Source: Candidatus Methylomirabilis lanthanidiphila
GTDB lineage: Bacteria; Methylomirabilota; Methylomirabilia; Methylomirabilales; Methylomirabilaceae
Direction: 5' to 3'
DNA: 64,000 nucleotides
NCBI GenBank assembly: GCA_902196205.1
Contig: CABIKM010000026.1
Span: forward strand, 124,001 to 188,000
The notes below the pieces were generated by a model. That model had not been told where the DNA came from, searched no databases, and worked only from the letters and a program-made list of their open reading frames with translations. Positions 1 to 64,000 of the stretch are shown here, one piece after another (position 1 is the stretch's first letter; every line of letters begins with the position of its first letter). The position numbers were made by a program, and so were the translations under genes.

Positions 1-1
1 G

Positions 2-427
2 GTCACGCGGGAAAGACTCGATCAGGCCGAGACCGCACAGCTTCAACTGGTCGACGGCAAGGTTGACGTGATTGTCCTGGCCCGGTATATGCGAATCCTC
101 TCGCCATCGTTCATCAGCCGTTTTCCCAACCGGATTATCAATATCCACCACAGCTTTTTGCCGGCCTTTGCCGGGGCGGATCCCTACGCGCAGGCGTACT
201 CACGCGGGGTCAAGTTGATCGGCGCCACGGCGCATTACGCAACCGACGCGCTGGATGCCGGGCCGATCATCGGGCAGGATGTGGAGCGGGTGGATCACCG
301 TCACAATGTGGAAGACCTGAAGCGCATCGGCCGCCATGTGGAGCGGATGGTGCTGGCGCGGGCCGTCGCCTGGCACCTGGAGGACAAGGTGCTGGTCCAC
401 GGCAACAAGACCGTGGTGTTTGCCTAG
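2..427 (+). CDS. purU: Formyltetrahydrofolate deformylase, C-terminal part (PurU)
   Basis: This frame is open from the first bases of the window, so the gene starts upstream and only about the last 141 residues are present. PurU hydrolyses 10-formyl-tetrahydrofolate to formate and tetrahydrofolate in the cytoplasm, feeding formate to purine synthesis. The formyltransferase fold is recognisable from the [10 protein letters not shown] segment (around codons 45-54 here), the GATAHY segment and the closing GNKTVVFA, all typical of PurU rather than PurN. The last 17 codons recur, diverged, at 2880-2930 on the far side of a toxin-antitoxin island, so this 3' end may have been brought in with the island. 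The family assignment is firm; the N-terminal ACT domain cannot be checked. Confidence 0.95.
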
Positions 428-549
428 TCGCCGTTTCGGTGGCCGTTTGGCCCCCGTTTATACTCCCTTTCTCTGCCCGCGCTGGCAGATAACGGACCAA
501 GCTCAGCGGCGGTGCGCAGCACTGTAGGCAAGCCTTTTCTCTTGTCGGC

Positions 550-620
550 GTCTAACTACGCGAACCCGCGGGCATGCGAAGCGCGACCAACGGGTGCAGC
601 GCCAGATAGATAAGTCCTGA
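550..620 (-). other. attC-like recombination site after hicB
   Basis: On the minus strand a GTTAGAC heptamer (556 to 550) matches the GTTRRRY core of integron attC sites. It lies 67 nt after the hicB stop codon, with imperfect inverted segments between (ACCCG and CGGGT arms). The same heptamer in the same orientation occurs 5' of hicB and 5' of brnT. A related near-palindrome at 505-526 resembles the one at 1444-1467. No clear R'' partner is visible, so this copy is degenerate or coincidental. Confidence 0.3.
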
Positions 621-622
621 GA

Positions 623-835
623 CTACGCGAAGATCATTCGCCGCCCCTTCGGCATGGGAATAGGATCACCGAATTCTCGCGCCGTGTCGATCCAGAGACG
701 GATGGCCTCTTGGGCATTGGCCAGTGCGGTCTCGTGCGTCGCCCCGTGCGCCGAACAGCTCGGCAACTCAGGTACGTCTGCGACGAATACCTGGTCTTCT
801 TCGCTCCAGTAGATGATCACTTCGTACTTGTTCAT
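623..835 (-). CDS. HicB-like antitoxin (orphan)
   Basis: A 70-residue protein of the HicB-like family (UPF0150), which normally neutralises a HicA mRNA-interferase toxin. The N-terminal strand with acidic residues (YWSEEDQVFVADVPEL), the SCSAHGAT turn and the ANAQEAI helix are characteristic. The usual C-terminal DNA-binding extension is absent, as in the short HicB form. No intact hicA lies upstream. The frame just before it (RPVRAVILKYRLGG then stop) vaguely resembles a HicA C-terminus and might be a remnant. It lies in a leftward array of small orphan antitoxin genes, each preceded by a GTTAGAC or GTTATGC heptamer. Confidence 0.85.
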   Translation of the reverse strand: MNKYEVIIYWSEEDQVFVADVPELPSCSAHGATHETALANAQEAIRLWIDTAREFGDPIPMPKGRRMIFA

Positions 836-881
836 AACGCCTACCCTCCAAGCCGATACTTCAGGATCACGGCCCGCACCG

Positions 882-927
882 GTCTAACGCGATGCCGCTC
901 TTGGGCAGCGCGTCGCGTCGTCCACTA
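882..927 (-). other. attC-like site between DUF1353 gene and hicB
   Basis: Immediately after the DUF1353 stop codon, the minus strand carries a 9-bp imperfect stem (CGCGCTGCC and GGCATCGCG around CAAGAGC) followed by GTTAGAC at 888 to 882, the canonical attC R' core. hicB starts 47 nt further on, which is normal cassette spacing. At about 46 bp it is shorter than typical attC sites, so it may be degenerate. Confidence 0.35.
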
Positions 928-1395
928 CCTGTCGCCGAGTACGGTGTCCAGTGCGGCTTCAAAGCGATCAAAGTCGATCTCCTCAACCGGCGCAACGAAC
1001 ATCTGGCGAAAGCCGCGTTGCTGATCCCACTTGGGGCCAAAGAGGCGCACGGCAGTATAGAAGAGGAGGGCGCGCTCCTTCGACGTCCCGTCTGCAAGCA
1101 TCGCCTCATAGAACATCCGATGCGCTTCCTTGGAGGTCTTCTCCCGGCGATCACAGGCAACGTCATGGACGACGCTGGCCCGGCGGTAGTCGCCAATGAA
1201 AGGTGTCCCAACAACCTTCGACCAGACGACTTCCGGAATACTCGCGCCGTCCACCTGCTCGCCAAGGTGTGCCGCCCACCTGTAACCTGTGCTGTCGATG
1301 AAGGCGAACTCGCTCAGCATCTCCATCTTGCGGTCTTCGCCAGATTCGACTAACCACCGCGTCTCAACGTCTCCTTCAAAGTGCGGATCGGGCAT
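925..1395 (-). CDS. DUF1353 domain protein
   Basis: A 156-residue protein of the DUF1353 family, found in phages and mobile elements; its function is not established. The family signature is visible as VDGASIPEVVW (around residues 48-58) and the SVVHDVACDRR segment (around 74-84), in which D, S and H are conserved. The ATG lies inside a GTTATGC heptamer that ends a 94-bp inverted-repeat unit, so the gene would begin exactly at a cassette boundary. Neighbours are an orphan higA upstream and an orphan hicB downstream, all leftward. The family is confident and the role unknown. Confidence 0.8.
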   Translation of the reverse strand: MPDPHFEGDVETRWLVESGEDRKMEMLSEFAFIDSTGYRWAAHLGEQVDGASIPEVVWSKVVGTPFIGDYRRASVVHDVACDRREKTSKEAHRMFYEAMLADGTSKERALLFYTAVRLFGPKWDQQRGFRQMFVAPVEEIDFDRFEAALDTVLGDR

Positions 1396-1485
1396 AACGT
1401 CCCCCCTTCGTCGTGTTGTCCCGTGTCGCTTTCACGCAGAGCTAGCCGGCGCTGCGCAGCACCGGTATTGAGTGCCATGTTATGC
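1392..1485 (-). other. attC-like 94-bp site between higA and DUF1353 gene
   Basis: The minus strand starts with GCATAAC (1485-1479) and ends with its exact complement GTTATGC (1398-1392), spanning 94 bp, the size range of attC sites. It contains a 20-bp near-palindrome CCGGCGCTGCGCAGCACCGG at 1446-1465 (plus strand). GCATAAC lies 30 nt after the higA stop and GTTATGC overlaps the start of the DUF1353 gene, as expected for a cassette attC. GTTATGC deviates from the GTTRRRY consensus at one position. Confidence 0.45.
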
Positions 1486-1514
1486 ATTGGCTTGACGATG
1501 GCGGCACCGACACC

Positions 1515-1811
1515 TCACACATGCGCCAACTCGGCCACTGCCTTCAATTGCTTGCCCATGACCGCCTCGGCGGTTTTCAGGTCATAGGTCGCTTGCAAGT
1601 TGAGCCAGTATTGCGGCGACTGACTAAACGCCCGGCCGAACAATAACGCCAATTCCGCCGTTACTGGGCGCGCGCCGTTGACAACGTGCGACACCCGCAT
1701 GGGGGACACGCCAATGGCGCGAGCGAACTGCGCTTGAGAAATGCCCAGTTCATCGAGGATTTCGCGCAGGAACGCTCCCGGATGCATGGGTGGCAAACCG
1801 TTCTTCAACAT
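1515..1811 (-). CDS. higA: HigA-type antitoxin, XRE-family HTH
   Basis: A 98-residue HigA/VapI-like antitoxin. The N-terminus (PMHPGAFLREILDELGIS) and the helix-turn-helix AQFARAIGVSPMRVS (about residues 26-40) are typical, followed by the RPVTAELALLFGRAF helix. HigA represses its own operon and binds HigB, a ribosome-dependent mRNase. Upstream in the same direction is only a 3' remnant of higB, so the antitoxin survives without its toxin. The start fits an AGGAGG-type ribosome site (CAGGAGGCCCTG before ATG). Confidence 0.9.
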   Translation of the reverse strand: MLKNGLPPMHPGAFLREILDELGISQAQFARAIGVSPMRVSHVVNGARPVTAELALLFGRAFSQSPQYWLNLQATYDLKTAEAVMGKQLKAVAELAHV

Positions 1812-1823
1812 CAGGGCCTCCTG

Positions 1824-1916
1824 TCAGTGGTAGTCAACGATCTCGACATCGAACGCATCGCCCCGCTCGAAGCGAAAGCATACGCGCCACTAGTCGTTAA
1901 TGGGGATTGGGTGGCG
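1824..1916 (-). pseudogene. higB: higB toxin remnant (C-terminal end only)
   Basis: The minus strand just before higA reads PIND, a TAG stop (1892-1890), then WRVCFRFERGDAFDVEIVDYH and a TGA stop. This is the conserved C-terminus of HigB (normally INDQWRICF...EDVEIVDYH). The TAG sits where a glutamine (CAG) is expected, and upstream homology stops within a few codons. The toxin is therefore truncated and carries a nonsense codon. Confidence 0.85.
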
Positions 1917-1928
1917 GGGCCCCAATCG

Positions 1929-2258
1929 TCAGTTGACCGGCGACGCGCTCGTGCGGCGTCCGGTCGAGCGTCGAGTTGGGCCACGCCCCGACTTCGGTAG
2001 GGCAAGTTCCTCCCTGACAACCTGCCGAAGCGCATCGAGGACCGAATGCTGGTGGATATAGGCTAGCAGCGCGTCATTGATCAGCGTTTGATAGTTCCCG
2101 CCCCCCGCCTCGTCAACCGCCGAGCGAAAATAGTCGAGGACGGCGTTATCGAGGCGAATGGAAATCTTGGTCTTTCCAGGTTCCGGCTTCACCACCGCAC
2201 CCCGCTTGGCACGGGAGAAATCGATGTCACGATACGGTTCAGCGGCGACCTTTTTCAT
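1929..2258 (-). CDS. brnA: BrnA-type antitoxin
   Basis: A 109-residue CopG-like protein of the BrnA family. The ribbon-helix-helix is preceded by KTKISIRLDNAVLDYFR (about residues 29-45) and followed by GGNYQTLINDALLAYI (about 52-67), the standard BrnA pattern. BrnA binds the BrnT RNase and autoregulates the operon. The ATG overlaps the end of brnT by 20 nt. The last 40 residues (RTSASPVN end) do not look family-like and probably reflect a recombination junction, because a truncated higB follows directly. Confidence 0.85.
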   Translation of the reverse strand: MKKVAAEPYRDIDFSRAKRGAVVKPEPGKTKISIRLDNAVLDYFRSAVDEAGGGNYQTLINDALLAYIHQHSVLDALRQVVREELALPKSGRGPTRRSTGRRTSASPVN

Positions 2259-2525
2259 AGCGCACCCTCTGTCGTTTGTTCGCCTTCCAGGCGGAGATTA
2301 AACGAATGATGTCCAGTTCGCGGTAGGCGTAGACCACGACCAGAAGGTTCCCGAAACTGCTGAGACCCAATGTGACGAACCGTTGCTCTCCTTGCGCGTC
2401 CGGGTCTTCGCGTGTGAGCGCGGACTCGTCTTCGAGGACTGATACGGCCTCAGCGAAGCTGACGCCGCGGTCGCGGAGGTTGGCTCTCGCCTTCGTCGAG
2501 TCCCAGTCACATCTCGCGGCACCAT
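2239..2525 (-). pseudogene. brnT: BrnT-type toxin, frameshifted at its 5' end
   Basis: Reading the minus strand in the frame that ends at 2239 gives a BrnT-like protein: CDWDSTKARANLRDRGVS, then LTREDPDAQGEQRFVTLGLS, then RLISAWKANKRQRVRYE. BrnT is a RelE-fold ribonuclease. The only ATG in place (2525-2523, MVPR) is one base out of frame with this body, and no usable start codon occurs in the body frame between the upstream stop and the conserved core. The toxin therefore appears inactivated by a single-base indel, or would need frameshifting or a non-standard start. It ends 20 nt inside brnA. Confidence 0.8.
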
Positions 2526-2569
2526 CGTATAGACAAACGTCCTCTACGTCAAGTGCAGGGTAAGGTGGG

Positions 2570-2658
2570 GTCTAACGAATAAGCTTATATCCGGTGGGTT
2601 CCTCGCAGAATCGGCCTACGGCCGCGGAGGCGGGCCCGCCGGATAAAACGGGTTGAAC
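2570..2658 (-). other. attC-like 89-bp site upstream of brnTA
   Basis: The minus strand begins with GTTCAAC (2658-2652, fits RYYYAAC) and ends with GTTAGAC (2576-2570, fits GTTRRRY). Inside is an 11-bp inverted repeat, TATCCGGCGGG and CCCACCGGATA, with one mismatch. The 89-bp span and paired inner and outer boxes match attC architecture. It is the best of four such sites here. The brnT reading frame opens directly after the GTTAGAC. Confidence 0.45.
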
Positions 2659-2879
2659 TGAACCGCTGGCCTGAGTCTAGGGGATGGTATCGCGGTCGAG
2701 AACGTGGAGGAAAGGTTTGTGGGTAAGGTCGCGGGGTGGACCCGCTGATACGCCAGGCCACGATCCTGATGTGATACGAGGCCGGCGGGCATTCGATGCG
2801 TCAGGTACGCGACATGGACGAAGAACGACTACCAGAGCATGGATACATGAGTCAAGAGCAGACGTGACCGCTTTTCTGT
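2659..2879. other. No gene recognised
   Basis: Between the brnTA-side attC-like site and the purU 3'-end copy I recognise no gene. A short frame ending near 2861 (MDEERLPEHGYMSQEQT) has protein-like composition but no start context or known family. Confidence 0.5.
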
Positions 2880-2930
2880 ATGGAGGACAAAGCACTGGTT
2901 TACGGCAACAAGACCGTGGTATTTGCCTAG
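2880..2930 (+). pseudogene. Second, diverged copy of the purU 3' end
   Basis: Seventeen codons reading [16 protein letters not shown] and a TAG stop repeat the last codons of purU ([16 protein letters not shown] at 377-427). About 7 of 51 bases differ, mostly at codon third positions, and similarity continues about 20 bases past the stop (GTTTCGGTGG). Upstream similarity fades within about 15 bases. It marks the far edge of the island inserted after purU. Confidence 0.9.
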
Positions 2931-3167
2931 TACTGTTTCGGTGGCTGTCTGGACACCTGCTCACTGTTCTACAGCTCACGCAGGGCGGAGTTTCCCATTC
3001 CCCCAAGAGTACAGTAGGCTGAGATGAACGAAGCGGATCCCGGCGCTCCGGTTTACTCTATCGACAGGCCACGACTTCCGGTGATACCACCAACGGCTGG
3101 GTTTCGTTCCTTAACCCAGCCTACCGTACTTTCGACATGGGGCGCTTGGCGGTTAACGGAGCGGCAG
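2931..3167. other. No gene recognised
   Basis: Apart from the first bases, which still resemble purU flanking DNA, I see no gene, RNA or strong regulatory signal between the purU 3'-end copy and the antiporter stop codon. Confidence 0.5.
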
Positions 3168-4664
3168 CTAGGTCTGTCGGTTGGACGCGGCGGGTGAGCC
3201 CACCACTCTTTTTTCTTCTTGCAGGTTGAACTTTGCCTGGACCTCAGTAAAAGATTGTCTATCCGATAGCACCAGAAGAGTATCGCCGCCTTGCAGAACC
3301 GTTCCCCCACTCGGCAACACAAAGTCATTCTCTCTGGCGATGAGGATTACCAAAAAATCGTCAGGGAGCCCCAATTCGACGATCGCCTTTCCGGCCATAT
3401 TCGAGTCAGGCTGTACGGGTAATTCTTTCAGTTCGCTTTTCAGCCCACCCATAGGCGTATACTCGATAGGATACACTCGCTTGGGTATTGCCGGCGCGCT
3501 AACCCCCAACCGCCTGGCGGCGAGGGGTATTGAGGTTCCCTGCAATAACACCGATGTCAGCACGACGAAAAAAACCGCGTTAAAAATCAAGTCGGCATGA
3601 GGTACCTTGGCCAGCAGAGGGAAGGTTGCCAATATGATAGGGACCGCTCCGCGCAGGCCGACCCAGGATACGAACATCTTTTCTCGCCAGCTCAACGTGC
3701 TCGGCAACAAGCTGAGAAAGACGCTCACAGGGCGGGCCACAATCATCAGGAATCCGGCGATGAGCAACCCGATCCCCATGATGGGGACAAGGCGCGAAGG
3801 AAAGACGAGTAAGCCCAGGGTCAGGAACATAGCAATTTGCATCAGCCAGGCAAGTCCGTCGTGAAAACGCAACAGGCTTCTTTTGTGGATGAAATCATGC
3901 TGGCTGAGAACGATACCAGCCAGATAGACGGCCAGAAAACCACTGCCGCCGACGGCATCGGTCACTCCAAACGTCAGCAATACCAGCGAGAGAGTCAGAG
4001 CCGGATAAAGACCTTCGTAACCTAATTTCAGGTGGTTGACCAGAAACAGCATTACCCTACCCATACCATAACCGAGCACCGAGCCGATGAACATTTGCAG
4101 GACAAACAAACCGATAAGGTTGACAGGCGCCACGTCAGGTTGGGTGATCAACTGGATCAGGCCGACGGTCATGAATATCGCCATGGGATCATTGCTGCCT
4201 GACTCCAGTTCCAGTAGCGGTTTCAGCCGGCCCTTGAGACCGATACCTTTAGAACGCAGTACGGAAAACACCGCCGCCGCGTCAGTAGATGAAACGATCG
4301 AGCCGAGCAGCAGGCCCTCGACCAACGAGAAACCGAGCAGGACATTTGCGGAAAACCCGACGATCAACGCGGTAATGAACACTCCCAGAGTCGAGAGGAG
4401 CAGGCCTTCTTTGATCACGGGACGGACATGGTTCCATTCCGTATCGAGTCCGCCGGAAAACAAAATCAGAATTAGCGCGATTATACCTACAGACTGCGCC
4501 AGGGCGGGGTCATCGAAATAGATGCCGCCAGGCCCGTCGGATCCCGCGAGCATCCCCAAGATCAAGAATAACAAGAGCGCAGGTACGCCGAACCGGTCCG
4601 AGATTTTGCTGACCAGGACGCTCATAAGCAGTAGGGCGGCGATGCCAATGAGTATTGTGTTCAT
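3168..4664 (-). CDS. nhaP2: K+/H+ antiporter, CPA1 family with RCK C-terminal domain
   Basis: A 498-residue inner-membrane cation/proton antiporter of the CPA1/NhaP2 (CvrA) group. The first about 385 residues form roughly a dozen membrane segments; the core [11 protein letters not shown] (about 126-136) and [12 protein letters not shown] (about 151-162) motifs carry the acidic residues expected for cation/proton exchange. The C-terminal part (about 405-480: [17 protein letters not shown], then [10 protein letters not shown]) is a TrkA_C/RCK-type ligand-binding domain, which points to NhaP2 rather than plain NhaP. It is transcribed alone, away from the MutS-like gene. It is shorter than E. coli NhaP2 by roughly 80 residues. 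Confidence 0.88.
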
Positions 4665-5180
4665 GGATACCGTATCACTCGACCTGCACTCATCTTGGGT
4701 AAGTTGCAGGCAACCGATTGCGCATGTACGCGATGCTATCGGTCAAGGGGTGTTTTCAGTGCTTGGCTTGCGATCACGACATCGGTCTTGGCGTGCCATC
4801 GATCTGAAGCGCGATCAGCAACTCGGCATAGTCGCAAGATAGACTCCAGAGCCTTTTGTCCAATATGCGATCGTGGCCTCTCGGTGTCTTTGGCAACATC
4901 GTCCATCTATCCAGTCAACCGGTCCGGCGAGTTCATCGATGCGGCTTGGCTTTAGATCATGCCCTTCCATCAAGATAGTATTACAATACATCCCATAAAC
5001 ATATGAACATTTCATAAATGATCTGCCGACTTCGTGTGCCCCGCTGTGCACCACAGGTCATCCTTCGAGGGACAACACGATCTGCTTTGGGGCAAGAGCT
5101 CGCAACCTCGCCTACAGGACTAGCCAGCGGGGGGCAGAAGATGCTACTTTAATAAAAAGTGAAATAATGGGAGTGAGTGA
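4665..5180. other. Intergenic region between divergent genes
   Basis: This 516-bp gap separates the leftward antiporter from the rightward MutS-like gene and must hold both promoters. An AT-richer patch near 4970-5020 and another at 5145-5170 are the likeliest promoter zones, but no convincing -35/-10 pair stands out. A leftward 79-codon open frame at 4815-5054 shows no family resemblance and was not called. Confidence 0.4.
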
Positions 5181-6815
5181 ATGCACCAACCTATACTGAC
5201 AGCGATCGGCAAGGAGCTTTCGGTCCGCTCGGCCAGGGCGGCGAAAACAGGGGAAGGTGTGCTCGATGAGAGCACGTTCAACACGATAGAAGTCGATCGA
5301 CTCTTTGACGCGGTCAATCACGCCAGCACCATCGCCGGACAAGCCACGCTGTACCGCTCATTAGCCCAGCCGTTGAGTTCGGTCGAGGCCATTGCGGCCA
5401 AGCAGGATGCGCTCAAAGAGCTGGACTCGAACCCTGATCTGAGAGCGCGAATCGAAGCGCTGGTACAGCATGCTGCGAAATACGAAGCAGAATTTTACCG
5501 GCTCATGTTCGGAACCTTTGTCGGCACCTTCGGCGATCCCAAGGACAAACTGGATACCGGGGGCTACGGACATAAAACGTATCGGGAAGGGACGGAACTC
5601 ATGCTCGGGCTGGTCAAGGGTGCTCACGGCCTGCCGGTTCCAGAAAGTCCCTATCTGCGCGCGCGTCTTGACGCGCTCAAGGTATTTGGTACCACGCGAT
5701 CGCATGCCTTAATGAAAGGCCCCGCCTACGTAACCGAGCGAGCCATCAAAACGAAGACTGAAAAGTGGCTGCTGACTCCTGCCATCAAATTCCGGCCAAC
5801 CCTCTTCAAGCCACGATTGATCGTCCTGCTCGTAATCGCGATGGGTCTCTTTCTCTATTATGCCCCCCTTCTTGGGATAGCCCGGGCCGCAATGCCTGCT
5901 GTGATGGTGTTCCTGCTCCCTTCATTCATGCTGTATGGACCGATCGTCGGGGGGTTTGACAGGGACAGCATCATCTACCCCTTGCGCGATGGCTATCGAG
6001 AGTCACGCGATGTGCAACAGGCGTTGGAGGCGTTGGGACAGATCGATGAATTGCTCTCCTTTCACCGTTATGCCCAGGCCTTCGGTGGCCCGACCGTGTT
6101 GCCCAAGCTGCTTGATTCAGATCGGCACGTTATGGTCTTGGAAGCGGTCAAAAACCCTATCCTGGGGAAGGAGAATGCCGAATACGTGCCCAACGATATC
6201 AATCTGAATGGGGTGAAATTGACGTTTATCACCGGCCCCAACGGAGGCGGGAAGACCGCTTTCTGCAAAACTGTTGCCCAGGTGCAACTGCTGGCGCAGA
6301 TTGGGTGCTATGTGCCGGCCGAACGGGCGCAACTCTCAGTGGCCGATCGGATCTTCTATCAGGTTCCGGAAAGCAACACGCTGGCTGACCGGGAGGGGCG
6401 ATTCGGAACGGAGTTGCAACGCACGAAGGCCATCTTTTTCGCCTCGTCGCCCAGAAGCCTGGTCATTCTGGATGAGTTGGCGGAAGGCACCACCTACCAG
6501 GAGAAACTGGAGATCTCCCACACTATCCTCGGTGGATTTTACCAGGTCGGCAACAATACAATCCTGGTCACCCATAATTACGAACTGGCGGAGCAGTTTC
6601 ACAAAGGAGATATCGGCCTGTATCGCCAGGCAGAGTTTGTCCATGGTTCGCCCACCTATCGGCTGGTCGACGGGATCTCGCGGATCAGTCATGCCCACAA
6701 GGTTGCTCAACGAATCGGTTTTGCGAAAGAACACATCGAGAAGCACCTGGTCGAGCGGGGCTATAGGGACGAGGAAACGACCTCGCCTGAAGAGGACGCC
6801 TCAATTTCGGATTGA
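5181..6815 (+). CDS. MutS-like ATPase with membrane anchor
   Basis: A 544-residue protein with a C-terminal MutS-family ATPase domain: Walker A GPNGGGKT near residues 351-358, Walker B LVILDE near 426-431 and a downstream LVTHNYELA switch segment. The N-terminal mismatch-recognition domains of MutS are missing. A hydrophobic stretch around residues 212-255 predicts two membrane helices. Proteins of this type are annotated as MutS-related or DNA mismatch repair ATPase-like, but no repair role is established for them. A good ribosome site (GGGAG, about 8 nt before ATG) supports this start. It appears to be a single-gene unit just before the hsd operon. Confidence 0.8.
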   Translation: MHQPILTAIGKELSVRSARAAKTGEGVLDESTFNTIEVDRLFDAVNHASTIAGQATLYRSLAQPLSSVEAIAAKQDALKELDSNPDLRARIEALVQHAAKYEAEFYRLMFGTFVGTFGDPKDKLDTGGYGHKTYREGTELMLGLVKGAHGLPVPESPYLRARLDALKVFGTTRSHALMKGPAYVTERAIKTKTEKWLLTPAIKFRPTLFKPRLIVLLVIAMGLFLYYAPLLGIARAAMPAVMVFLLPSFMLYGPIVGGFDRDSIIYPLRDGYRESRDVQQALEALGQIDELLSFHRYAQAFGGPTVLPKLLDSDRHVMVLEAVKNPILGKENAEYVPNDINLNGVKLTFITGPNGGGKTAFCKTVAQVQLLAQIGCYVPAERAQLSVADRIFYQVPESNTLADREGRFGTELQRTKAIFFASSPRSLVILDELAEGTTYQEKLEISHTILGGFYQVGNNTILVTHNYELAEQFHKGDIGLYRQAEFVHGSPTYRLVDGISRISHAHKVAQRIGFAKEHIEKHLVERGYRDEETTSPEEDASISD

Positions 6816-7018
6816 GTGACCGCTGAGCAACCCTCCCCCCCTCGTTACCCCATTGAAATGTCGTTGACAAGTCCAGGAAATGGCAGGAGAATTCCGCCGA
6901 ATGTGGGGATTCTTGAGTTGATGCTATATGGAACAGCATTATTGTAGTTAAACGCTCGGGCAGTTAGCCTGCCGGGCTCGCAGACAAGCCCATGGATGAT
7001 CGTGTCGTGAGGTATGCC

Positions 7019-8726
<1,708 letters not shown>

Positions 8727-8737
<11 letters not shown>

Positions 8738-9017
8738 GCAATTACTCAAGGACGAGCGCGACGCCATCCTGCGCATTGCAGTCAGACACGGCGCGTACAA
8801 TATTCGGGTGTTTGGGTCCGCTGCTCGCGGCGAAGCTCTGGAGGACAGCGATATTGATCTTCTCGTCGAGTTCGAACCGGGCCGAAGCCTTCTAGACCAC
8901 ACTGCCCTGGTGCTGGAACTCGAGGAACTCCTTGGACGCAAGGTAGATGTCGTTACGGAGAAGGGTCTCTACTGGCTCCTTCGCCGACGGATCCTCAAGG
9001 AAGCCCGAGCGCTATGA
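8727..9017 (+). CDS. mntA: MntA-type minimal nucleotidyltransferase antitoxin
   Basis: A 96-residue minimal nucleotidyltransferase. The active-site signature [20 protein letters not shown] (about residues 32-51) has the G-S and D-x-D residues of the Pol-beta fold. In known MntA-HepT systems the antitoxin adds AMP to a tyrosine of the HEPN toxin to silence it, and the next gene is that toxin. The ATG at 8727 overlaps the hsdM stop (ATGACGCTTGA), so it is translationally coupled to hsdM. The 22-bp sequence before its ATG is repeated exactly before the hsdS ATG. Confidence 0.92.
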
Positions 9018-9403
9018 CCAAGGACCCGCGCGTCTACCTTGCCCACATCCTGGAGTGCATTCAGAAGATCGAACGGTTCACTGCAGACGGGGAGGACCGC
9101 TTCCTTGCGGACGCAATGGTCCAGGACGCGGTCCTGCGGAACTTCGAGGTCATCGGCGAAGCCACCAAGCGGCTGGATGACGCCTACCGGACGACCCACC
9201 CGGAGATCCCTTGGCGCGCTGTTGCCGGTCTCCGAGATGTTCTCATCCATCAGTACGAAGGCGTCGAACTAGAGCGGGTCTGGGCCATTGTAGAGAGAGA
9301 ATTACCGGGCCTTAGAGCGGCGATCGCCGCCCTCTTGCCGCCCCTGGAGCAACTTGAGCGGGAATTGGCGGGAGAGGAAGAACCGCCGCAGAAGAACAAA
9401 TGA
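9014..9403 (+). CDS. hepT: HepT-type HEPN toxin (DUF86)
   Basis: A 129-residue HEPN-domain RNase of the DUF86/HepT family. The active-site motif RDVLIHQY (R-x4-H-x-Y, about residues 76-83) is intact: R and H form the RNase site, and Y is the residue AMPylated by MntA in characterised systems. The start overlaps mntA by four bases (ATGA). The last about 20 residues are acidic and lysine-rich. As a cargo module between hsdM and hsdS it could serve as a stability or abortive-infection unit, which is inference. Confidence 0.92.
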   Translation: MTKDPRVYLAHILECIQKIERFTADGEDRFLADAMVQDAVLRNFEVIGEATKRLDDAYRTTHPEIPWRAVAGLRDVLIHQYEGVELERVWAIVERELPGLRAAIAALLPPLEQLERELAGEEEPPQKNK

Positions 9404-9561
9404 GCGTGCGACCGCTGTCGGCGCAACTCCTCGCGCAGCAGGTCGAGGCCGCGAAGTTGGACAAGGTGATCGTACGTAACCTTAAGGGTCTCGAGTTCGG
9501 CGGCAACGTCTGTGGAAACGAATGCATCCGATCTGACATTTATTCAGCGTTGCGTCCGTAG
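9400..9561 (+). pseudogene. Copy 2 of the hsdM C-terminal tail
   Basis: A 53-codon open frame that begins ATGA inside the hepT stop. Its segment QLLAQQVEAAKLDKVI followed by RNLKGLEFGG matches the end of HsdM ([14 protein letters not shown] followed by [10 protein letters not shown]) over about 30 residues with substitutions, so it comes from a different hsdM allele rather than a recent duplication. The last about 17 codons are unrelated. It may be translated as a coupling peptide or be inert. Confidence 0.75.
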
Positions 9562-9589
9562 AGGTCGGCTTTTTGCGAAGGAAGAAGTC

Positions 9590-9811
9590 ATGAAATGTCA
9601 CATCTGCGACGGTGAAGTCAAAGGGGCGACATCCGACATGCCCTTCAAGCTCGAAGCGAACCGGATTGTCATCTTCAAGAACCTGCCGGTGCTCCAATGT
9701 GATCAGTGCGGGGAATACCTGCTTGAAGACGCCGTCATGAAGCGGGTGGAGGAAATGCTCGACCGCATTGATGCTTCGGCGGAGCTGGAAATTGTGCGCT
9801 ACGCGGCGTAA
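9590..9811 (+). CDS. YgiT-type zinc-finger protein
   Basis: A 73-residue protein with two CxxC knuckles (CHIC at residues 3-6 and CDQC near 38-41), characteristic of the YgiT/MqsA N-terminal zinc domain. These are usually antitoxins paired with a DUF4258 or MqsR-like toxin encoded just upstream. None is present here; the upstream DNA is an hsdM tail copy. A GGAAG ribosome site precedes the ATG at 9590. It is probably an orphan antitoxin in the hsdM-hsdS cargo zone. Confidence 0.8.
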   Translation: MKCHICDGEVKGATSDMPFKLEANRIVIFKNLPVLQCDQCGEYLLEDAVMKRVEEMLDRIDASAELEIVRYAA

Positions 9812-9860
9812 CGGAAGCCGTTCAAGGAGCAGATAAAGGGCAAATTGGAGGAAGATTGCG

Positions 9861-11426
<1,566 letters not shown>

Positions 11427-11430
<4 letters not shown>

Positions 11431-13187
11431 TCGACCCCATCCAGTCCCTCGCGTTCTCGATCCAGGCCAATCGCGGCGTCTATGCGGTGTTGCTCGGTTC
11501 GGGAGTATCTCGGGCCGCGAAAATTCCAACAGGCTGGGAAATTACTCTTGATCTTGTCCGAAAGCTCGCCGAGGTCTCAGGCGAGCCATGCGACCCATCA
11601 CCAGAGCAATGGTACCGAGAAAAATTCGGGCGAGATCCTGACTACTCTGCAGTACTGGACGCAATAGCAAAGACTCCCGCTGAACGTCAGCAGCTATTGC
11701 GTGGCTATTGGGAAACGACGGAACAAGAGCGGGAAGAGGGGGCAAAACAACCGACGATAGCGCACCGAGCAGTTGCGTCCCTGGCTGTGCAGGGATTCGT
11801 GAAGGTCATCATCACGACCAACTTTGATCGGCTCATGGAAACCGCATTGGTGGACGTTGGAATCGCACCCACCATTTTGAGCACGCCCGACCAGGTGCAT
11901 GGAGCATTGCCGCTCATTCACACGCGTTGTTGCATATTCAAGGTGCATGGCGATTATCTCGATACTCGTATTCGTAACACGCCCCAAGAGCTTTCCACTT
12001 ACCCTGCCGAGTTCGACACGCTGCTTGACCGGATATTTGATGAGTTTGGTCTTATCGTGTGTGGTTGGTCGGCGGATTGGGATGAGGCGCTTCGTAACGC
12101 CCTGCTGCGTGCACCTTCCCGGCGTTTTGCAACCTATTGGGCAGTGCGAGGCGAGCCAAGCCAGGCGATACAACAGCTCATTGCCCATCGGGGTGCGCAA
12201 GTAGTCCCAATCCGGGATGCCGATTCTTTCTTTCAGTCGGTTCAGCAACAGGTCCAATCCCTTGAGGAGTTCTCGCGTCCCCATCCGCTTTCGACCGAGG
12301 CTGCGGTCGCAAGCCTGAAGCGTTACTTAACCGAACCTCGCTTTCGCATCCAGCTTGCCGATCTGGTTGGTGATGAGGTTGAGCGTATTGTCGAAGGCAC
12401 GTTAGGGGAGAAGTTTGCCGTACAGGGTGGACCCGCTCCCGATAATGCGTCAGCTACTTCTCGCGTACGGGCCTACGAGGCCGCCTGCAAAACCCTGTTG
12501 GCGATGGCTCCTATTGGCGGATTCTGGGTAGAAGAACAGCATTACTACATCTGGCAGAGTACTTTAGATCGGTTATCCTCCGTGAAGTCGGGAGGTGGTT
12601 CCACGCTGTGGTTGGAGTTGCAGCGATACCCCGCCACGCTGTTTTTGTACGCCTTGGGTCTCGGTGCGATCGAGGCAGGCCATCTACGGTTCCTCGGCCG
12701 CCTGTTTGCTACCCATGTTCATCGCGAAAACCGCGAGGACATTCCGGCGGTTCAGTTGCTTCCGCCGTTCTGTCTTTTCGAGTATGGTAGGGAACAAGCG
12801 TTTCGTCTTCTCGAAGGCATGGATAGACGTTATGCCCCACTGAATGACCGGCTCCACGAGACTCTGCGTGAACCCGTCAAACGCCTAATACCGAACGATA
12901 GCCGATACACGCTTGTGTTCGACAAGCTAGAGATTCTCATGGCGTTGGGTTATGCAGATCACGCCAAGCGAACCAAGGACCGATACTGGGCTCCACCAGG
13001 GGCATATGGTTATCGCAGGGAAAACAGGACTCGCGTCATGCAAGAGATTCAGGACTCGATCTCCAGTATGGGAGACCAATCCCCGTTTGTGCGGAGCGGT
13101 ATCTTCGGAGACTCGGCTGAGGCGTGCGCTCAGGCGATTTCCGCCTTTGGCGAGTTCGTAGAAGAGTTGAGCCGGGCATGGCGGTGA
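11427..13187 (+). CDS. SIR2-domain protein embedded in the hsd operon
   Basis: A 586-residue protein whose first about 270 residues are a SIR2-like NAD-binding domain: LLGSGVSRAAKIPTGW (about 22-37), TTNFDRLMETA (about 130-140, with the conserved N) and KVHGDYLD (about 172-179, with the catalytic-type H). The rest is helical and unrecognised. SIR2-like NADases deplete NAD+ in several anti-phage systems (Thoeris ThsA, DSR, SIR2-Argonaute), so a cell-suicide backup to the restriction system is plausible but inferred from context. Its ATG overlaps the hsdS stop (ATGA). Putative NAD-site residues appear intact. Confidence 0.85.
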
Positions 13188-13230
13188 GTACAACTATGCT
13201 TGATCATCAATTCAACCTGAACGTGGCCCG

Positions 13231-13377
13231 ATGAGCCGTTTCACTGAATTCGTCGTCGAAAAGGCCGCGCTCGCCTGGCTGGAAGCCATCTGCTGGCGCG
13301 TCGCTCACGGCCCCGACATCATGTCGATCGAGTTGCGGGTGAAGGACGCGGAGAAGATGGTGGGGGTCGCGCTATGA
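13231..13377 (+). pseudogene. hsdR 5'-end copy 1 joined to an hsdS-like tail
   Basis: A 48-codon frame. Residues 1-30 ([19 protein letters not shown] then a W-x-V-x-HGPDI end) match the start of HsdR. Residues 31-48 ([16 protein letters not shown]) match instead a type I HsdS C-terminus (compare GELRVTAAEAGVA at the end of hsdS). The stop overlaps the tcmP start as ATGA. It therefore looks like an mRNA leader made from two hsd gene ends. Whether the peptide is made is unknown. Confidence 0.75.
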
Positions 13378-14225
13378 CTTCCAGGGAGATGCCGTTCGAC
13401 CAGATCGGGTATTGGTCGGAAGTAAAGATCGACATCATCAAAGAGTACGCCGCTGCCTACTCGAAGATCCTTGGTGCTCAAAAGAGCCCGAGCCTCTACC
13501 ACGTTTACATCGACGCCTTCGCGGGTGCAGGCCTCCATGTCTCGAAAACCTCGGGCGGATTTGTTCCGGGGAGTCCCCTGAACGCCCTGTTGGTCCAGCC
13601 ACCGTTTCGAGAATACCATTTCATCGACCTCGATAAGCAGAAGGTTGCCACGCTGGAGGCGTTAGCCAAAGAGCGACAGGATGTCCGCATCTATCACGGA
13701 GACTGCAACCGCGTCCTTCTCGATAGCGTGTTGCCGCAAGTTAAATGGGAAGCGTACCGCCGCGCGCTCTGCATCTTGGACCCGTACGGCTTGCACCTCG
13801 ACTGGAAAGTCATTACGGAGGTCGGCCGCATGCGGTCGGTCGAGATCTTCTTGAATTTCCCCGTCGCCGACATCAACCGCAATGTTCTCTGGCGGGACCG
13901 CAGGGGAGTCTCACCTGAGCAAACGCGGCGTATGAACCGGTTCTGGGGGGACGATTCTTGGAAGCAGGTTGCCTACACGTCTTCATTGCAAACCGAGCTG
14001 TGGGGTCCTCCAGCGGAGGAAAAAGCGTCGAATGAGGCCATGGCCGAGGCCTTTCGTAAACGCCTCAAAGAAGGCGCCGGTTTTAGTAATGTTCCAAAGC
14101 CGATCGCGATGCGCAACACACAGAACGCCGTTGTCTACTATCTCTACTTCGCGTCGCACAAGCCCGTTGCTGAGGATATCGTTCAAGACGTCTTCGCAAA
14201 ATATTGCGACCGAGGAGCCACGTGA
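13374..14225 (+). CDS. tcmP: Three-Cys-motif partner protein TcmP
   Basis: A 283-residue protein of the three-Cys-motif partner family (TcmP). Visible family segments are the N-terminal [27 protein letters not shown] (about 43-53) and [10 protein letters not shown] (about 130-139). The AGAG and downstream acidic residues suggest a Rossmann-type methyltransferase-like fold. TcmP genes are normally next to a three-Cys (Gp37/Gp68-like, DUF5131) gene, which follows here but is truncated. The function is not established; a role in defence islands is inferred from frequent association. Translation is coupled to the preceding hsdR/hsdS leader frame. Confidence 0.82.
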
Positions 14226-14485
14226 TGTCACAATCGTCCATCGAATGGACCGAATCCACCTGGAACCCACTGACCGGCTGTACCAAGGTAAACCCCGGTT
14301 GCAAGTTTTGCTATGCCGAACGGATGACCAATCAGTCGCTGCGGGAGCGGTTTCACCTCGGGGAGGACAAGGCCGCGATTGCATCGCAGATTATTGCAGC
14401 GACGATTGAAGCGGGATTGATCAAGGCGGACGAAAGCGTCGGCGGGTCGAGGAAATTTGCACGTTACCTGCCCTTCTGGGCCTAA
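14225..14485 (+). pseudogene. Chimera: three-Cys protein start joined to an AlbA_2-type protein tail
   Basis: The first about 35 residues ([14 protein letters not shown] then [11 protein letters not shown]) are the three-cysteine start of a Gp37/Gp68 family (DUF5131) protein, which should continue for some 200 residues. Instead the frame switches near 14326 to [13 protein letters not shown]...[14 protein letters not shown], the winged-helix C-terminus of AlbA_2/AAA_4-type ATP-binding proteins. A deletion has fused two unrelated genes in frame, leaving TcmP without an intact partner. The start overlaps the tcmP stop by one base (TGATG). Confidence 0.75.
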
Positions 14486-14587
14486 TTTTTATTTAAGAGC
14501 CAGCTGACAGAGAATAAGGTCCTGAACACAAAAGCGTTATTTAACAATAGGTTGCTTATTTAAGGCTTTCCCCGCGGGGGCGGGAAA

Positions 14588-14707
14588 ATGACCTCATTTA
14601 CTGAATCCGTCATCGAAGACGCCGCCCTCGGCTGGAGCGCCAAACGCGGCCTCGGGATCGCAGCGGGAGAGACTGTCGCTGAACGGATTATAGGATTGTC
14701 TCTATGA
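14588..14707 (+). pseudogene. hsdR 5'-end copy 2
   Basis: A 39-codon frame MTSFTESVIEDAALGW then SAKRGLGIAAGETVAER, matching the HsdR N-terminus with a deletion of about six residues after the first tryptophan. It ends with a stop that overlaps the DUF3800 start as ATGA. A GC-rich GGGGGCGGG stretch precedes its ATG. Confidence 0.75.
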
Positions 14708-15447
14708 CCGACAACCTTTCAGATTTTCTCGTGTTTGTTGATGAGAGCGGGGATCATGGGTTGGAGGCCATCGATAAGGATTACCCATTGTTTGTGTTGG
14801 CCTTCTGTATCATTCAGAAGCGCGAATATGTCGAACGCCTCACTCCCGCTCTTCAAGCATTTAAACTGAAACATTTCGGCCACGATAATGTGGTGCTCCA
14901 TGAGCGGGAGATTCGGAAAGACATCGGCGACTTTGCCTTTCTGAAAACGTCGGCACGGAAAGAGGCGTTTTCCAATGAACTGGCCGACATTGTGGCTGCA
15001 ACTCACTTTACGTTGGTCTGTACGGTTATCCGCAAGGAGCTTCTCAAATTGCGGTACACCAAACCGGAGAATCCCTACCACGTGGCGCTTGGGTTTGGAC
15101 TCGAACGGGTATCGTACTACCTCAAGTCTCAGGGGGTCGGAACGTCGGTCACGCACGTTCTCGTGGAGCGGCGTGGAAGAAAAGAAGATGCTGAGCTTGA
15201 GCTTGAATTTCGTCGAGTGTGCGATGGCGGGAATTATTCGGGCGAACGGTTATCCTTTTCGATGTCATTCGTCCATAAGCAAGCGAACTCTCCCGGCCTG
15301 CAATTGGCCGACCTTGTGGCTCGTCCAGTAGGGCTCAGTGTTCTTCGGCCTACTCAACCGAATCGTGCGTTTCAGATTCTTGAGGACAAGTTTTACCGAA
15401 ATGCTCAAGGCAAGCGGGACGGATGGGGGCTCAAATGCTTTCCCTGA
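14704..15447 (+). CDS. DUF3800 domain protein
   Basis: A 247-residue protein of the DUF3800 family. The N-terminal FVDESGDHG (about residues 11-19) and the C-terminal QLADLVARPVG (about 200-210), both with conserved acidic residues, are the family hallmarks and suggest an RNase H-like fold. Its function is unproven; such genes are common in phage-defence and mobile regions. The start is coupled (ATGA) to hsdR copy 2. Base composition is somewhat more AT-rich than hsdM and hsdR, consistent with separate acquisition. Confidence 0.82.
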   Translation: MTDNLSDFLVFVDESGDHGLEAIDKDYPLFVLAFCIIQKREYVERLTPALQAFKLKHFGHDNVVLHEREIRKDIGDFAFLKTSARKEAFSNELADIVAATHFTLVCTVIRKELLKLRYTKPENPYHVALGFGLERVSYYLKSQGVGTSVTHVLVERRGRKEDAELELEFRRVCDGGNYSGERLSFSMSFVHKQANSPGLQLADLVARPVGLSVLRPTQPNRAFQILEDKFYRNAQGKRDGWGLKCFP

Positions 15448-15768
15448 AAACAAAAGGCCCCGACGAATCCGCCGAGGCCTCTTGCCGACCAGGAATCCCC
15501 AGTCCAATAGCTCTTTCCTGGAATTAAGATATACTGTCTTAGTCGGCTTCGTCAAGAACAATCTTGACCGGCCGTGCATGGGAGTGTTTGTGTATAGCCA
15601 ATCGTGAGGCTGAAGTTTCCGAAAACGGGTTGGTAAAAAAGGAAGACGCCGTGTCGGAGGTTGCCCTCACGATCCTGCTAGTAACGGCGCAGTCACGGCG
15701 TAACTGCACTTTACGACTACAAGAGATGGATGTCAAGCTTAAATGATGATGCTGTATAAACTAAACCT
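15448..15768. other. Intergenic gap with weak stem-loop
   Basis: A stem of about 8 bp with one mismatch (AGGCCCCG and CGAGGCCT, 15458-15481) follows the DUF3800 gene, but no U-tract follows it. A 60-codon frame at 15564-15746 matches nothing I know. A promoter for the RAYT-hsdR segment could lie here, but none is convincing. Confidence 0.4.
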
Positions 15769-15918
15769 ATGAGCGCCTTCACTGAATCCGTTGTTGAAGA
15801 AGCTGCCCTTGCCTGGCTCGACAGCCTCGGTTGGACGGTCCGGCATGGTGTGGAGATCGCACCGGGCGAGCTGTGGGTGAGGGGTACGATGTGCTTCCTG
15901 AAGGAAAGCGGTTCATGA
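15769..15918 (+). pseudogene. hsdR 5'-end copy 3
   Basis: A 49-codon frame [19 protein letters not shown] then [20 protein letters not shown], the closest of the three copies to a normal HsdR start. Similarity ends after the APGEL motif. The stop overlaps the RAYT start (TCATGA). The intact hsdR begins 769 bp further on. Confidence 0.8.
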
Positions 15919-16550
15919 ACCGCGCCGACATGGGTCGGGCGACCACGGGGGGTCGCCCCTACAACCATGCAACCCATCGCCGCCGATCGATTCGCCTGAA
16001 GGACTACGACTATTCCCAGGCCGGGGCGTATTTCGTCACCATCTGCATGCAGGACCGGGTCTGCCTGTTCGGGGAGGTAGTGGAAGGGAAGATGCGGTTG
16101 AATGAGGCCGGGCGGATGGTGCACGCAGTTTGTGAAGAATTGCCCGTGTTCTATCCTGGCGTGGACATCGACGCATTCGCCGTCATGCCCAATCATATCC
16201 ACGGCGTTATCGTCCTCACAGGTGCGGATATGGTAGGGGCGACCCCCTGTGGTCGCCCTGATGCAGGGCAGGCGCAGGGGCCTGCCCCTACACGGTTGTC
16301 GTTGCCGGATGTGGTGCATCGATTCAAGACCCTGACGACGAAACGGTACGCTGACGCGGTTAGGGATCACGGTTGGCCGCCGTTCGCAAGGCGTCTTTGG
16401 CAACACAACTACTACGAACACATCATCCGTAACGAAGCATCGTTGAATCGCATCCGGCAATATATCGTTGACAATCCAGCACGGTGGGCGTTCGATCGCG
16501 ACAACCCCGATGCCGTTACGCCGGAATTAGAGGACAGATGGCGGACCTAA
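15915..16550 (+). CDS. REP-associated tyrosine transposase (RAYT, Y1_Tnp)
   Basis: A 211-residue single-strand transposase of the IS200/IS605-like RAYT group. Visible features are [12 protein letters not shown] (about residues 37-48), the metal-binding HUH-type [10 protein letters not shown] (about 91-100) and [19 protein letters not shown] (about 164-182), which holds the candidate catalytic tyrosine. RAYTs are thought to mobilise REP hairpins. The gene itself contains one REP near its 5' end and a complete 59-bp paired REP in its middle, both read in frame. Its ATG overlaps hsdR copy 3 and its stop overlaps the hsdR start. Confidence 0.92.
15937..15962. repeat. Single REP hairpin at the start of the RAYT gene
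   Basis: The 26-bp GGGCGACC...GGTCGCCCCTAC hairpin is one half of the 59-bp family. It is read as RATTGGRPY near residues 8-16 of the transposase. Confidence 0.8.
16233..16291. repeat. 59-bp paired-REP element inside the RAYT gene
   Basis: Hairpins GTAGGGGCGACC...GGTCGCCC and GGGCAGGC...GCCTGCCCCTAC form a 59-bp unit. It is read as [20 protein letters not shown] between the HIHGVIVL motif and the next conserved helix. Confidence 0.85.
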
Positions 16551-19500
16551 GGGAATCCACAGTCGAAGATGCCGCCCTCTCGTGGCTTGAGAGCCTCGGT
16601 TGGACGGTCAAGCACGGCCTGGATATCGCGCCTGGGGTGCTATTTGCCGAGCGGACGGACTACGGGCAGGTGGTGCTCGCCCAGCGACTGCGCGATGCGT
16701 TGGCGCGGCTCAACCCGGAGCTTCCCGCCGAGGCCCTGGACGACGCCTTTCGTAAGTTCGCTCGGCTTGAAGGGCCAACGCTTGAGGCGCGCAACCGCAC
16801 GCTCCATCGGCTGCTTATTGAAGGTTTCCCGGTGGAATACCTTCAACCCTCACTCCGGCCCTCTCCCAGTGGGAGAGGGGGGAGCGAAGCGGAGGGTGAG
16901 GGTTCGCGTCTGACTTACCGGATCGCGAAAGTCATCGATTTTGAGAATCCAGACGCGAATGACTGGCTTGCGGTGAACCAGTTTACGGTTTCGGAGAATA
17001 AGCATACGCGCAGGCCGGATATCGTGCTGTTCGTCAACGGTTTGCCGCTTGCCGTCATCGAGCTGAAGAATCCCACCGACGAGGAGGCGACGATCTGGAC
17101 GGCTTTCAAGCAACTCCAGACCTACAAGGCCGAACTTCCCACCCTCTTTGCGTTCAACGGACTGCTGATCATCTCCGATGGCGTCGAAGCTCGGATCGGC
17201 ACGCTTACCGCCGGCCGCGAGTGGTTCAAGCCCTGGCGGACGGTCTCGGGCGAGAGCCTGGCGGAATCTCACCTGCTCGAGCTTCAGATACTGATTGAGG
17301 GTGTCTGTGACCAGCAGCGGTTCCTCGACATGGTCCGCGACTTCATTGTGTTCGAGGACGATGGGAGCGGCGCCCTCATGAAGAAGATGGCCGGGTATCA
17401 CCAGTTCCACGCCGTCCAAGTCGCGGTCCAGGAGACCTTGCGCGCGGCGCGGCTCCAGGCGGAAATGACCGGTGTGACCCAGGGCACCGGTAGATACGAG
17501 ACCGGGAGGTACCCCGGCGGCGAGCCTGGCGACCGGCGCGTGGGTGTGGTGTGGCACACGCAGGGTTCGGGTAAGAGCCTGACCATGGCCTTCTACGCCG
17601 GCCGCATCATCCGCGAGCCGGCGATGGAGAATCCGACGCTCGTCGTGCTTACGGACCGGAACGACCTGGACGACCAGCTCTTCGGGACCTTCTCGCGCTG
17701 TAAGGACCTACTGCGCCAACCGCCGGTCCAGGCCGAGAGTCGAGCACACTTACGCGAGTTGCTCTCGGTTGCCGCGGGCGGTGTGGTGTTCACCACGATC
17801 CAGAAGTTCATGCCTGACGTAGGGGCAGGCCCCCGTGCCTATCCTTATTCTGGGCAACCACAGGGGGTTGCCCCTACCTTGTCGGACCGGCGCAACATCG
17901 TGGTCATTGCCGATGAGGCGCACCGCAGCCAGTACGACTTCATCGACGGCTTCGCGCGGCACATGCGCGACGCGCTGCCGCACGCCTCGTTTATTGGCTT
18001 TACCGGCACGCCCATCGAGCTGCAGGACGCCAACACGCGGGCGGTGTTCGGCGACTACATCAGCGTCTACGACATCCAGCGTGCGGTTCAGGACGGGGCG
18101 ACCGTCCCGATCTACTACGAGAGCCGTCTGGCGAAGCTCGCGCTGGATGAAGCGGAGCGTCCGAAGATCGATCCGGAGTTCGAGGAAGTCACCGAGGGGG
18201 AGGAGGTCGAGCGTAAGGAAAAGCTCAAGACCAAATGGGCGCAGCTCGAAGCCATCGTCGGCGCCGAGAAGCGCCTGAAGATCGTCGCGCAGGACATCGT
18301 CGAGCACTTTGAGAAGCGGCTCGAAGCCATGGACGGCAAGGCGATGATCGTCTGTATGAGCCGCCGCATCTGCGTCGAACTGTACAGCGAACTCGTCCGG
18401 CTTCGTCCTAACTGGGCGCACGATGACGACGACAAGGGTGCGATCAAGGTCGTGATGACCGGTTCCGCGTCCGATCCTCCGGACTGGCAGCCCCACATCC
18501 GCAACAAGCCGCGGCGCGAGGCGCTCGCCAACCGGTTCCGAGATGCCGCTAACCTGCTCCGGATCGTGCTCGTGCGCGATATGTGGCTCACCGGCTTCGA
18601 CGCGCCGAGCCTGCACACGATGTACGTGGACAAACCGATGCGCGGCCACGGACTGATGCAGGCGATCGCGCGGGTGAACCGGGTCTTTCGCGACAAGCCT
18701 GGCGGACTGGTAGTGGACTATCTGGGGCTCGCTCACGAGCTGAAGGCGGCGCTCGCCACCTACACCGAGAGCGGGGGCACGGGGCGCACGGCGCTCGACC
18801 AGAACGAGGCCGTGGCTGTCATGCTGGAGAAGTATGAAGTGTGCTGCGGCCTCTTCGGTCCGATCACAACGCCAACCGGCGTCGTGGGGGGCTTCGACCG
18901 GTCGAAGTGGAAGACGGGCACGCCGCAAGAGCGGCTGGGCCTGTTGCCGGCGGCACAGGAGCACATTCTACGCCAGGAGAACGGCAAGGACCGATGCCTT
19001 CTGGCCGTGCGCAAGCTGTCGCAGGCCTTCGCGCTGGCCGTACCGCACGAGGAGGCGCTGCGAATCCGGGACGACGTGGCCTTTTTCCAGGCTGTGCAGG
19101 CCGTCCTCGCCAAGCGCGCGCCGGGCGAGACCCGCCCCGAGGAGGAGTTGGACCATGCGGTCCGCCAGATCATCTCGCGCGCCGTAGCCCCTGAAGGCGT
19201 AGTGGACATCTTCGCCGCGGCGGGACTCCAGAAGCCCGATATCTCGATCCTCTCCGACGAGTTCCTGGCTGAAGTGCGCGGCATGCCGCAGCGCAACCTC
19301 GCTGTGGAGCTGCTCCAGAAGCTGCTCAAGGGCGAGATCGGCATCCGCCGCCGGAAGAACGTTGTTCAGGCCAGGTCCTTTGCCGAGATGCTGGAGCAGA
19401 CGATTCGCCGATATCAGAACCGCGCCATCGAGGCGGCGCAGGTTATCGAGGAGTTGATCCAGCTCGCGAAGGAGATGCGGGAAGCGAACGCTAGAGGCGA

Positions 19501-19798
19501 GGCTCTGGGCTTGAGCGAGGATGAACTGGCCTTCTATGACGCGCTGGAGACGAACGATAGCGCGGTCAAGGTGCTTGGTGACGAGACCCTCCGCGCGATC
19601 GCGCGCGAGCTGGTCGAGACGGTACGCAACAACGTCACGATCGACTGGACCCTGCGCGAGAACGTCCGCGCCCAGTTACGGGTACTCGTCAAACGCATCC
19701 TGCGCAAGCATGGCTACCCGCCGGACAAGCAGGAGAAGGCAACGCAGACGGTGCTGGAGCAGGCGAGGCTGCTGTCCGCGGAATGGGCGGTCGCGTGA
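16538..19798 (+). CDS. hsdR: Type I restriction endonuclease subunit HsdR
   Basis: A 1086-residue translocase and nuclease subunit. The nuclease motif is [17 protein letters not shown] (about residues 162-178, D/E-x-K type). The helicase core has Walker A HTQGSGKS (about 340-347) and [10 protein letters not shown] (about 458-467), followed by the motor domain and a helical C-terminus that docks on HsdMS. I chose the ATG at 16538, which gives the standard start [18 protein letters not shown]. Two repeats are absorbed in frame (16847-16903 and 17819-17877), the second just before the DEAH box, yet the reading frame is intact. It ends the cargo-laden hsd operon. Confidence 0.95.
16847..16903. 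repeat. Dispersed inverted repeat in frame in hsdR
   Basis: CCCTCACT...GGGTGAGGG with an inner CTCTCCCAGTGGGAGAG hairpin, related to 7493-7584. It is read as a short G-, S- and E-rich insert around residues 104-123, before the nuclease motif. Confidence 0.8.
17819..17877. repeat. 59-bp paired-REP element in frame in hsdR
   Basis: Hairpins GTAGGGGCAGGC...GTGCC and GGGCAACC...GGTTGCCCCTAC. It is translated as [20 protein letters not shown] between TIQKFMPD and [14 protein letters not shown] of the helicase core. Its right half is nearly identical to that of the hsdM copy. Confidence 0.85.
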
Positions 19799-19862
19799 AG
19801 GGGCGTCAGACGGCATGGGTCGCGAGTGAGATGGGAACGGGGTGGAGGGTCAAGGATTTGAT

Positions 19863-19891
19863 TTGACAGAACTGCCGGTTATAGCTAAATT
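19863..19891 (+). promoter_or_regulatory. Sigma-70-like promoter for the yicC operon
   Basis: A perfect TTGACA (19863-19868) is separated by 17 bp from TAAATT (19886-19891), about 95 bp before the yicC start. The spacing and -35 box are consensus. It follows hsdR and would drive yicC-remA-gmk-rpoZ. Confidence 0.65.
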
Positions 19892-19984
19892 AACAACATA
19901 GGAGATCCCCGTGCGATCCCTCTTCGTATCCACCCATCCAGGTTGTGGCAATACCCATACCGACGTTACCGAGGCTGTGACGAG

Positions 19985-20866
19985 ATGTTGAACAGTATGA
20001 CCGGGTTCGGGCAAGGGGAGTGTGTTACCTCCTCAAGACGGTACGTATGCGAACTGCAGTCGGTGAACCATCGGCATCTGGAGACGCGCGCTAGGCTTCC
20101 AAAGCGGCTTGGCGCCATGGAGTTACCAATCCAGAAGACCCTGCAGGGACGCTTTGCGCGAGGGCGGTTCGACGTGACGGTGCTGGAGGAGTTGACGGGT
20201 GAGCAGTCCTGCACGCTGCGCGTCAATCGTCCACTGGCCCACGCGTATCGTGACGCGATCAAAACGCTGCAGTCGGAACTCGGTCTGACGGGAGAGGTTA
20301 CGTTGGAACTGTTGCTTTCCAGATCGGACCTGTTTGATCTGGAAGGAGAGAAACCGGGAGAGACGGATACCGACTGGCCGGCGGTCTCCACCGCGCTTGA
20401 GGGGGCGATGAACGCCCTCGCCGAGATGCGGCAGAAGGAGGGCAAGGCACTTGAGGCCGCCTTGCTCGGTTACCTGGACCTGGTTGAGGCGACCGTGGCC
20501 ATGATCGTCGCCCGCGCGCCCGACGTGGTGCAAAGCTATAAGAACCGATTGGAGCTTCGACTCCAGCGCCTACTGGAAGGGAAGCCGGTCGATCCCGGAC
20601 GGCTTGAACAGGAGGTTGCTATCCTGGCCGAGCGTTCGGACATCGCGGAAGAGACGACGCGGCTCACAAGCCATCTCCAGCAGTTTCTGGATCTTGTCCG
20701 GCAACCGGGTCCGCATGGCCGGCGGATGGAGTTCCTTTTGCAGGAGATGCAACGCGAGGCCAACACCATCGGCGCCAAGGCGAACGACGCCAAGACCTCG
20801 CATGATGTCATTACGCTCAAAAGCATTCTGGAACAGCTCCGGGAGCAGGTCCAGAATGTCGAATAG
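19985..20866 (+). CDS. yicC: YicC/YloC family endoribonuclease
   Basis: A 293-residue YicC family protein, a conserved bacterial RNase. The start MLNSMTGFGQGE, the early ELQSVNHRHLE segment (about 22-32) and the C-terminal FLLQEMQREANTIGAKANDA region (about 248-267) are diagnostic. The ATG at 19985 gives the standard N-terminus. It heads the common cluster yicC-remA-gmk-rpoZ, with a consensus promoter just upstream. Confidence 0.93.
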   Translation: MLNSMTGFGQGECVTSSRRYVCELQSVNHRHLETRARLPKRLGAMELPIQKTLQGRFARGRFDVTVLEELTGEQSCTLRVNRPLAHAYRDAIKTLQSELGLTGEVTLELLLSRSDLFDLEGEKPGETDTDWPAVSTALEGAMNALAEMRQKEGKALEAALLGYLDLVEATVAMIVARAPDVVQSYKNRLELRLQRLLEGKPVDPGRLEQEVAILAERSDIAEETTRLTSHLQQFLDLVRQPGPHGRRMEFLLQEMQREANTIGAKANDAKTSHDVITLKSILEQLREQVQNVE

Positions 20867-20881
20867 GAAGGGACGAACGCA

Positions 20882-21163
20882 GTGGCTGCAAAGTTGTTGA
20901 ACGTCGGGTTCGGTAACGTGGTGGCGGTCGCCAGGATCGTCGCTATCGTCGACCCCGGCTCGGCCCCGATGAAGCGTTTGAAGGACGAGGCCAAGCAGGC
21001 CGGGAAACTGGTTGATGCCACCAACGGCAGGCGTACCCGGTCTATCATTGTGACCGATAGCGACCATATTGTGCTGTCAGCCATCCAGACCGAGACGATC
21101 GCACAGCGGTTCGAGGCCGATGCGCTATCCGATCGGCAGGGCAGGGGCGTGCGAGTAGAATGA
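20882..21163 (+). CDS. remA: RemA/DUF370 family regulator
   Basis: A 93-residue DUF370/RemA-like protein. In Bacillus RemA is a DNA-binding regulator of matrix and osmoprotection genes; elsewhere the role is unknown. Family features are [10 protein letters not shown] at the start, the [11 protein letters not shown] and [15 protein letters not shown] segments, and [12 protein letters not shown]. It starts with GTG and overlaps gmk by four bases, its usual genomic position. The C-terminal VRVE tail is short. Confidence 0.88.
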
Positions 21164-21768
21164 ATCGGCAACGGGTGATGGTGGTTGTGTCGGCCCCCTC
21201 TGGGGCCGGGAAGACCTCCTTGTGCCGGGAGGCCGCGCGGCGGCTACCGCGTCTGATTCACTCGGTTTCGTATACGACCCGCTCGCCCAGGCCGGATGAA
21301 CAGGATGGGCGGGACTATCACTTTGTGAACGAGCCTACGTTCCGTAGAATGATTGAGGCGGGCGAATTTGCAGAGTGGGCAAGCGTACATGGTCAGCTCT
21401 ATGGGACCAGCCGTTCGCTGCTGGAGAAGCAGTTCGCGGAAGGTCTTGATGTGATCCTTGATATCGATACGCAGGGTGCAGCCAAGCTCAGACAGGACTA
21501 TCCGGCGGGGGTATTCGTGTTTGTCGTGCCCCCGGCCCTGGATCTCCTGGAAACCAGGCTCCGGCAGCGGCGGACCGACTCGGAGGATGAGATCCGCCGG
21601 CGCCTGGCCATGGCGAGAGAGGAGCTGCAGTACTACCGTCATTACCAGTATATTGTTGTGAACGATATCTTCGAAAAGGCCGTCAAGCAGCTTTGCTGCA
21701 TTATCACTGCCGAACGAGCCCGAAAAGATCGAGTAGATCTCTCGTTTCTGGATGCGGGAATCGACTGA
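21160..21768 (+). CDS. gmk: Guanylate kinase
   Basis: A 202-residue guanylate kinase (GMP + ATP to GDP + ADP). The P-loop [11 protein letters not shown] (about residues 10-20), [22 protein letters not shown] (GMP site, about 35-56) and [10 protein letters not shown] (about 99-108) are intact and the length is standard. It overlaps remA by four bases and is followed by the omega subunit gene, so purine-nucleotide supply and RNA polymerase assembly genes are co-transcribed. Confidence 0.97.
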
Positions 21769-21787
21769 GGCAGGGAGGATCGTGGAG

Positions 21788-22228
21788 ATGCCGCTTTTCC
21801 CTTTGGAACAACTGTTGACGCACGTAGACAGTAAATATCGCCTGGTCATCATCGCCGCCAAGCGCGCCAAGCAGTTGATGCGCGGCGGCGAGCACCTGAT
21901 CGCTGCGAAGAGCATGAAGGCGACGTATATCGCCTTGGAGGAGATAGGTGCCGGGAAGCTGGCCTATGAGATGAAGGCCGTAGAGGGTGCGGGGGCCGTA
22001 GAGCTGGTGGGCCCGGAGGCTGGGGCGACCTGGTTCCGAAGCCTCTCCGTCGGGGACACCCTTGGCGAGGAAGAGCTGATCGAGAAGGAAGAGGAGGAAA
22101 AGGAGGGGATCGAGTTGGAGGAGGCCCCGGTAGAGTTACTCGTCGAATCAGGTGAGGAGATCGAAAAACTGGAGGTCACGGATCTCGATGCCCTGGAAGA
22201 GCCGGCGGAAGTAGAGGACGAAGCCTGA
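21788..22228 (+). CDS. rpoZ: RNA polymerase omega subunit with long acidic tail
   Basis: The first about 65 residues are omega: SKYRLVIIAAKRAKQLM (about 16-32) and KATYIALEEIGAGKLAY (about 44-60). Omega helps assemble and stabilise beta-prime. The ATG at 21788 with GGGAGG nine bases upstream is preferred to an in-frame GTG at 21782. The protein is 146 residues, whereas omega is usually 65-110; the extra about 80 residues are strongly acidic (runs such as EKEEEEKEG and EELIEKEE). Confidence 0.88.
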   Translation: MPLFPLEQLLTHVDSKYRLVIIAAKRAKQLMRGGEHLIAAKSMKATYIALEEIGAGKLAYEMKAVEGAGAVELVGPEAGATWFRSLSVGDTLGEEELIEKEEEEKEGIELEEAPVELLVESGEEIEKLEVTDLDALEEPAEVEDEA

Positions 22229-22230
22229 AG

Positions 22231-22839
22231 GTGACGGGGATCGTGCTGGCGGGCGGTAAGTCCTCGCGCATGGGTGTCAATAAGGCCTTGATCGAATTCG
22301 GGGGCAGACGGCTGATCGAGGCAACGGTGGACCGCCTCAGGGCGCTCTTCCCGGAGGTCCTGATTATCGCCAATGATCCTCCGCGATATGCCTATCTTGG
22401 TGTCAAGGTTATTCCGGATCTCATCCCCGATTCCGGCTCGCTCGGCGGGATCTATACGGGCCTGAGCGCCGCGAGCCACCACACCGGCTTCTTCGTTGCG
22501 TGTGACATGCCCTTCCTCAACGCCGACCTGATTACGCTCCTGGTTCGCGAGGCCGAAGGGTGGGACGTCGTGGTGCCGCGCGTCAATGGTGAACTGCAGC
22601 CGCTGCACGCCGTCTACGCCAAGTCGTGCCTCCCGCTTATTAAAGAGTCCATCGACGCGTCTGTGTTGAAGATTGCCCGGTTCTTCGCGAAGGCCAAGGT
22701 GAAGATCATTGAGGAGCCGGCGCTGCGGGCGGTTGACCCGCATCTTCTCGGGTTTATGAACGTCAATACCCCCCTTGAGCTGGAGCAGGCCGAGGCCGTC
22801 AGGCGACAATGCAGCCTTCAGCGATCAGCTGACAGCTAG
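22231..22839 (+). CDS. mobA: Molybdenum cofactor guanylyltransferase MobA
   Basis: A 202-residue nucleotidyltransferase that attaches GMP to molybdopterin. The signature GIVLAGGKSSRMGVNKAL (about residues 3-20) and the DMPFLNADLI metal-binding segment (about 92-101) are present. It starts with GTG three bases after rpoZ ends. The GDP-sugar-like fold could also fit CTP-type homologues, but the LAGGxSxRMGxxK form supports MobA. The last codons run into a dispersed repeat at 22805-22845. Confidence 0.88.
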   Translation: MTGIVLAGGKSSRMGVNKALIEFGGRRLIEATVDRLRALFPEVLIIANDPPRYAYLGVKVIPDLIPDSGSLGGIYTGLSAASHHTGFFVACDMPFLNADLITLLVREAEGWDVVVPRVNGELQPLHAVYAKSCLPLIKESIDASVLKIARFFAKAKVKIIEEPALRAVDPHLLGFMNVNTPLELEQAEAVRRQCSLQRSADS

Positions 22840-22845
22840 AGCTGA
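22805..22845. repeat. Dispersed CAGCTGACAGC-type repeat
   Basis: CAGCCTTCAGCGATCAGC followed by TGACAGCTAGAGCTGAA belongs to a family of TGACTGCTGA/TCAGC-rich repeats also seen at 36277-36326, 48661-48726 and 50826-50871. It forms the end of mobA and the spacer to the next gene. Confidence 0.6.
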
Positions 22846-22855
22846 AAACGGTCCC

Positions 22856-24133
22856 GTGATTCTGACCGCTCGTCTCGTGCTGCCGATTTCCAGCCCGCCT
22901 ATCATGGACGGCGGCATCCTCATTCGCGATGGTGCCATCTGCGCGGTCGGCAAGACATCTGCCCTGATCAGAGATTTCGCAACCGAACCACACGACGATC
23001 TGGGGAACGCTGTCCTCCTTCCCGGTCTGGTCAATGCGCATACTCACCTGGAATTGACGGGGCTGCGCGGCCGCCTGCCCCTCGGTACATCGTTTACCGA
23101 TTGGGCGGTTGCGCTGATCGGTCTTCGCTCCGAGTTGGATGACGAGTTCTTTGCGGCGTCGGCCCGTCTGGGCGCCACGACCCTGCTTCGAAGCGGCGTG
23201 ACCTGTGTTGCCGATATTACGGCGTCCGGCAGCAGCGTCGCCCCCCTCAAAGCAGCCGGGATTCGGGGTATCATCTATCAGGAGATCCTGGGACCAGACC
23301 CTGAGCAGGCTGGGGCGAGACTCGACGCCGCCGAGGCGGCCATCCGGTCGCTTCAACTCCAAGCGAATGAAAGCCTGTTGTCGATTGGTCTGTCGCCGCA
23401 TGCGCCGTACAGCCTGTCCGAGCCGCTGCTGGTGCGCTGCGCCGAACTGCTGCGGCGCCAATACCTCCCCGCGACGATTCATGTGGCGGAATCGCCCGAG
23501 GAGGTGACCTATATCGGATTGGGGCTGGGGCCGATTGCCACGAAGCTGCTGCCTGCCGTGGGTCGGCGTGCGCCATCCCATCGGGTCTGCGGCGAAAGCC
23601 CGGTTGCGTTCCTCGACCGAGCCGGCCTGCTGTCGGACCGACTGCTGGCGGTACACGGTGTTCAAATGGGAATGTCGGATCTTCGGTTGCTGAAACAGCG
23701 GGACGTAGCGCTGGCCGTTTGTCCTCGGAGCAATGACCACCTCAACGTGGGGACTGCGCCGCTGTTGCGATGTCTTGCGGTCTCACTGCGGGTCGGTCTG
23801 GGAACCGATTCGCTGGCCAGCAACGAGACGCTGAGCCTCTGGGACGAGATGCGGTTTGCGCGGCGGCTCTATGGCGAACCGGTGGCGGCGCAACAGCTCG
23901 TGACCATGGCCACACTCGGGGGGGCCGCGGCGCTTGGGATGGCCGACACCATCGGGTCGCTCGCACCCGGGAAGCGCGCCGACCTCACGGCCGTGGCCAT
24001 CGATCGTTTCGACGATGCTGACCCGTATGAATTACTTGTCAATCAGGCGTCGGATGACGCAGTTGTTTTGAGTGCGGTAGACGGTAAGATCGTTCATCAA
24101 CGCGAGGGGGCCACGCGGTGGCACTGTCACTAG
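22856..24133 (+). CDS. Amidohydrolase, probable aminodeoxyfutalosine deaminase
   Basis: A 425-residue TrzN/chlorohydrolase-like amidohydrolase. Metal ligands appear in NAHTHLEL (about residues 61-68), SPHAPYS (about 180-186), HVAES and LGTDSLASN (about 315-323). It overlaps mqnA (chorismate dehydratase), so deamination of aminodeoxyfutalosine in menaquinone synthesis is the likely role; this rests on context plus family, and guanine- or adenosine-type deaminases are alternatives. I chose GTG at 22856 because earlier in-frame starts lie inside mobA and a repeat. It overlaps mqnA by 16 bp. Confidence 0.78.
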   Translation: MILTARLVLPISSPPIMDGGILIRDGAICAVGKTSALIRDFATEPHDDLGNAVLLPGLVNAHTHLELTGLRGRLPLGTSFTDWAVALIGLRSELDDEFFAASARLGATTLLRSGVTCVADITASGSSVAPLKAAGIRGIIYQEILGPDPEQAGARLDAAEAAIRSLQLQANESLLSIGLSPHAPYSLSEPLLVRCAELLRRQYLPATIHVAESPEEVTYIGLGLGPIATKLLPAVGRRAPSHRVCGESPVAFLDRAGLLSDRLLAVHGVQMGMSDLRLLKQRDVALAVCPRSNDHLNVGTAPLLRCLAVSLRVGLGTDSLASNETLSLWDEMRFARRLYGEPVAAQQLVTMATLGGAAALGMADTIGSLAPGKRADLTAVAIDRFDDADPYELLVNQASDDAVVLSAVDGKIVHQREGATRWHCH

Positions 24134-24945
24134 GCAAGGTGGCATACATCAATTGTGAGCCGGTCTATTATGGGATCGAGCAGGGCGCCATTCCGGCAGA
24201 ATGCCGGATTGTTGACGGGACTCCCGCCGAGTTGAACCGAATGCTTGAGGCAGGGGACCTCGATCTGTCGGTAATCTCTGCCATCGAGTATGCACGTCAT
24301 TCGGATCGGTACCTGATCCTCCCTGACTTGGCGATCGGCTCCGACGGTCCGGCTGAAAGTGTCCTGTTTCTCAGTCGAGTCAAGCCCGCCAGCCTGGACG
24401 GAAGGCTGGTCCACCTCACCAGAGACTCCCTGACATCGGTCTACCTCGTGAAGCTCCTGCTCGCGAAGGTTTTCGGGGTCAGGCCGCAGTTTCTGTCTGC
24501 CACGGCGGACACGATCGATCGGCTTCCGGAAGATGTTGCCGGGGTCTTGATGATTGGTGATCCGGCGCTTCGAGCGAGGGGCCAACTCCCCTTCACCCTT
24601 GATTTAGGCCAGGGGTGGAAGGAGTGGACGGGACTGCCGTTTGTTTTTGCTGTCTGGGCGGTCCGCCGGGACGTGTATGACGATCATCGGGAAGAGACCC
24701 ACCGGCTTCATCGCGCCCTCCTCAGTTCCAAACGCTACAGCCTTGCGCGGCTTGATGAGATTTGCACGACAGTCTGCCAACGGGTAGGACTGGACAGCGA
24801 CACCTGCGCCACCTATCTGAAGGAGCGCCTCTCTTTCGACCTGACTCCCCGGCATATCGAGGGGCTCTACCGGTTTTTCACGCTGTTAGAGGCGGAAGGG
24901 GACCTGCCGTCTACGCCTGTATTGGAGTTCATCGATGTCGTGTAA
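24118..24945 (+). CDS. mqnA: Chorismate dehydratase MqnA
   Basis: A 275-residue MqnA/MqnD family protein catalysing the first step of the futalosine menaquinone pathway, chorismate to 3-enolpyruvylbenzoate. Typical segments are LGKVAYINCEPVYYGIE (about 5-21), GTPAELNRML, DLSVISAIEYA (about 59-69) and GDPALRARG (about 148-156). Start GTG at 24118 lies inside the amidohydrolase gene, implying one transcript and coordinated quinone synthesis. The MqnA-type start supports MqnA over MqnD. Confidence 0.9.
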   Translation: MALSLGKVAYINCEPVYYGIEQGAIPAECRIVDGTPAELNRMLEAGDLDLSVISAIEYARHSDRYLILPDLAIGSDGPAESVLFLSRVKPASLDGRLVHLTRDSLTSVYLVKLLLAKVFGVRPQFLSATADTIDRLPEDVAGVLMIGDPALRARGQLPFTLDLGQGWKEWTGLPFVFAVWAVRRDVYDDHREETHRLHRALLSSKRYSLARLDEICTTVCQRVGLDSDTCATYLKERLSFDLTPRHIEGLYRFFTLLEAEGDLPSTPVLEFIDVV

Positions 24946-24969
24946 GGGCAAATGGCCGTTCGCCCCTAC
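24946..24969. repeat. REP-like hairpin between mqnA and fmdB
   Basis: GGGCAAATGGCC followed by GTTCGCCCCTAC directly follows the mqnA stop. Its CTA supplies the TAG stop of the convergent fmdB gene on the minus strand. The GCCCCTAC end matches the 59-bp paired-REP family in the hsd operon. Confidence 0.6.
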
Positions 24970-25238
24970 GGCTTCTTCGATTCTTTACTTTCAGCCTTCG
25001 TGCCTCCGCTATCGGTTGAGGCCGCCTTTTTCTCCGCTGCCATAGCCTTTTTCCGCTCGGGGTTGGCGTAGTCGGTGACATACCACCCCGATCCCTTAAA
25101 GAGCAGGCCAGGGGCAGAGAAAATCTTGTGGACCTTCCCCTCGCACAATACGCATTTTTTGATCGGTTTGTCTGAGATCTTCTGGATTACTTCGAACCTG
25201 TGATGACAGACCTCACATTCGTATTCGTAAATCGGCAC
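24966..25238 (-). CDS. fmdB: FmdB-family zinc-ribbon protein
   Basis: A 90-residue FmdB family (putative regulatory) protein. The zinc ribbon uses CEVC (about residues 8-11) and CVLC (about 29-32), followed by the conserved SAPGLLFKGSGWYVTDY. The C-terminal about 25 residues are lysine- and alanine-rich. I start at GTG 25238 (VPIYEYECEVC) because GGGGGTGG lies six bases upstream; a longer in-frame ATG start lacks family support. The function is not established. Confidence 0.85.
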   Translation of the reverse strand: MPIYEYECEVCHHRFEVIQKISDKPIKKCVLCEGKVHKIFSAPGLLFKGSGWYVTDYANPERKKAMAAEKKAASTDSGGTKAESKESKKP

Positions 25239-25440
25239 AAACGCCACCCCCTTTTCGACCGGCCTCACAGGAGGACGATCAGCCACAGTATGCCTCCGTT
25301 GTCGTACGCTCGTCGCAGGAGCCGCTTCGGCTCAGCCGCACAAAAACGTAGGATAAGCCACGGAGTCAGCAATGTCAAGGTGGCGCGCCTCTGGCTTTTT
25401 CGTATTGCAATGAACGCAACCCCAGGGGTAGGATGAGCTG

Positions 25441-26907
25441 ATGAAAATCCTATGCGCGGCTTCTGAGGCGGCGCCGTTCGCCCACACGGGCGGACTGGGC
25501 GACGTGGCCGGCGCCTTACCAAAGGCGCTCAGCCGGTTTGGACACGATGTCCGGCTTATTATGCCGCTCTACCGGGCTGTGGACGCGCGACAACACCGGC
25601 TTCGGACTGTCGCAGATGGGCTGAGCGTTTCGACAGCCTCCGGCCCGCTGGCCATAGATGTGCTGGAGGGAAACCTCGCCGGCGGGGTGCCTGTCTATTT
25701 TGTTCGCCATGATCCGACGTTTCACCGTACCGGCCTGTACCAGAGCCCATCTGCTGAGGATTATCCCGATAACACGGAGCGCTTTGCGCTGTTTTGCCGA
25801 TCAGTCCTGGAGGTGTGCCGGCGAGTCGATTTCCAGCCGGAGGTGTTGCACGCCCACGACTGGCAGACGGCGCTGCTGCCCGTCTACCTCAAGACCACCC
25901 TCCTCGACGATCCATTTTTCCGGCCGACTGCGACTGTCTTTACCATTCACAACCTGGGCTACCAGGGCCTCTTCCCTCCAGAGGTGTTTCCGAGGTTGAT
26001 GCTGCCTCGAGAGCTGTTTACGCCGGCGGGGCTTGAGTTTTACGGGAAGGGGAATCTGCTGAAAGGCGGGTTGCTCTTCGCCGACCTGCTGACCACCGTG
26101 AGTCCCCGCTATAGCCGGGAGATCCAGACTGCCGATCAAGGGTTTGGTCTGGACGGCGTCCTTCGAGAACGGCGGAGCGATTTGTTCGGCGTATTAAACG
26201 GGATCGATCCCGAGGAATGGAACCCAGCCGGCGATCCTCATATTGTCGCCCATTATACGGTCGACGACCTTTCAGGTAAGGCCCGGTGCAAGGCGGATCT
26301 GCAGCGGCGGCTCAAGCTCCCGGTCAGGGCGACGGTGCCGCTGCTGGCTGTGATCTCCAGGTTGGCCGGACAGAAGGGACTCGATCTGCTATGCGATATC
26401 CTGGAGACATTGATGGCGTTGAACGTGCAGCTCGTCCTGCTGGGGAGCGGTGAGAAGGGGCTCGAGACGACATTTCGTGATGCGGCGGCCAAATACCCGT
26501 CCAAGCTGGCTGTTCGGATCGGTTTTGACACGCCGTTGTCGCATCAAATCGAGGCGGGCGCCGATCTCTTCCTGATGCCGTCGCGATACGAGCCGTGCGG
26601 CCTCAATCAGATGTACAGTTTGGCCTACGGAACCATTCCGGTTGTCCGCGCGACGGGCGGATTGGACGATACCGTTATCCATTTCGACCCTGTGGCGGGG
26701 CAGGGAAACGGATTTAAGTTCGAGGACGCTACGCCGGCCGCCTTTCTCCAGACTATCTGGCAGGCTTTAGAGTTATATCGCGAGAAAGCCCTGTGGCTTC
26801 AGGTGATTACTCATGCCATGACGGCCGATTTCACCTGGGATCGCTCTGCTAGAGAGTACGAGCAGCTCTACCGGCGCGCTGTCGAGAAGAAAGGTGGACA
26901 GCCGTAG
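25441..26907 (+). CDS. glgA: Glycogen (starch) synthase GlgA
   Basis: A 488-residue GT5 glycogen synthase transferring glucose from ADP-glucose to alpha-1,4-glucan. Seen are the N-terminal ASEAAPFAHTGGLGDVAGAL (about 8-27), HAHDWQTALLPVYLK (about 138-152), the TIHNLGYQG motif (about 169-177) and the C-terminal MPSRYEPCGLNQMYSLAYGT (about 379-398). The Lys of the usual KxGG substrate loop is replaced (AHTGG), which may matter for ADP-glucose binding. The gene starts two bases after an upstream stop and appears monocistronic. Confidence 0.95.
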   Translation: MKILCAASEAAPFAHTGGLGDVAGALPKALSRFGHDVRLIMPLYRAVDARQHRLRTVADGLSVSTASGPLAIDVLEGNLAGGVPVYFVRHDPTFHRTGLYQSPSAEDYPDNTERFALFCRSVLEVCRRVDFQPEVLHAHDWQTALLPVYLKTTLLDDPFFRPTATVFTIHNLGYQGLFPPEVFPRLMLPRELFTPAGLEFYGKGNLLKGGLLFADLLTTVSPRYSREIQTADQGFGLDGVLRERRSDLFGVLNGIDPEEWNPAGDPHIVAHYTVDDLSGKARCKADLQRRLKLPVRATVPLLAVISRLAGQKGLDLLCDILETLMALNVQLVLLGSGEKGLETTFRDAAAKYPSKLAVRIGFDTPLSHQIEAGADLFLMPSRYEPCGLNQMYSLAYGTIPVVRATGGLDDTVIHFDPVAGQGNGFKFEDATPAAFLQTIWQALELYREKALWLQVITHAMTADFTWDRSAREYEQLYRRAVEKKGGQP

Positions 26908-26974
26908 CATTATACTGTACTGTGTTGTCGCTTGGTGACGGGTAATCGTAACCTAACGGAAAGGGGAGAGCTGC

Positions 26975-27367
26975 ATGGGTGTGTGGAAGAGATTGGGGAT
27001 CGGACTGCTGACCATCACGATGTTGATCGGAGGAGGCATGGCTTCAGCGCAAAAGGAGCAGCCAAAGGAGCCGGACCCCTTCCAAAATCTAGGGCTTTCG
27101 GCCGATCAAAAAAGCAAGCTTGATACGGCCAAGAAAGAGCGAATATCGGCGCTGGGCGCGACCCAACAGAAAGTCATTGGGATTCGGCAGAAGCTGATGG
27201 CCCTCGTCGCGGACAAGAAGGCCTCAGATCGAGAGATCGATAAGGTTGTTGACGACTGGGCCGCGGCAGACAAAGAGGCCCTGAAGACAGAAACAAAGTT
27301 CTATAAGGCGATACGGCAGGTACTCACCCAAGAGCAACTCACGACGCTGAGCAAGGGTGGCAAGTAA
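26975..27367 (+). CDS. Exported Spy/LTxxQ-like small protein
   Basis: A 130-residue protein with an N-terminal signal sequence (hydrophobic LGIGLLTITMLIGGGMASA, about 6-24). Two helical segments carry the LTxxQ-type pattern (LGLSADQKSKLD and VLTQEQLTTL) seen in Spy/CpxP periplasmic chaperones. A strong ribosome site (AAGGGGAGAG) precedes the ATG. A stress-responsive periplasmic chaperone role is inferred from pattern only. Confidence 0.6.
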   Translation: MGVWKRLGIGLLTITMLIGGGMASAQKEQPKEPDPFQNLGLSADQKSKLDTAKKERISALGATQQKVIGIRQKLMALVADKKASDREIDKVVDDWAAADKEALKTETKFYKAIRQVLTQEQLTTLSKGGK

Positions 27368-27411
27368 CCGCGTAAGTATCCCCCGCGTGATCAGCAGGTC
27401 TGAGGTCTGAG

Positions 27412-28671
27412 TTAGGGCGACCCTGTACGCTCCTCCGGTCCGGTGACGGGAGCGGTCCAGCGGATCGGCTCCTTGCGGTAGGGTTCTTTGAGGTGTCGCT
27501 TTGCCAAGTCCTTGGCGATGCTGTCGGTTCTGATGGCCAGCGTCATCCGGTAGCTGCGCTCCGCATCCGTCCGCTTTCCCGACAGGTCATAGATCATGCC
27601 GGTGCGGGTCCAGGCCCACGCCGTTACCCAGGCGTAGCGAGTAGTTGGCTGTTCAATGGCCTGTCTAAAGAAGTCCAAAGCCACGGGGTAGTCGCCTCGA
27701 TCCATGTAGATCTTCCCCATAAGCTGTAGATACCGCGGCAGCATCTCGTACGTAAAATGATTCCGACTATGATTAAGGTTGCTGCGAATGCGGCGGCCGA
27801 TCTCCAGTGCCTCAGTGAATCGTCCCAGTTCGGAATAGACCAGGGCCGCCTGGAAATACAGATCCGGGTTGCCGGAGAAGCGGCGGAGTAACTCTTCAGC
27901 CAGCGGTAGGGCCTTCTCGTACTCTTTTTCGACGCCGGTGTAAGTGTGCAGGAGGGCGAGCTTCGCCAACATCCGTGTCGTCTGGCCCCGCTCGCTTGCA
28001 ATTGTCAGCTCCCGTAGACCTCGCTCTCGGTCGCTTGGCGGCAGCGCCAGGTGTATCAAGGGCCGATAGAACCAGGCAATTCTGGAGAGTGTGTAGTCGT
28101 ACAGCCCCAAGCCATAGTAGGCATCATACCTGATTGGTTGGTGTAACAGGCAGGCATCGAGATACGATTTAGTCTGCTTGATCGCCTCGTAGGCCGAGAA
28201 ATAGTTGCCAAGGGCTCCGTCGATCATCGCCTTGGAGCCCCAGGCCATCCCGAGGAAGAGTAGGAGGTCGGACTCTTCAGGGGCCTGTTTGAGACGCACC
28301 TCCGCCTTGGCGATGAGCGCCTGCATCGTGGCGAGGAAGGCATCCATCTCCTCGCGGGTCGGTTCCCGATCCTGCAGACGGGCAAATGTCACGAAGGCTC
28401 GATAGAACGGCGCCAGCAGACCGGTCCTGTCGACGTCATCAAGGCGGGCAAATGCCTGCTCGGCCAGGTCGTAGTCCAGGTTGAGCAGGTGATCGGTCCC
28501 GGCCGCCGCTAACTCCAAGGTTTTCATATTGATCCAGGGGTCGGCTCGGCTCAGATCGGGCGGCAACAGGACCAGCAATCCAAGGATCACACTGCAGCAG
28601 GCTCGCCTGCCTGCGCCGAGGCTTCGGTAGGCAGGCCACCCTTTGGTCCTCGAAAATGCCCAGTGCTCCAT
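27412..28671 (-). CDS. Exported TPR-repeat protein of unknown function
   Basis: A 419-residue protein with a hydrophobic export segment (ACCSVILGLLVLLPP, about residues 24-38) after a basic N-terminus. The body is helical with TPR-like repeats, for example NPDLYFQAALVYSELGRF (about 267-284) and GDYPVALDFFRQAIEQP. I do not recognise a specific family. It is convergent with the upstream Spy-like gene and divergent from the metallo-hydrolase gene. A periplasmic scaffold or secretion-linked role is only a guess. Confidence 0.7.
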   Translation of the reverse strand: MEHWAFSRTKGWPAYRSLGAGRRACCSVILGLLVLLPPDLSRADPWINMKTLELAAAGTDHLLNLDYDLAEQAFARLDDVDRTGLLAPFYRAFVTFARLQDREPTREEMDAFLATMQALIAKAEVRLKQAPEESDLLLFLGMAWGSKAMIDGALGNYFSAYEAIKQTKSYLDACLLHQPIRYDAYYGLGLYDYTLSRIAWFYRPLIHLALPPSDRERGLRELTIASERGQTTRMLAKLALLHTYTGVEKEYEKALPLAEELLRRFSGNPDLYFQAALVYSELGRFTEALEIGRRIRSNLNHSRNHFTYEMLPRYLQLMGKIYMDRGDYPVALDFFRQAIEQPTTRYAWVTAWAWTRTGMIYDLSGKRTDAERSYRMTLAIRTDSIAKDLAKRHLKEPYRKEPIRWTAPVTGPEERTGSP

Positions 28672-28751
28672 TCTCCATGCCCCCTTTATCCAACCCTTAC
28701 TCTACCGTGCCCTGCCTTGTCAATGCCAGAACTTCATGGTATCGTGACGCC

Positions 28752-29504
28752 ATGCAGCTTACGATCCTCGGGTCCGGAACCGCCATCCCAAGCCTTACAC
28801 GTGGATCGCCCGGTCTCCTGGTCGAGGTGGCCGGTTCGTCGCTGCTGTTCGACGGCGGCCCGGGTACGCTCCCCAGACTCCTCAAGGCGGGGATTGCGGT
28901 CACTGAACTCGACCGAGTGTTCTACACTCACCTCCATCCGGATCATAGCGGTGATCTGGTTTCGCTCCTGTTCGCGCTCAGAAATCCGGTGTGGCGGCGG
29001 ACCAAACCGTTGTACATCACAGGGCCAAAGGGATTTCTGGCATTTTACGAAGGCCTGACTCGACTGTACGGCGACTGGATCGACGCAAAAACGTATGAGC
29101 TGGTGCTCCACGAGACGCTCACGGAGGTGACTGAAGCCGAAGGGTTCCGGGTCATCCCCCGTGAGGTCGTGCACATTCAACATAGCCTCTGCTACCGGAT
29201 CGAGTCGGATGATGGCAAGAGCCTGGTCTTCTCAGGCGACACGACCTATTGTGACGCGATGATCGAGGCCGCCAAGGGGGCGGACCTGCTGGTGCTGGAG
29301 TGCGCGGCCCCCGATGAGCAGCCGATGAAGGTTCATCTGACCCCGACAGAGGCCGGCCGGATCGCGGCCCTGTCCGGCTGTCGGCGGCTGGTTCTGACAC
29401 ATTTTTACCCGAGTTGCGAGGCATACGACCTTATAACCCCCTGCAAGAAACTCTTTGACGGCGAGGTGATCCTCGCGGAAGATCTGATGCGCGTATCGGT
29501 GTAG
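28752..29504 (+). CDS. MBL-fold metallo-hydrolase, RNase Z-like
   Basis: A 250-residue metallo-beta-lactamase-fold hydrolase. The metal motif THLHPDHSGD (HxHxDH, about residues 58-67), the later GDTTYCD (about 166-172) and LTHFYPSC (about 219-226) fit the RNase Z/ElaC-like branch. The substrate cannot be told; tRNA 3'-processing is possible, but the typical exosite of RNase Z is not evident. I use the ATG at 28752 because the upstream codons overlap the divergent TPR gene. pyrF follows 14 bases after. Confidence 0.8.
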   Translation: MQLTILGSGTAIPSLTRGSPGLLVEVAGSSLLFDGGPGTLPRLLKAGIAVTELDRVFYTHLHPDHSGDLVSLLFALRNPVWRRTKPLYITGPKGFLAFYEGLTRLYGDWIDAKTYELVLHETLTEVTEAEGFRVIPREVVHIQHSLCYRIESDDGKSLVFSGDTTYCDAMIEAAKGADLLVLECAAPDEQPMKVHLTPTEAGRIAALSGCRRLVLTHFYPSCEAYDLITPCKKLFDGEVILAEDLMRVSV

Positions 29505-29518
29505 GAAGCAGTGAGGAG

Positions 29519-30226
29519 ATGCGTAAGACACCCGAACTGATCGTGGCCCTCGATGTGGGAGACTTGGCTTCAGCCGCCGCGCTCGTTGACCGACTCTACC
29601 CCGCAGTGACACTGTTCAAGGTGGGCCTGCAGCTCTTTACGGCCGAAGGCCCTCGGGCGGTGGAGGCGGTGCAACAGCGAGGCGGTCGGGTGTTTCTGGA
29701 TCTCAAACTTCACGACATCCCGAATACGGTAGCCGGAGCGGTCTGCGAGGCGGCACGGCTCGGGGTGGTTATGTGCACGCTGCACGCCTCCGGCGGGCGG
29801 TCGATGCTGCAGGCCGCCGCGCAGGCGGTTGCCGGTGGCGGTTCGTCCATGCAGCTTCTGGCGGTGACGGTGCTGACCAGTCTGGACGCGCGAGGCCTTG
29901 AAGAGGCCCTCGGCAGTCCGCTCGATGTGGCGGCGCAGGTCGTGCGTATGGCCTCGCTTGCGCGGGAGGCCGGGGTGGATGGCGTCGTGGCGTCGCCTCA
30001 CGAGATTGGCCTGCTGCGAGCCGCCCTGGGTCCGTTGGCGCGCCTCGTCATCCCGGGCATCCGTCCGGCATGGGTTGCAGCCGGGGACCAGCGTCGGGTC
30101 ATGACTCCGCGCGAGGCGGCCGTCGCGGGCGCAGACTACCTGGTAATCGGCCGACCGATCACAGCGGCCGCCGATCCGGTCAAGGCGACCGATAGAATTC
30201 TGGATGAGCTCAGGGCGGTGGCATGA
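29519..30226 (+). CDS. pyrF: Orotidine 5'-phosphate decarboxylase
   Basis: A 235-residue type 1 OMP decarboxylase, making UMP in the last step of de novo pyrimidine synthesis. The start ELIVALDVGD, the catalytic DLKLHDIPNTV (about residues 61-71) and PGIRP near the end are intact, and the length is normal. It follows the MBL gene by 14 bases and its stop almost overlaps the rarA start, so these genes probably form one operon. Confidence 0.96.
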   Translation: MRKTPELIVALDVGDLASAAALVDRLYPAVTLFKVGLQLFTAEGPRAVEAVQQRGGRVFLDLKLHDIPNTVAGAVCEAARLGVVMCTLHASGGRSMLQAAAQAVAGGGSSMQLLAVTVLTSLDARGLEEALGSPLDVAAQVVRMASLAREAGVDGVVASPHEIGLLRAALGPLARLVIPGIRPAWVAAGDQRRVMTPREAAVAGADYLVIGRPITAAADPVKATDRILDELRAVA

Positions 30227-30227
30227 G

Positions 30228-31589
30228 ATGACACCCGATCTGTTTGACCGCGTTGATCGACTATCAACCCCACCTCAGAAAGTTCCGGGGCCGCTGGCGG
30301 ACCGGATGCGTCCAAGGACGCTTCAGGAGTTCGTCGGACAGGAGCACCTGCTCGGGGAGGGAAAGCTTCTCCGGAGGGCCATGGAGGCGGGAGAACTCCC
30401 ATCGCTGATTCTGTGGGGACCGCCTGGTTCAGGCAAGACGACGCTTGCCTTCCTGCTGGCAGATTGGTGCAAGGCGACCTTTGTACCGTTCTCAGCCGTC
30501 ACCTCCGGGATCAAAGAGATTAAAGAGGTTATTGCTCGCGCCCGGCAGGAGCGCGTCTATGGTCGGCGGACGCTTCTGTTCATCGATGAGATCCACCGTT
30601 TCAACAAGGCCCAGCAGGACGCCTTTCTACCCCATGTGGAGGGGGGCACGATCGTGCTGATTGGAGCCACCACCGAGAATCCCTCGTTCGAGGTTATTGC
30701 TCCGCTCCTGTCCAGGGCGAAGGTCGTGACGCTTCACCCGTTAGCGGAGGACGCGTTGGTGCTCATCCTCCGGCGCGCACTCGGTGATCAGGAACGGGGG
30801 CTCGGTCGCCTGCAGATTGAGGCGGATGATGATGCGCTACGCTTCATTGCGGGGCTCGGTGCTGGAGATGCCCGCGTATCGCTGAACACCCTGGAGCTGG
30901 CGGCGCAGATGGTGGAGGAGCAGTCCGATGGGAGCAGGCGGTTGACTGTGCAAATGGCCCGGGAGGCGTCAGGCAGGCGGACGCTATTGTACGATAAGAC
31001 CGGGGAGGAGCATTACAACCTGATCTCGGCCCTGCACAAGAGTCTGCGGGGCAGCGACCCCGATGCCTCCCTCTATTGGCTTGCCCGAATGCTGGCATCG
31101 GGTGAAGATCCGCTGTACATTACCAGACGGCTGATCCGGTTCGCATCCGAAGATGTCGGTAATGCCGAACCGCAGGCCTTACAGGTGGCGCTGGCGGCCA
31201 AGGAGGCATACCATTTCCTCGGCTCGCCAGAGGGCGAATTGGCGCTGGCCCAGGCCGTCGTCTTCCTGGCGACCGCGCCTAAATCGAATGCCGTCTACCG
31301 GGCCTTTGGCGAGGCGCAACGGGATGTGGAGGAGGCGCCGCTCGAAGGGGTGCCGCTGCACCTGCGGAATGCCCCAACTGCCCTGATGAAAGATCTGGAA
31401 TACGGTGCCGGTTATCAGTATCCGCATGATCTGCCTGAGGCCTTTGCTGACCAGGACCACCTGCCTGAACAGTTGAAAGGGCGAATCTACTACCGTCCCA
31501 CCGACCGGGGTCTTGAAGCCGAGATTGGACGACGGCTTGCCGAGTGGCGCCGCCGAAAGGTAGGTACGTCACCGGAAGAAAGGAGGTAA
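30228..31589 (+). CDS. rarA: Replication-associated recombination ATPase RarA (MgsA)
   Basis: A 453-residue AAA+ ATPase acting at stalled replication forks. The N-terminal [20 protein letters not shown], Walker [11 protein letters not shown] (about residues 64-73), Walker [11 protein letters not shown] (about 115-124), sensor [11 protein letters not shown] and the tetramerisation C-terminus ([14 protein letters not shown]) are all present. The ATG at 30228 gives the usual start MTPDLFDR. It overlaps the 3' end region of pyrF by one base. Confidence 0.95.
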
Positions 31590-31593
31590 TCGG

Positions 31594-31851
31594 ATGCGAA
31601 AGACTGTTATTGTGATGGCGCTGAGTATGGCTTCGGTATTCAGTGTTGGGATCCCCGCTGCGTGGGCCTTCACTTGCCCGATCCTGTACGAACAGTGCCA
31701 ACAGGCGATCAAACAATCCAAAGCGGACGCGGCGGTGAAGCAACAGGTCAAGCAGATGTGTGAAGACGGTATTGGGCTCCACAAAAGCGGAAAGCACAAG
31801 GAGTCCGTCGAGAAACTGAATGAAGCCCTCGGACTGCTCGGGAAAAAGTAA
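31594..31851 (+). CDS. Small exported protein of unknown function
   Basis: An 85-residue protein with a clear signal peptide (IVMALSMASVFSVGIPAAWA, about 6-25). The mature part has two cysteines near its start (TCPILYEQCQQ) and a third (MCEDG), then a single TPR-like helix pair ending in a lysine-rich tail. It starts four bases after rarA, so it is probably co-expressed with it. I recognise no family. Confidence 0.65.
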   Translation: MRKTVIVMALSMASVFSVGIPAAWAFTCPILYEQCQQAIKQSKADAAVKQQVKQMCEDGIGLHKSGKHKESVEKLNEALGLLGKK

Positions 31852-31861
31852 GGGGACGCGA

Positions 31862-32749
31862 ATGGCGAGCATTCATACGGTTGGGGTCGTCGGAGCCGGG
31901 ATTATGGGATCCGGTATTGCGCAGGTTGTCGCCCAGGGAGGCTATGCCGTCGTCGTCAGAGAGGCGGAGCAGCGATTGTTGGATAAGGGAAGACAGACGA
32001 TCGACGGCGGGTTGCAACGAGCCGTTGAGAAGGGGCGGATGACTGTCGCGGATAAGGCGACGATCCTTGGACGGGTAAGCTGGACCCTTGCTTTGGAGGA
32101 CCTGAAAGCGGCCGACCTCATCATCGAGGCGATCACCGAGGATCTGCCGCTGAAGCAGGAGCTATTCCGCGTCCTGGATGGCCTCTGTCCGCCAACCACG
32201 ATCTTTGTCAGCAACACCTCATCCATCAACATCATGTCGTTGGCCTCTGTCACCGGGCGGGCCGACCGGTTCGCCGGCCTGCATTTTTTTAATCCGGTTC
32301 CGCTGATGAGGCTGGTGGAGGTGGTGCGCAGCATTGGCACCAGCGCCGAGACCTTTCGAACCGTCTCCGATTTCGCTGCATCGCTGGGGAAGGAGCCGGT
32401 TGCGGCAAAAGATCACTGCGGTTTTATTGTGAACCGTCTGCTGGTGCCGTACCTGTTGGATGCGATTCGAGCGTTGGAGACTGGCGTTGCGTCTGCGGTC
32501 GATATCGACAAGGCGATGCGGCTCGGCTGCAACCATCCGATGGGTCCCCTGGAACTGGCCGATTTTGTCGGCCTCGATACGACCTACGCCATTGCGAACA
32601 TCATGTTTGAAGAGTATCGGGAACAGCGGTACGCGCCACCCCCGCTTCTGAAGAAGATGGTGATCGCCGGCTATCACGGGCGGAAGTCGGACCGGGGCTT
32701 CTACGACTACTCCGGCCCGACGCCGCAACCGACGGACCTGGGCGTGTAA
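31862..32749 (+). CDS. 3-hydroxyacyl-CoA (3-hydroxybutyryl-CoA) dehydrogenase
   Basis: A 295-residue short-type 3-hydroxyacyl-CoA dehydrogenase. The Rossmann loop VGVVGAGIMGSGIAQ (about residues 6-20), FVSNTSSI (about 114-121), the FNPVPLMRLVEVVR segment with catalytic-type residues (about 143-156) and NHPMGPLELADFVGLD (about 224-239) are typical of Hbd/PaaH. It oxidises or reduces 3-hydroxybutyryl-CoA with NAD(P). It is 10 bases after the small exported gene and 98 bases before tRNA-Phe. Confidence 0.9.
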   Translation: MASIHTVGVVGAGIMGSGIAQVVAQGGYAVVVREAEQRLLDKGRQTIDGGLQRAVEKGRMTVADKATILGRVSWTLALEDLKAADLIIEAITEDLPLKQELFRVLDGLCPPTTIFVSNTSSINIMSLASVTGRADRFAGLHFFNPVPLMRLVEVVRSIGTSAETFRTVSDFAASLGKEPVAAKDHCGFIVNRLLVPYLLDAIRALETGVASAVDIDKAMRLGCNHPMGPLELADFVGLDTTYAIANIMFEEYREQRYAPPPLLKKMVIAGYHGRKSDRGFYDYSGPTPQPTDLGV

Positions 32750-32847
32750 TGCTATTCCGGCCGGCTACTGCACGTCTTGACAAACGAGTCGCGCGGTGTT
32801 ACAAAGATCAGGCCTTTTGATGACCGGTTTATCCCCATGCGAATTTT

Positions 32848-32923
32848 GGGCAGGTAGCTCAGTCGGTAGAGCACAGGACTGAAAATCCTGGTGTCGACGG
32901 TTCGATTCCGCCCCTGCCCACCA
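32848..32923 (+). tRNA. tRNA-Phe (GAA)
   Basis: A 76-nt cloverleaf with a perfect 7-bp acceptor stem (GGGCAGG and CCTGCCC), D-loop AGCTCAGTCGGTAGAGC, anticodon loop CTGAAAA with GAA, variable loop, TTCGATTC in the T loop, and an encoded CCA end. The anticodon reads UUU and UUC codons. Confidence 0.97.
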
Positions 32924-32983
32924 CCTCCTTACCTACGCCAGGGTATTTCTATGAATCTCTTGGGGCAGCGTTCTCGCGATTTC

Positions 32984-33024
32984 GATAATTCAGGGTGCTG
33001 CTCGAGGGGTCGTCTCGAATTATC
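32984..33024. promoter_or_regulatory. Inverted repeat upstream of purM
   Basis: GATAATTC (32984-32991) and its complement GAATTATC (33017-33024) flank a 25-bp GC-rich loop, ending 31 bp before purM. The element could be an operator or mRNA hairpin in the purM leader. No riboswitch family is recognisable. Confidence 0.3.
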
Positions 33025-33055
33025 CGGACGAATGATATGAATGATAGGGGTCATA

Positions 33056-34162
33056 ATGAATAACTCCGAAGAGTCAGCGAGTTATCGTGGCGCCGGCGTC
33101 GATGTCGAGCGGGAAGAGCAACTGCTGTCCCGGCTGATCGAGACGGCCACCCAGACGTTCGCCTTTGTGCAAGGCGTCGGGAAGCCGGTCCTGCCGATCG
33201 GCTTTTTTGCCAACGTCATCGACCTCGGCCACGGGATGGGCCTGGCCCTCTCGACCGACGGGGTGGGCACAAAGCTCATGGTCGCGCAGATGATGCAGAA
33301 GTACGATACGGTCGGGATAGACTGTATGGCCATGAATGTGAACGATGTGCTCTGCGTAGGGGCGCGCCCAATGGCGTTTCTGGATTATATCGCGGTGCAG
33401 CACGCAAACCCGGACCTGATCAACCCGCTCATGCTGGGACTGAAGGAAGGGGCGCGTCAGGCAGGGGTGGCTATCTGCGGCGGCGAGATCGCCCAGGTCC
33501 GGGAGATGCTGGCGTCCGAGCAGGAGGGATGGGGATGCGATCTGGTCGGGATGTGTGTCGGGCATGTCCCGCTCGACCGGGTGATCGTCGGCAGGTCGGT
33601 AACGCCCGGCGATGTCGTGATCGGAATTCGAAGCAGCGGGATCCACAGCAATGGTCTGACGCTGGCCCGGCAGGTCCTGTTTGCGCAGAACGGGTATACT
33701 GTGGACACCACATTCGAGGAGCTTGGGCGAACGCTTGGAGAAGAGTTGCTGGAGCCGACCATCATCTATGTCCCGGAGGTGGTTGAGGCGCTTGCGCGGC
33801 CGCTCAACATCAAAGGGCTTGCCCATATCACGAGCGACGGGTTGCTGAACCTCCTGCGACTGGATACCGCATCGCATCCGGTTGGGTATGAGATCGACCA
33901 ACTGCCGCCGATCCCACCGATATTCTCACTGATTCAGCGTTCGGGAGGTATCCCCGATTGCGAGATGTTTCAGGTCTTCAATATGGGGATCGGGTTCTGT
34001 GTCGTCATTGCTGAATCGGATGCGGAGTCGTTTATGGAGATCGTCACGCGGCACGGTCGCGAAGCGTTGCGGATCGGCCGGGTCGTAAGCGATACGGAGC
34101 AAAAGGTCGTCATTCGGCCCCGCGGCCTGGTCGGCCGAGGTAATCAATTCTTTCAGGTGTAG
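33056..34162 (+). CDS. purM: Phosphoribosylformylglycinamidine cyclo-ligase (AIR synthase)
   Basis: A 368-residue PurM converting FGAM to AIR with ATP. Family features include SYRGAGVDVEREEQL near the start, LALSTDGVGTKLM (about residues 63-75), CMAMNVNDVLCVGARP (about 90-105) and CGGEIAQVREM (about 141-151). I chose ATG 33056 because GGGG lies six to nine bases upstream; ATG 33041 is an alternative. The gene stands alone between tRNA-Phe and a repeat-rich spacer, with purU elsewhere in the window. Confidence 0.94.
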   Translation: MNNSEESASYRGAGVDVEREEQLLSRLIETATQTFAFVQGVGKPVLPIGFFANVIDLGHGMGLALSTDGVGTKLMVAQMMQKYDTVGIDCMAMNVNDVLCVGARPMAFLDYIAVQHANPDLINPLMLGLKEGARQAGVAICGGEIAQVREMLASEQEGWGCDLVGMCVGHVPLDRVIVGRSVTPGDVVIGIRSSGIHSNGLTLARQVLFAQNGYTVDTTFEELGRTLGEELLEPTIIYVPEVVEALARPLNIKGLAHITSDGLLNLLRLDTASHPVGYEIDQLPPIPPIFSLIQRSGGIPDCEMFQVFNMGIGFCVVIAESDAESFMEIVTRHGREALRIGRVVSDTEQKVVIRPRGLVGRGNQFFQV

Positions 34163-34179
34163 TCAACGATTCCGGAGCC

Positions 34180-34291
34180 GTCATTCCCGCGAAGTTTGTC
34201 CCCGCAGGCTGTAAGCGGGGAGCGGGAATCCAGGATGTTCTGGATTCCGGAGCCTGCCCCGGACCCGATCCGGGGTCAAGCCCGAAATGAC
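34180..34291. repeat. Dispersed GTCATTCCCG...GAAATGAC hairpin repeat
   Basis: Starts GTCATTCCCGC and ends CCCGAAATGAC with inner GGAATCCAG/CTGGATTCC arms. This is the very common intergenic palindromic repeat type found in many bacterial genomes, here filling the purM 3' spacer. It may act as a transcription terminator or mRNA stabiliser. Confidence 0.75.
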
Positions 34292-34438
34292 AAGCACCGT
34301 GAAAGGACTCGGGACACCGCACCGGGCTGCCGTTGCCCGATAACCGGGTCTCGGTACGGTCGTAAGACTTCTGGATTTGAAAGCGCAAATAGGGTGTGAT
34401 ACCATTGAGTTATCCTTGATAGCGAAAGGGATGGCTCA

Positions 34439-34831
34439 ATGGGACGGGGATCCGGATCGACAGCTCCGACCGTAGCCCTCATCACGGCTATCTGCCTGTT
34501 GTGGATCTATCCGTATTGTTTTTTCCACCAGGCTAGTACTGGCACCTCTCACTATGTCGCTTTACCTGACTTCGAACACGGCTCATCTTCTCCTTCTCCC
34601 GCCCTTTGCGATGCTCACCTGCTGCATGCAGCAGTAACCGGTCAAGAGACGGGCGCCGGCACAAAGGCCGGTCTCAGCCTCCAAAGTGTTCCTCCGCCGG
34701 CAACCCTCTGCGAACAGTTCTGGGGCAGCAGGCACCACGAACTGAGCGGCACGTTACTGCCCGGTTCCCGATCTGCCTCACTTGCCTCTTCCAACAAGCT
34801 GCATAGCCTGTATGCGGTCTATCAGATTTAA
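34439..34831 (+). CDS. Hypothetical protein upstream of the metal efflux genes
   Basis: A 130-codon frame with an N-terminal hydrophobic anchor (VALITAICLLWIYPYCF, about residues 12-28) and two cysteine/histidine-bearing segments (CDAHLLHAA). It resembles no family I know. Its position 124 bp before a metal RND adaptor and the Cys/His content would fit a small periplasmic metal-responsive protein, but it could be spurious. Confidence 0.4.
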   Translation: MGRGSGSTAPTVALITAICLLWIYPYCFFHQASTGTSHYVALPDFEHGSSSPSPALCDAHLLHAAVTGQETGAGTKAGLSLQSVPPPATLCEQFWGSRHHELSGTLLPGSRSASLASSNKLHSLYAVYQI

Positions 34832-34954
34832 TGACTCCGCTGCCTGATCGCTCACAGGCATCTCCTCGACCATGCAGCCGGTTTTCTGTCGATCGCTTAT
34901 CTAGAGAGGGGATCGCCTTTCAACTTCCTTGATTCCATTGTTGGCGAGTCGTCC

Positions 34955-36223
34955 ATGGTGCAAGTAAGGCAACTGGTGAGTGTGATAGCGCTGGCGCTCG
35001 CTGTCACGGCGAGCGGGTGCGGCGAGCAAAAGACCGCGCCCGCGCCGCGCGAGGCGGATAAGGCAGCACATCCGGCCGGTCCGGACGGGCATCCGCATGA
35101 TCAGGAACCACAGAGCGGAGAGCGCAAGGAGACGGCGGGATCTGGCGAGGCGTCACTCGGCGTCCGATTGACCCCCGAAGAGCGGGAGAATATCGGTCTG
35201 AAAACCGAGGCAGTACAACTCCGGCCGATTGAGGATGTCCGGAAGCTCAATGGGATTATCCGACCGCATCCCGATCGGGTCGCGCAGGTCACCAGTCGCG
35301 TATCGGGCATCGTGCTCAGTATGCATGCGTCGCTTGGCGCCTGGGTCAGGCGGGGCGATGATCTGTTGGACATCAAGAGTGTGGAACTGGAACGGCTGGA
35401 GCTGAGCCTGATTCAGGCAGAGAACAGGCTGGCACTGACGAAGCTGGATCTGGAGCGCACGCGACAACTCGTTGAACGGGAGATTATCGCGCGAAAGGAG
35501 TTGCTGAAACTCGAGAACCAACATCGGGAGAACCTGAATGAGATCGAGAGCCTGACGCGCCAACTGAACTTTCTCGGCCTGCCCCAGGAGGCAATCAAGC
35601 GAATTCGTGAGGAGCACACGGTTGCTACGCTGCATCTGCCGGCCCCCATCGGCGGGACGATCGTCGAGCGCAACGTTGTGATCGGCCAGGCGATTGAACC
35701 TAATGTCGCTTTAATGAAGATTATCGATCCCTCCATCATGGTCGTCGAGGGAGAGGCGTTCGAGGATATCCTGCCGGTGCTTCAGCTTGGGCAGAAGGTG
35801 CGGGTAGTGATCGCTGCGTATCCGGATGAGATCTTCGAGGGGAAGATCAGTTTTATCAGTCCGACGGTCAACCCGACGAAACGAACCATTTCTGTCTGGG
35901 CAGAGGTCATGAATCGCCGGGGGATGTTGAAACAGGATCTCTTTGCCCAAGTCTATGTAATTGTGGGCGAGCAGCACAGAAGTCTTACGATCCCGGTTGA
36001 GGCCCTTATCAGCGCTGAGGGATCGGAGTTCACCTTTGTCGAACGGGATGGCGTGTATGTCCGCATTGACCTTGGGCTGGGAACCCGTAATGACCGCTTT
36101 GCTGAGGTCAAGCGGGGTCTCGTAGCGGGCGATCGGGTTGTGACGGACGGCAATCGCCAGCTCTACGCGAAGTGGCTTGCGGCCCAAGGCGGCGGACCGG
36201 CCCTGGGCGGGCACGCACATTGA
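34955..36223 (+). CDS. RND efflux periplasmic adaptor (CusB/CzcB-like lipoprotein)
   Basis: A 422-residue HlyD-type adaptor bridging an RND pump to an outer-membrane channel. A lipoprotein signal ends at SGC (about residue 22), followed by a charged linker rich in H, D and E (about 38-52) that could bind metal. The barrel-sandwich halves flank a coiled hairpin (about 140-200, LSLIQAENRLALTKLDLERT). The beta-barrel region ends with RVVTDGNRQLYAKWL. It starts the metal-efflux operon with the RND pump gene next. Confidence 0.85.
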   Translation: MVQVRQLVSVIALALAVTASGCGEQKTAPAPREADKAAHPAGPDGHPHDQEPQSGERKETAGSGEASLGVRLTPEERENIGLKTEAVQLRPIEDVRKLNGIIRPHPDRVAQVTSRVSGIVLSMHASLGAWVRRGDDLLDIKSVELERLELSLIQAENRLALTKLDLERTRQLVEREIIARKELLKLENQHRENLNEIESLTRQLNFLGLPQEAIKRIREEHTVATLHLPAPIGGTIVERNVVIGQAIEPNVALMKIIDPSIMVVEGEAFEDILPVLQLGQKVRVVIAAYPDEIFEGKISFISPTVNPTKRTISVWAEVMNRRGMLKQDLFAQVYVIVGEQHRSLTIPVEALISAEGSEFTFVERDGVYVRIDLGLGTRNDRFAEVKRGLVAGDRVVTDGNRQLYAKWLAAQGGGPALGGHAH

Positions 36224-36276
36224 AGTACAGGGTTCGCGGTGTGGCGCTGATGCGCTTTGCATGGAGGGAGAGCCGT

Positions 36277-36326
36277 TAGCAGTCAGCCTTCAGCTTGTGC
36301 TGATCGCTGAGCGCTGACAGCTTATT
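36277..36326. repeat. Dispersed AGTCAGCC/GCTGACAGC repeat
   Basis: AGCAGTCAGCCTTCAGC followed by GCTGAGCGCTGACAGCTT fills the spacer just before the RND pump start, part of the family also in tsaD (48661-48726) and after envC (50826-50871). Confidence 0.6.
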
Positions 36327-36330
36327 CAAA

Positions 36331-39300
36331 ATGTTTGCCTGGATCATTGAACGGTCGCTGACCAATCGGGTCCTCGTGGTGGTCGCCTTCGTGGTCCTGT
36401 TGATTGTCGGTCTGTTCACGCTGCGCCGGATCACGCTCGACGTCTTTCCCGAGTTTGCCCCGCCCCAGGTCGTCATTCAGACCGAAGCGCCCAGTCTGCC
36501 GCCCCAGGACGTCGAGTTCCTCATCACCTTCCCGATTGAGTCCGCTATTAATGGGACACCGGGGGTGGAGGTCATCCGATCGAAATCGACCGCCGGGCTG
36601 TCAAGCGTCGTGGTGGTCTTTCAGTGGGGGACGAACATCTATGCGGCCCGTCAACTTGTGAGCGAACGTATCGAGATGGTCGAGGATCGGCTTCCGCCAG
36701 GCACCAAGAGGCCCATGATGCTCCCGATCACGTCGGCGGTGGGCTGGCTTGTTAAATATGCACTCACAAGCGATCGTGTCTCCCTGATGGACCTTCGGAC
36801 GATCTCGGATTGGGAGATCCGCAATCGGCTGCTGGCGATCCCTGGCGTCGCGTCGGTGGTGTCCATCGGCGGCGAGGTGAAGCAGTATCAGGCGCTGCTG
36901 TCTTCGGACAAGCTGTTTCAATACGGCCTGACCGTCAAGGAGATCCTTGATGCTGTCAGGAAGGCAAACGTCAGTGTTGCCGGAGGCTTTCTGGTGACGC
37001 CCGGCCAGGAGTACGTGATCACCGGGGCCGGTCGCATCTCGTCGCTTCAGGAACTCCAGCAGACCAAGGTAGCGGAGCGCGGCGGGATACCGATCCAGTT
37101 GGATCAGGTGGCGACGGTTCGTTTCGGTCCGGAGTTCAAGCGGGGAGATGCGACGTGGGAGGGCAAGCCCGCCGTGATCGGAACGATCTCGAAGCTCTTT
37201 GGGGCGGACACCTTGACGGTCACGTACCAGGTGGAACAGGCGCTGGAGGAGATCCGCAAGACGCTGCCGCCTGGGGTCGAACTGAATACACAGGTCTTCC
37301 GCCAGGCGAGCTTTATCGAGTCCTCGATTGCCAATCTGCGTCAGGCGATCCTGGAAGGCGTAGTGGTTGTCAGCATCGTCGTCATCTTCTTTCTCTTCAA
37401 TGTCCGGGCGTCTCTTATCACCCTGACGGCGTTGCCGACCTCGCTGATCTTCGGCGTACTGGTGCTCAAGGCGTTCGGAATCGGTATCAACGCCATGACC
37501 TTGGGCGGGCTGGCTATTGCCATCGGCGAGGTTGTAGACGATGCGATCGTCGATGTCGAGAATATTATTCGACGGCTCAGGCTCAACTCTGAGAAGACCC
37601 ATCCCGATCCCCCGCTGAGGGTCATTTACGAAGCGTCGGTAGAGATCCGGCACGCCGTCGTTCATGCTACCTGGATCGTCCTGATCGTCTTTATGCCGAT
37701 CTTTCTTCTCGGTGGCGTGGAGGGCCGGATCTTCACCCCGCTTGGACTCGCGTACACCTTCGCGATCCTTGCCTCTCTTGTAGTTGCGGTGACGTTGGTC
37801 CCGGCCTTGGCCGCGATGCTTTTGACCCGTCGTGGGGCAGCCCAACCGGAGCAGGAGAGTCTGACGGTCCGGGGCATGAAGCGAGGCTATGAGGCGCTCC
37901 TGCGTCGGACGCTGCGCCACCCCAGGCGGGTCATAACCGCCTGCATACTCCTGATCGCCGCCAGCCTGGCTGTCGTCCCGTTCTTTGGCCGCTCCTTCCT
38001 CCCGGAGTTCCGCGAAGGGAACTTTATCCTGCAGGTGACGATGTTGCCGGGGGTCTCGCTTGCAGAGTCGATGCGTCTAGGGGGGCGGATCGTCGGAATT
38101 CTAAAGCAGCACCCCGAGGTGATCTCCGTCTCTCAGCGGGCGGGTCGAGCGGAACTGGACGAGGAGGCGCTGCCGCCGAATGTCAGCGAATTCGATATCG
38201 CGATTCGATACAGCGCACGAGACCCGGAACTGCTGCTTCGCGCGATCCGCGAGCATCTGGAAAAGATCCCCGGCGTGGCCACTGTCCTTGGTCAGTTCAT
38301 TGCTCACCGGCTGGATGAGGTCCTGTCGGGTATCCGGGCTCAGATCGCCATCAAGATCTATGGACCTGACCTGGCCGTACTGCGGGCAAAAGGGCAACAG
38401 GTAGAGCAGTTCATGCGGGAGATCAGGGGGGTAACCGATCTGCTGCTTGAGCCGCTCATTAGCGTGCCGGGGGTGCGAATTACGGTTGATCGGGAGGAGG
38501 CCTCCCGTCTCGGCCTGGACGTCGGCGATATTCTGGAGACGACCGAAGTGGCCTTCGGCGGGCGCTCGGTTTCTCGCGTCGTCGAAGGGCAACAGGCCTT
38601 TGATCTCTTCGTCTGGTTTGACGAAACCTCCCGCAAGGACCGCGCCTCGATGCGAAACCTGCTGATCGATGCGCCGGAGGGGCGCAAGATCCCGCTTCGG
38701 CTGGTGGCCGACCTCCAGATCGTGAACAGTCCCTTCATGATCAATCGGGAGCGGTTGCAGCGGCGTATTGTGGTTCAGGCGAACGTGGCGGATCGGGATC
38801 TTATCAGCGTGATCCATGAGGTCCAACGCAGGATCGCCGGCGAGGTTCAACTTCCCTCCGGGTACTTTATCGAGTACGGGGGACAGTTTGAAAGTGAGCG
38901 GGAGGCGACAAGAATTCTGATGGTGTATGGCGGGCTTGCGCTGATCGGAATATTTCTCATGCTGTACAAAGCGTTCGGCTCGTCCCGTGCTGCCCTCCTG
39001 GTTATGGTCAATCTCCCTTTGGCTCTGATCGGCGGCGTAGCGGCTATCCTGCTCACGGGGATGGTGACGAGCGTGCCTTCGTTGATCGGATTCATCAGTG
39101 TGTTTGGGATCGCGGCTCGGAACGGGATCATTCTGGTCAGCCGCTACCGGCAGCTTCGGGCTGAAGGCGCCTCAAAGGAGGACGCGGTTATCCAGGGGTC
39201 CAAGGACCGGTTGGCGCCGGTCCTGATGACGGCCGCCGCGACCGCGTTAGGGCTGCTTCCCCTGCTGTTCGGTGAGGCCACCGGGAAAGAGCTGGAGCGG

Positions 39301-39621
39301 CCGCTGGCCCAGGTCATTCTGGGAGGCCTGGTCACCTCGACGCTCCTGAACATGATCGTGGTGCCGACCCTGTTCATGCGGTTCGGCTGGGAGCGGGAGG
39401 AGGTCTTCCAACAACAGTTGGCAATGGAGCGCGGCGACCTGTTCCGTATCGGCTCCCCTCACCCCAACCTTCTCCGCACCCAGAGGGTACCCGGGGGCGA
39501 GGGGCAAATAAGAAGAAGACTCCTCTCCCCCTCGCCTGGGGGAGAGGATGAAGGTGGGGGGTGTAGGACACGGACTTCAATGCCCATCGGCGCGCCGGAA
39601 GCGTATGGAGTAGTACGATGA
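36331..39621 (+). CDS. RND heavy-metal efflux permease (CusA/CzcA family)
   Basis: A 1096-residue inner-membrane proton-driven pump. The start IIERSLTNRVLVVVAF is typical, TM4 carries AIGEVVDDAIVDVEN (about 393-407) with proton-relay acids, and the second half repeats the fold (FIEYGGQFESEREA, VFGIAARNGIILVSRY). The TM4 motif is neither the classic Cus (Cu/Ag) nor the Czc (Co/Zn/Cd) form, so the metal is uncertain; the adjacent copC-copD gene suggests copper. The last about 50 residues are encoded by a dispersed repeat at 39454-39560. The stop overlaps the next ATG (ATGA). Confidence 0.92.
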   Translation: MFAWIIERSLTNRVLVVVAFVVLLIVGLFTLRRITLDVFPEFAPPQVVIQTEAPSLPPQDVEFLITFPIESAINGTPGVEVIRSKSTAGLSSVVVVFQWGTNIYAARQLVSERIEMVEDRLPPGTKRPMMLPITSAVGWLVKYALTSDRVSLMDLRTISDWEIRNRLLAIPGVASVVSIGGEVKQYQALLSSDKLFQYGLTVKEILDAVRKANVSVAGGFLVTPGQEYVITGAGRISSLQELQQTKVAERGGIPIQLDQVATVRFGPEFKRGDATWEGKPAVIGTISKLFGADTLTVTYQVEQALEEIRKTLPPGVELNTQVFRQASFIESSIANLRQAILEGVVVVSIVVIFFLFNVRASLITLTALPTSLIFGVLVLKAFGIGINAMTLGGLAIAIGEVVDDAIVDVENIIRRLRLNSEKTHPDPPLRVIYEASVEIRHAVVHATWIVLIVFMPIFLLGGVEGRIFTPLGLAYTFAILASLVVAVTLVPALAAMLLTRRGAAQPEQESLTVRGMKRGYEALLRRTLRHPRRVITACILLIAASLAVVPFFGRSFLPEFREGNFILQVTMLPGVSLAESMRLGGRIVGILKQHPEVISVSQRAGRAELDEEALPPNVSEFDIAIRYSARDPELLLRAIREHLEKIPGVATVLGQFIAHRLDEVLSGIRAQIAIKIYGPDLAVLRAKGQQVEQFMREIRGVTDLLLEPLISVPGVRITVDREEASRLGLDVGDILETTEVAFGGRSVSRVVEGQQAFDLFVWFDETSRKDRASMRNLLIDAPEGRKIPLRLVADLQIVNSPFMINRERLQRRIVVQANVADRDLISVIHEVQRRIAGEVQLPSGYFIEYGGQFESEREATRILMVYGGLALIGIFLMLYKAFGSSRAALLVMVNLPLALIGGVAAILLTGMVTSVPSLIGFISVFGIAARNGIILVSRYRQLRAEGASKEDAVIQGSKDRLAPVLMTAAATALGLLPLLFGEATGKELERPLAQVILGGLVTSTLLNMIVVPTLFMRFGWEREEVFQQQLAMERGDLFRIGSPHPNLLRTQRVPGGEGQIRRRLLSPSPGGEDEGGGCRTRTSMPIGAPEAYGVVR
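39454..39560. repeat. Dispersed inverted repeat forming the pump's C-terminal tail
   Basis: CCCCTCACCCCAACC at the left and AGGATGAAGGTGGGG at the right, with an inner CCTCTCCCC/GGGGGAGAGG hairpin. It belongs to the same broad family as 7493-7584 and 16847-16903 and is read in frame as an S-, P- and G-rich tail of the RND permease. Confidence 0.75.
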
Positions 39622-41063
39622 ACAGATCAGCACTATGGCCCGCCCTGCTGACAGCCGCCCTGCTGCCTCTGATGGCCACTACGGCGTGGGGGCACGCCTT
39701 CCCTGACCATTCAGAGCCACGGGTTGGGTGGGCGCTGCTGACGCCGCCCCCGCGTGTAAGACTGTGGTTTGACGGAATGCTGGAGCCCGCCTTCAGTGCG
39801 ATTAAGGTGGTCGATGCCGATAATCAGCAGGTTGACAACAAGGACGGAGGCGTCAATCGCAGCGACCACACCGTCCTGGAGGCGTCGCTTCCGCCCTTAC
39901 CCTCAGGACGATACCGGATCGTGTGGAGCGTTGTCGACCACGACGGTCACCGCACCGAGGGCGATCTTTTGTTCAGCATCGGTCCGGGCTCTTACGATCG
40001 GCCGCGGGCCACCAGTGCGCCGGCTACGCTTCCGCAGCTTTTTGTCCGCTGGCTCAACTTCATCGGCCTCTCGATGTTGATTGGCGCGGTGGCCTTTCAC
40101 ATGCTCATCGCTCGGTCGGTTGCACTGCCGTATCGGGGATTCGAGACGATTGAGCAACCGTTTCGACGGTTGGAGTTGAGCTCCATCGTGCTTGTGGCGC
40201 TGGCGAGTGTCGGCGAACTCATTCTGAGAACGCAGATGATGAGCGGCGGGCATCTTGCCCAGATCAGCGCTGCGCTCCCGGTTGTGCTGCGACAGACCCA
40301 CTTTGGCGCTGTCTGGCTCGTCCGGATCGGTCTCATTGGGCTCCTGACCCTCGTGTGGGGGCTCAGGCGGATGACTGCGTTGCAGAGCCGGCAGGCTCTG
40401 ATGCTCTCTCTCTCCATCGCTGCGCTCATCGCTCTGACGACAACCCTGTCCGGGCACGCCGCGCACTGGGGAGACCTGACGATGCCTGTTCTTATCGACT
40501 GGATTCACTTGGTTGCGGGCGCTATCTGGACCGGCGGCCTCTTTACGCTGGGATTCCTGTTGCAGCGCTTCGTCTTTCCTCCCGGTGCGGAGGAGGTAGC
40601 GCGTGGACTTGCGGCGGTCAGTCGCCCTTTTTCACGGATGGCGGCCTACTGTGTGTTTACTCTGCTCGTGGCCGGCCTGTTCAACGCATGGTTACAGGTA
40701 GGATCGCTGCTGTCCCTTATCACAACGCCTTATGGGTTGACCCTCCTCGCAAAACTGTTCCTGGTGTGGCTTGTATTGGCGCTGGCTGCGGTAAACCGGT
40801 ATTACTTCTTGCCGCTCATCCGAGACCCTGCCGAGGCCCGTGACCGACTGCTGGTCAAAACGATCGGTCGTCTTGGCGGCGTCAGACTGGTAGGGACGGG
40901 GCGCACCGAGGAGGGAGGTATTCGGCATCGCCTGCGTCAGTTCATGCGGCTGGAGTGGATCCTTGTTATTGCGGCCCTGGCTCTCGCGGCGCTTCTGACT
41001 CACCTCCCGCCGGCCCGCCACATCCTTGCCCACCAGCACCTTGAGCAGCACGTCCTTCATTAG
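39618..41063 (+). CDS. CopC-CopD fusion copper-handling protein
   Basis: A 481-residue protein with a signal peptide (ALLTAALLPLMATTAWG, about 8-24), a CopC domain (about 25-120; the first mature residues GHAFPDHSEP place H and D for Cu(II) binding) and a CopD membrane domain (about 140-475, eight or so helices, with LSGHAAHWGDL at about 278-288). Such YcnJ-like fusions import or handle copper. Its ATG overlaps the RND pump stop, implying one metal-homeostasis operon. Confidence 0.88.
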   Translation: MNRSALWPALLTAALLPLMATTAWGHAFPDHSEPRVGWALLTPPPRVRLWFDGMLEPAFSAIKVVDADNQQVDNKDGGVNRSDHTVLEASLPPLPSGRYRIVWSVVDHDGHRTEGDLLFSIGPGSYDRPRATSAPATLPQLFVRWLNFIGLSMLIGAVAFHMLIARSVALPYRGFETIEQPFRRLELSSIVLVALASVGELILRTQMMSGGHLAQISAALPVVLRQTHFGAVWLVRIGLIGLLTLVWGLRRMTALQSRQALMLSLSIAALIALTTTLSGHAAHWGDLTMPVLIDWIHLVAGAIWTGGLFTLGFLLQRFVFPPGAEEVARGLAAVSRPFSRMAAYCVFTLLVAGLFNAWLQVGSLLSLITTPYGLTLLAKLFLVWLVLALAAVNRYYFLPLIRDPAEARDRLLVKTIGRLGGVRLVGTGRTEEGGIRHRLRQFMRLEWILVIAALALAALLTHLPPARHILAHQHLEQHVLH

Positions 41064-41221
41064 CTCGACCGATTGAAGAAGCGGGCGTCGCCTTTGACGA
41101 GAGGCAACAGAGTATGATAAATTGAGCGCACCTGACCGATCGGCCGGCATGGGTCCGCCTCTGAGAGGCAGCCGTGAGCTATTGACTGTCGGCTATCAGC
41201 GGATTGTACAGGAGGGGTGTG

Positions 41222-41581
41222 ATGGGAAGAACCAGCGGTGGGGCTGTTCGACGGCTTTTTGCGCTTGCCTTGATCAGTGGGGTAACGCTGGCGTGGGGCT
41301 GCTCTGGCGTACACCTTAGATCGGAATCCTACGATTGGGTTGCCGGAGAGCAGACCGCACCCGCTGCGGTGAGGGCCGCCAAAGCCGCCATCACTGAGGC
41401 GCAGGCCGCCGGCGCAGCACGCCTCAGCGCAGCCCGGTATTCGATGGCTAAAGCGAGGGAGTATATCCTCCTCGCTGAGGATGAGCTGTCGGATCGCGAC
41501 TTAGCGGCGGCGGAGGCGTCGGCTGAGATTGCCAGGCTGGCCGCAGAGGAAGCTAAGGCGATTGCACAGCAAGGACAATAA
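41222..41581 (+). CDS. DUF4398-type lipoprotein
   Basis: A 119-residue lipoprotein: signal with lipobox-like AWGC (about residues 24-27), then an alanine-rich helical domain (AAKAAITEAQAAGAARLSAA) typical of DUF4398 proteins. These often accompany OmpA/Pal-like proteins, as here with the next gene 48 bases downstream. GGAGGGG lies 6-11 bases before the ATG at 41222. It probably resides on the inner leaflet of the outer membrane. Confidence 0.75.
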   Translation: MGRTSGGAVRRLFALALISGVTLAWGCSGVHLRSESYDWVAGEQTAPAAVRAAKAAITEAQAAGAARLSAARYSMAKAREYILLAEDELSDRDLAAAEASAEIARLAAEEAKAIAQQGQ

Positions 41582-41629
41582 GCCGACAGCCGATCGCCAC
41601 AAGCCGACAACCGCCTCAAAGGAGGGAGC

Positions 41630-42394
41630 GTGAAGATGAACGGGAGTTCGAAGAGGGGCTGGGCAATCCGGTTCGCGCTTCTCACGGCATCGGTGGCTCT
41701 GATGATTGCGGGGTGTGCGACCACCGCGTCGTATCGCCCTGAGATCGACGGCATGAAGACGGCTCTTGCTGAGGCAAAGGCTGCAGGCGCCGAGATGCGC
41801 GCACCGGAGGAATACGCCGCGGCAGAAGCCTGCCTGGATTGGATGACTCACGAGGCCACTGAGTTCAATCCGTTTGCAGATCCCGACGCCCGTATACGCG
41901 GCAAGTGCCAAGCCGCCTTTGCTGCGCTGAGGGAACAGATGGCTGCTGCCCCTGCGGCGACGATCCCCGCTGAGGCGACTCGGGCGGAAGAAAAGGCGGT
42001 TGAGGTAGTCTCGCCTCAAGCGACGCCAGAGCCTGAGACGGCTCGAGCGGCAGAAGAAAAGGCATCACCCCTACAGGATATTTTCTTCGATTTCGACAAA
42101 TCGTCGATTCGGGCGGATATGAAAAAGAGCCTTACCGAGAACGTTCAATGGTTGAACGCACATGCAACAGCCTCGATCATTATCGAGGGCCACTGCGATG
42201 AACGCGGAACCGTGGAGTACAACCAGGGGCTCGGCCAGCGACGAGCGGCGTCGATAAAGAACTATCTCGTCGCCGCCGGAATCAACGCCAAGCGGATCAC
42301 GGTCGTCAGTTATGGGAAGGAGCGGCCCTTCGCCGCAGGCCATGACGAGTCGGCCTGGAAATGGAATCGGAGGGCTCATTTCGTCTTGCAATAG
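41630..42394 (+). CDS. OmpA/Pal-like lipoprotein with DUF4398-like N-terminus
   Basis: A 254-residue lipoprotein. The lipobox is IAGC (about residues 26-29). The N-terminal helical part (about 40-100) resembles the preceding DUF4398 protein, followed by a Glu/Pro/Ala linker and a C-terminal OmpA peptidoglycan-binding domain (about 145-254: FFDFDKSSIRADM, IIIEGHCDERGTVEYNQGLG, RRAASIKNYL). That signature is close to Pal. GTG 41630 or ATG 41636 could be the start; AAGGAGGG precedes both. It anchors the outer membrane to peptidoglycan. Confidence 0.88.
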   Translation: MKMNGSSKRGWAIRFALLTASVALMIAGCATTASYRPEIDGMKTALAEAKAAGAEMRAPEEYAAAEACLDWMTHEATEFNPFADPDARIRGKCQAAFAALREQMAAAPAATIPAEATRAEEKAVEVVSPQATPEPETARAAEEKASPLQDIFFDFDKSSIRADMKKSLTENVQWLNAHATASIIIEGHCDERGTVEYNQGLGQRRAASIKNYLVAAGINAKRITVVSYGKERPFAAGHDESAWKWNRRAHFVLQ

Positions 42395-42632
42395 AGAGAA
42401 AAAGCCATTGCCTCTCAGCGCTGACTGCTGGTCGGTGTGTCAAGAGTTGGGCTGCCCTCGGGTACGGTTCAAGGGGTTGCCTCGGAAGTCGTGACGTTAT
42501 TTCGTTGTGCTGATCCGCCTCGCCGACCCGGTCCTTCTTCCGGGACACCGCCCCTCCCTCTGTCGTTTGACCTGACTGCTGCGACTCCAACACAGGCAGA
42601 ACGGAAGACCCGCAGTTAGCGATAGGCCACGG

Positions 42633-42893
42633 ATGCATGAACGGATAATTTATGCGACGTATGATGAGATGCTGGCAGAGCTTCTCCGCCTGCATTTGGA
42701 ACGCCATGGCGTTCCATGCTGGCTCCGTTCTATGCGAGTCGGCGGGTTTCATGGCATTACATTCGGTCCGCTTGGCGAGATCCGGCTGATGACCTCCAGA
42801 CCGTATGCCGCAAAAGGGAGACGGCTGATCGAACAGGTCGTACTGCGCGGCGCACTTTCCCCTGTGCCGGGGAACGTCGGACAACCGGAATGA
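42633..42893 (+). CDS. Small DUF2007-like protein
   Basis: An 86-residue protein. The pattern YATYDEMLAELLRLHLERHGVPCWLRS (split between residues 7 and 33) followed by GEIRLMTSRPYAAKGRRLIEQ is like DUF2007 'putative signal-transducing' proteins, which bind unknown ligands. The stop overlaps the rfaE2 start by four bases. Family assignment is tentative. Confidence 0.55.
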   Translation: MHERIIYATYDEMLAELLRLHLERHGVPCWLRSMRVGGFHGITFGPLGEIRLMTSRPYAAKGRRLIEQVVLRGALSPVPGNVGQPE

Positions 42894-43396
42894 CGGTCGA
42901 CGTCGGCAAACTCCGATCCTTGCAGGAGTTGGTTGCCATCGTTCGTACTCGCCAGGCGTTGGGAGAACGAATAGTCTTTACGAATGGCTGTTTCGATCTG
43001 CTCCACCGGGGGCATACCCGCCTGTTGCAGCACGCGAAGGCGCTGGGCAACCTGTTGATCGTTGGTCTGAACAGCGATGCATCCGTCCGGCTTCTCAAAG
43101 GCCCGTCCAGACCGGTACTGTTGCAGGATGAGCGGGCCGAACTGCTCTCGGCCCTGGCCTCGGTCGACTATGTGGTGATCTTTGAGGAGGCGGACCCGAG
43201 CCGCATCATCGCAGCACTTGAGCCCGACGTGCTGGTCAAGGGCGCAGACTGGACGAAGGATGAGGTTATCGGTCGGGAGACGGTGGAGCGACGGGGCGGG
43301 CAAGTCGTGACGATCCCCTTGGTAGCGGGCTGTTCTACAAGTCGTATCGTACGTCGTATCATGGAGACGGTGCATCCGCAACAAGCTGAGCGCTGA
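42890..43396 (+). CDS. rfaE2: Heptose-1-phosphate adenylyltransferase (RfaE2/HldE C-terminal type)
   Basis: A 168-residue nucleotidyltransferase making ADP-heptose for lipopolysaccharide core. The signature FTNGCFDLLHRGHTRLLQ (about residues 26-43, with the HxGH site), LNSDASVRLLKGPSRP and the end GCSTSRIVRRI are diagnostic. It corresponds to the C-terminal half of HldE, here a stand-alone gene. It overlaps the previous gene (ATGA) and is followed 17 bases later by mfd. It supports a diderm, LPS-bearing host. Confidence 0.92.
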   Translation: MTVDVGKLRSLQELVAIVRTRQALGERIVFTNGCFDLLHRGHTRLLQHAKALGNLLIVGLNSDASVRLLKGPSRPVLLQDERAELLSALASVDYVVIFEEADPSRIIAALEPDVLVKGADWTKDEVIGRETVERRGGQVVTIPLVAGCSTSRIVRRIMETVHPQQAER

Positions 43397-43413
43397 GGGT
43401 AGGGGCTGACTGT

Positions 43414-46400
43414 ATGGTCATACGATCAATGGAGTTGTCGGACAATCTGCTGATCCCGGAGATGGCCGAGATCATGGATCGACTTGACGACAGGGCCAAC
43501 GCGCTGTCGCTTACCGGTCTGTTCGGGGCCTCGAAGGCGTTGATCCTCTCCCAGATCGCTCGCCGAGCGAGGCGTTCTCTCATCATAGTGGTCCCCTCAT
43601 GCGCGCAGGCCGAGTTGCTGGCAAAGGATCTGCTGGTGTTCTACCGCGGCTCAGTGAGCTTTTTACCAGAACGTGATGACGACCCGGAGACCGGGTATCA
43701 GCGGATTGCCTGCCTGGCCGGCCTGGCGACCAAGGCGATTGATCTGACAGTTGTCTCTCTCCAGGCTGCGCTCGAACGCCTCTCGCCTCCCTCGGCGCTT
43801 CTGGGAGCCGCCATCACGCTGTGCGTTGGACGACTGATCGCGCGCGAGGAGCTGGTAGGCGCCATCGAGGCAGGCGGTTACCGTCGAGTCCATCAGGTAA
43901 CAGAGCGCGGCGAGTACAGTCTGCGCGGAAATCTTCTCGATCTTTTTCCTCTGACGCCCGATCTTGTCCGCCTCGACGCGCCGGACATGCCTGTGCGCGC
44001 TGAGTTCTTCGGGGACGAACTGCTTGAACTCCGCGCTTTTGATCCGGCTACCCAGCGGTCTGTCGGCGCTGTCGAACAGGTCACTGTGTTGCCTGTTGTG
44101 GAAGTACCATCGACTGATGAGGCGAATCGGCAGGCCGTGGAGGAACCGGGCGATCTCCTGCAGTATGCGGCGCCCGATGCCCTGTGGGTCTTAGCAGATC
44201 CGGCTGGACTCCAGGCGGCTGCGGGTGACGCCGCACGGACGGCCCCAATTCTTGACTGGAACGACGTCGAGCAGAGGCTTTCTCTCAGATCGCGGATCTT
44301 TCTGGAGGAGTTCTTCCCAACGCACCCTCTTGGGCAAGAGACGACCATTGGTTTTCAGGTACAGACTATTCCGGCCTACCGTGGACGACTGACGGAGGTG
44401 ATACGGGATCTGGAGGGATGGCGTCGACAGGGCCGAAGAATCCACCTGGTCTGCAGAAGTGAGGCCCAGAGTCGGCGCCTGGCCGATGTACTCAAGGAGC
44501 ATGACGTAGCGGCGTCGCTCGGTCAGGGAATGGCGTCGCCGGGCGAGATCACGATTCTTTCTCGCGAGCTCAGTGGCGGTTTTCACCTGGATGAGGCGTC
44601 GCTGACCTACATCACTGAGGCCGAGATCTTCGGGACTCGACATATTCCACCGCGCCGCCCAAGACCGAAGGAGACCTCCCCTCTTGCCTCCTATCAGGAG
44701 TTGGCCTATGGCGATTTTGTGGTCCATGAGGATCATGGAATCGGCGTCTACAAAGGACTGCGACAGCTTGCAGTAGGCGGGACGGAGGGCGACTACCTGC
44801 TCATTGTCTATGCCGATCACGCCAAGCTGTATGTGCCGACCAGCAAACTCCATCTGATCCATCGATATGCGGGCGCTGAAGGCGGTCCACCGGCGCTTGA
44901 CCGGTTGGGAAGCGCCTCGTGGGCCAAGGCGAAGGAACGGGTCAAGGCGTCGGTTCGCGAGATGTCTCGGGAGTTGCTTGCGCTGTACGCGGCCAGACAG
45001 GTGATTAAGGGACACGCCCTCCCTCCCGATACGCCGTGGCAACGAGAATTCGAAGCCGGATTTCCGTATGAAGAGACGCCGGATCAACTTCGGGCGATTG
45101 CCGACGTCAAGGCCGACATGGAGCGGGACCGGCCGATGGACCGCCTGATCTGCGGTGACGTGGGATACGGCAAGACCGAGGTAGCCATGCGGGCTGCCTT
45201 TAAGACGGTCATAGGGGGGAAGCAGGTGGCGGTGTTGGTTCCGACCACGGTCCTCGCCCTGCAGCATGCGCAGACATTCTCCGAGCGGTTTGTGGGCTTT
45301 CCGGTGACGGTTGAGATGCTCTCCCGCTTCCGCAGCCGCAAGGAGCAGGGCGAGGTGCTGCGTGGAGTGCGTGACGGCACCGTTGATATCGTCATCGGCA
45401 CCCATCGCCTGCTCCAGAAGGACGTCCAGTTCAGGGACCTGGGACTGTTGGTGGTCGATGAGGAGCACCGCTTCGGTGTCGCGGCCAAGGAGCGCATGAA
45501 GCAACTCCGGCGGCAGGTCGATGTCCTGACGCTCACCGCGACGCCGATCCCGCGGACCCTCCACATGTCGATGTTGGGGGTCAGAGACGTCAGCACCATT
45601 GAGACTCCGCCGGAGAACCGTCTTTCGATCAAGACAACCGTGGCCAGATTCGACCCCGCGCTCATCAAGGAGGCGATAGAGCATGAACTGGACAGAGGGG
45701 GGCAGGTTTTCTTCGTGCACAATCGCGTGGAGAGCATCGAGCGCGTGGCTCGTCTGATCACGCGGTTGGTCCCGGAGGCGAGGCTTGCGGTGGCGCACGG
45801 CGAACTGTCGGAAGAGCGCCTGGAACGGATTATGTGCGAGTTCTATGACGGCAAGTTCGATGTTCTGCTCTGCACCACGATCATCGAATCCGGCCTCGAT
45901 GTGAGCGCCGCCAACACCATCATTATCGATCGCGCTGATGCCTTAGGGCTCGCGCAGCTCTATCAGCTTCGCGGGCGGGTCGGCCGGGATAAGCATCGCG
46001 CGTATGCCTACCTCCTGGTTCCGAAGGATGTGGCGCTGTCCGAAGTGGCCAAGAAGAGGCTCCAGGTTATTGCGGAACTGACCGAACTTGGCGCCGGATT
46101 CAAGGTCGCAGCGAGAGACCTGGAAATCAGAGGTGCGGGCAATCTTCTGGGATCGGCGCAGCACGGCCAGATCGCCGCCGTAGGCATTGATTTGTACTGC
46201 CGGCTGATCGAATCAACGGTCAAGGAGTTGAAGGGCGAAGCGGTGACGGAACCGGTTGAGCCCTCTATCAGGCTGGAGGCGGAAGGATATCTTCCAGAGG
46301 CCTATGTAGAGGATTCCAATGTCCGATTCCAGCTCTACAAACGGTTGGCTGCACTCTCGGCATCGCAAGATGTGTCCGCCTTTCAGGAGGAGCTGGTCGA

Positions 46401-46710
46401 CCGTTTTGGCGAGCTTCCCCATGAGACAGAGCGCTTGCTGACCGCAATGACACTCAAGATCATGGCCCGGACACTCCATATCCGCGAGGTCGATGCCGCG
46501 GGTAAGGCGATTCGCATCGTATTCGGCGAGTCGCCACCCCTCGCTCCGGACAAGGTGGCAGCCCTGCTTCATGAAGAGCGCGGCCGGTTGCGTTACATCC
46601 CTAAAGACAGCACGCGTGCGGGATACGATGAGCTGGAATATACGGCAGAGGGGGGCGCCAAGATCGCCATCGCTCGGACTCTGTTGTCGCGACTGCAGGC
46701 GTGTCAATGA
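43414..46710 (+). CDS. mfd: Transcription-repair coupling factor Mfd
   Basis: A 1098-residue translocase that removes stalled RNA polymerase and recruits UvrA. N-terminal UvrB-homology modules (VSFLPERDDDPETGY, RGNLLDLFP), the RNAP-interaction domain (VHEDHGIGVYKGL, about residues 436-448), Walker A CGDVGYGKTEVAMRA (about 575-589), DEEHRFGV (about 683-690) and the C-terminal TRCF domain are all visible. Length is normal. It overlaps ppiC by 10 bases. Confidence 0.97.
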   Translation: MVIRSMELSDNLLIPEMAEIMDRLDDRANALSLTGLFGASKALILSQIARRARRSLIIVVPSCAQAELLAKDLLVFYRGSVSFLPERDDDPETGYQRIACLAGLATKAIDLTVVSLQAALERLSPPSALLGAAITLCVGRLIAREELVGAIEAGGYRRVHQVTERGEYSLRGNLLDLFPLTPDLVRLDAPDMPVRAEFFGDELLELRAFDPATQRSVGAVEQVTVLPVVEVPSTDEANRQAVEEPGDLLQYAAPDALWVLADPAGLQAAAGDAARTAPILDWNDVEQRLSLRSRIFLEEFFPTHPLGQETTIGFQVQTIPAYRGRLTEVIRDLEGWRRQGRRIHLVCRSEAQSRRLADVLKEHDVAASLGQGMASPGEITILSRELSGGFHLDEASLTYITEAEIFGTRHIPPRRPRPKETSPLASYQELAYGDFVVHEDHGIGVYKGLRQLAVGGTEGDYLLIVYADHAKLYVPTSKLHLIHRYAGAEGGPPALDRLGSASWAKAKERVKASVREMSRELLALYAARQVIKGHALPPDTPWQREFEAGFPYEETPDQLRAIADVKADMERDRPMDRLICGDVGYGKTEVAMRAAFKTVIGGKQVAVLVPTTVLALQHAQTFSERFVGFPVTVEMLSRFRSRKEQGEVLRGVRDGTVDIVIGTHRLLQKDVQFRDLGLLVVDEEHRFGVAAKERMKQLRRQVDVLTLTATPIPRTLHMSMLGVRDVSTIETPPENRLSIKTTVARFDPALIKEAIEHELDRGGQVFFVHNRVESIERVARLITRLVPEARLAVAHGELSEERLERIMCEFYDGKFDVLLCTTIIESGLDVSAANTIIIDRADALGLAQLYQLRGRVGRDKHRAYAYLLVPKDVALSEVAKKRLQVIAELTELGAGFKVAARDLEIRGAGNLLGSAQHGQIAAVGIDLYCRLIESTVKELKGEAVTEPVEPSIRLEAEGYLPEAYVEDSNVRFQLYKRLAALSASQDVSAFQEELVDRFGELPHETERLLTAMTLKIMARTLHIREVDAAGKAIRIVFGESPPLAPDKVAALLHEERGRLRYIPKDSTRAGYDELEYTAEGGAKIAIARTLLSRLQACQ

Positions 46711-47774
46711 AGAGAGCGGGGCGGCAGGCGGCAGGCGGCAGGCGCCAGGGTCGAGGCGTAAAATCCCCCCACCCCCCCTTTGCGAAATGGGGGTACAGGG
46801 GGATTTGGGGCGCGAAGTGCTCCGCCGTAGCCCTTCTACTCAGCATCCTCGTCACTTCGAACTCCGGAGCAGTCATCCTCGACCGCGTCGTTGCCGTGGT
46901 CAACGATGACGTCATCACGTTGACCGAGGTGCAGGAGGAAGGGCTCCAGGCTATTCGAAGCATTGTGCGAGATACGTTGGGAGCGGAGCGAGAGCGGCAG
47001 CTCCGCAGTACGGAACGCCAGGTGTTGGATGAACTGATTCTCCGGAGGCTGCAGCTCCAGGAGGCGAAGAAGGAAAAGATCGAGGCGAGTCCTGCAGAGG
47101 TACAGTCCGCTATTGAGGAATTAAAGAAGCGCAACGGATTGACCAGCGATGAGGATCTGAGGACTGCGCTGTCCAGAGAAATGCTGAGCGAGGAACAGTT
47201 TCGAAGGGGGATCCTCGAACAGGTGATACTGACGAAGCTGGTGGCCAGGCAGGTGCGATCAAAGGTCGTAGTGCTTGACGAGGAGGTCCAGCAATATTAC
47301 GAGCAACGGCAGGATCAATTCAGAGAGATCCCACAATTCAAAATCCGCCATCTCCTCGTGACCGTACCCCCGCAGGCGACCTCCAGTGAGATATCGCGCG
47401 CGAAGAACCGGATCGAGGAAGCGCAGACGCTTCTCAAGAAGGGAACCAATTTCTCGACGGTTGCCAAGCAATATTCGGAAGGGCCGCTGGCGTCATCTGC
47501 TGGCGAGATCTGGGCGATGAAGCGCGGGGAGCTGGCGCCAGAGTTAGAGCAGGCGGCTCTTGCCCTGCCGATCGGCCAGCCCAGCGACATCATTACGACT
47601 CAGGCCGGTTTCCATCTCATTGTCGTCGAGGAGCGGTTTTCAGGCCGGACCCTGTCATTCGACCAGGTGAAGGACCGCCTTCGCGCTATTCTCTTTGATC
47701 AGAAGACCGAGACCAAATTTAAAGAGTGGATCGAAAGCCTGAGGACGAAGGCTAATGTCGAAATGAAGCTCTAG
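46701..47774 (+). CDS. PpiC/SurA-type periplasmic peptidyl-prolyl isomerase
   Basis: A 357-residue chaperone/isomerase. The parvulin domain is FKIRHLLVTVPPQATSS to FHLIVVEER (about residues 213-312), preceded by a SurA-like helical domain. The signal sequence (CSAVALLLSILVTSNSGA) begins only around residue 40 because a low-complexity GGCAGGC run and a dispersed repeat (46760-46806) are translated ahead of it; no start codon is available after the repeat. Start GTG 46701 or ATG 46707. Whether the extended signal is processed efficiently is unknown. Confidence 0.85.
   Translation: MSMKRAGRQAAGGRRQGRGVKSPHPPFAKWGYRGIWGAKCSAVALLLSILVTSNSGAVILDRVVAVVNDDVITLTEVQEEGLQAIRSIVRDTLGAERERQLRSTERQVLDELILRRLQLQEAKKEKIEASPAEVQSAIEELKKRNGLTSDEDLRTALSREMLSEEQFRRGILEQVILTKLVARQVRSKVVVLDEEVQQYYEQRQDQFREIPQFKIRHLLVTVPPQATSSEISRAKNRIEEAQTLLKKGTNFSTVAKQYSEGPLASSAGEIWAMKRGELAPELEQAALALPIGQPSDIITTQAGFHLIVVEERFSGRTLSFDQVKDRLRAILFDQKTETKFKEWIESLRTKANVEMKL
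46760..46806. repeat. Dispersed AAATCCCCC...GGGGGATTT repeat in the ppiC start
   Basis: AAAATCCCCCCACC on the left and TACAGGGGGATTT on the right with CCCCCTTTGCGAAATGGGGG between, a common bacterial palindromic repeat. It is read in frame as KSPHPPFAKWGYRGIWG between the start codon and the signal-peptide core. Confidence 0.8.
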
Positions 47775-47809
47775 TGGCGCGAGGTCAGCTTGCTGCTGAT
47801 TGCTGGATG

Positions 47810-48316
47810 CTAATCGATCCGGTTGGTCTTTTTCAGCCGTCGCTTGAGTAGAAGTCGCTTCGCCGTACTCAGGCGGTCGATAAATAAGATACCATCCAAG
47901 TGGTCGATCTCGTGCTGTAAGATACGCGCGAGCAGGCCAGCCCCCTCCAGAATGATCTCCTTCTCATTCCGGTCGTATGCCTTCACTGCTACGTGCTTGA
48001 ATCGCGCGACCGGTTCATTCAGATCCGGGATGCAGAGACACCCTTCCTCGTCCACGATCTGTCCCTCACCGGCGACCAGCACCGGATTAATGAGGACTAT
48101 CGACCCATGGGACGTACGGTCGTCGGAGGGGTCCAGGACGATGACCCGCTTGAGTGCTCCCACTTGCGGAGCGGCAAGCCCCATGCCTGGCGCTGCGTAC
48201 ATGGTTTCCACCATGTCATCGATGAAGCGCTGCAGTTCGCCGTTGATCGATGTGACCAGCAGCGACTTCTTGCGGATGACGGGAGATGGGTAAAGGAGGA
48301 TCGGCAACTTCGCCAT
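47810..48316 (-). CDS. def: Peptide deformylase
   Basis: A 168-residue metalloenzyme removing the N-formyl group from nascent proteins. The three motifs are present: GMGLAAPQVG (about residues 45-54), EEGCLCIPD (about 91-99, catalytic Cys) and HEIDHLDGILF (about 134-144, HExxH). Length is standard. It is followed by nothing on this strand until the convergent ppiC end and is preceded 10 bases earlier by tsaD, so tsaD-def are likely co-transcribed. Confidence 0.96.
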   Translation of the reverse strand: MAKLPILLYPSPVIRKKSLLVTSINGELQRFIDDMVETMYAAPGMGLAAPQVGALKRVIVLDPSDDRTSHGSIVLINPVLVAGEGQIVDEEGCLCIPDLNEPVARFKHVAVKAYDRNEKEIILEGAGLLARILQHEIDHLDGILFIDRLSTAKRLLLKRRLKKTNRID

Positions 48317-48326
48317 TCGGTGTCCT

Positions 48327-49400
48327 TTATGTCAGACCAAGAGCGAGATCGGCATCGGCATTCAACGACAGCAGGGCTCGCTCGCCGCGCAGAAGGCGAG
48401 GATAACCGGCGGCGGCAATCATGGCGGCGTTATCGGTGCAGAGAGACGGGTTGGGGCAGTAGACCTGTATGCCTTCCTCTGCCGCTCGATGTGCAAGCTG
48501 CGATCGAAGCCTGCCGTTGCAGGCAACGCCTCCAGCCAGGACGAGACGGCGAGACGCCGATGCCTTCGCCGCCGTCAGGCTTACGCGAACCAGCACATCC
48601 ACTACAGCCTCCTGGAATCCGGCGCAGATGTCCGCCACCAAATCAGGATCTAGAACAGGCTGAAGGCTAGAGGCTGAAGGCTGAAGCGAACTACTCTCTG
48701 ACTGCTGACTGCTGACTGCCGACTGCTTTACATAATTGACGACCGCGGTCTTCAGGCCGCTGAAGCTGAAGTCGTAGGGCCCTCGCGAAGGAACCGGCCT
48801 GGGAAACCGCACCACATTCGGATCACCCTTCCGCGCCCATTCTTCGATTCGCGGTCCGCCCGGATAACCAAGACTAAGATACTTCGCCACCTTGTCGAAC
48901 GCCTCTCCGGCCGCGTCGTCCAAGGTTCGACCGAGTAAACGATATTGACCTGGGGCGGTGGCCTGATAGAGATGGGTATGGCCACCTGATGCGACAAGAC
49001 CGGTGAAGGGGAAGGAGAGATCCTCGCGATCCAGCAGGGCGGCATACAGATGCCCTTCCAGGTGATTCACACCGACCAGCGGGATATTACGGGCAAAGGC
49101 CAGCGCCTTCCCGAAACAGAGACCAACCAGCAGGGAACCGATGAGCCCCGGTCCTGCTGTTGCCGCAATACCATCAAGGTCGCCAAGGCTGACCCGCGCT
49201 CTTGTGAGCGCTTCCCGGACTACCGGCCAGAGAGCCTCCAGGTGACGACGGGAGGCCAACTCTGGGACGACTCCGCCGTAGGGGGCGTGGAGGAGATCCT
49301 GAGAGGCGACGACGGAAGAGCGAATTTGCCGACCGTCCTCCAGAACGGCGGCCGCCGTCTCATCGCACGAGGTTTCAATCCCTAGGGTGAGGTGTGCCAT
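48327..49400 (-). CDS. tsaD: tRNA threonylcarbamoyladenosine transferase TsaD
   Basis: A 357-residue Kae1/TsaD protein transferring threonylcarbamoyl to A37 of ANN-decoding tRNAs. The N-terminal TLGIETSCDETAAAVL (about 4-19), metal site NHLEGHLYAALL (about 107-118), ASGGHTHLYQ and the C-terminal LAGGVACNGRLR are intact. Between about residues 225 and 247 an S- and Q-rich insert (VSSQQSESSSLQPSASS) interrupts the fold and is encoded by a dispersed repeat. Genes def and tsaD are separated by 10 bases. Confidence 0.95.
   Translation of the reverse strand: MAHLTLGIETSCDETAAAVLEDGRQIRSSVVASQDLLHAPYGGVVPELASRRHLEALWPVVREALTRARVSLGDLDGIAATAGPGLIGSLLVGLCFGKALAFARNIPLVGVNHLEGHLYAALLDREDLSFPFTGLVASGGHTHLYQATAPGQYRLLGRTLDDAAGEAFDKVAKYLSLGYPGGPRIEEWARKGDPNVVRFPRPVPSRGPYDFSFSGLKTAVVNYVKQSAVSSQQSESSSLQPSASSLQPVLDPDLVADICAGFQEAVVDVLVRVSLTAAKASASRRLVLAGGVACNGRLRSQLAHRAAEEGIQVYCPNPSLCTDNAAMIAAAGYPRLLRGERALLSLNADADLALGLT
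48661..48726. repeat. Dispersed CTGACTGCTGACTG repeat inserted in tsaD
   Basis: Tandem TGAAGGCTAGAGGC/TGAAGGCTGAAGC and CTGACTGCTGACTGC runs, read on the minus strand as a serine/glutamine-rich peptide inside TsaD. The same repeat type lies intergenically at 50826-50871 and 36277-36326. Confidence 0.8.
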
Positions 49401-49404
49401 TTAC

Positions 49405-49446
49405 GTCTATTGCGTGCGGCGTCTATCGCGTGCGGCGTCTATCGCG
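49405..49446. repeat. 16-bp tandem repeat upstream of tsaD
   Basis: GTCTATTGCGTGCGGC, GTCTATCGCGTGCGGC and a third partial GTCTATCGCG in direct succession, starting five bases before the tsaD start on the opposite strand. It occupies the tsaD leader and spacer after ctpA. Confidence 0.8.
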
Positions 49447-49481
49447 AAGTACGCAACGACGCTATGACGCAAAAGACGCTA

Positions 49482-50810
49482 CTACCCTCCGCTCCCCTTC
49501 TCGAGGATCTGGCTTGCCTTGAGAATCTCCATCGCTCGCTTCAACTGGACGTCGCTGTTGGGATCAGGCCCGTCACGCTTGCCGATCTGCAGGGTGGCGT
49601 CCCCCTCCTCTTCAGAGATCTTCTTCTCCTCTCGTTTTTCTGGCCGCTCCTTACTCGGCTCACTTTCCTTATCACCTGGGCCGCTCTGCGCCTTCACCGG
49701 GGTGGGCCGTGGCACCTCCACGACGATATCCGGGACAAGCCCAGTGCCGTGGATTGACCGCCCCTTCGGTGTGAAGTACTTCGCCGTGGTCAAACGCAGG
49801 CCGGACCCATCGTTCAGCGGAACAACGGTCTGCACCGATCCCTTCCCGAAGGTCTTGGTTCCAAGAATCACTGCTCTCTTCCAGTCCTGAAGCGCGCCCG
49901 CGACGATCTCGGAGGCGCTGGCGGAGCCCCCATTTACTAACACCACTATAGGGACCTTGGGAATCTGGGCCCCGTGTTCGGCCGAGAAACGGAGATCCTG
50001 ATTCTTGAGCCGACCCTCGGTGTAGACGATGAGCTGTCCCTGGTCCAGGAACAGATCGGACACCTGGACGGCCTGATTCAAGAGGCCGCCCGGGTTGTTG
50101 CGCAGGTCCAGCACCATCGCAGACATCCCGTTCTGCTCCAACTGCTCGATCGCCTTCAAGAGGTCCTTCCCGGTCCGCTCCTGGAATGCGCTGATTCGAA
50201 CGTATGCGACTCCATCGCCCAGGTCTTTGGTCTTCACGCTTTTGACCTCGATGATCTCCCGAATCAGCTTCACCTCGAACGGCCCAGGAGACTCTTCGCG
50301 GAGGATGATCAGGGTGACGCTTGTACCCTGGGGACCCCGAAGCTTTTTTACCGCCTCCATAAGGGTCATGTCTTTGCTAGGGTTGCCGTCGATCTTGATG
50401 ATCCGGTCGCCAGGATGGATGCCGGCTCGGTCGGCCGGGGTCCCTTCGATCGGCGCGACGACCGTGAGCATTCTATCCTTGACGGTGATCTCGATCCCCA
50501 GACCTCCGAATGAGCCATGGGTCTCGACCTGCATCTCTTTGAAGATATCGGGCGGCATGAACGCACTGTGAGGATCGAGCGACTCCAGCATCCCCTTGAT
50601 CCCGCTGTAGATCAGGTCGCGGGGCTTCGTTTCGTCTACGTAATTCGCCTGGATCAGCGATAGGACCTCGGCAAAGACCTTCAACCGCTCGTAGCTGTCC
50701 TCGACCGCCGTAACCTCATGGTGGCCACCGCCGCCGATGACCAACAGCGCCAAGGTCAATACCACGACCATGCCCTTCCGTCCCTTCCGAAACAGATCTC
50801 CGAATCTCAT
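49482..50810 (-). CDS. ctpA: S41-family C-terminal processing peptidase (CtpA-like)
   Basis: A 442-residue periplasmic serine peptidase. An N-terminal membrane/signal segment (VVVLTLALLVIGGGG, about 14-28), a PDZ domain (GSFGGLGIEITVKDRMLTV to GPQGTSVTL, about 93-160) and the catalytic core with NGGSASASEI (Ser, about 293-302) and KTFGKGSVQT (Lys, about 318-327) are present. The last about 70 residues are acidic and E/K-rich. It trims protein C-termini. It follows envC with an intergenic repeat; likely one leftward envelope operon from ftsE to ctpA. Confidence 0.93.
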   Translation of the reverse strand: MRFGDLFRKGRKGMVVVLTLALLVIGGGGHHEVTAVEDSYERLKVFAEVLSLIQANYVDETKPRDLIYSGIKGMLESLDPHSAFMPPDIFKEMQVETHGSFGGLGIEITVKDRMLTVVAPIEGTPADRAGIHPGDRIIKIDGNPSKDMTLMEAVKKLRGPQGTSVTLIILREESPGPFEVKLIREIIEVKSVKTKDLGDGVAYVRISAFQERTGKDLLKAIEQLEQNGMSAMVLDLRNNPGGLLNQAVQVSDLFLDQGQLIVYTEGRLKNQDLRFSAEHGAQIPKVPIVVLVNGGSASASEIVAGALQDWKRAVILGTKTFGKGSVQTVVPLNDGSGLRLTTAKYFTPKGRSIHGTGLVPDIVVEVPRPTPVKAQSGPGDKESEPSKERPEKREEKKISEEEGDATLQIGKRDGPDPNSDVQLKRAMEILKASQILEKGSGG

Positions 50811-50825
50811 CGATTCCTCCTGGAA

Positions 50826-50871
50826 AATCAGCTATCAGCCTTTAGCTATTAGCTGACAGCTGACTGCTGCA
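50826..50871. repeat. Dispersed CAGCTGACTGCTG-type repeat between ctpA and envC
   Basis: CAGCTATCAGCCTTTAGC then TATTAGCTGACAGCTGAC fill the 62-bp spacer, same family as the in-frame insert in tsaD. Confidence 0.65.
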
Positions 50872-50872
50872 T

Positions 50873-52108
50873 TCACATGGGGGCAAGCCAAGCCACAGGA
50901 TTCTGGGGCCCGCCACGATACCGTATTTCGAAATAGAGCTGTGATCCGGTTACTGACCCTGTATTACCCACTGATCCGATGGCCTGCCCCTTTGCGACGC
51001 GGTCGCCCGCCTTGACGAGGACCTCGGCGGCATGCGCATAGACGGTATAGTATCCCTCGCCGTGGTCGAGGACGATCAGCCGGCCATACCCTTTGAACCA
51101 ATCGACGTACAGCGCGACGCCATCAGAGACCGAGACGATTTTTTGTCCCTCTGGAGCATTGATCTCAATGCCGTGGTTGAAGGTCACCGTCCTGTAACGC
51201 GCGTGCTTCTGCCGCCCGAATGTAGAGGCCAGGACGCCGGTGGTAGGCCACGGCAAGCGGCCCTTGAGCGACGCAAACGATCCACTCGGTTCTTCGGACC
51301 GGTCGGAAGCCTGCGGCGGTATCGGACGAGGCGCTCTCCCGATCTGAGGCCGCTTCTGTTGCTGCAGACGACCGATAAGGCGCTGTAGCTCGCGGGCTGC
51401 CAGCTCCAGTTCCAGAACCGCTGCCAGATGACCCTTTTTCTCCTCCTGCACCTTGACCAATAATACGCGCCTGGTCTGCTGCTCTTCCAGAATTTCTTCG
51501 CGTTTTTCTGTGACGGCCTTCTGGCCCTGGGTCAACTCGGCCTTCGATCGTTCCAGTTCGGCCTGTTGAGTCCCCAGCGTCTCAATCGTGGCGGTATAGG
51601 CCGCGACCATCTGTCGATCCTGATGTGCAATGGTTGCGAGGTATCGTATACGGCGCTCGGCGCCCGAGAGATCCTCAGAGGATAGAAGGGCCTGCACATA
51701 GCCGTGCTGCCCCTGTTTATAAATGGCGCGAACACGTCTCCGGAACAGGTCCTGTATCCGGTCAAGGCGAGTTCGGGTGAGCCCGATATCGTGCTGGGTC
51801 ATCCGAAGCCGCTCTGCGCTGATCTTCAATCTGGTCTGCAGATCCTTCAGCTCCCGTCCCTTCTGCTGAAGCTCTCGATTAATCCGGTCCAGCTCATCAG
51901 AAAGTGTGCGCTCTTTCTGGGCGACCTGCCGCGCTTGCTTGCGCTCATGGTTCAGCTCTTTTTTGATCTGACTGAGTTCGTTCCGCTTCTCTCGGAGGCG
52001 CGATGAGGATCCTGTCTTGGTGTCAGCCGCCAAGCCGGATCGTGAGCCGACAAGGAGCGTTGCAATCAACGCGATTATCACCCAGCGGGTAAGGGGCGAC
52101 TGAACCAT
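50873..52108 (-). CDS. envC: EnvC-like murein hydrolase activator (degenerate M23/LytM)
   Basis: A 411-residue periplasmic protein: signal/anchor (about 8-28), long coiled coil (about 35-245, KELNHERKQARQVAQKER) and a C-terminal LytM domain (about 300-405). The zinc ligands look degraded: NHGIEI lacks the Asp of HxxxD, and LYFEIR replaces the second His of HxH. That is the pattern of EnvC, which activates amidases rather than cutting peptidoglycan, and fits its place next to ftsEX. It would be recruited by FtsEX to the septum. Confidence 0.85.
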   Translation of the reverse strand: MVQSPLTRWVIIALIATLLVGSRSGLAADTKTGSSSRLREKRNELSQIKKELNHERKQARQVAQKERTLSDELDRINRELQQKGRELKDLQTRLKISAERLRMTQHDIGLTRTRLDRIQDLFRRRVRAIYKQGQHGYVQALLSSEDLSGAERRIRYLATIAHQDRQMVAAYTATIETLGTQQAELERSKAELTQGQKAVTEKREEILEEQQTRRVLLVKVQEEKKGHLAAVLELELAARELQRLIGRLQQQKRPQIGRAPRPIPPQASDRSEEPSGSFASLKGRLPWPTTGVLASTFGRQKHARYRTVTFNHGIEINAPEGQKIVSVSDGVALYVDWFKGYGRLIVLDHGEGYYTVYAHAAEVLVKAGDRVAKGQAIGSVGNTGSVTGSQLYFEIRYRGGPQNPVAWLAPM

Positions 52109-52133
52109 TGCGCCTCTGTCCAGTGACTGCCGG

Positions 52134-53030
52134 CTACATCTTCAGGAAGCGGCTGACAGCAATCAAACTACCCAAGGCGCCGATCACTGCGCCCCCGCCC
52201 ACCAGACCTGCGATCATTGACGACTCCAAGAACCCATGACCCGTCGCTCTCAAGAAGAGCGAAGAGGTGGCACTGAAGGTCGGCGCCACAAATCGGTAGG
52301 CCGCAAACAAGACACCCAGCGCAAGCCCGGCGCCAAGGCCGCCCTGAAGCATCCCCTCCACTAGAAAGGGGGCGCGGATATACGCCTTAGTGGCGCCGAC
52401 GAGGCGCATGATTTCAATCTCCTGCGCGCGCGCGTAGACGGCAAGCCGAATCGTATTTGAGACGATCATCGCCGACCCGAGCGTCAGCACCGAACCGATG
52501 ATGGTGCCCAGCAGCCTGATGAGCCGCGCAGCCTGAGACATCCGCTCGACCCATTCCTGTCCGTACTGGATCTCCTCCACGCCCTCAAGGCGACTCAAGT
52601 ACGCGCTGAGCCATTTGAGGGCCTCAGGGCTTTGATATCCCTCGCGGATCTTGAGCTGGAACGACGCAGGGAGCGGATTATCTCCCAAACCCTCGAGAAG
52701 GCTTTCCTGCCCCTTGAGCTCCCGACGGAAATTGGTAAGCGCCTCTTCCTTACTCGTGAACGTAAAGGTCTTGACGGCCGCCTCGTTCTCAATCCGTCGC
52801 TTCAGTATGTCCATCTGCAAAGGAGTAATCTGGTCATCCAGAAAGATAGACACCTGGAACTGCTCCTGCCACTGAGCGACCAGCGCGTTGAAATGCTGGA
52901 TCAACAGGACAAAAATGCCGATGATGACAAACGACACCGCGATGCTGGCGATTGACGCCAAGCCGCCCCATCCGGCACGAACCAGGTTGATCAGGGCGCA
53001 CGTCAACAGATATTTCAGTCTCTCACCCAT
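52134..53030 (-). CDS. ftsX: Cell-division ABC transporter permease FtsX
   Basis: A 298-residue FtsX: an N-terminal membrane helix (IASIAVSFVIIGIFVLLIQ, about 25-43), a periplasmic domain with FQVSIFLDDQITPLQ (about 57-71) and three C-terminal helices (from LLGTIIGSVLTLGSAMIVS, about 174). FtsX transmits FtsE ATPase activity to periplasmic EnvC. It lies between ftsE and envC, leftward, with short spacers. Confidence 0.93.
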   Translation of the reverse strand: MGERLKYLLTCALINLVRAGWGGLASIASIAVSFVIIGIFVLLIQHFNALVAQWQEQFQVSIFLDDQITPLQMDILKRRIENEAAVKTFTFTSKEEALTNFRRELKGQESLLEGLGDNPLPASFQLKIREGYQSPEALKWLSAYLSRLEGVEEIQYGQEWVERMSQAARLIRLLGTIIGSVLTLGSAMIVSNTIRLAVYARAQEIEIMRLVGATKAYIRAPFLVEGMLQGGLGAGLALGVLFAAYRFVAPTFSATSSLFLRATGHGFLESSMIAGLVGGGAVIGALGSLIAVSRFLKM

Positions 53031-53108
53031 CTACCGGATGCCATGCGCGATATGCGGGGGAGACCCGCCAGCGCCCGAATCCCACGACCCCGCCGCCGGC
53101 CGCTGAAC

Positions 53109-53792
53109 TCAACCTGCCAGTCGATTCACCTGCTGCCATTCGCCAACAATCCTTCCCTGTTTAAGGAATACTGTCCGGCAGCCCGCCTCTTCCGCCAGTT
53201 TGAGATTGTGGGTGGCCACCAAGACAGTGGTACCCTGTGCGTTAATCTCAAAGAGCAGTCGAAGAACGTCCGTGGCCAGCTCGGGATCCAGATTCCCGGT
53301 CGGCTCGTCGGCCAAGAGGATGAGCGGATCGTTCATCAGCGCTCTTGCCATTGCCACCCGCTGCTGTTCGCCGCTTGACAGCTTATACGGCACCATCTGT
53401 GCCTTGTGGGACAGCCCAACCAGCGTCAGCAGTTGGGCGACCTTCCGCTTGGCCTCTAACGTGGTCTTGCCGACCACCTTGGCCACCAAGGCGAGATTGT
53501 CCTCCACAGTACGGTCGCGAAGGAGCTTAAAATCCTGAAAGACGATTCCCAGAGTCCGCCTGAGTTGCGGAACTACTCCCGGTTTCATGCGGACGATGTT
53601 GCGGCCATTGACCAGGATCTGGCCGGAGGTGGGAAGCTCGTCACAAAAGATCAAGCGGAGTAGCGTGCTTTTGCCGGCGCCGTTGGGGCCGGTCAGGAAG
53701 ACCATCTCCCCTTTGTGAATATGAAGATCGACATCGACCAAGGCCTCCAGATCTTTTCCAAACGTCTTGTACACATGGAACATCTGGATCAT
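53109..53792 (-). CDS. ftsE: Cell-division ABC transporter ATPase FtsE
   Basis: A 227-residue ABC ATPase. Walker A LTGPNGAGKSTLLRLIF (about residues 33-49), signature LSSGEQQRVAMARAL (about 135-149), Walker B LILLADEPTGNLD (about 156-168) and switch LVATHNLKLAEE. I use the ATG at 53792 (MIQMFHVYKTFGK) instead of an upstream extension. It partners FtsX to activate EnvC-controlled peptidoglycan splitting at division. Confidence 0.94.
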   Translation of the reverse strand: MIQMFHVYKTFGKDLEALVDVDLHIHKGEMVFLTGPNGAGKSTLLRLIFCDELPTSGQILVNGRNIVRMKPGVVPQLRRTLGIVFQDFKLLRDRTVEDNLALVAKVVGKTTLEAKRKVAQLLTLVGLSHKAQMVPYKLSSGEQQRVAMARALMNDPLILLADEPTGNLDPELATDVLRLLFEINAQGTTVLVATHNLKLAEEAGCRTVFLKQGRIVGEWQQVNRLAG

Positions 53793-53959
53793 AGTCGAAA
53801 CAGCCCTAGATGACCTCCTTATATCTTCTACCCCGCCGGGCCACAACACGACCACAGGTGCGGAGCTCTTCTAACCTCTCCTCGCGGTTTCACGTTAACT
53901 CCTTTTCAGCATCAATGCAACCAAAAATCTTTTCGATGATGGCGGAGCGATCACTACCG

Positions 53960-54877
53960 CTATTCGGTACGTTCGTGCGGTACCCGACGGCTTTTTGCGA
54001 GGTCCAGGAGGGTGCTCAGGTTTCGCTGATCCGCCTCGATAAAATCGCCTTTTTTCGGGGTTTCGATGATCATTGGAATCCCGCGCAGGCGAGGATCGGT
54101 AACCAGGCAGCGGAACGCCGCGAGGCCGATCGTTCCCTTGCCGATGTGCTCATGACGGTCTACGCGGCACCCCAATTCCCCCTTGCTGTCGTTGAGGTGA
54201 ATGACCTTGAGCGAGGAGATGCCCACGATTCGGTCGAACAGATCCAGTACAGCATGATAGGCATCCGGCGTCCGAATATCGTAGCCGGCCGCGAACAGAT
54301 GACAGGTATCCAGGCAGACGCCGGTCCGCTCAGGAAGACTGATCCCATGGAGCAGGAGGGCGATCTGCTCGAACCGATATCCCAAGGTGGTTCCCTGACC
54401 GGCGGTGGTTTCGAGCACTGCCCGGACTCGGCAACCTTCCGTCCGCTTCAGCAGTTCCCGGAGGCTATTCGCGACCTGTCGCAATCCCGCCTCCTCGCCG
54501 GCCCTCATGTGGGCCCCAGGATGGATGACCAGATAGGGGATGTCCAACGCCTCGGCTCGCTCGAGCTCCTCCATGCAGGCCGCCATCGACCTCTGATGCA
54601 ACGCGGGGTCTGTGGAGGCCAGATTGATCAGGTACGCGCCGTGTGCGATGGTCGGGGCGATCGCGGCAGCCTGAAGATTTGCACGGAATCGGTCGATCTC
54701 TTCGGATGGTAATGGCCTGGCCCGCCACTGATTGCTGCTTTTGGTGAAAAGCTGAATCGTCCGACAGCCGACCTGCTGACCTCTGAGCGGCGCCAGATCA
54801 ACTCCTCCCGCGATCGACATATGGGCGCCGAGGATCAAGTCGTCCGGTTGGATATGCGGCGGCGGCCGGGGTGTCAT
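53960..54877 (-). CDS. nfo: Endonuclease IV (Nfo)
   Basis: A 305-residue AP endonuclease/3'-repair diesterase, a TIM barrel using three zinc ions. Motifs are LGAHMSIAGGVD (about 16-27), IAHGAYLINLAS, YLVIHPGAHM (about 114-123), ETTAGQGTTLG (about 160-170), CLDTCHLFAAGYD (about 187-199), HLNDSKGELG and RHEHIGKGTIG (about 233-243). Length is normal. The gap to ftsE holds no gene. Confidence 0.95.
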   Translation of the reverse strand: MTPRPPPHIQPDDLILGAHMSIAGGVDLAPLRGQQVGCRTIQLFTKSSNQWRARPLPSEEIDRFRANLQAAAIAPTIAHGAYLINLASTDPALHQRSMAACMEELERAEALDIPYLVIHPGAHMRAGEEAGLRQVANSLRELLKRTEGCRVRAVLETTAGQGTTLGYRFEQIALLLHGISLPERTGVCLDTCHLFAAGYDIRTPDAYHAVLDLFDRIVGISSLKVIHLNDSKGELGCRVDRHEHIGKGTIGLAAFRCLVTDPRLRGIPMIIETPKKGDFIEADQRNLSTLLDLAKSRRVPHERTE

Positions 54878-54905
54878 TGTGGCAGTGATGGGCGTCGAGG
54901 ACGGG

Positions 54906-55145
54906 TCAATGCAGACGGAACCGTTCAGTCAGCAGTCTTCGGAAGCGAGGCTGATAGATCAGATCGAAGACCGCCTCTTTCCCTGGAAAGAGGCGGAGCG
55001 CCAACTCCCTTGTGGCGATGACCATCCTGGAGGCCTCCTCCAGCGACAGTGTGGTCTGGCTGATCGTACTCATGGTGAGGCTCACCGCCAGCCGCAGTTG
55101 CCGTAATCTTTTTTCCTCTTCCTTCAGTTCCTCAGGGGTCGGCAT
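54906..55145 (-). CDS. Small helical protein of unknown function
   Basis: A 79-residue, all-helical, charged protein (EELKEEEKRLRQLRLAV at the start; MVIATRELALRLFPGKE; ends RFRRLLTERFRLH). It starts at ATG 55145 with GAGGAAAAA nearby and lies 28 bases upstream of nfo in the same direction, so it may be co-expressed with it. No known family recognised. Confidence 0.55.
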   Translation of the reverse strand: MPTPEELKEEEKRLRQLRLAVSLTMSTISQTTLSLEEASRMVIATRELALRLFPGKEAVFDLIYQPRFRRLLTERFRLH

Positions 55146-55330
55146 GATTTCTTCTGCTCCGTCATCCTGACGTCATGATAGCAGAGGGCGCGACCGATTC
55201 CAAGGATTGTCACAGATGGCAGATCACAACTCGCCTGCGGCCCAGTTTAGAGTTGACGGCTTGGCCATGGGCGTCTTACCATGCGGCTGCTTGTCGAGGA
55301 GAGATGCCGAAACAAAAGGAGGACGGACAG

Positions 55331-55603
55331 ATGAAGATTCGAATTGAGCGCAACCCTTCCCAGGAGCGACTTGCGGCGCTCAAGATTACGACCTGGCCAA
55401 CCTGGAGCAAAGAGGTCTCAATCTTCCCTTGGAGCTACGACAGCACAGAGACCTGCTATTTTCTGGAGGGCGAGGTCGTCGTGATGCCTGACGATGGGGA
55501 GCCGGCGCAGGTAGGCAAGGGCGACCTCGTCGTGTTTCCAGTTGGGATGACCTGCACCTGGGATATCCGCCGCCCCGTCAAGAAGCATTACCGGTTTGAT
55601 TGA
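55331..55603 (+). CDS. Cupin-domain protein
   Basis: A 90-residue single cupin of the DUF861/cupin_3 type: ETCYFLEGEVVVMPDDGE (about residues 38-55) and GDLVVFPVGMTCTWDI (about 62-77). The metal-binding histidines of classic cupins are mostly absent (ETCYF instead of HxH), as usual in this subgroup. AAGGAGGACGGACAG before ATG 55331 supports the start. The substrate is unknown. Confidence 0.82.
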   Translation: MKIRIERNPSQERLAALKITTWPTWSKEVSIFPWSYDSTETCYFLEGEVVVMPDDGEPAQVGKGDLVVFPVGMTCTWDIRRPVKKHYRFD

Positions 55604-55632
55604 CCTGGCCGCCATTACGGGAGACGACCTGC

Positions 55633-56508
55633 ATGGCGCGTATCCTGGCCATCGGCACTGCGACGCTTGACCTCATCTTTACCCTCGCACGCTACCCTGA
55701 TGAGGATGCCGAGCTTCGCGCCAGTGGGCTCTGCATCAGCCCGGGCGGCAACGCTGCCAATACCCTGATTGTCCTCGGTCAACTGGGCCACACGTGCGCC
55801 TTTGGGGGTGTATTGGCGGATGGCCCAGAGGCTACCCCAATTCTGGAGCGTTTGGCCCGCCATCAGATCGACCTTACCGCTTGCCGCGCTGTTCGTGGCC
55901 GACCGCCGACCTCATGTGTCCTGTTGAGTCTCGAAGGGGGCTCGCGGACCATCGTGCATTATCGTGACCTGCCTGAGTATAGCGGTGACGACTTCGGACG
56001 GATTGATCTCGCGTCGTTCGACTGGGTCCATTTCGAGGCCCGTGATGGGCCGGAAACAGTCCGCATGATCCGACGACTCCGGGAGAGCCGCCCGGACCTT
56101 CCGTGTTCGGTCGAGGTTGAGAAGCCGCGTCCAGGGATCGAGGCGGTGTTCGCCGACGCGATGCTGCTGATCTTCTCACGCGCCTATGCCGGCCACCGCG
56201 GATTCGATGCGCCCCATCCCTTCTTGCTCCGGATGCGGGAGCAGGCCCCTCACGCCGACCTGATCGTCACATGGGGCAAAGAAGGCGCTTATGGTCTCGA
56301 TAGCCGGGGCGCGATTCACCACAGTCCCGCGTATCCTCCTGTCGAGGTGAAAGACACGCTGGGAGCTGGCGATACGTTTAACGCCGGGCTGATCGACGCC
56401 TACCTCAAGAGCCTTGGGTTGGCCGAGGCCCTGTCACAGGCCTGCCGCCTGTCCGGTAAGAAATGCGGCCAGATCGGCCTGGAGGGATTGGCAGGTAAGG
56501 GGCGCTAG
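55633..56508 (+). CDS. PfkB-family sugar kinase
   Basis: A 291-residue ribokinase/PfkB kinase. N-terminal ILAIGTATLDLIF (about 4-16), SPGGNAANTLIVLGQLG (about 36-52) and C-terminal VKDTLGAGDTFNAGLI (about 238-253, with the catalytic Asp) are typical. The sequence looks close to ketohexokinase-like members; the sugar cannot be told. Start ATG 55633 is 30 bases after the cupin gene; a PP-loop gene follows at once. Confidence 0.9.
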   Translation: MARILAIGTATLDLIFTLARYPDEDAELRASGLCISPGGNAANTLIVLGQLGHTCAFGGVLADGPEATPILERLARHQIDLTACRAVRGRPPTSCVLLSLEGGSRTIVHYRDLPEYSGDDFGRIDLASFDWVHFEARDGPETVRMIRRLRESRPDLPCSVEVEKPRPGIEAVFADAMLLIFSRAYAGHRGFDAPHPFLLRMREQAPHADLIVTWGKEGAYGLDSRGAIHHSPAYPPVEVKDTLGAGDTFNAGLIDAYLKSLGLAEALSQACRLSGKKCGQIGLEGLAGKGR

Positions 56509-56512
56509 ACTC

Positions 56513-57268
56513 ATGATCGCAGATCGAATGCAGTTGTTGGTACCAGACGCGAGGCGGGACTCCGTGTCGACGAACCGTCCACGGGCGCTGGTCGCATGGA
56601 GTAGCGGGAAGGACTCGGCTTGGGCGCTCCAGGTCCTGCGGCAGGCGGGTGAGGTGGAGGTGGTGGGGCTGCTCACTACCTTCAATGAGGCGTTCGACCG
56701 CGTCGCCATGCACGCCGTGCGGCGCGGGCTGGTCGAGGCGCAGGCACGGGCCGCCGGTCTCCCGCTCGTCAATGTGCCGCTTCCCTGGCCGTGCTCCAAT
56801 GCAGCCTATGAGGAGGCGATGGGCCGGGCCCTGGCCGAGGTCCGCACGCAGCTTCAGGTTACGCATGTTGCCTTTGGCGATCTCTTCCTCGAGGACGTCC
56901 GGCAGTATCGTGAGAGCCGGATGCGGGGCACTGGACTCACGCCGCTGTTTCCACTGTGGGGCCGGCCAACACGAACCCTCGCCCGCGAGATGGTGAGCGC
57001 CGGCCTCGAGGCCAGGATTACGTGCGTCGATCCAAAGAGGCTCGCCCCCTCGTATGCAGGGCGCCTATTCGATGGTAATCTATTGGATGAATTGCCTCAT
57101 GAGGTGGATCCTTGTGGCGAACGTGGCGAGTTTCACACCTTTGCCTGGGCAGGGCCGATGTTTGCCTATCCGATTCCGGTGAGTCCTGGTGAGGTGGTCA
57201 CCCGCGACGGCTTCGTCTTCGCCGACCTGCTGCCAGGCACCGACAACCACGGGGCGATCGAAGCGTAA
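56513..57268 (+). CDS. PP-loop ATPase, Dph6-like ammonia ligase family
   Basis: A 251-residue ATP-pyrophosphatase-type protein. The PP-loop AWSSGKDSAWAL (about residues 22-33) and the family segment AFGDLFLEDVRQYRE (about 120-134) followed by GLTPLFPLWGRPT (about 141-153) match the diphthine-ammonia ligase (Dph6/MJ0570) group. Bacteria lack diphthamide, so the true substrate is unknown. It starts four bases after the PfkB gene ends. Confidence 0.85.
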   Translation: MIADRMQLLVPDARRDSVSTNRPRALVAWSSGKDSAWALQVLRQAGEVEVVGLLTTFNEAFDRVAMHAVRRGLVEAQARAAGLPLVNVPLPWPCSNAAYEEAMGRALAEVRTQLQVTHVAFGDLFLEDVRQYRESRMRGTGLTPLFPLWGRPTRTLAREMVSAGLEARITCVDPKRLAPSYAGRLFDGNLLDELPHEVDPCGERGEFHTFAWAGPMFAYPIPVSPGEVVTRDGFVFADLLPGTDNHGAIEA

Positions 57269-57364
57269 TCCGCTGACCACGCATCTCACCATACGGCCCA
57301 TTCTGTGGACTTCGCATCGACCCTCCCCGTCCTGTCCTTCATTGGCTGCTTGACAATTGCATCG

Positions 57365-57403
57365 TGAATGGATATCATTCACGATGTGAATGATATCCAT
57401 TCA
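57365..57403. promoter_or_regulatory. Perfect 17-bp inverted repeat over the start of the DUF4143 gene
   Basis: TGAATGGATATCATTCA (57365-57381) and its exact complement TGAATGATATCCATTCA (57387-57403) are separated by CGATG. Each arm is itself an imperfect palindrome (TGAAT...ATTCA). The start codon ATG at 57368 lies in the left arm, so bound protein or mRNA folding would block translation initiation or transcription. Confidence 0.8.
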
Positions 57404-58660
57404 GAACGTGAGTTGCAATATCGGCCGCGCTGGATCGCTCCCGCAGTCCAAGCCGCGGTCTCGGATCATCCGGTAGTCGTCCTGTCCGGCGCCAGACAGG
57501 TCGGCAAAAGCACCTTTTTGCAGCATGAAGCGCCGTTCTCCGGGTGGCGCTATATCACTCTCGATGATCTCGACGTGCTGCGCCAAGCCAGGAATGATCC
57601 CTCCCCCCTTTGGGCCGGGGTAGAGCAGGTGGTGTTAGACGAGGTGCAGAGGGTGCCGGAACTGCTCTCCGCTGTCAAGGTGGCCGTCGATCAACGGCGA
57701 AGGAAGGTTCGTTTCATCCTTTCAGGCTCAGCCAATCTCCTCCTGATGCGGCAGGTGAGTGAAAGCCTGGCGGGTCGCGCCTTATATTTTTCCATGCTCC
57801 CGATGGCTCTCGGAGAGATGCACGGGAGATCGGCGCCAGATTTGCTCCTCAACCTTTTACAGGGGAAGATGCCGACTGAGGGGCGGACCGAACGTCCGTC
57901 CGGAGAGCTGTCGGCACTCATGCTGCGCGGATGCATGCCGCCGCTACTGGCCTTATCCCAGCCTCAGATGTGGATCCGTTGGTGGGAGGGCTACGTGATG
58001 ACGTATCTGGAGCGGGACTTGCGCCGGTTGTCGCAGATCGAAGCGTTGTCTGATTTCCGCCGGCTGATGCAAGTCCTTGCCCTGCGGAGCGGTCAGGTAC
58101 TCAATCAGACTGAAGTCGCTCGAGATATCGGAATGAGTCAGCCTACCGTACACCGGTATATTAACCTGCTTGAAACCACCAGCCTTCTGGAGCGACTGCC
58201 CGCATTCGCCCGCAATCGTACGAAGCGGATCATGAAGTCTCCGAAGATCTACTGGATCGACCCCGGGTTGGTCGCGTATCTTTCAGGCCATCACGAGGCC
58301 GAAGCCCTGTATGCCTCCAGAGAGGCGGGGGCCATGTTTGAGACCTTGGTCTTCCTGCATCTGCGCGCACTCACGCAATTGCTGGTGCCCAGGCCGCACC
58401 TGTACTATTGGCGGACGGTAACCGGGAAGGAGACCGATTTTGTCATCGAGCAGGGGCGGAGGCTGATAGCGGTAGAGGTCAAGCTGGGTACGTCCCCGCG
58501 CTATGCCGACGCAGCGGGGCTGCGGGTATTTTTGGACGAATATCCGGAGACGGCAGCAGGCATCCTGATTCATTCGGGCGACAAGGTGCAATATCTGCAT
58601 GAGAAGATCGTTGCCGTTCCGTGGCACCTTCTCGCCGGCGAGGGGACGAGTGGTCAATAA
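57368..58660 (+). CDS. AAA_14/DUF4143 ATPase
   Basis: A 430-residue ATPase: Walker A LSGARQVGKSTFL (about residues 38-50), Walker B VVLDEVQRVPELL (about 86-98), a winged-helix segment LNQTEVARDIGMSQPTVHRY (about 246-265) and the C-terminal DUF4143 nuclease-like fold (YYWRTVTGKETDFVIEQGRRLIAVEVK split over about 348-374, with D and E-x-K residues). Such proteins occur in mobile and defence regions; the role is unknown. It sits alone, and the start lies inside a perfect 17-bp inverted repeat that could be its own operator. Confidence 0.85.
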   Translation: MDIIHDVNDIHSERELQYRPRWIAPAVQAAVSDHPVVVLSGARQVGKSTFLQHEAPFSGWRYITLDDLDVLRQARNDPSPLWAGVEQVVLDEVQRVPELLSAVKVAVDQRRRKVRFILSGSANLLLMRQVSESLAGRALYFSMLPMALGEMHGRSAPDLLLNLLQGKMPTEGRTERPSGELSALMLRGCMPPLLALSQPQMWIRWWEGYVMTYLERDLRRLSQIEALSDFRRLMQVLALRSGQVLNQTEVARDIGMSQPTVHRYINLLETTSLLERLPAFARNRTKRIMKSPKIYWIDPGLVAYLSGHHEAEALYASREAGAMFETLVFLHLRALTQLLVPRPHLYYWRTVTGKETDFVIEQGRRLIAVEVKLGTSPRYADAAGLRVFLDEYPETAAGILIHSGDKVQYLHEKIVAVPWHLLAGEGTSGQ

Positions 58661-58745
58661 TCCGAGTACCCCGCATTGTGCCATATGTCCCGTTCTGAGG
58701 ACTTGACCTTGACCCGTCCCATCACGGTGCGGTAAAAGGTAAGGT

Positions 58746-60362
58746 ATGGAGCTGTGTCGGTATCTGTTCGGGCGATTTAAGGAGGCCGGGGTACGGCATG
58801 TGTTCGGCCTGCCGGGCGATTTCTTCCTGCCTTTTTTCAGGGCCCTGGAGGAGGAACCCGGGATCGAGCCGGTGATTCTCACCCATGAGCCGTCCGTGGG
58901 GTATGCGGCGGACGCCTATGCCCGCGTCCAGGGCCTGGGCGTCGCCGCCGTGACCTGGGGCGCCGGCGCGCTCAACATGGTCAACGCCACCGCGCAGGCC
59001 TACGCCGAGCGCTCGCCGGTACTCGTCCTGTCCGGCGCGCCCGAGATCGCCCATCGGGATCCCGATGCCCTTCTGCATCACCGGGTCAAGACGTTCGACA
59101 GTCAGATCCGAGTCTACCGCGAGGTGACCGGCGCTGCCGCGGCTCTTGATGACCCGGCTCATGCCATCGCCGAGGTGGACCGCGTGATTGACAGCGTCCT
59201 GCGCACAAAGCGTCCCGGCTACATCGAGATCCCGCGCGACTTGATCCGGGCGGACGTGCCCGTACCCTCCAGACGTGAGCCGGAGATCAGGCCAAAAGAT
59301 GAGCGCGCTGCGAATGAGGCGCTGGCCGAGGTGCTTGCCCGCATCCGGGTGGCGGAACTCCCGGCCATCTATGCGGGCGCTGAGATACGCCGCTTTCGGC
59401 TTCACGACAAGCTGGTGGCGTTGGCCGAGAAATACGGGCTGCCGGTGGCGACCTCTCTGGACGGCAAGGCGGTCTTCCCGGAGCAGCACCCCCTCTTTGC
59501 GGGGAACTACCTTGGCGAAATCGGGTCGCCTCGGGCCCGCAAGGTGCTGGAGACCGCCGACTGCGTCCTGATGCTCGGGGCGCTGATGACTGACGTCAAT
59601 ACCGGCATGTATACGGCCCGGTTTGATCGGCGCAAGGTTATCTCGGCCGTCCATGAGGGGGTCACCGTCAGCTATCACCGGTTCCCGGATGTGAGTCTGG
59701 AGGAGCTGATGGATGCGCTGCTTGCTTTGCCGGAGGCGCCGAGGCGTATGGAGCCGCTACCGCCGCCAATGCCGCCTCAACCAATTCCGACCGGAGTGCT
59801 GACGCCTGATGCTATCATCGCCGTACTCAATCGGGTAGCGGCCGGCCGATCGGTCCTGTACACCGCCGACGTGGGCGACGCGATGTTTGCCAGCGTGGAA
59901 CTGGCGACGGATATGTTCCTGGGGCCGGGCTATTACTCGAGTATGGGCTTCGCGGTACCCGCGGCTATCGGCGCAGGGTTGGCCGCACCTGATCGGCGGC
60001 CCATCGTCCTGGTCGGCGACGGCGCTTTCCTGATGACGGGTCTGGATCTGGTCTCATGTGTGCGCCTCGGGCTGCACGCTGTTGTGATCCTCTTTAACAA
60101 TCACACCCATGGGATGCTGGCCGCCATGGATGGCCCGGCTCGATCGTATGAGTTGCCGACCCCCGATTACGTGCGGTTGGCCGAAAGCCTGGGGGCCCGC
60201 GCTTTCCGTGTCCGGACGCCAGAGGAACTCGAACAAGCCCTGGGAATAGCGCTGGGAGATGCGACGGCGACGATCATGATCGAGGCGGTGATCCCGCCCG
60301 GGACCTACTCAGCCTCGATGCAGCGCCTGGGCGCCGTCGTTCATCGCCTGCGACGCAGATAG
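58746..60362 (+). CDS. Thiamine diphosphate-dependent decarboxylase (pyruvate/indolepyruvate decarboxylase type)
   Basis: A 538-residue ThDP enzyme. The N-terminal VFGLPGDFFLPFFRAL (about 20-35) with Glu in THEPSVGYAADAYAR (about 46-60), central domain with GLPVATSLDGKAVFPE, and C-terminal GDGAFLMTG (about 426-434) with NN about 27 residues on (FNNHTHG) form a complete cofactor site. Keto-acid decarboxylase rather than acetolactate synthase is suggested by the domain pattern. The substrate is uncertain. Confidence 0.82.
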   Translation: MELCRYLFGRFKEAGVRHVFGLPGDFFLPFFRALEEEPGIEPVILTHEPSVGYAADAYARVQGLGVAAVTWGAGALNMVNATAQAYAERSPVLVLSGAPEIAHRDPDALLHHRVKTFDSQIRVYREVTGAAAALDDPAHAIAEVDRVIDSVLRTKRPGYIEIPRDLIRADVPVPSRREPEIRPKDERAANEALAEVLARIRVAELPAIYAGAEIRRFRLHDKLVALAEKYGLPVATSLDGKAVFPEQHPLFAGNYLGEIGSPRARKVLETADCVLMLGALMTDVNTGMYTARFDRRKVISAVHEGVTVSYHRFPDVSLEELMDALLALPEAPRRMEPLPPPMPPQPIPTGVLTPDAIIAVLNRVAAGRSVLYTADVGDAMFASVELATDMFLGPGYYSSMGFAVPAAIGAGLAAPDRRPIVLVGDGAFLMTGLDLVSCVRLGLHAVVILFNNHTHGMLAAMDGPARSYELPTPDYVRLAESLGARAFRVRTPEELEQALGIALGDATATIMIEAVIPPGTYSASMQRLGAVVHRLRRR

Positions 60363-60418
60363 GCCCTGAGCGAATGAAGACAACGATGTGCCAACCACCT
60401 CACTGCAAAGGAGAAACG

Positions 60419-60832
60419 ATGCTGGTAAAACGCTATATGCAGACCAAGGTCGTCACGGTTGGGCCTGATGAGCAGGCCAACGCGGCGCTGTACATGATGA
60501 AGAAGAAGACTATTCGACATCTCGTTGTGACCGACAACGGGAAGCTGCTCGGAATCGTCACCGATCGGGACTTTCGACTGATGAGGCCCTCGCCCGCCAC
60601 CAGCCTGTCCATTTATGAGATTCATTACTTGCTGGATAAGGTGACCGTAAAAGAGATCATGACCAAGAAGGTGATCACCGTGACGCCGGAGACTCGGATC
60701 GCAGACGCGGCGCACCTGCTCCTCAATCGGAGGATTGGAGCGCTGCCGGTGGTAAAAGGTGGGAAGGTCGTCGGCATTATCACCGAGACGGACATGATCC
60801 GGGCTCTCATCAATCTGGAGGAGGCCCAGTAA
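60419..60832 (+). CDS. Tandem CBS-domain protein
   Basis: A 137-residue protein of two CBS modules (residues about 7-58 and 75-130), with TKVVTVGPDEQANAALYMM, LLGIVTDRDFR and GIITETDMIRALINLEE. CBS pairs bind adenosyl ligands and regulate partner proteins; the partner here is unknown. AAAGGAGAAACG precedes the ATG at 60419. The last 23 codons are repeated, diverged, at 62304-62372 beyond a toxin-antitoxin island. Confidence 0.92.
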   Translation: MLVKRYMQTKVVTVGPDEQANAALYMMKKKTIRHLVVTDNGKLLGIVTDRDFRLMRPSPATSLSIYEIHYLLDKVTVKEIMTKKVITVTPETRIADAAHLLLNRRIGALPVVKGGKVVGIITETDMIRALINLEEAQ

Positions 60833-60883
60833 GCGCGGTCAACGTGAGAGGTGGAAACGTCGCTTGGAACCAGTAGCTGGGCG

Positions 60884-61204
60884 TTACTTGGTCGTACCCT
60901 TACTGCGTGTTACAAGAACAGCAGGACGAAGCAAGCGTTCGCCTCGCATGACATGCAGCACATAGACGCGTGAGCCTTCTTCCCGGTAGAAGATTCGGCA
61001 TGGTGGCTCAACGATCTGTCGGTAGCGCCACCCCTTGAGCTCCTGTGGCTTAGAACCGCTCTTGGGATGATCAGCAAGCTGACCCACGTGCCGAAATACG
61101 TTCTGGACTAATATCTTGGCCGCTTCCGGATTGTCCAAGGCGATGTAGTCGGCGATGGCATCCAGGTCGCTCAGCGCAGGCTCGGTCCAAATTACTTCAG
61201 CCAT
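60884..61204 (-). CDS. ParE/RelE-type toxin
   Basis: A 106-residue RelE/ParE superfamily toxin: VIWTEPALSDLDAIADYIA (about residues 4-22), PKSGSKPQELKGWRYRQIVE (about 57-76) and CRIFYREEGSRVYVLHVMRG (about 79-98). ParE-like members poison gyrase; RelE-like cut mRNA; the sequence alone cannot tell which. Overlaps its antitoxin gene by 13 bases and is transcribed leftwards, antisense to the CBS gene. Confidence 0.9.
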   Translation of the reverse strand: MAEVIWTEPALSDLDAIADYIALDNPEAAKILVQNVFRHVGQLADHPKSGSKPQELKGWRYRQIVEPPCRIFYREEGSRVYVLHVMRGERLLRPAVLVTRSKGTTK

Positions 61205-61449
61205 CGAGTCATGCGCTTTTTGGCTTGTGCATGAGTGAGCGTACGCCCTTCCTCAATAGCTTTCTCCCCACGCGCGATTCCTTCGAGCAGGCTCATCCGA
61301 TGCTGCAAGGCCTCGTAGGTGTCAACGTCTACCAGGTAGGCACTTGGTACACCGTGCTGCGTAATGAGGATAGGCTCCTTGTTCCGTTCCAGCTCGGAGA
61401 GCAGCTCTGTGGCTTGGCGCTTCAGTGTTGTGACGAGTTCGGTTCGCAT
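61192..61449 (-). CDS. Phd/YefM-type antitoxin
   Basis: An 85-residue Phd/YefM antitoxin: VTTLKRQATELLSELERNKEPILITQHG (split, about 6-33) followed by PSAYLVDVDTYEAL (about 35-48). It binds and silences the ParE/RelE-like toxin and represses its operon. The toxin gene overlaps its 3' end. A symmetrical operator-like site overlaps its promoter. Confidence 0.92.
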   Translation of the reverse strand: MRTELVTTLKRQATELLSELERNKEPILITQHGVPSAYLVDVDTYEALQHRMSLLEGIARGEKAIEEGRTLTHAQAKKRMTRWLK

Positions 61450-61482
61450 AAAAGTAATACTATAGTAGCACTATGATCCTTG
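61450..61482 (-). promoter_or_regulatory. Operator/promoter of the parE-phd module
   Basis: A perfect 10-bp palindrome TACTATAGTA (61458-61467) extends to GT and AC flanks. On the minus strand it includes a -10-like TATAGT nine bases before the antitoxin ATG, implying a very short or leaderless mRNA. TTGCAA 15 bp upstream is a possible -35. Overlap of operator and -10 suits autorepression. Confidence 0.55.
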
Positions 61483-61748
61483 CAAGCCCAATGTGACTCA
61501 CCGGAGCATTTAGCTTCCGGCGCGCCTGCATCCGCGGGCCCTGATCGATCTTGAGGAGGCGTCGTAAAGGTCATTGGGGGGCAGTCTATCCGGCGGCAAT
61601 TGCGTGGGCCGACCCGTCTCGAACGTCGCGTGAGGAGCTGGCGCGCTAGCCGGCCCGGACTCGTCAGTCTTCACTCACCTCACTACCTGCTTTCCAGGAA
61701 CCGTAAGGCAAGCGTGACCATCAGCTACAATACCTTATTCGGCGTTGT
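61483..61748. other. Gap within the toxin-antitoxin island, no gene seen
   Basis: This stretch between the phd promoter and the DUF2283 stop shows no convincing gene, RNA or attachment site. Confidence 0.5.
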
Positions 61749-61955
61749 TCAGGATGCTTTTCCGGCCACTTCAATAAAGGAGAACTCCTTGAGACCTGCG
61801 CTCGCCTTGGCGTGCTCGATGGTCATGCTGACGAGATTGCCCGTGGCATCAAGATCCACGTAGATGTTCTCGCTGATCTCCCTTGTTTCGTTTACCGGAT
61901 TCTCGGTGAACTCGATCAGGGCCGTATCGGTGTCGGCGAAATATTTTACTTTCAT
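61749..61955 (-). CDS. DUF2283 protein
   Basis: A 68-residue DUF2283 protein (MKVKYFADTDTALIEF, then ISENIYVDLDATGNLVSMTIEHA), a small beta-rich family frequently encoded next to DUF4258 proteins in toxin-antitoxin-like pairs, where it is presumed to be the antitoxin. It overlaps the upstream DUF4258 gene by four bases. Confidence 0.88.
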   Translation of the reverse strand: MKVKYFADTDTALIEFTENPVNETREISENIYVDLDATGNLVSMTIEHAKASAGLKEFSFIEVAGKAS

Positions 61956-62194
61956 TGTCCCTTCTCCGTGTATCCTCTGTCGAAGAACGCGTTGTGGACC
62001 GTTTCACCGTCCTCCAGTACGATCACTCGAAGATACCGTCCGACGGTCTTGATGAATACCCGTTTCTCGATTCTCCCGTCGGACTGAATCCTCGTTTCTA
62101 TTGCGTGATCAATCGCTTCCGCGATCCATTCGTTTCGAATGATAGTACGGTCGGGTCGCATCCGCACATGGTCGAAATATCTCGTGGTTTTCAT
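61952..62194 (-). CDS. DUF4258-type protein, possible toxin partner
   Basis: An 80-residue protein (MKTTRYFDHVRMRPDRTII, WIAEAIDHAIETRIQSDGRI, LRVIVLEDGETVHNAFFDRGY) of the DUF4258-like group, RelE-like in size and composition. Together with DUF2283 it forms a putative toxin-antitoxin pair with ATGA overlap, leftward. It lies 110 bp from the second CBS 3' copy. Confidence 0.75.
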   Translation of the reverse strand: MKTTRYFDHVRMRPDRTIIRNEWIAEAIDHAIETRIQSDGRIEKRVFIKTVGRYLRVIVLEDGETVHNAFFDRGYTEKGQ

Positions 62195-62303
62195 TCAGCC
62201 TTTATCTCATTGTTCGCTGAACGTGCTGCATAACCGGGCGCCGGCGCGCGAAGCGTCACGGGAATTCGTAAGCGCAGCTTGCAACGGTCCGATTGACCGA
62301 GAA

Positions 62304-62372
62304 AAGGTGGTCGGCATTATCACCGAGACGGACATGATCCGCGCCTTGATCGATCTGGAGGAGGCCCGGTAA
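62304..62372 (+). pseudogene. Second, diverged copy of the CBS gene 3' end
   Basis: The last 22 codons and stop of the CBS gene (60764-60832) are repeated as KVVGIITETDMIRALIDLEEAR. About 8 of 69 bases differ, mostly at codon third positions, and the stop is kept. It lies just after a 1.4-kb toxin-antitoxin island. Upstream of the duplicated part the reading frame continues without homology. Confidence 0.92.
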
Positions 62373-62460
62373 ACCTTTCTTTGCCTCCTAACGGAGCGCG
62401 AGTTGTCTGGTCACCAAGCGAGCACGCTCATAGGCGCGCCGGTGGCATAATGGGTTCTGG

Positions 62461-62787
62461 TTAGGATCGGATATCGATCCCGATCCAGAAACACACGCCA
62501 GCTACTACAGCCTGTAGCTGCTCGGGCGAGAGTATGCCCAGCGGACGCATGAGCCTGACCGTGGGCACGGTAACAATGCCCTGCGCGTCGAAGGCGCCTG
62601 AGCGCAGAAAGGGGACGGGGACAGCAATCTCATAGCCTGTGCCTCTGAGGCTCGTTGTGTGGGGGACCACGGTGATCAAGGCACGATCTTCCTCAGCGTG
62701 AGGCACGCCAAGAACGAGGCAGGGACGGATCTTCGCAGCCAATCCGAGGTCAACTAGCCAGACCTCGCCCCGGCAAGGAGGTCTCAC
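62461..62787 (-). CDS. MazF/PemK-type toxin
   Basis: A 108-residue PemK/MazF endoribonuclease: RGEVWLVDLGLAAKIRPCLVLG (split, about residues 6-27), then VPHTTSLRGTGYEIAVPV (about 41-58) and LSPEQLQAVVAGVCFWIGI (about 86-104). It cleaves mRNA at short sequences. Overlaps its antitoxin gene by four bases. Confidence 0.92.
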   Translation of the reverse strand: MRPPCRGEVWLVDLGLAAKIRPCLVLGVPHAEEDRALITVVPHTTSLRGTGYEIAVPVPFLRSGAFDAQGIVTVPTVRLMRPLGILSPEQLQAVVAGVCFWIGIDIRS

Positions 62788-62972
62788 CCTTGTGCCTCGT
62801 TGCGGTCATACTCCTGGAACACCAAATCGGCAACGTTGGTCAGTTCGTTATCTGAGGGCGACGCGTAAGGGGATTCGAGGAGGCGCCGAAGAAGCCTGGC
62901 GAGAGCCTCATGCTTCTCCTGTTCAGGGAGAGCCTCGAAGGAATCGATCAATTGTCGCACCGCGTTCGTCAT
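62784..62972 (-). CDS. Antitoxin of the MazF/PemK module
   Basis: A 62-residue protein (VRQLIDSFEALPEQEKHEALA, then ELTNVADLVFQEYDRNEAQG) with no obvious DNA-binding domain, resembling short antitoxins that pair with MazF-like toxins. It starts with ATG 62972 and overlaps mazF by four bases. Its function as antitoxin rests on gene order. Confidence 0.78.
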   Translation of the reverse strand: MTNAVRQLIDSFEALPEQEKHEALARLLRRLLESPYASPSDNELTNVADLVFQEYDRNEAQG

Positions 62973-63099
62973 TAAAATAATTATACATCCTTATAGACCG
63001 GCAGCCAAGGTTCGCGATGAGCCGTCGGTGCCCATGATCGCATTGGCGCCGACGGCTCTATTTGCCTGTCAGCCGGTCAAAGGTCCAGTGGCTACCGAT

Positions 63100-63510
63100 T
63101 CATATTCCCCGCATCATCGGCCTGTCGGACGAGAGGCTCAGATCGATCTCCACACAATCGGATTCGCAGGCCCCCGATACATTGGGCTCGGAAGACCGCG
63201 CCGAGCGATGGAGTACCGCACGTGTTGGCGTGATCCGCAGCGATTCGTCGGTCACGGCGGCCTGCCCGTCGACGATCAGCGAGTAGTCCGCTTCGGATTG
63301 CGGCGGCCAGACCAGGCCGACGGCCGGCCGTGCCAGCGCGTTCTCTCGGCTCCGGCGACCGATGCCGTTTACGACCAGGGTGCCGCCGTGCAGCACCGCG
63401 GCGACTGCAACCGCATGCGGCGCGCCTGTGGTGCTGGTCGTCATCAGGTACGCGAAGCGGTACCGCGTGATGACGTGTGCTAAGTTCGGCAATTCGACCG
63501 CACTACTCAT
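63100..63510 (-). CDS. PPOX-family flavin/F420-binding-fold protein
   Basis: A 136-residue split-barrel protein of the pyridoxamine 5'-phosphate oxidase-like class: RYRFAYLMTTSTTGAPHAVAVA (split, about 17-38), VNGIGRRSRENALARPAVGLVWP (split) and VDGQAAVTDESLRITPTRAVLH near the end. The cofactor is not evident. The ATG 63510 is preferred because AGGAGGG lies seven bases upstream. Confidence 0.8.
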   Translation of the reverse strand: MSSAVELPNLAHVITRYRFAYLMTTSTTGAPHAVAVAAVLHGGTLVVNGIGRRSRENALARPAVGLVWPPQSEADYSLIVDGQAAVTDESLRITPTRAVLHRSARSSEPNVSGACESDCVEIDLSLSSDRPMMRGI

Positions 63511-63631
63511 GCCCACACCCTCCTATTCAGTGCCGCATCTCTCACGTGATCCGTCGTGCTGAACAGAATCGCAAGCTGCGCTCGCGGCCATCCGCTTGAC
63601 GGCGTTGTTCGGCACCGATCTCATCGACAAA

Positions 63632-63979
63632 TCAGGCAGCCTGCAACATGAACTCCACTTTCACCGCCTCAAACGGAAACACAATGCCGCCCCCCTCGGC
63701 TCGCTCAATGAGTCCGGCATTCAGGAGTGCGGTCACGTCCCGATGCACGGCCTTGACGTCACGGCCGACGCGACGAGCAGCCTCTCGGATCGACACCGGG
63801 CCCGCGCCGCACAGTACCTTCAGCAGTTCCCATCGCTTCGCAGATAAAACCTCCCATAGCAGTTCAGGAGTCGCGAAGCTGATACGTGCCGAGTGCTCGG
63901 GTTTTCCCGCCTTTCCGACCCGCACGACGTCGGCCATTGCCTCGGCGGGCGTACGTACATCAAGAATCACGGTTTTCAC
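63632..63979 (-). CDS. HTH (HVO_A0114-like) DNA-binding protein
   Basis: A 115-residue protein whose C-terminal half is a winged helix-turn-helix (WELLKVLCGAGPVSIREAARRVGRDVKAVHRDVTALLNAGLI, split over about 50-92). It belongs to the HVO_A0114-like putative antitoxin/regulator group, often paired with a DUF6516-like toxin encoded beside it. The upstream partner would lie beyond the window end. Confidence 0.8.
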   Translation of the reverse strand: MKTVILDVRTPAEAMADVVRVGKAGKPEHSARISFATPELLWEVLSAKRWELLKVLCGAGPVSIREAARRVGRDVKAVHRDVTALLNAGLIERAEGGGIVFPFEAVKVEFMLQAA

Positions 63980-64000
63980 GGTTCCACCTCGCTATGTCGC

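Follow-up and report, generated by a model that had tools for sequence, protein, structure and literature searches.

A solitary DUF4143/AAA_14 gene of 'Candidatus Methylomirabilis lanthanidiphila' probably has a two-site operator of its own, serving this gene alone and overlying a leaderless promoter, at which the encoded protein would repress itself through an internal winged helix. The gene lies in a stretch of 64,000 nucleotides that was analyzed as a whole (hereafter the window). An original prediction, made from the letters of the window, had suggested that the protein could bind a palindrome at the start of its gene, and this idea of autoregulation is supported by the conservation of the palindromic dyads, by their private occurrence and by their co-variation with the winged helix.

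The palindrome is an exact 39-bp inverted repeat at 57365-57403, with two 18-nt arms, TGAATGGATATCATTCAC (57365-57382) and GTGAATGATATCCATTCA (57386-57403), placed 3 nt apart; the perfect 17-mers 5 nt apart that had been noted originally are contained in these arms. It is the sole 100% complementary repeat in the window with arms of at least 14 nt lying no more than 60 nt apart. A chance origin was rejected, as about 4e-5 repeats with exact 18-nt arms and gaps of up to 20 nt are expected per window (0.002 per genome). Each arm holds one TGAATG-N5-CATTCA dyad, and the centre-to-centre distance of 22 bp bears out the two stacked operator-like sites proposed earlier. Dyad 1 (TGAATG-GATAT-CATTCA, 57365-57381) covers the -10 box and is the dyad most commonly retained in orthologues of four phyla, while dyad 2 (TGAATG-ATATC-CATTCA, 57387-57403) covers the predicted first codons and is retained in the closest orthologue, that of genome G006, and in a Chlamydiae MAG. 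Around site 1 there is also an extended dyad, CATCGTGAATG-GATAT-CATTCACGATG (57360-57386), whose 11-nt arms (57360-57370 and 57376-57386) overlap the large repeat and had escaped the earlier description; none of these symmetric features is assigned to a strand. A minus-strand open reading frame ending inside the repeat (57080-57400) is mechanical and unsupported, and was discarded.

Underneath the repeat lies a sigma70-type promoter sequence, TTGACA-17-TATCAT, which agrees with the consensus at 11 of 12 positions (0.2 sites per region in shuffled sequences); promoters in this analysis are consensus matches. The -35 hexamer (TTGACA, 6/6, 57350-57355, plus strand) is followed by a 17-nt spacer, a spacing retained in orthologues, and the -10 hexamer (TATCAT, 57373-57378, plus strand) falls within dyad 1; every orthologue of the same operator class (class A, see below) has TATCAT or TACTAT there. 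The position of the promoter predicts a transcription start at about 57385/57386, at an in-frame GTG (57386-57388, plus strand) located 7 nt past the -10 box, where G006 and the Chlamydiae MAG have ATG. Judging from this promoter-to-start spacing, the GTG is likely the real start codon and the mRNA leaderless, the gene then running from 57386 to 58660 on the plus strand and encoding 424 amino acids. The mechanical reading frame (57368-58660) begins instead at an ATG at 57368, which is an unlikely start codon because it lies between the -35 and -10 boxes, upstream of the predicted transcription start, and is probably the start of that mechanical frame only; mechanical start codons of DUF4143 genes can be wrong. 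The view that the repeat straddles the start codon has to be revised accordingly, as the ATG falls within the promoter and the likely start is the GTG. No Shine-Dalgarno sequence was seen for either codon.

The dyad recurs at orthologous loci, and the original prediction thereby survives the refuting condition it had set. Orthologues of four phyla (44-85% identity), including one on the Thermus plasmid pTT27, retain the dyad, the promoter spacing and the start codon at +1. The closest, in G006 (a single contig of 2,752,854 bp), encodes an 85% identical protein and retains the two dyads, with two paired changes (57371/57397 from G-C to T-A and 57382/57386 from C-G to T-A) that leave the 39-bp symmetry perfect; its promoter and start read TTGACA-17-TATCAT-7-ATG. 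The corresponding arrangement is TTGACC-17-TACTAT-7-ATG in the Chlamydiae MAG (L003, 60% identity), TTGCAA-17-TATCAT-7-GTG in an Acidobacteria MAG (L004) and TTGTCT-17-TATCAT-6-ATG, with TGAATGACTATCATTCA, in the Thermus pTT27 orthologue (46% identity), and loci L012, L044 and L140 likewise have a 17-nt spacer and a start 6-7 nt past the -10 box. The dyad or its half-sites lie over the -10 box in L004, L012, L044, L140 and pTT27 and on the first codons in L003, and several orthologues have four half-sites with gaps of alternately 3 and 5 nt. The Chlamydiae and Thermus orthologues have no ATG at the place of 57368 and their most natural start is the +1 ATG, which is also the RefSeq start of the Thermus genes; a leaderless mRNA is therefore the natural reading.

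The encoded protein belongs to the Pfam families AAA_14 (E 8e-26, 91 bits) and DUF4143 (E 4e-44, 150.5 bits), both matched above cut-off, and to PDC-S01, whose PADLOC profile it matches over nearly its full length (E 2.4e-120, residues 11-417). Alignments place a Walker A motif (GARQVGKS) at residues 35-42 of 424 (57488-57511, plus strand). The winged-helix segment suspected originally was recovered both as a Pfam HTH_IclR match above the gathering cut-off and in an AlphaFold2 model (pLDDT 85, pTM 0.88), in which residues 221-290 (58046-58255, plus strand; pLDDT of the block about 81-93) form a canonical winged helix-turn-helix with helices at 221-233, 241-248 and 252-264 plus a wing. Its recognition helix would be at about 252-264 (QPTVHRYINLLE), and its sequence gives weak PDB matches to MarR/MntR-type regulators. 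Four residues invariant in both alignments, E349-x-D351...E364-V-K366 (58430-58483, plus strand), are typical of PD-(D/E)XK enzymes and point to a putative nuclease. A structure search returned the archaeal Walker ATPase 2qen as the best solved match, followed by RuvB, Apaf-1/STAND and Avs5, and also clamp loaders. The architecture would be that of an AAA/STAND-like ATPase with a winged helix and a PD-(D/E)XK motif, and the gene a putative defence gene.

Scanning whole genomes, we found TGAATGN5CATTCA confined to the DUF4143 gene in G000, G006, G047 and G074, and absent from the six other genomes searched. The search for further copies that the original prediction had called for yielded none beyond the two at the DUF4143 locus, and the palindrome was accordingly rejected as a repeated genomic element. 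Because the motif is restricted to the DUF4143 gene in the genomes scanned, it is, as far as sequence can tell, a private site of this gene and not the mark of a regulon. Seven matches to the motif occurred in viral contigs, and at none of them was the start of a DUF4143 gene seen.

The gene stands alone on the chromosome, between a diphthamide-synthase-like gene upstream and a TPP enzyme gene downstream. Six congeners have these two genes near each other and lack an intervening DUF4143 gene; in G000 and G006 the DUF4143 gene occupies the interval. The upstream reading frame in G006 continues directly into TTGACA and ends within the operator, and the arriving unit would therefore have brought its promoter and operator along. 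Sequence around and after the DUF4143 stop codon (58640-58745) resembles that following the diphthamide-synthase-like gene (57260-57345), as if the target region flanked an insertion. More broadly, the region from 57 to 63 kb of the window is rich in toxin-antitoxin-type genes. A PhdYefM antitoxin and ParE toxin pair (60884-61449, minus strand) lies 2.2 kb past the DUF4143 gene, and a DUF2283 protein (61749-61955) and a PemK/MazF-like toxin (62461-62787) are encoded farther along the same strand. The end (EKVVGIITETDMIRALIDLEEAR) of an open reading frame at 62139-62372 (plus strand) repeats the C-terminus of a CBS-domain gene at 60374-60832, and the toxin-antitoxin genes are flanked by this partial duplication. 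DUF4143 genes are also present in the predicted viral contigs L160-L165, and phages or prophages may carry them; a search with the single DUF4143 protein of the window gave no close relatives in viral contigs.

We then compared the gene with its relatives, using a set of 87 DUF4143 genes, all with a Walker A motif (36 nonredundant), mainly from one phylum, which we judged to be Methylomirabilota, plus plasmids. The best promoter of each gene was chosen blindly before its spacing to the start codon was scored. Of the 87 genes, 55 had an in-frame start 4-9 nt past the best -10 box, compared with 1 and 4 for the other two frames; about a third of the relatives have no start at this distance from the best-scoring -10 box. 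In the nonredundant set, 28 of 36 genes had this spacing, vs 35 of 215 for the neighbour genes (p 5e-13 by Fisher's test), and the median promoter score was 8.6 vs 6.5. Upstream dyads better than those of shuffled sequences were likewise enriched (13 of 36 DUF4143 genes vs 12 of 212 neighbours, p 2e-6).

The operators of the DUF4143 genes collected fall into about eleven classes, which were set by eye with simple patterns and are in some cases loose; examples are GAGTAAAATTACTC, GGGTATAATATACCC, CATGAAAATC...GATTTTCATG, CGTCATTTGGCAT...ATGACG and direct repeats of ATCAGCCGA. Paralogues within G006 carry different classes (A, C, D and G), and orthologues across phyla share one. For pairs of proteins that are 40-50% identical elsewhere, the winged helices are 67% identical when the operator class is the same vs 44% when it differs, and within class A, that of the window gene, the winged helix is 76% identical vs 52% for the remaining protein. 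Such co-variation is the trace expected of a protein that reads its own operator, with shared descent contributing; shared descent alone could produce it, but the winged helix exceeds the remaining protein in this respect, which speaks against that view. In eight DUF4143 genes of Proteobacterial plasmids, dyads or repeats abut the start codon in a similar layout. Taken over the 86 relatives, the comparison suggests that the DUF4143 ATPase-nuclease family generally represses itself via its own DNA-binding domain. The clearest multi-site operator we saw is at about 3380-3460 of L101, where a DUF4143 gene is preceded by a tandem series of three GGGTA...TACCC dyads, spaced about 22 bp apart. On a Rhizobium beringeri plasmid (L174) the gene occurs as two reading frames, one for an AAA ATPase and one for a DUF4143 protein, and is probably a broken copy.

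Applied to the window gene, autorepression would proceed as follows. RNA would begin at about 57385/57386, giving a leaderless mRNA that starts with GTG and a protein beginning MNDIHSE, with dyad 1 on the -10 box and dyad 2 just past the transcription start. The winged helix of the DUF4143 protein would bind these dyads, probably with two dimers sitting on the same face of the DNA helix (22 bp being two turns), and the bound protein would block RNA polymerase and so hold down its own level. On entry into a new host, expression would be unrepressed at first and would then settle, and repression could be lifted by the ATP state or by foreign DNA. Winged helices in other AAA proteins can serve non-regulatory contacts, which counts against the protein acting as an autorepressor.

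Three other explanations were weighed against autorepression. That a host regulator, Fur-like or other, binds the dyads in place of the DUF4143 protein is unlikely, although ordinary regulators are what the winged helix most resembles in sequence, and a AATGATTATCATT core in some orthologues (L064, L140) is similar to that of a Fur box. In the genomes scanned the motif occurs only at the DUF4143 gene. Operators differ between paralogues within one genome, and a given operator tracks the orthologue through four phyla. The Fur-like core itself (up to one mismatch) occurs at two places in the genome, neither of them at the DUF4143 locus, and membership of a Fur regulon was rejected. The repeats might also be initiator or ORB/iteron-like sites for loading an AAA protein in replication, recombination or element maintenance, any autoregulation being a by-product. 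The combination of an AAA domain with a winged helix, the iteron-like direct repeats of some relatives (class D) and the structural matches to RuvB, clamp loaders and 2qen would suit such a role; we nevertheless consider it very unlikely, given that the dyads lie on the promoter and keep register with the start codon, and that the gene is solitary and chromosomal, between the diphthamide-synthase-like and TPP enzyme genes.

The least probable explanation, to which we give very little credence, acts at the RNA level: in read-through transcripts the 39-nt repeat would fold and hide the ATG at 57368, much as the original prediction had a hairpin in the mRNA masking the start codon. Read-through RNA over the repeat does fold strongly (-42.7 kcal/mol, z -5.1), and the two changes in G006 are compensatory. 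However, the predicted transcription start lies past the 5' arm, and RNA beginning at +1 shows no more folding than its shuffled versions (z -1.4). Moreover, orthologues from Chlamydiae, Acidobacteria and Thermus have single dyads only and lack the large hairpin, and the Chlamydiae MAG and Thermus genes are without the ATG that it would hide. A hairpin over the start codon was accordingly rejected.

Autorepression at tandem dyads would have parallels in known mobile systems. The C proteins of restriction-modification systems are small, separate regulators that also activate. One of them, C.Csp231I, has two tandem dyads, CTAAG-n5-CTTAG, in its own promoter region and a leaderless mRNA (PMC4824078). 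The DUF4143 locus is similar in its two dyads with 5-nt centres at its own promoter, its predicted leaderless mRNA and its apparent nature as a mobile, self-controlled gene; it differs in that the winged helix is inside the putative effector, the ATPase-nuclease, and in that the dyad retained best covers the -10 box, a position suited to repression. The gene was not assigned to the C proteins, as it encodes a 424-aa ATPase between diphthamide-synthase-like and TPP enzyme genes. Type II toxin-antitoxin modules, for example that of MazE6 (PMC9477884), are comparable in being mobile and in having at their promoter an operator through which they regulate themselves; the DUF4143 unit, in contrast, is a single gene without a separate antitoxin, with putative effector and DNA-binding domain in one chain. 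As an ATPase fused to PD-(D/E)XK, the protein resembles PDC-S01, a phage-defence candidate reported to rank fourth among putative defence systems of prokaryotes by frequency (29,494 instances in bacteria and 9,986 in archaea), for which validation is pending (PMC12988326). We found no description of the regulation of PDC-S01, and nothing in the open-access literature on that of DUF4143, AAA_14, COG1373 or PF13635. A possible functional hint comes from Thermus thermophilus HB27, whose pTT27 gene TT_RS11170 has the same operator class as the window gene (46% identity) and, from gene order, is probably TT_P0211, an AAA_14/DUF4143 gene whose RNA is reported to go up 6.6-fold in Ago-positive cells that contain plasmid DNA (PMC4406477).

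Tentatively, we consider it a real possibility that the whole DUF4143/PDC-S01 family consists of one-gene, self-regulating mobile units with private operators over leaderless promoters, in which one protein with a built-in winged helix would act as sensor and controller as well as effector, and repression would be lifted by invading DNA or the ATP state. If so, tens of thousands of bacterial and archaeal genes would be concerned. The predicted cognate operator would be the first directly testable biochemical activity for the PDC-S01 family, assays could draw on the operator classes for proteins already matched to a DNA site, and self-repression would explain how a solitary ATPase-nuclease could cross phyla without harming its new hosts.
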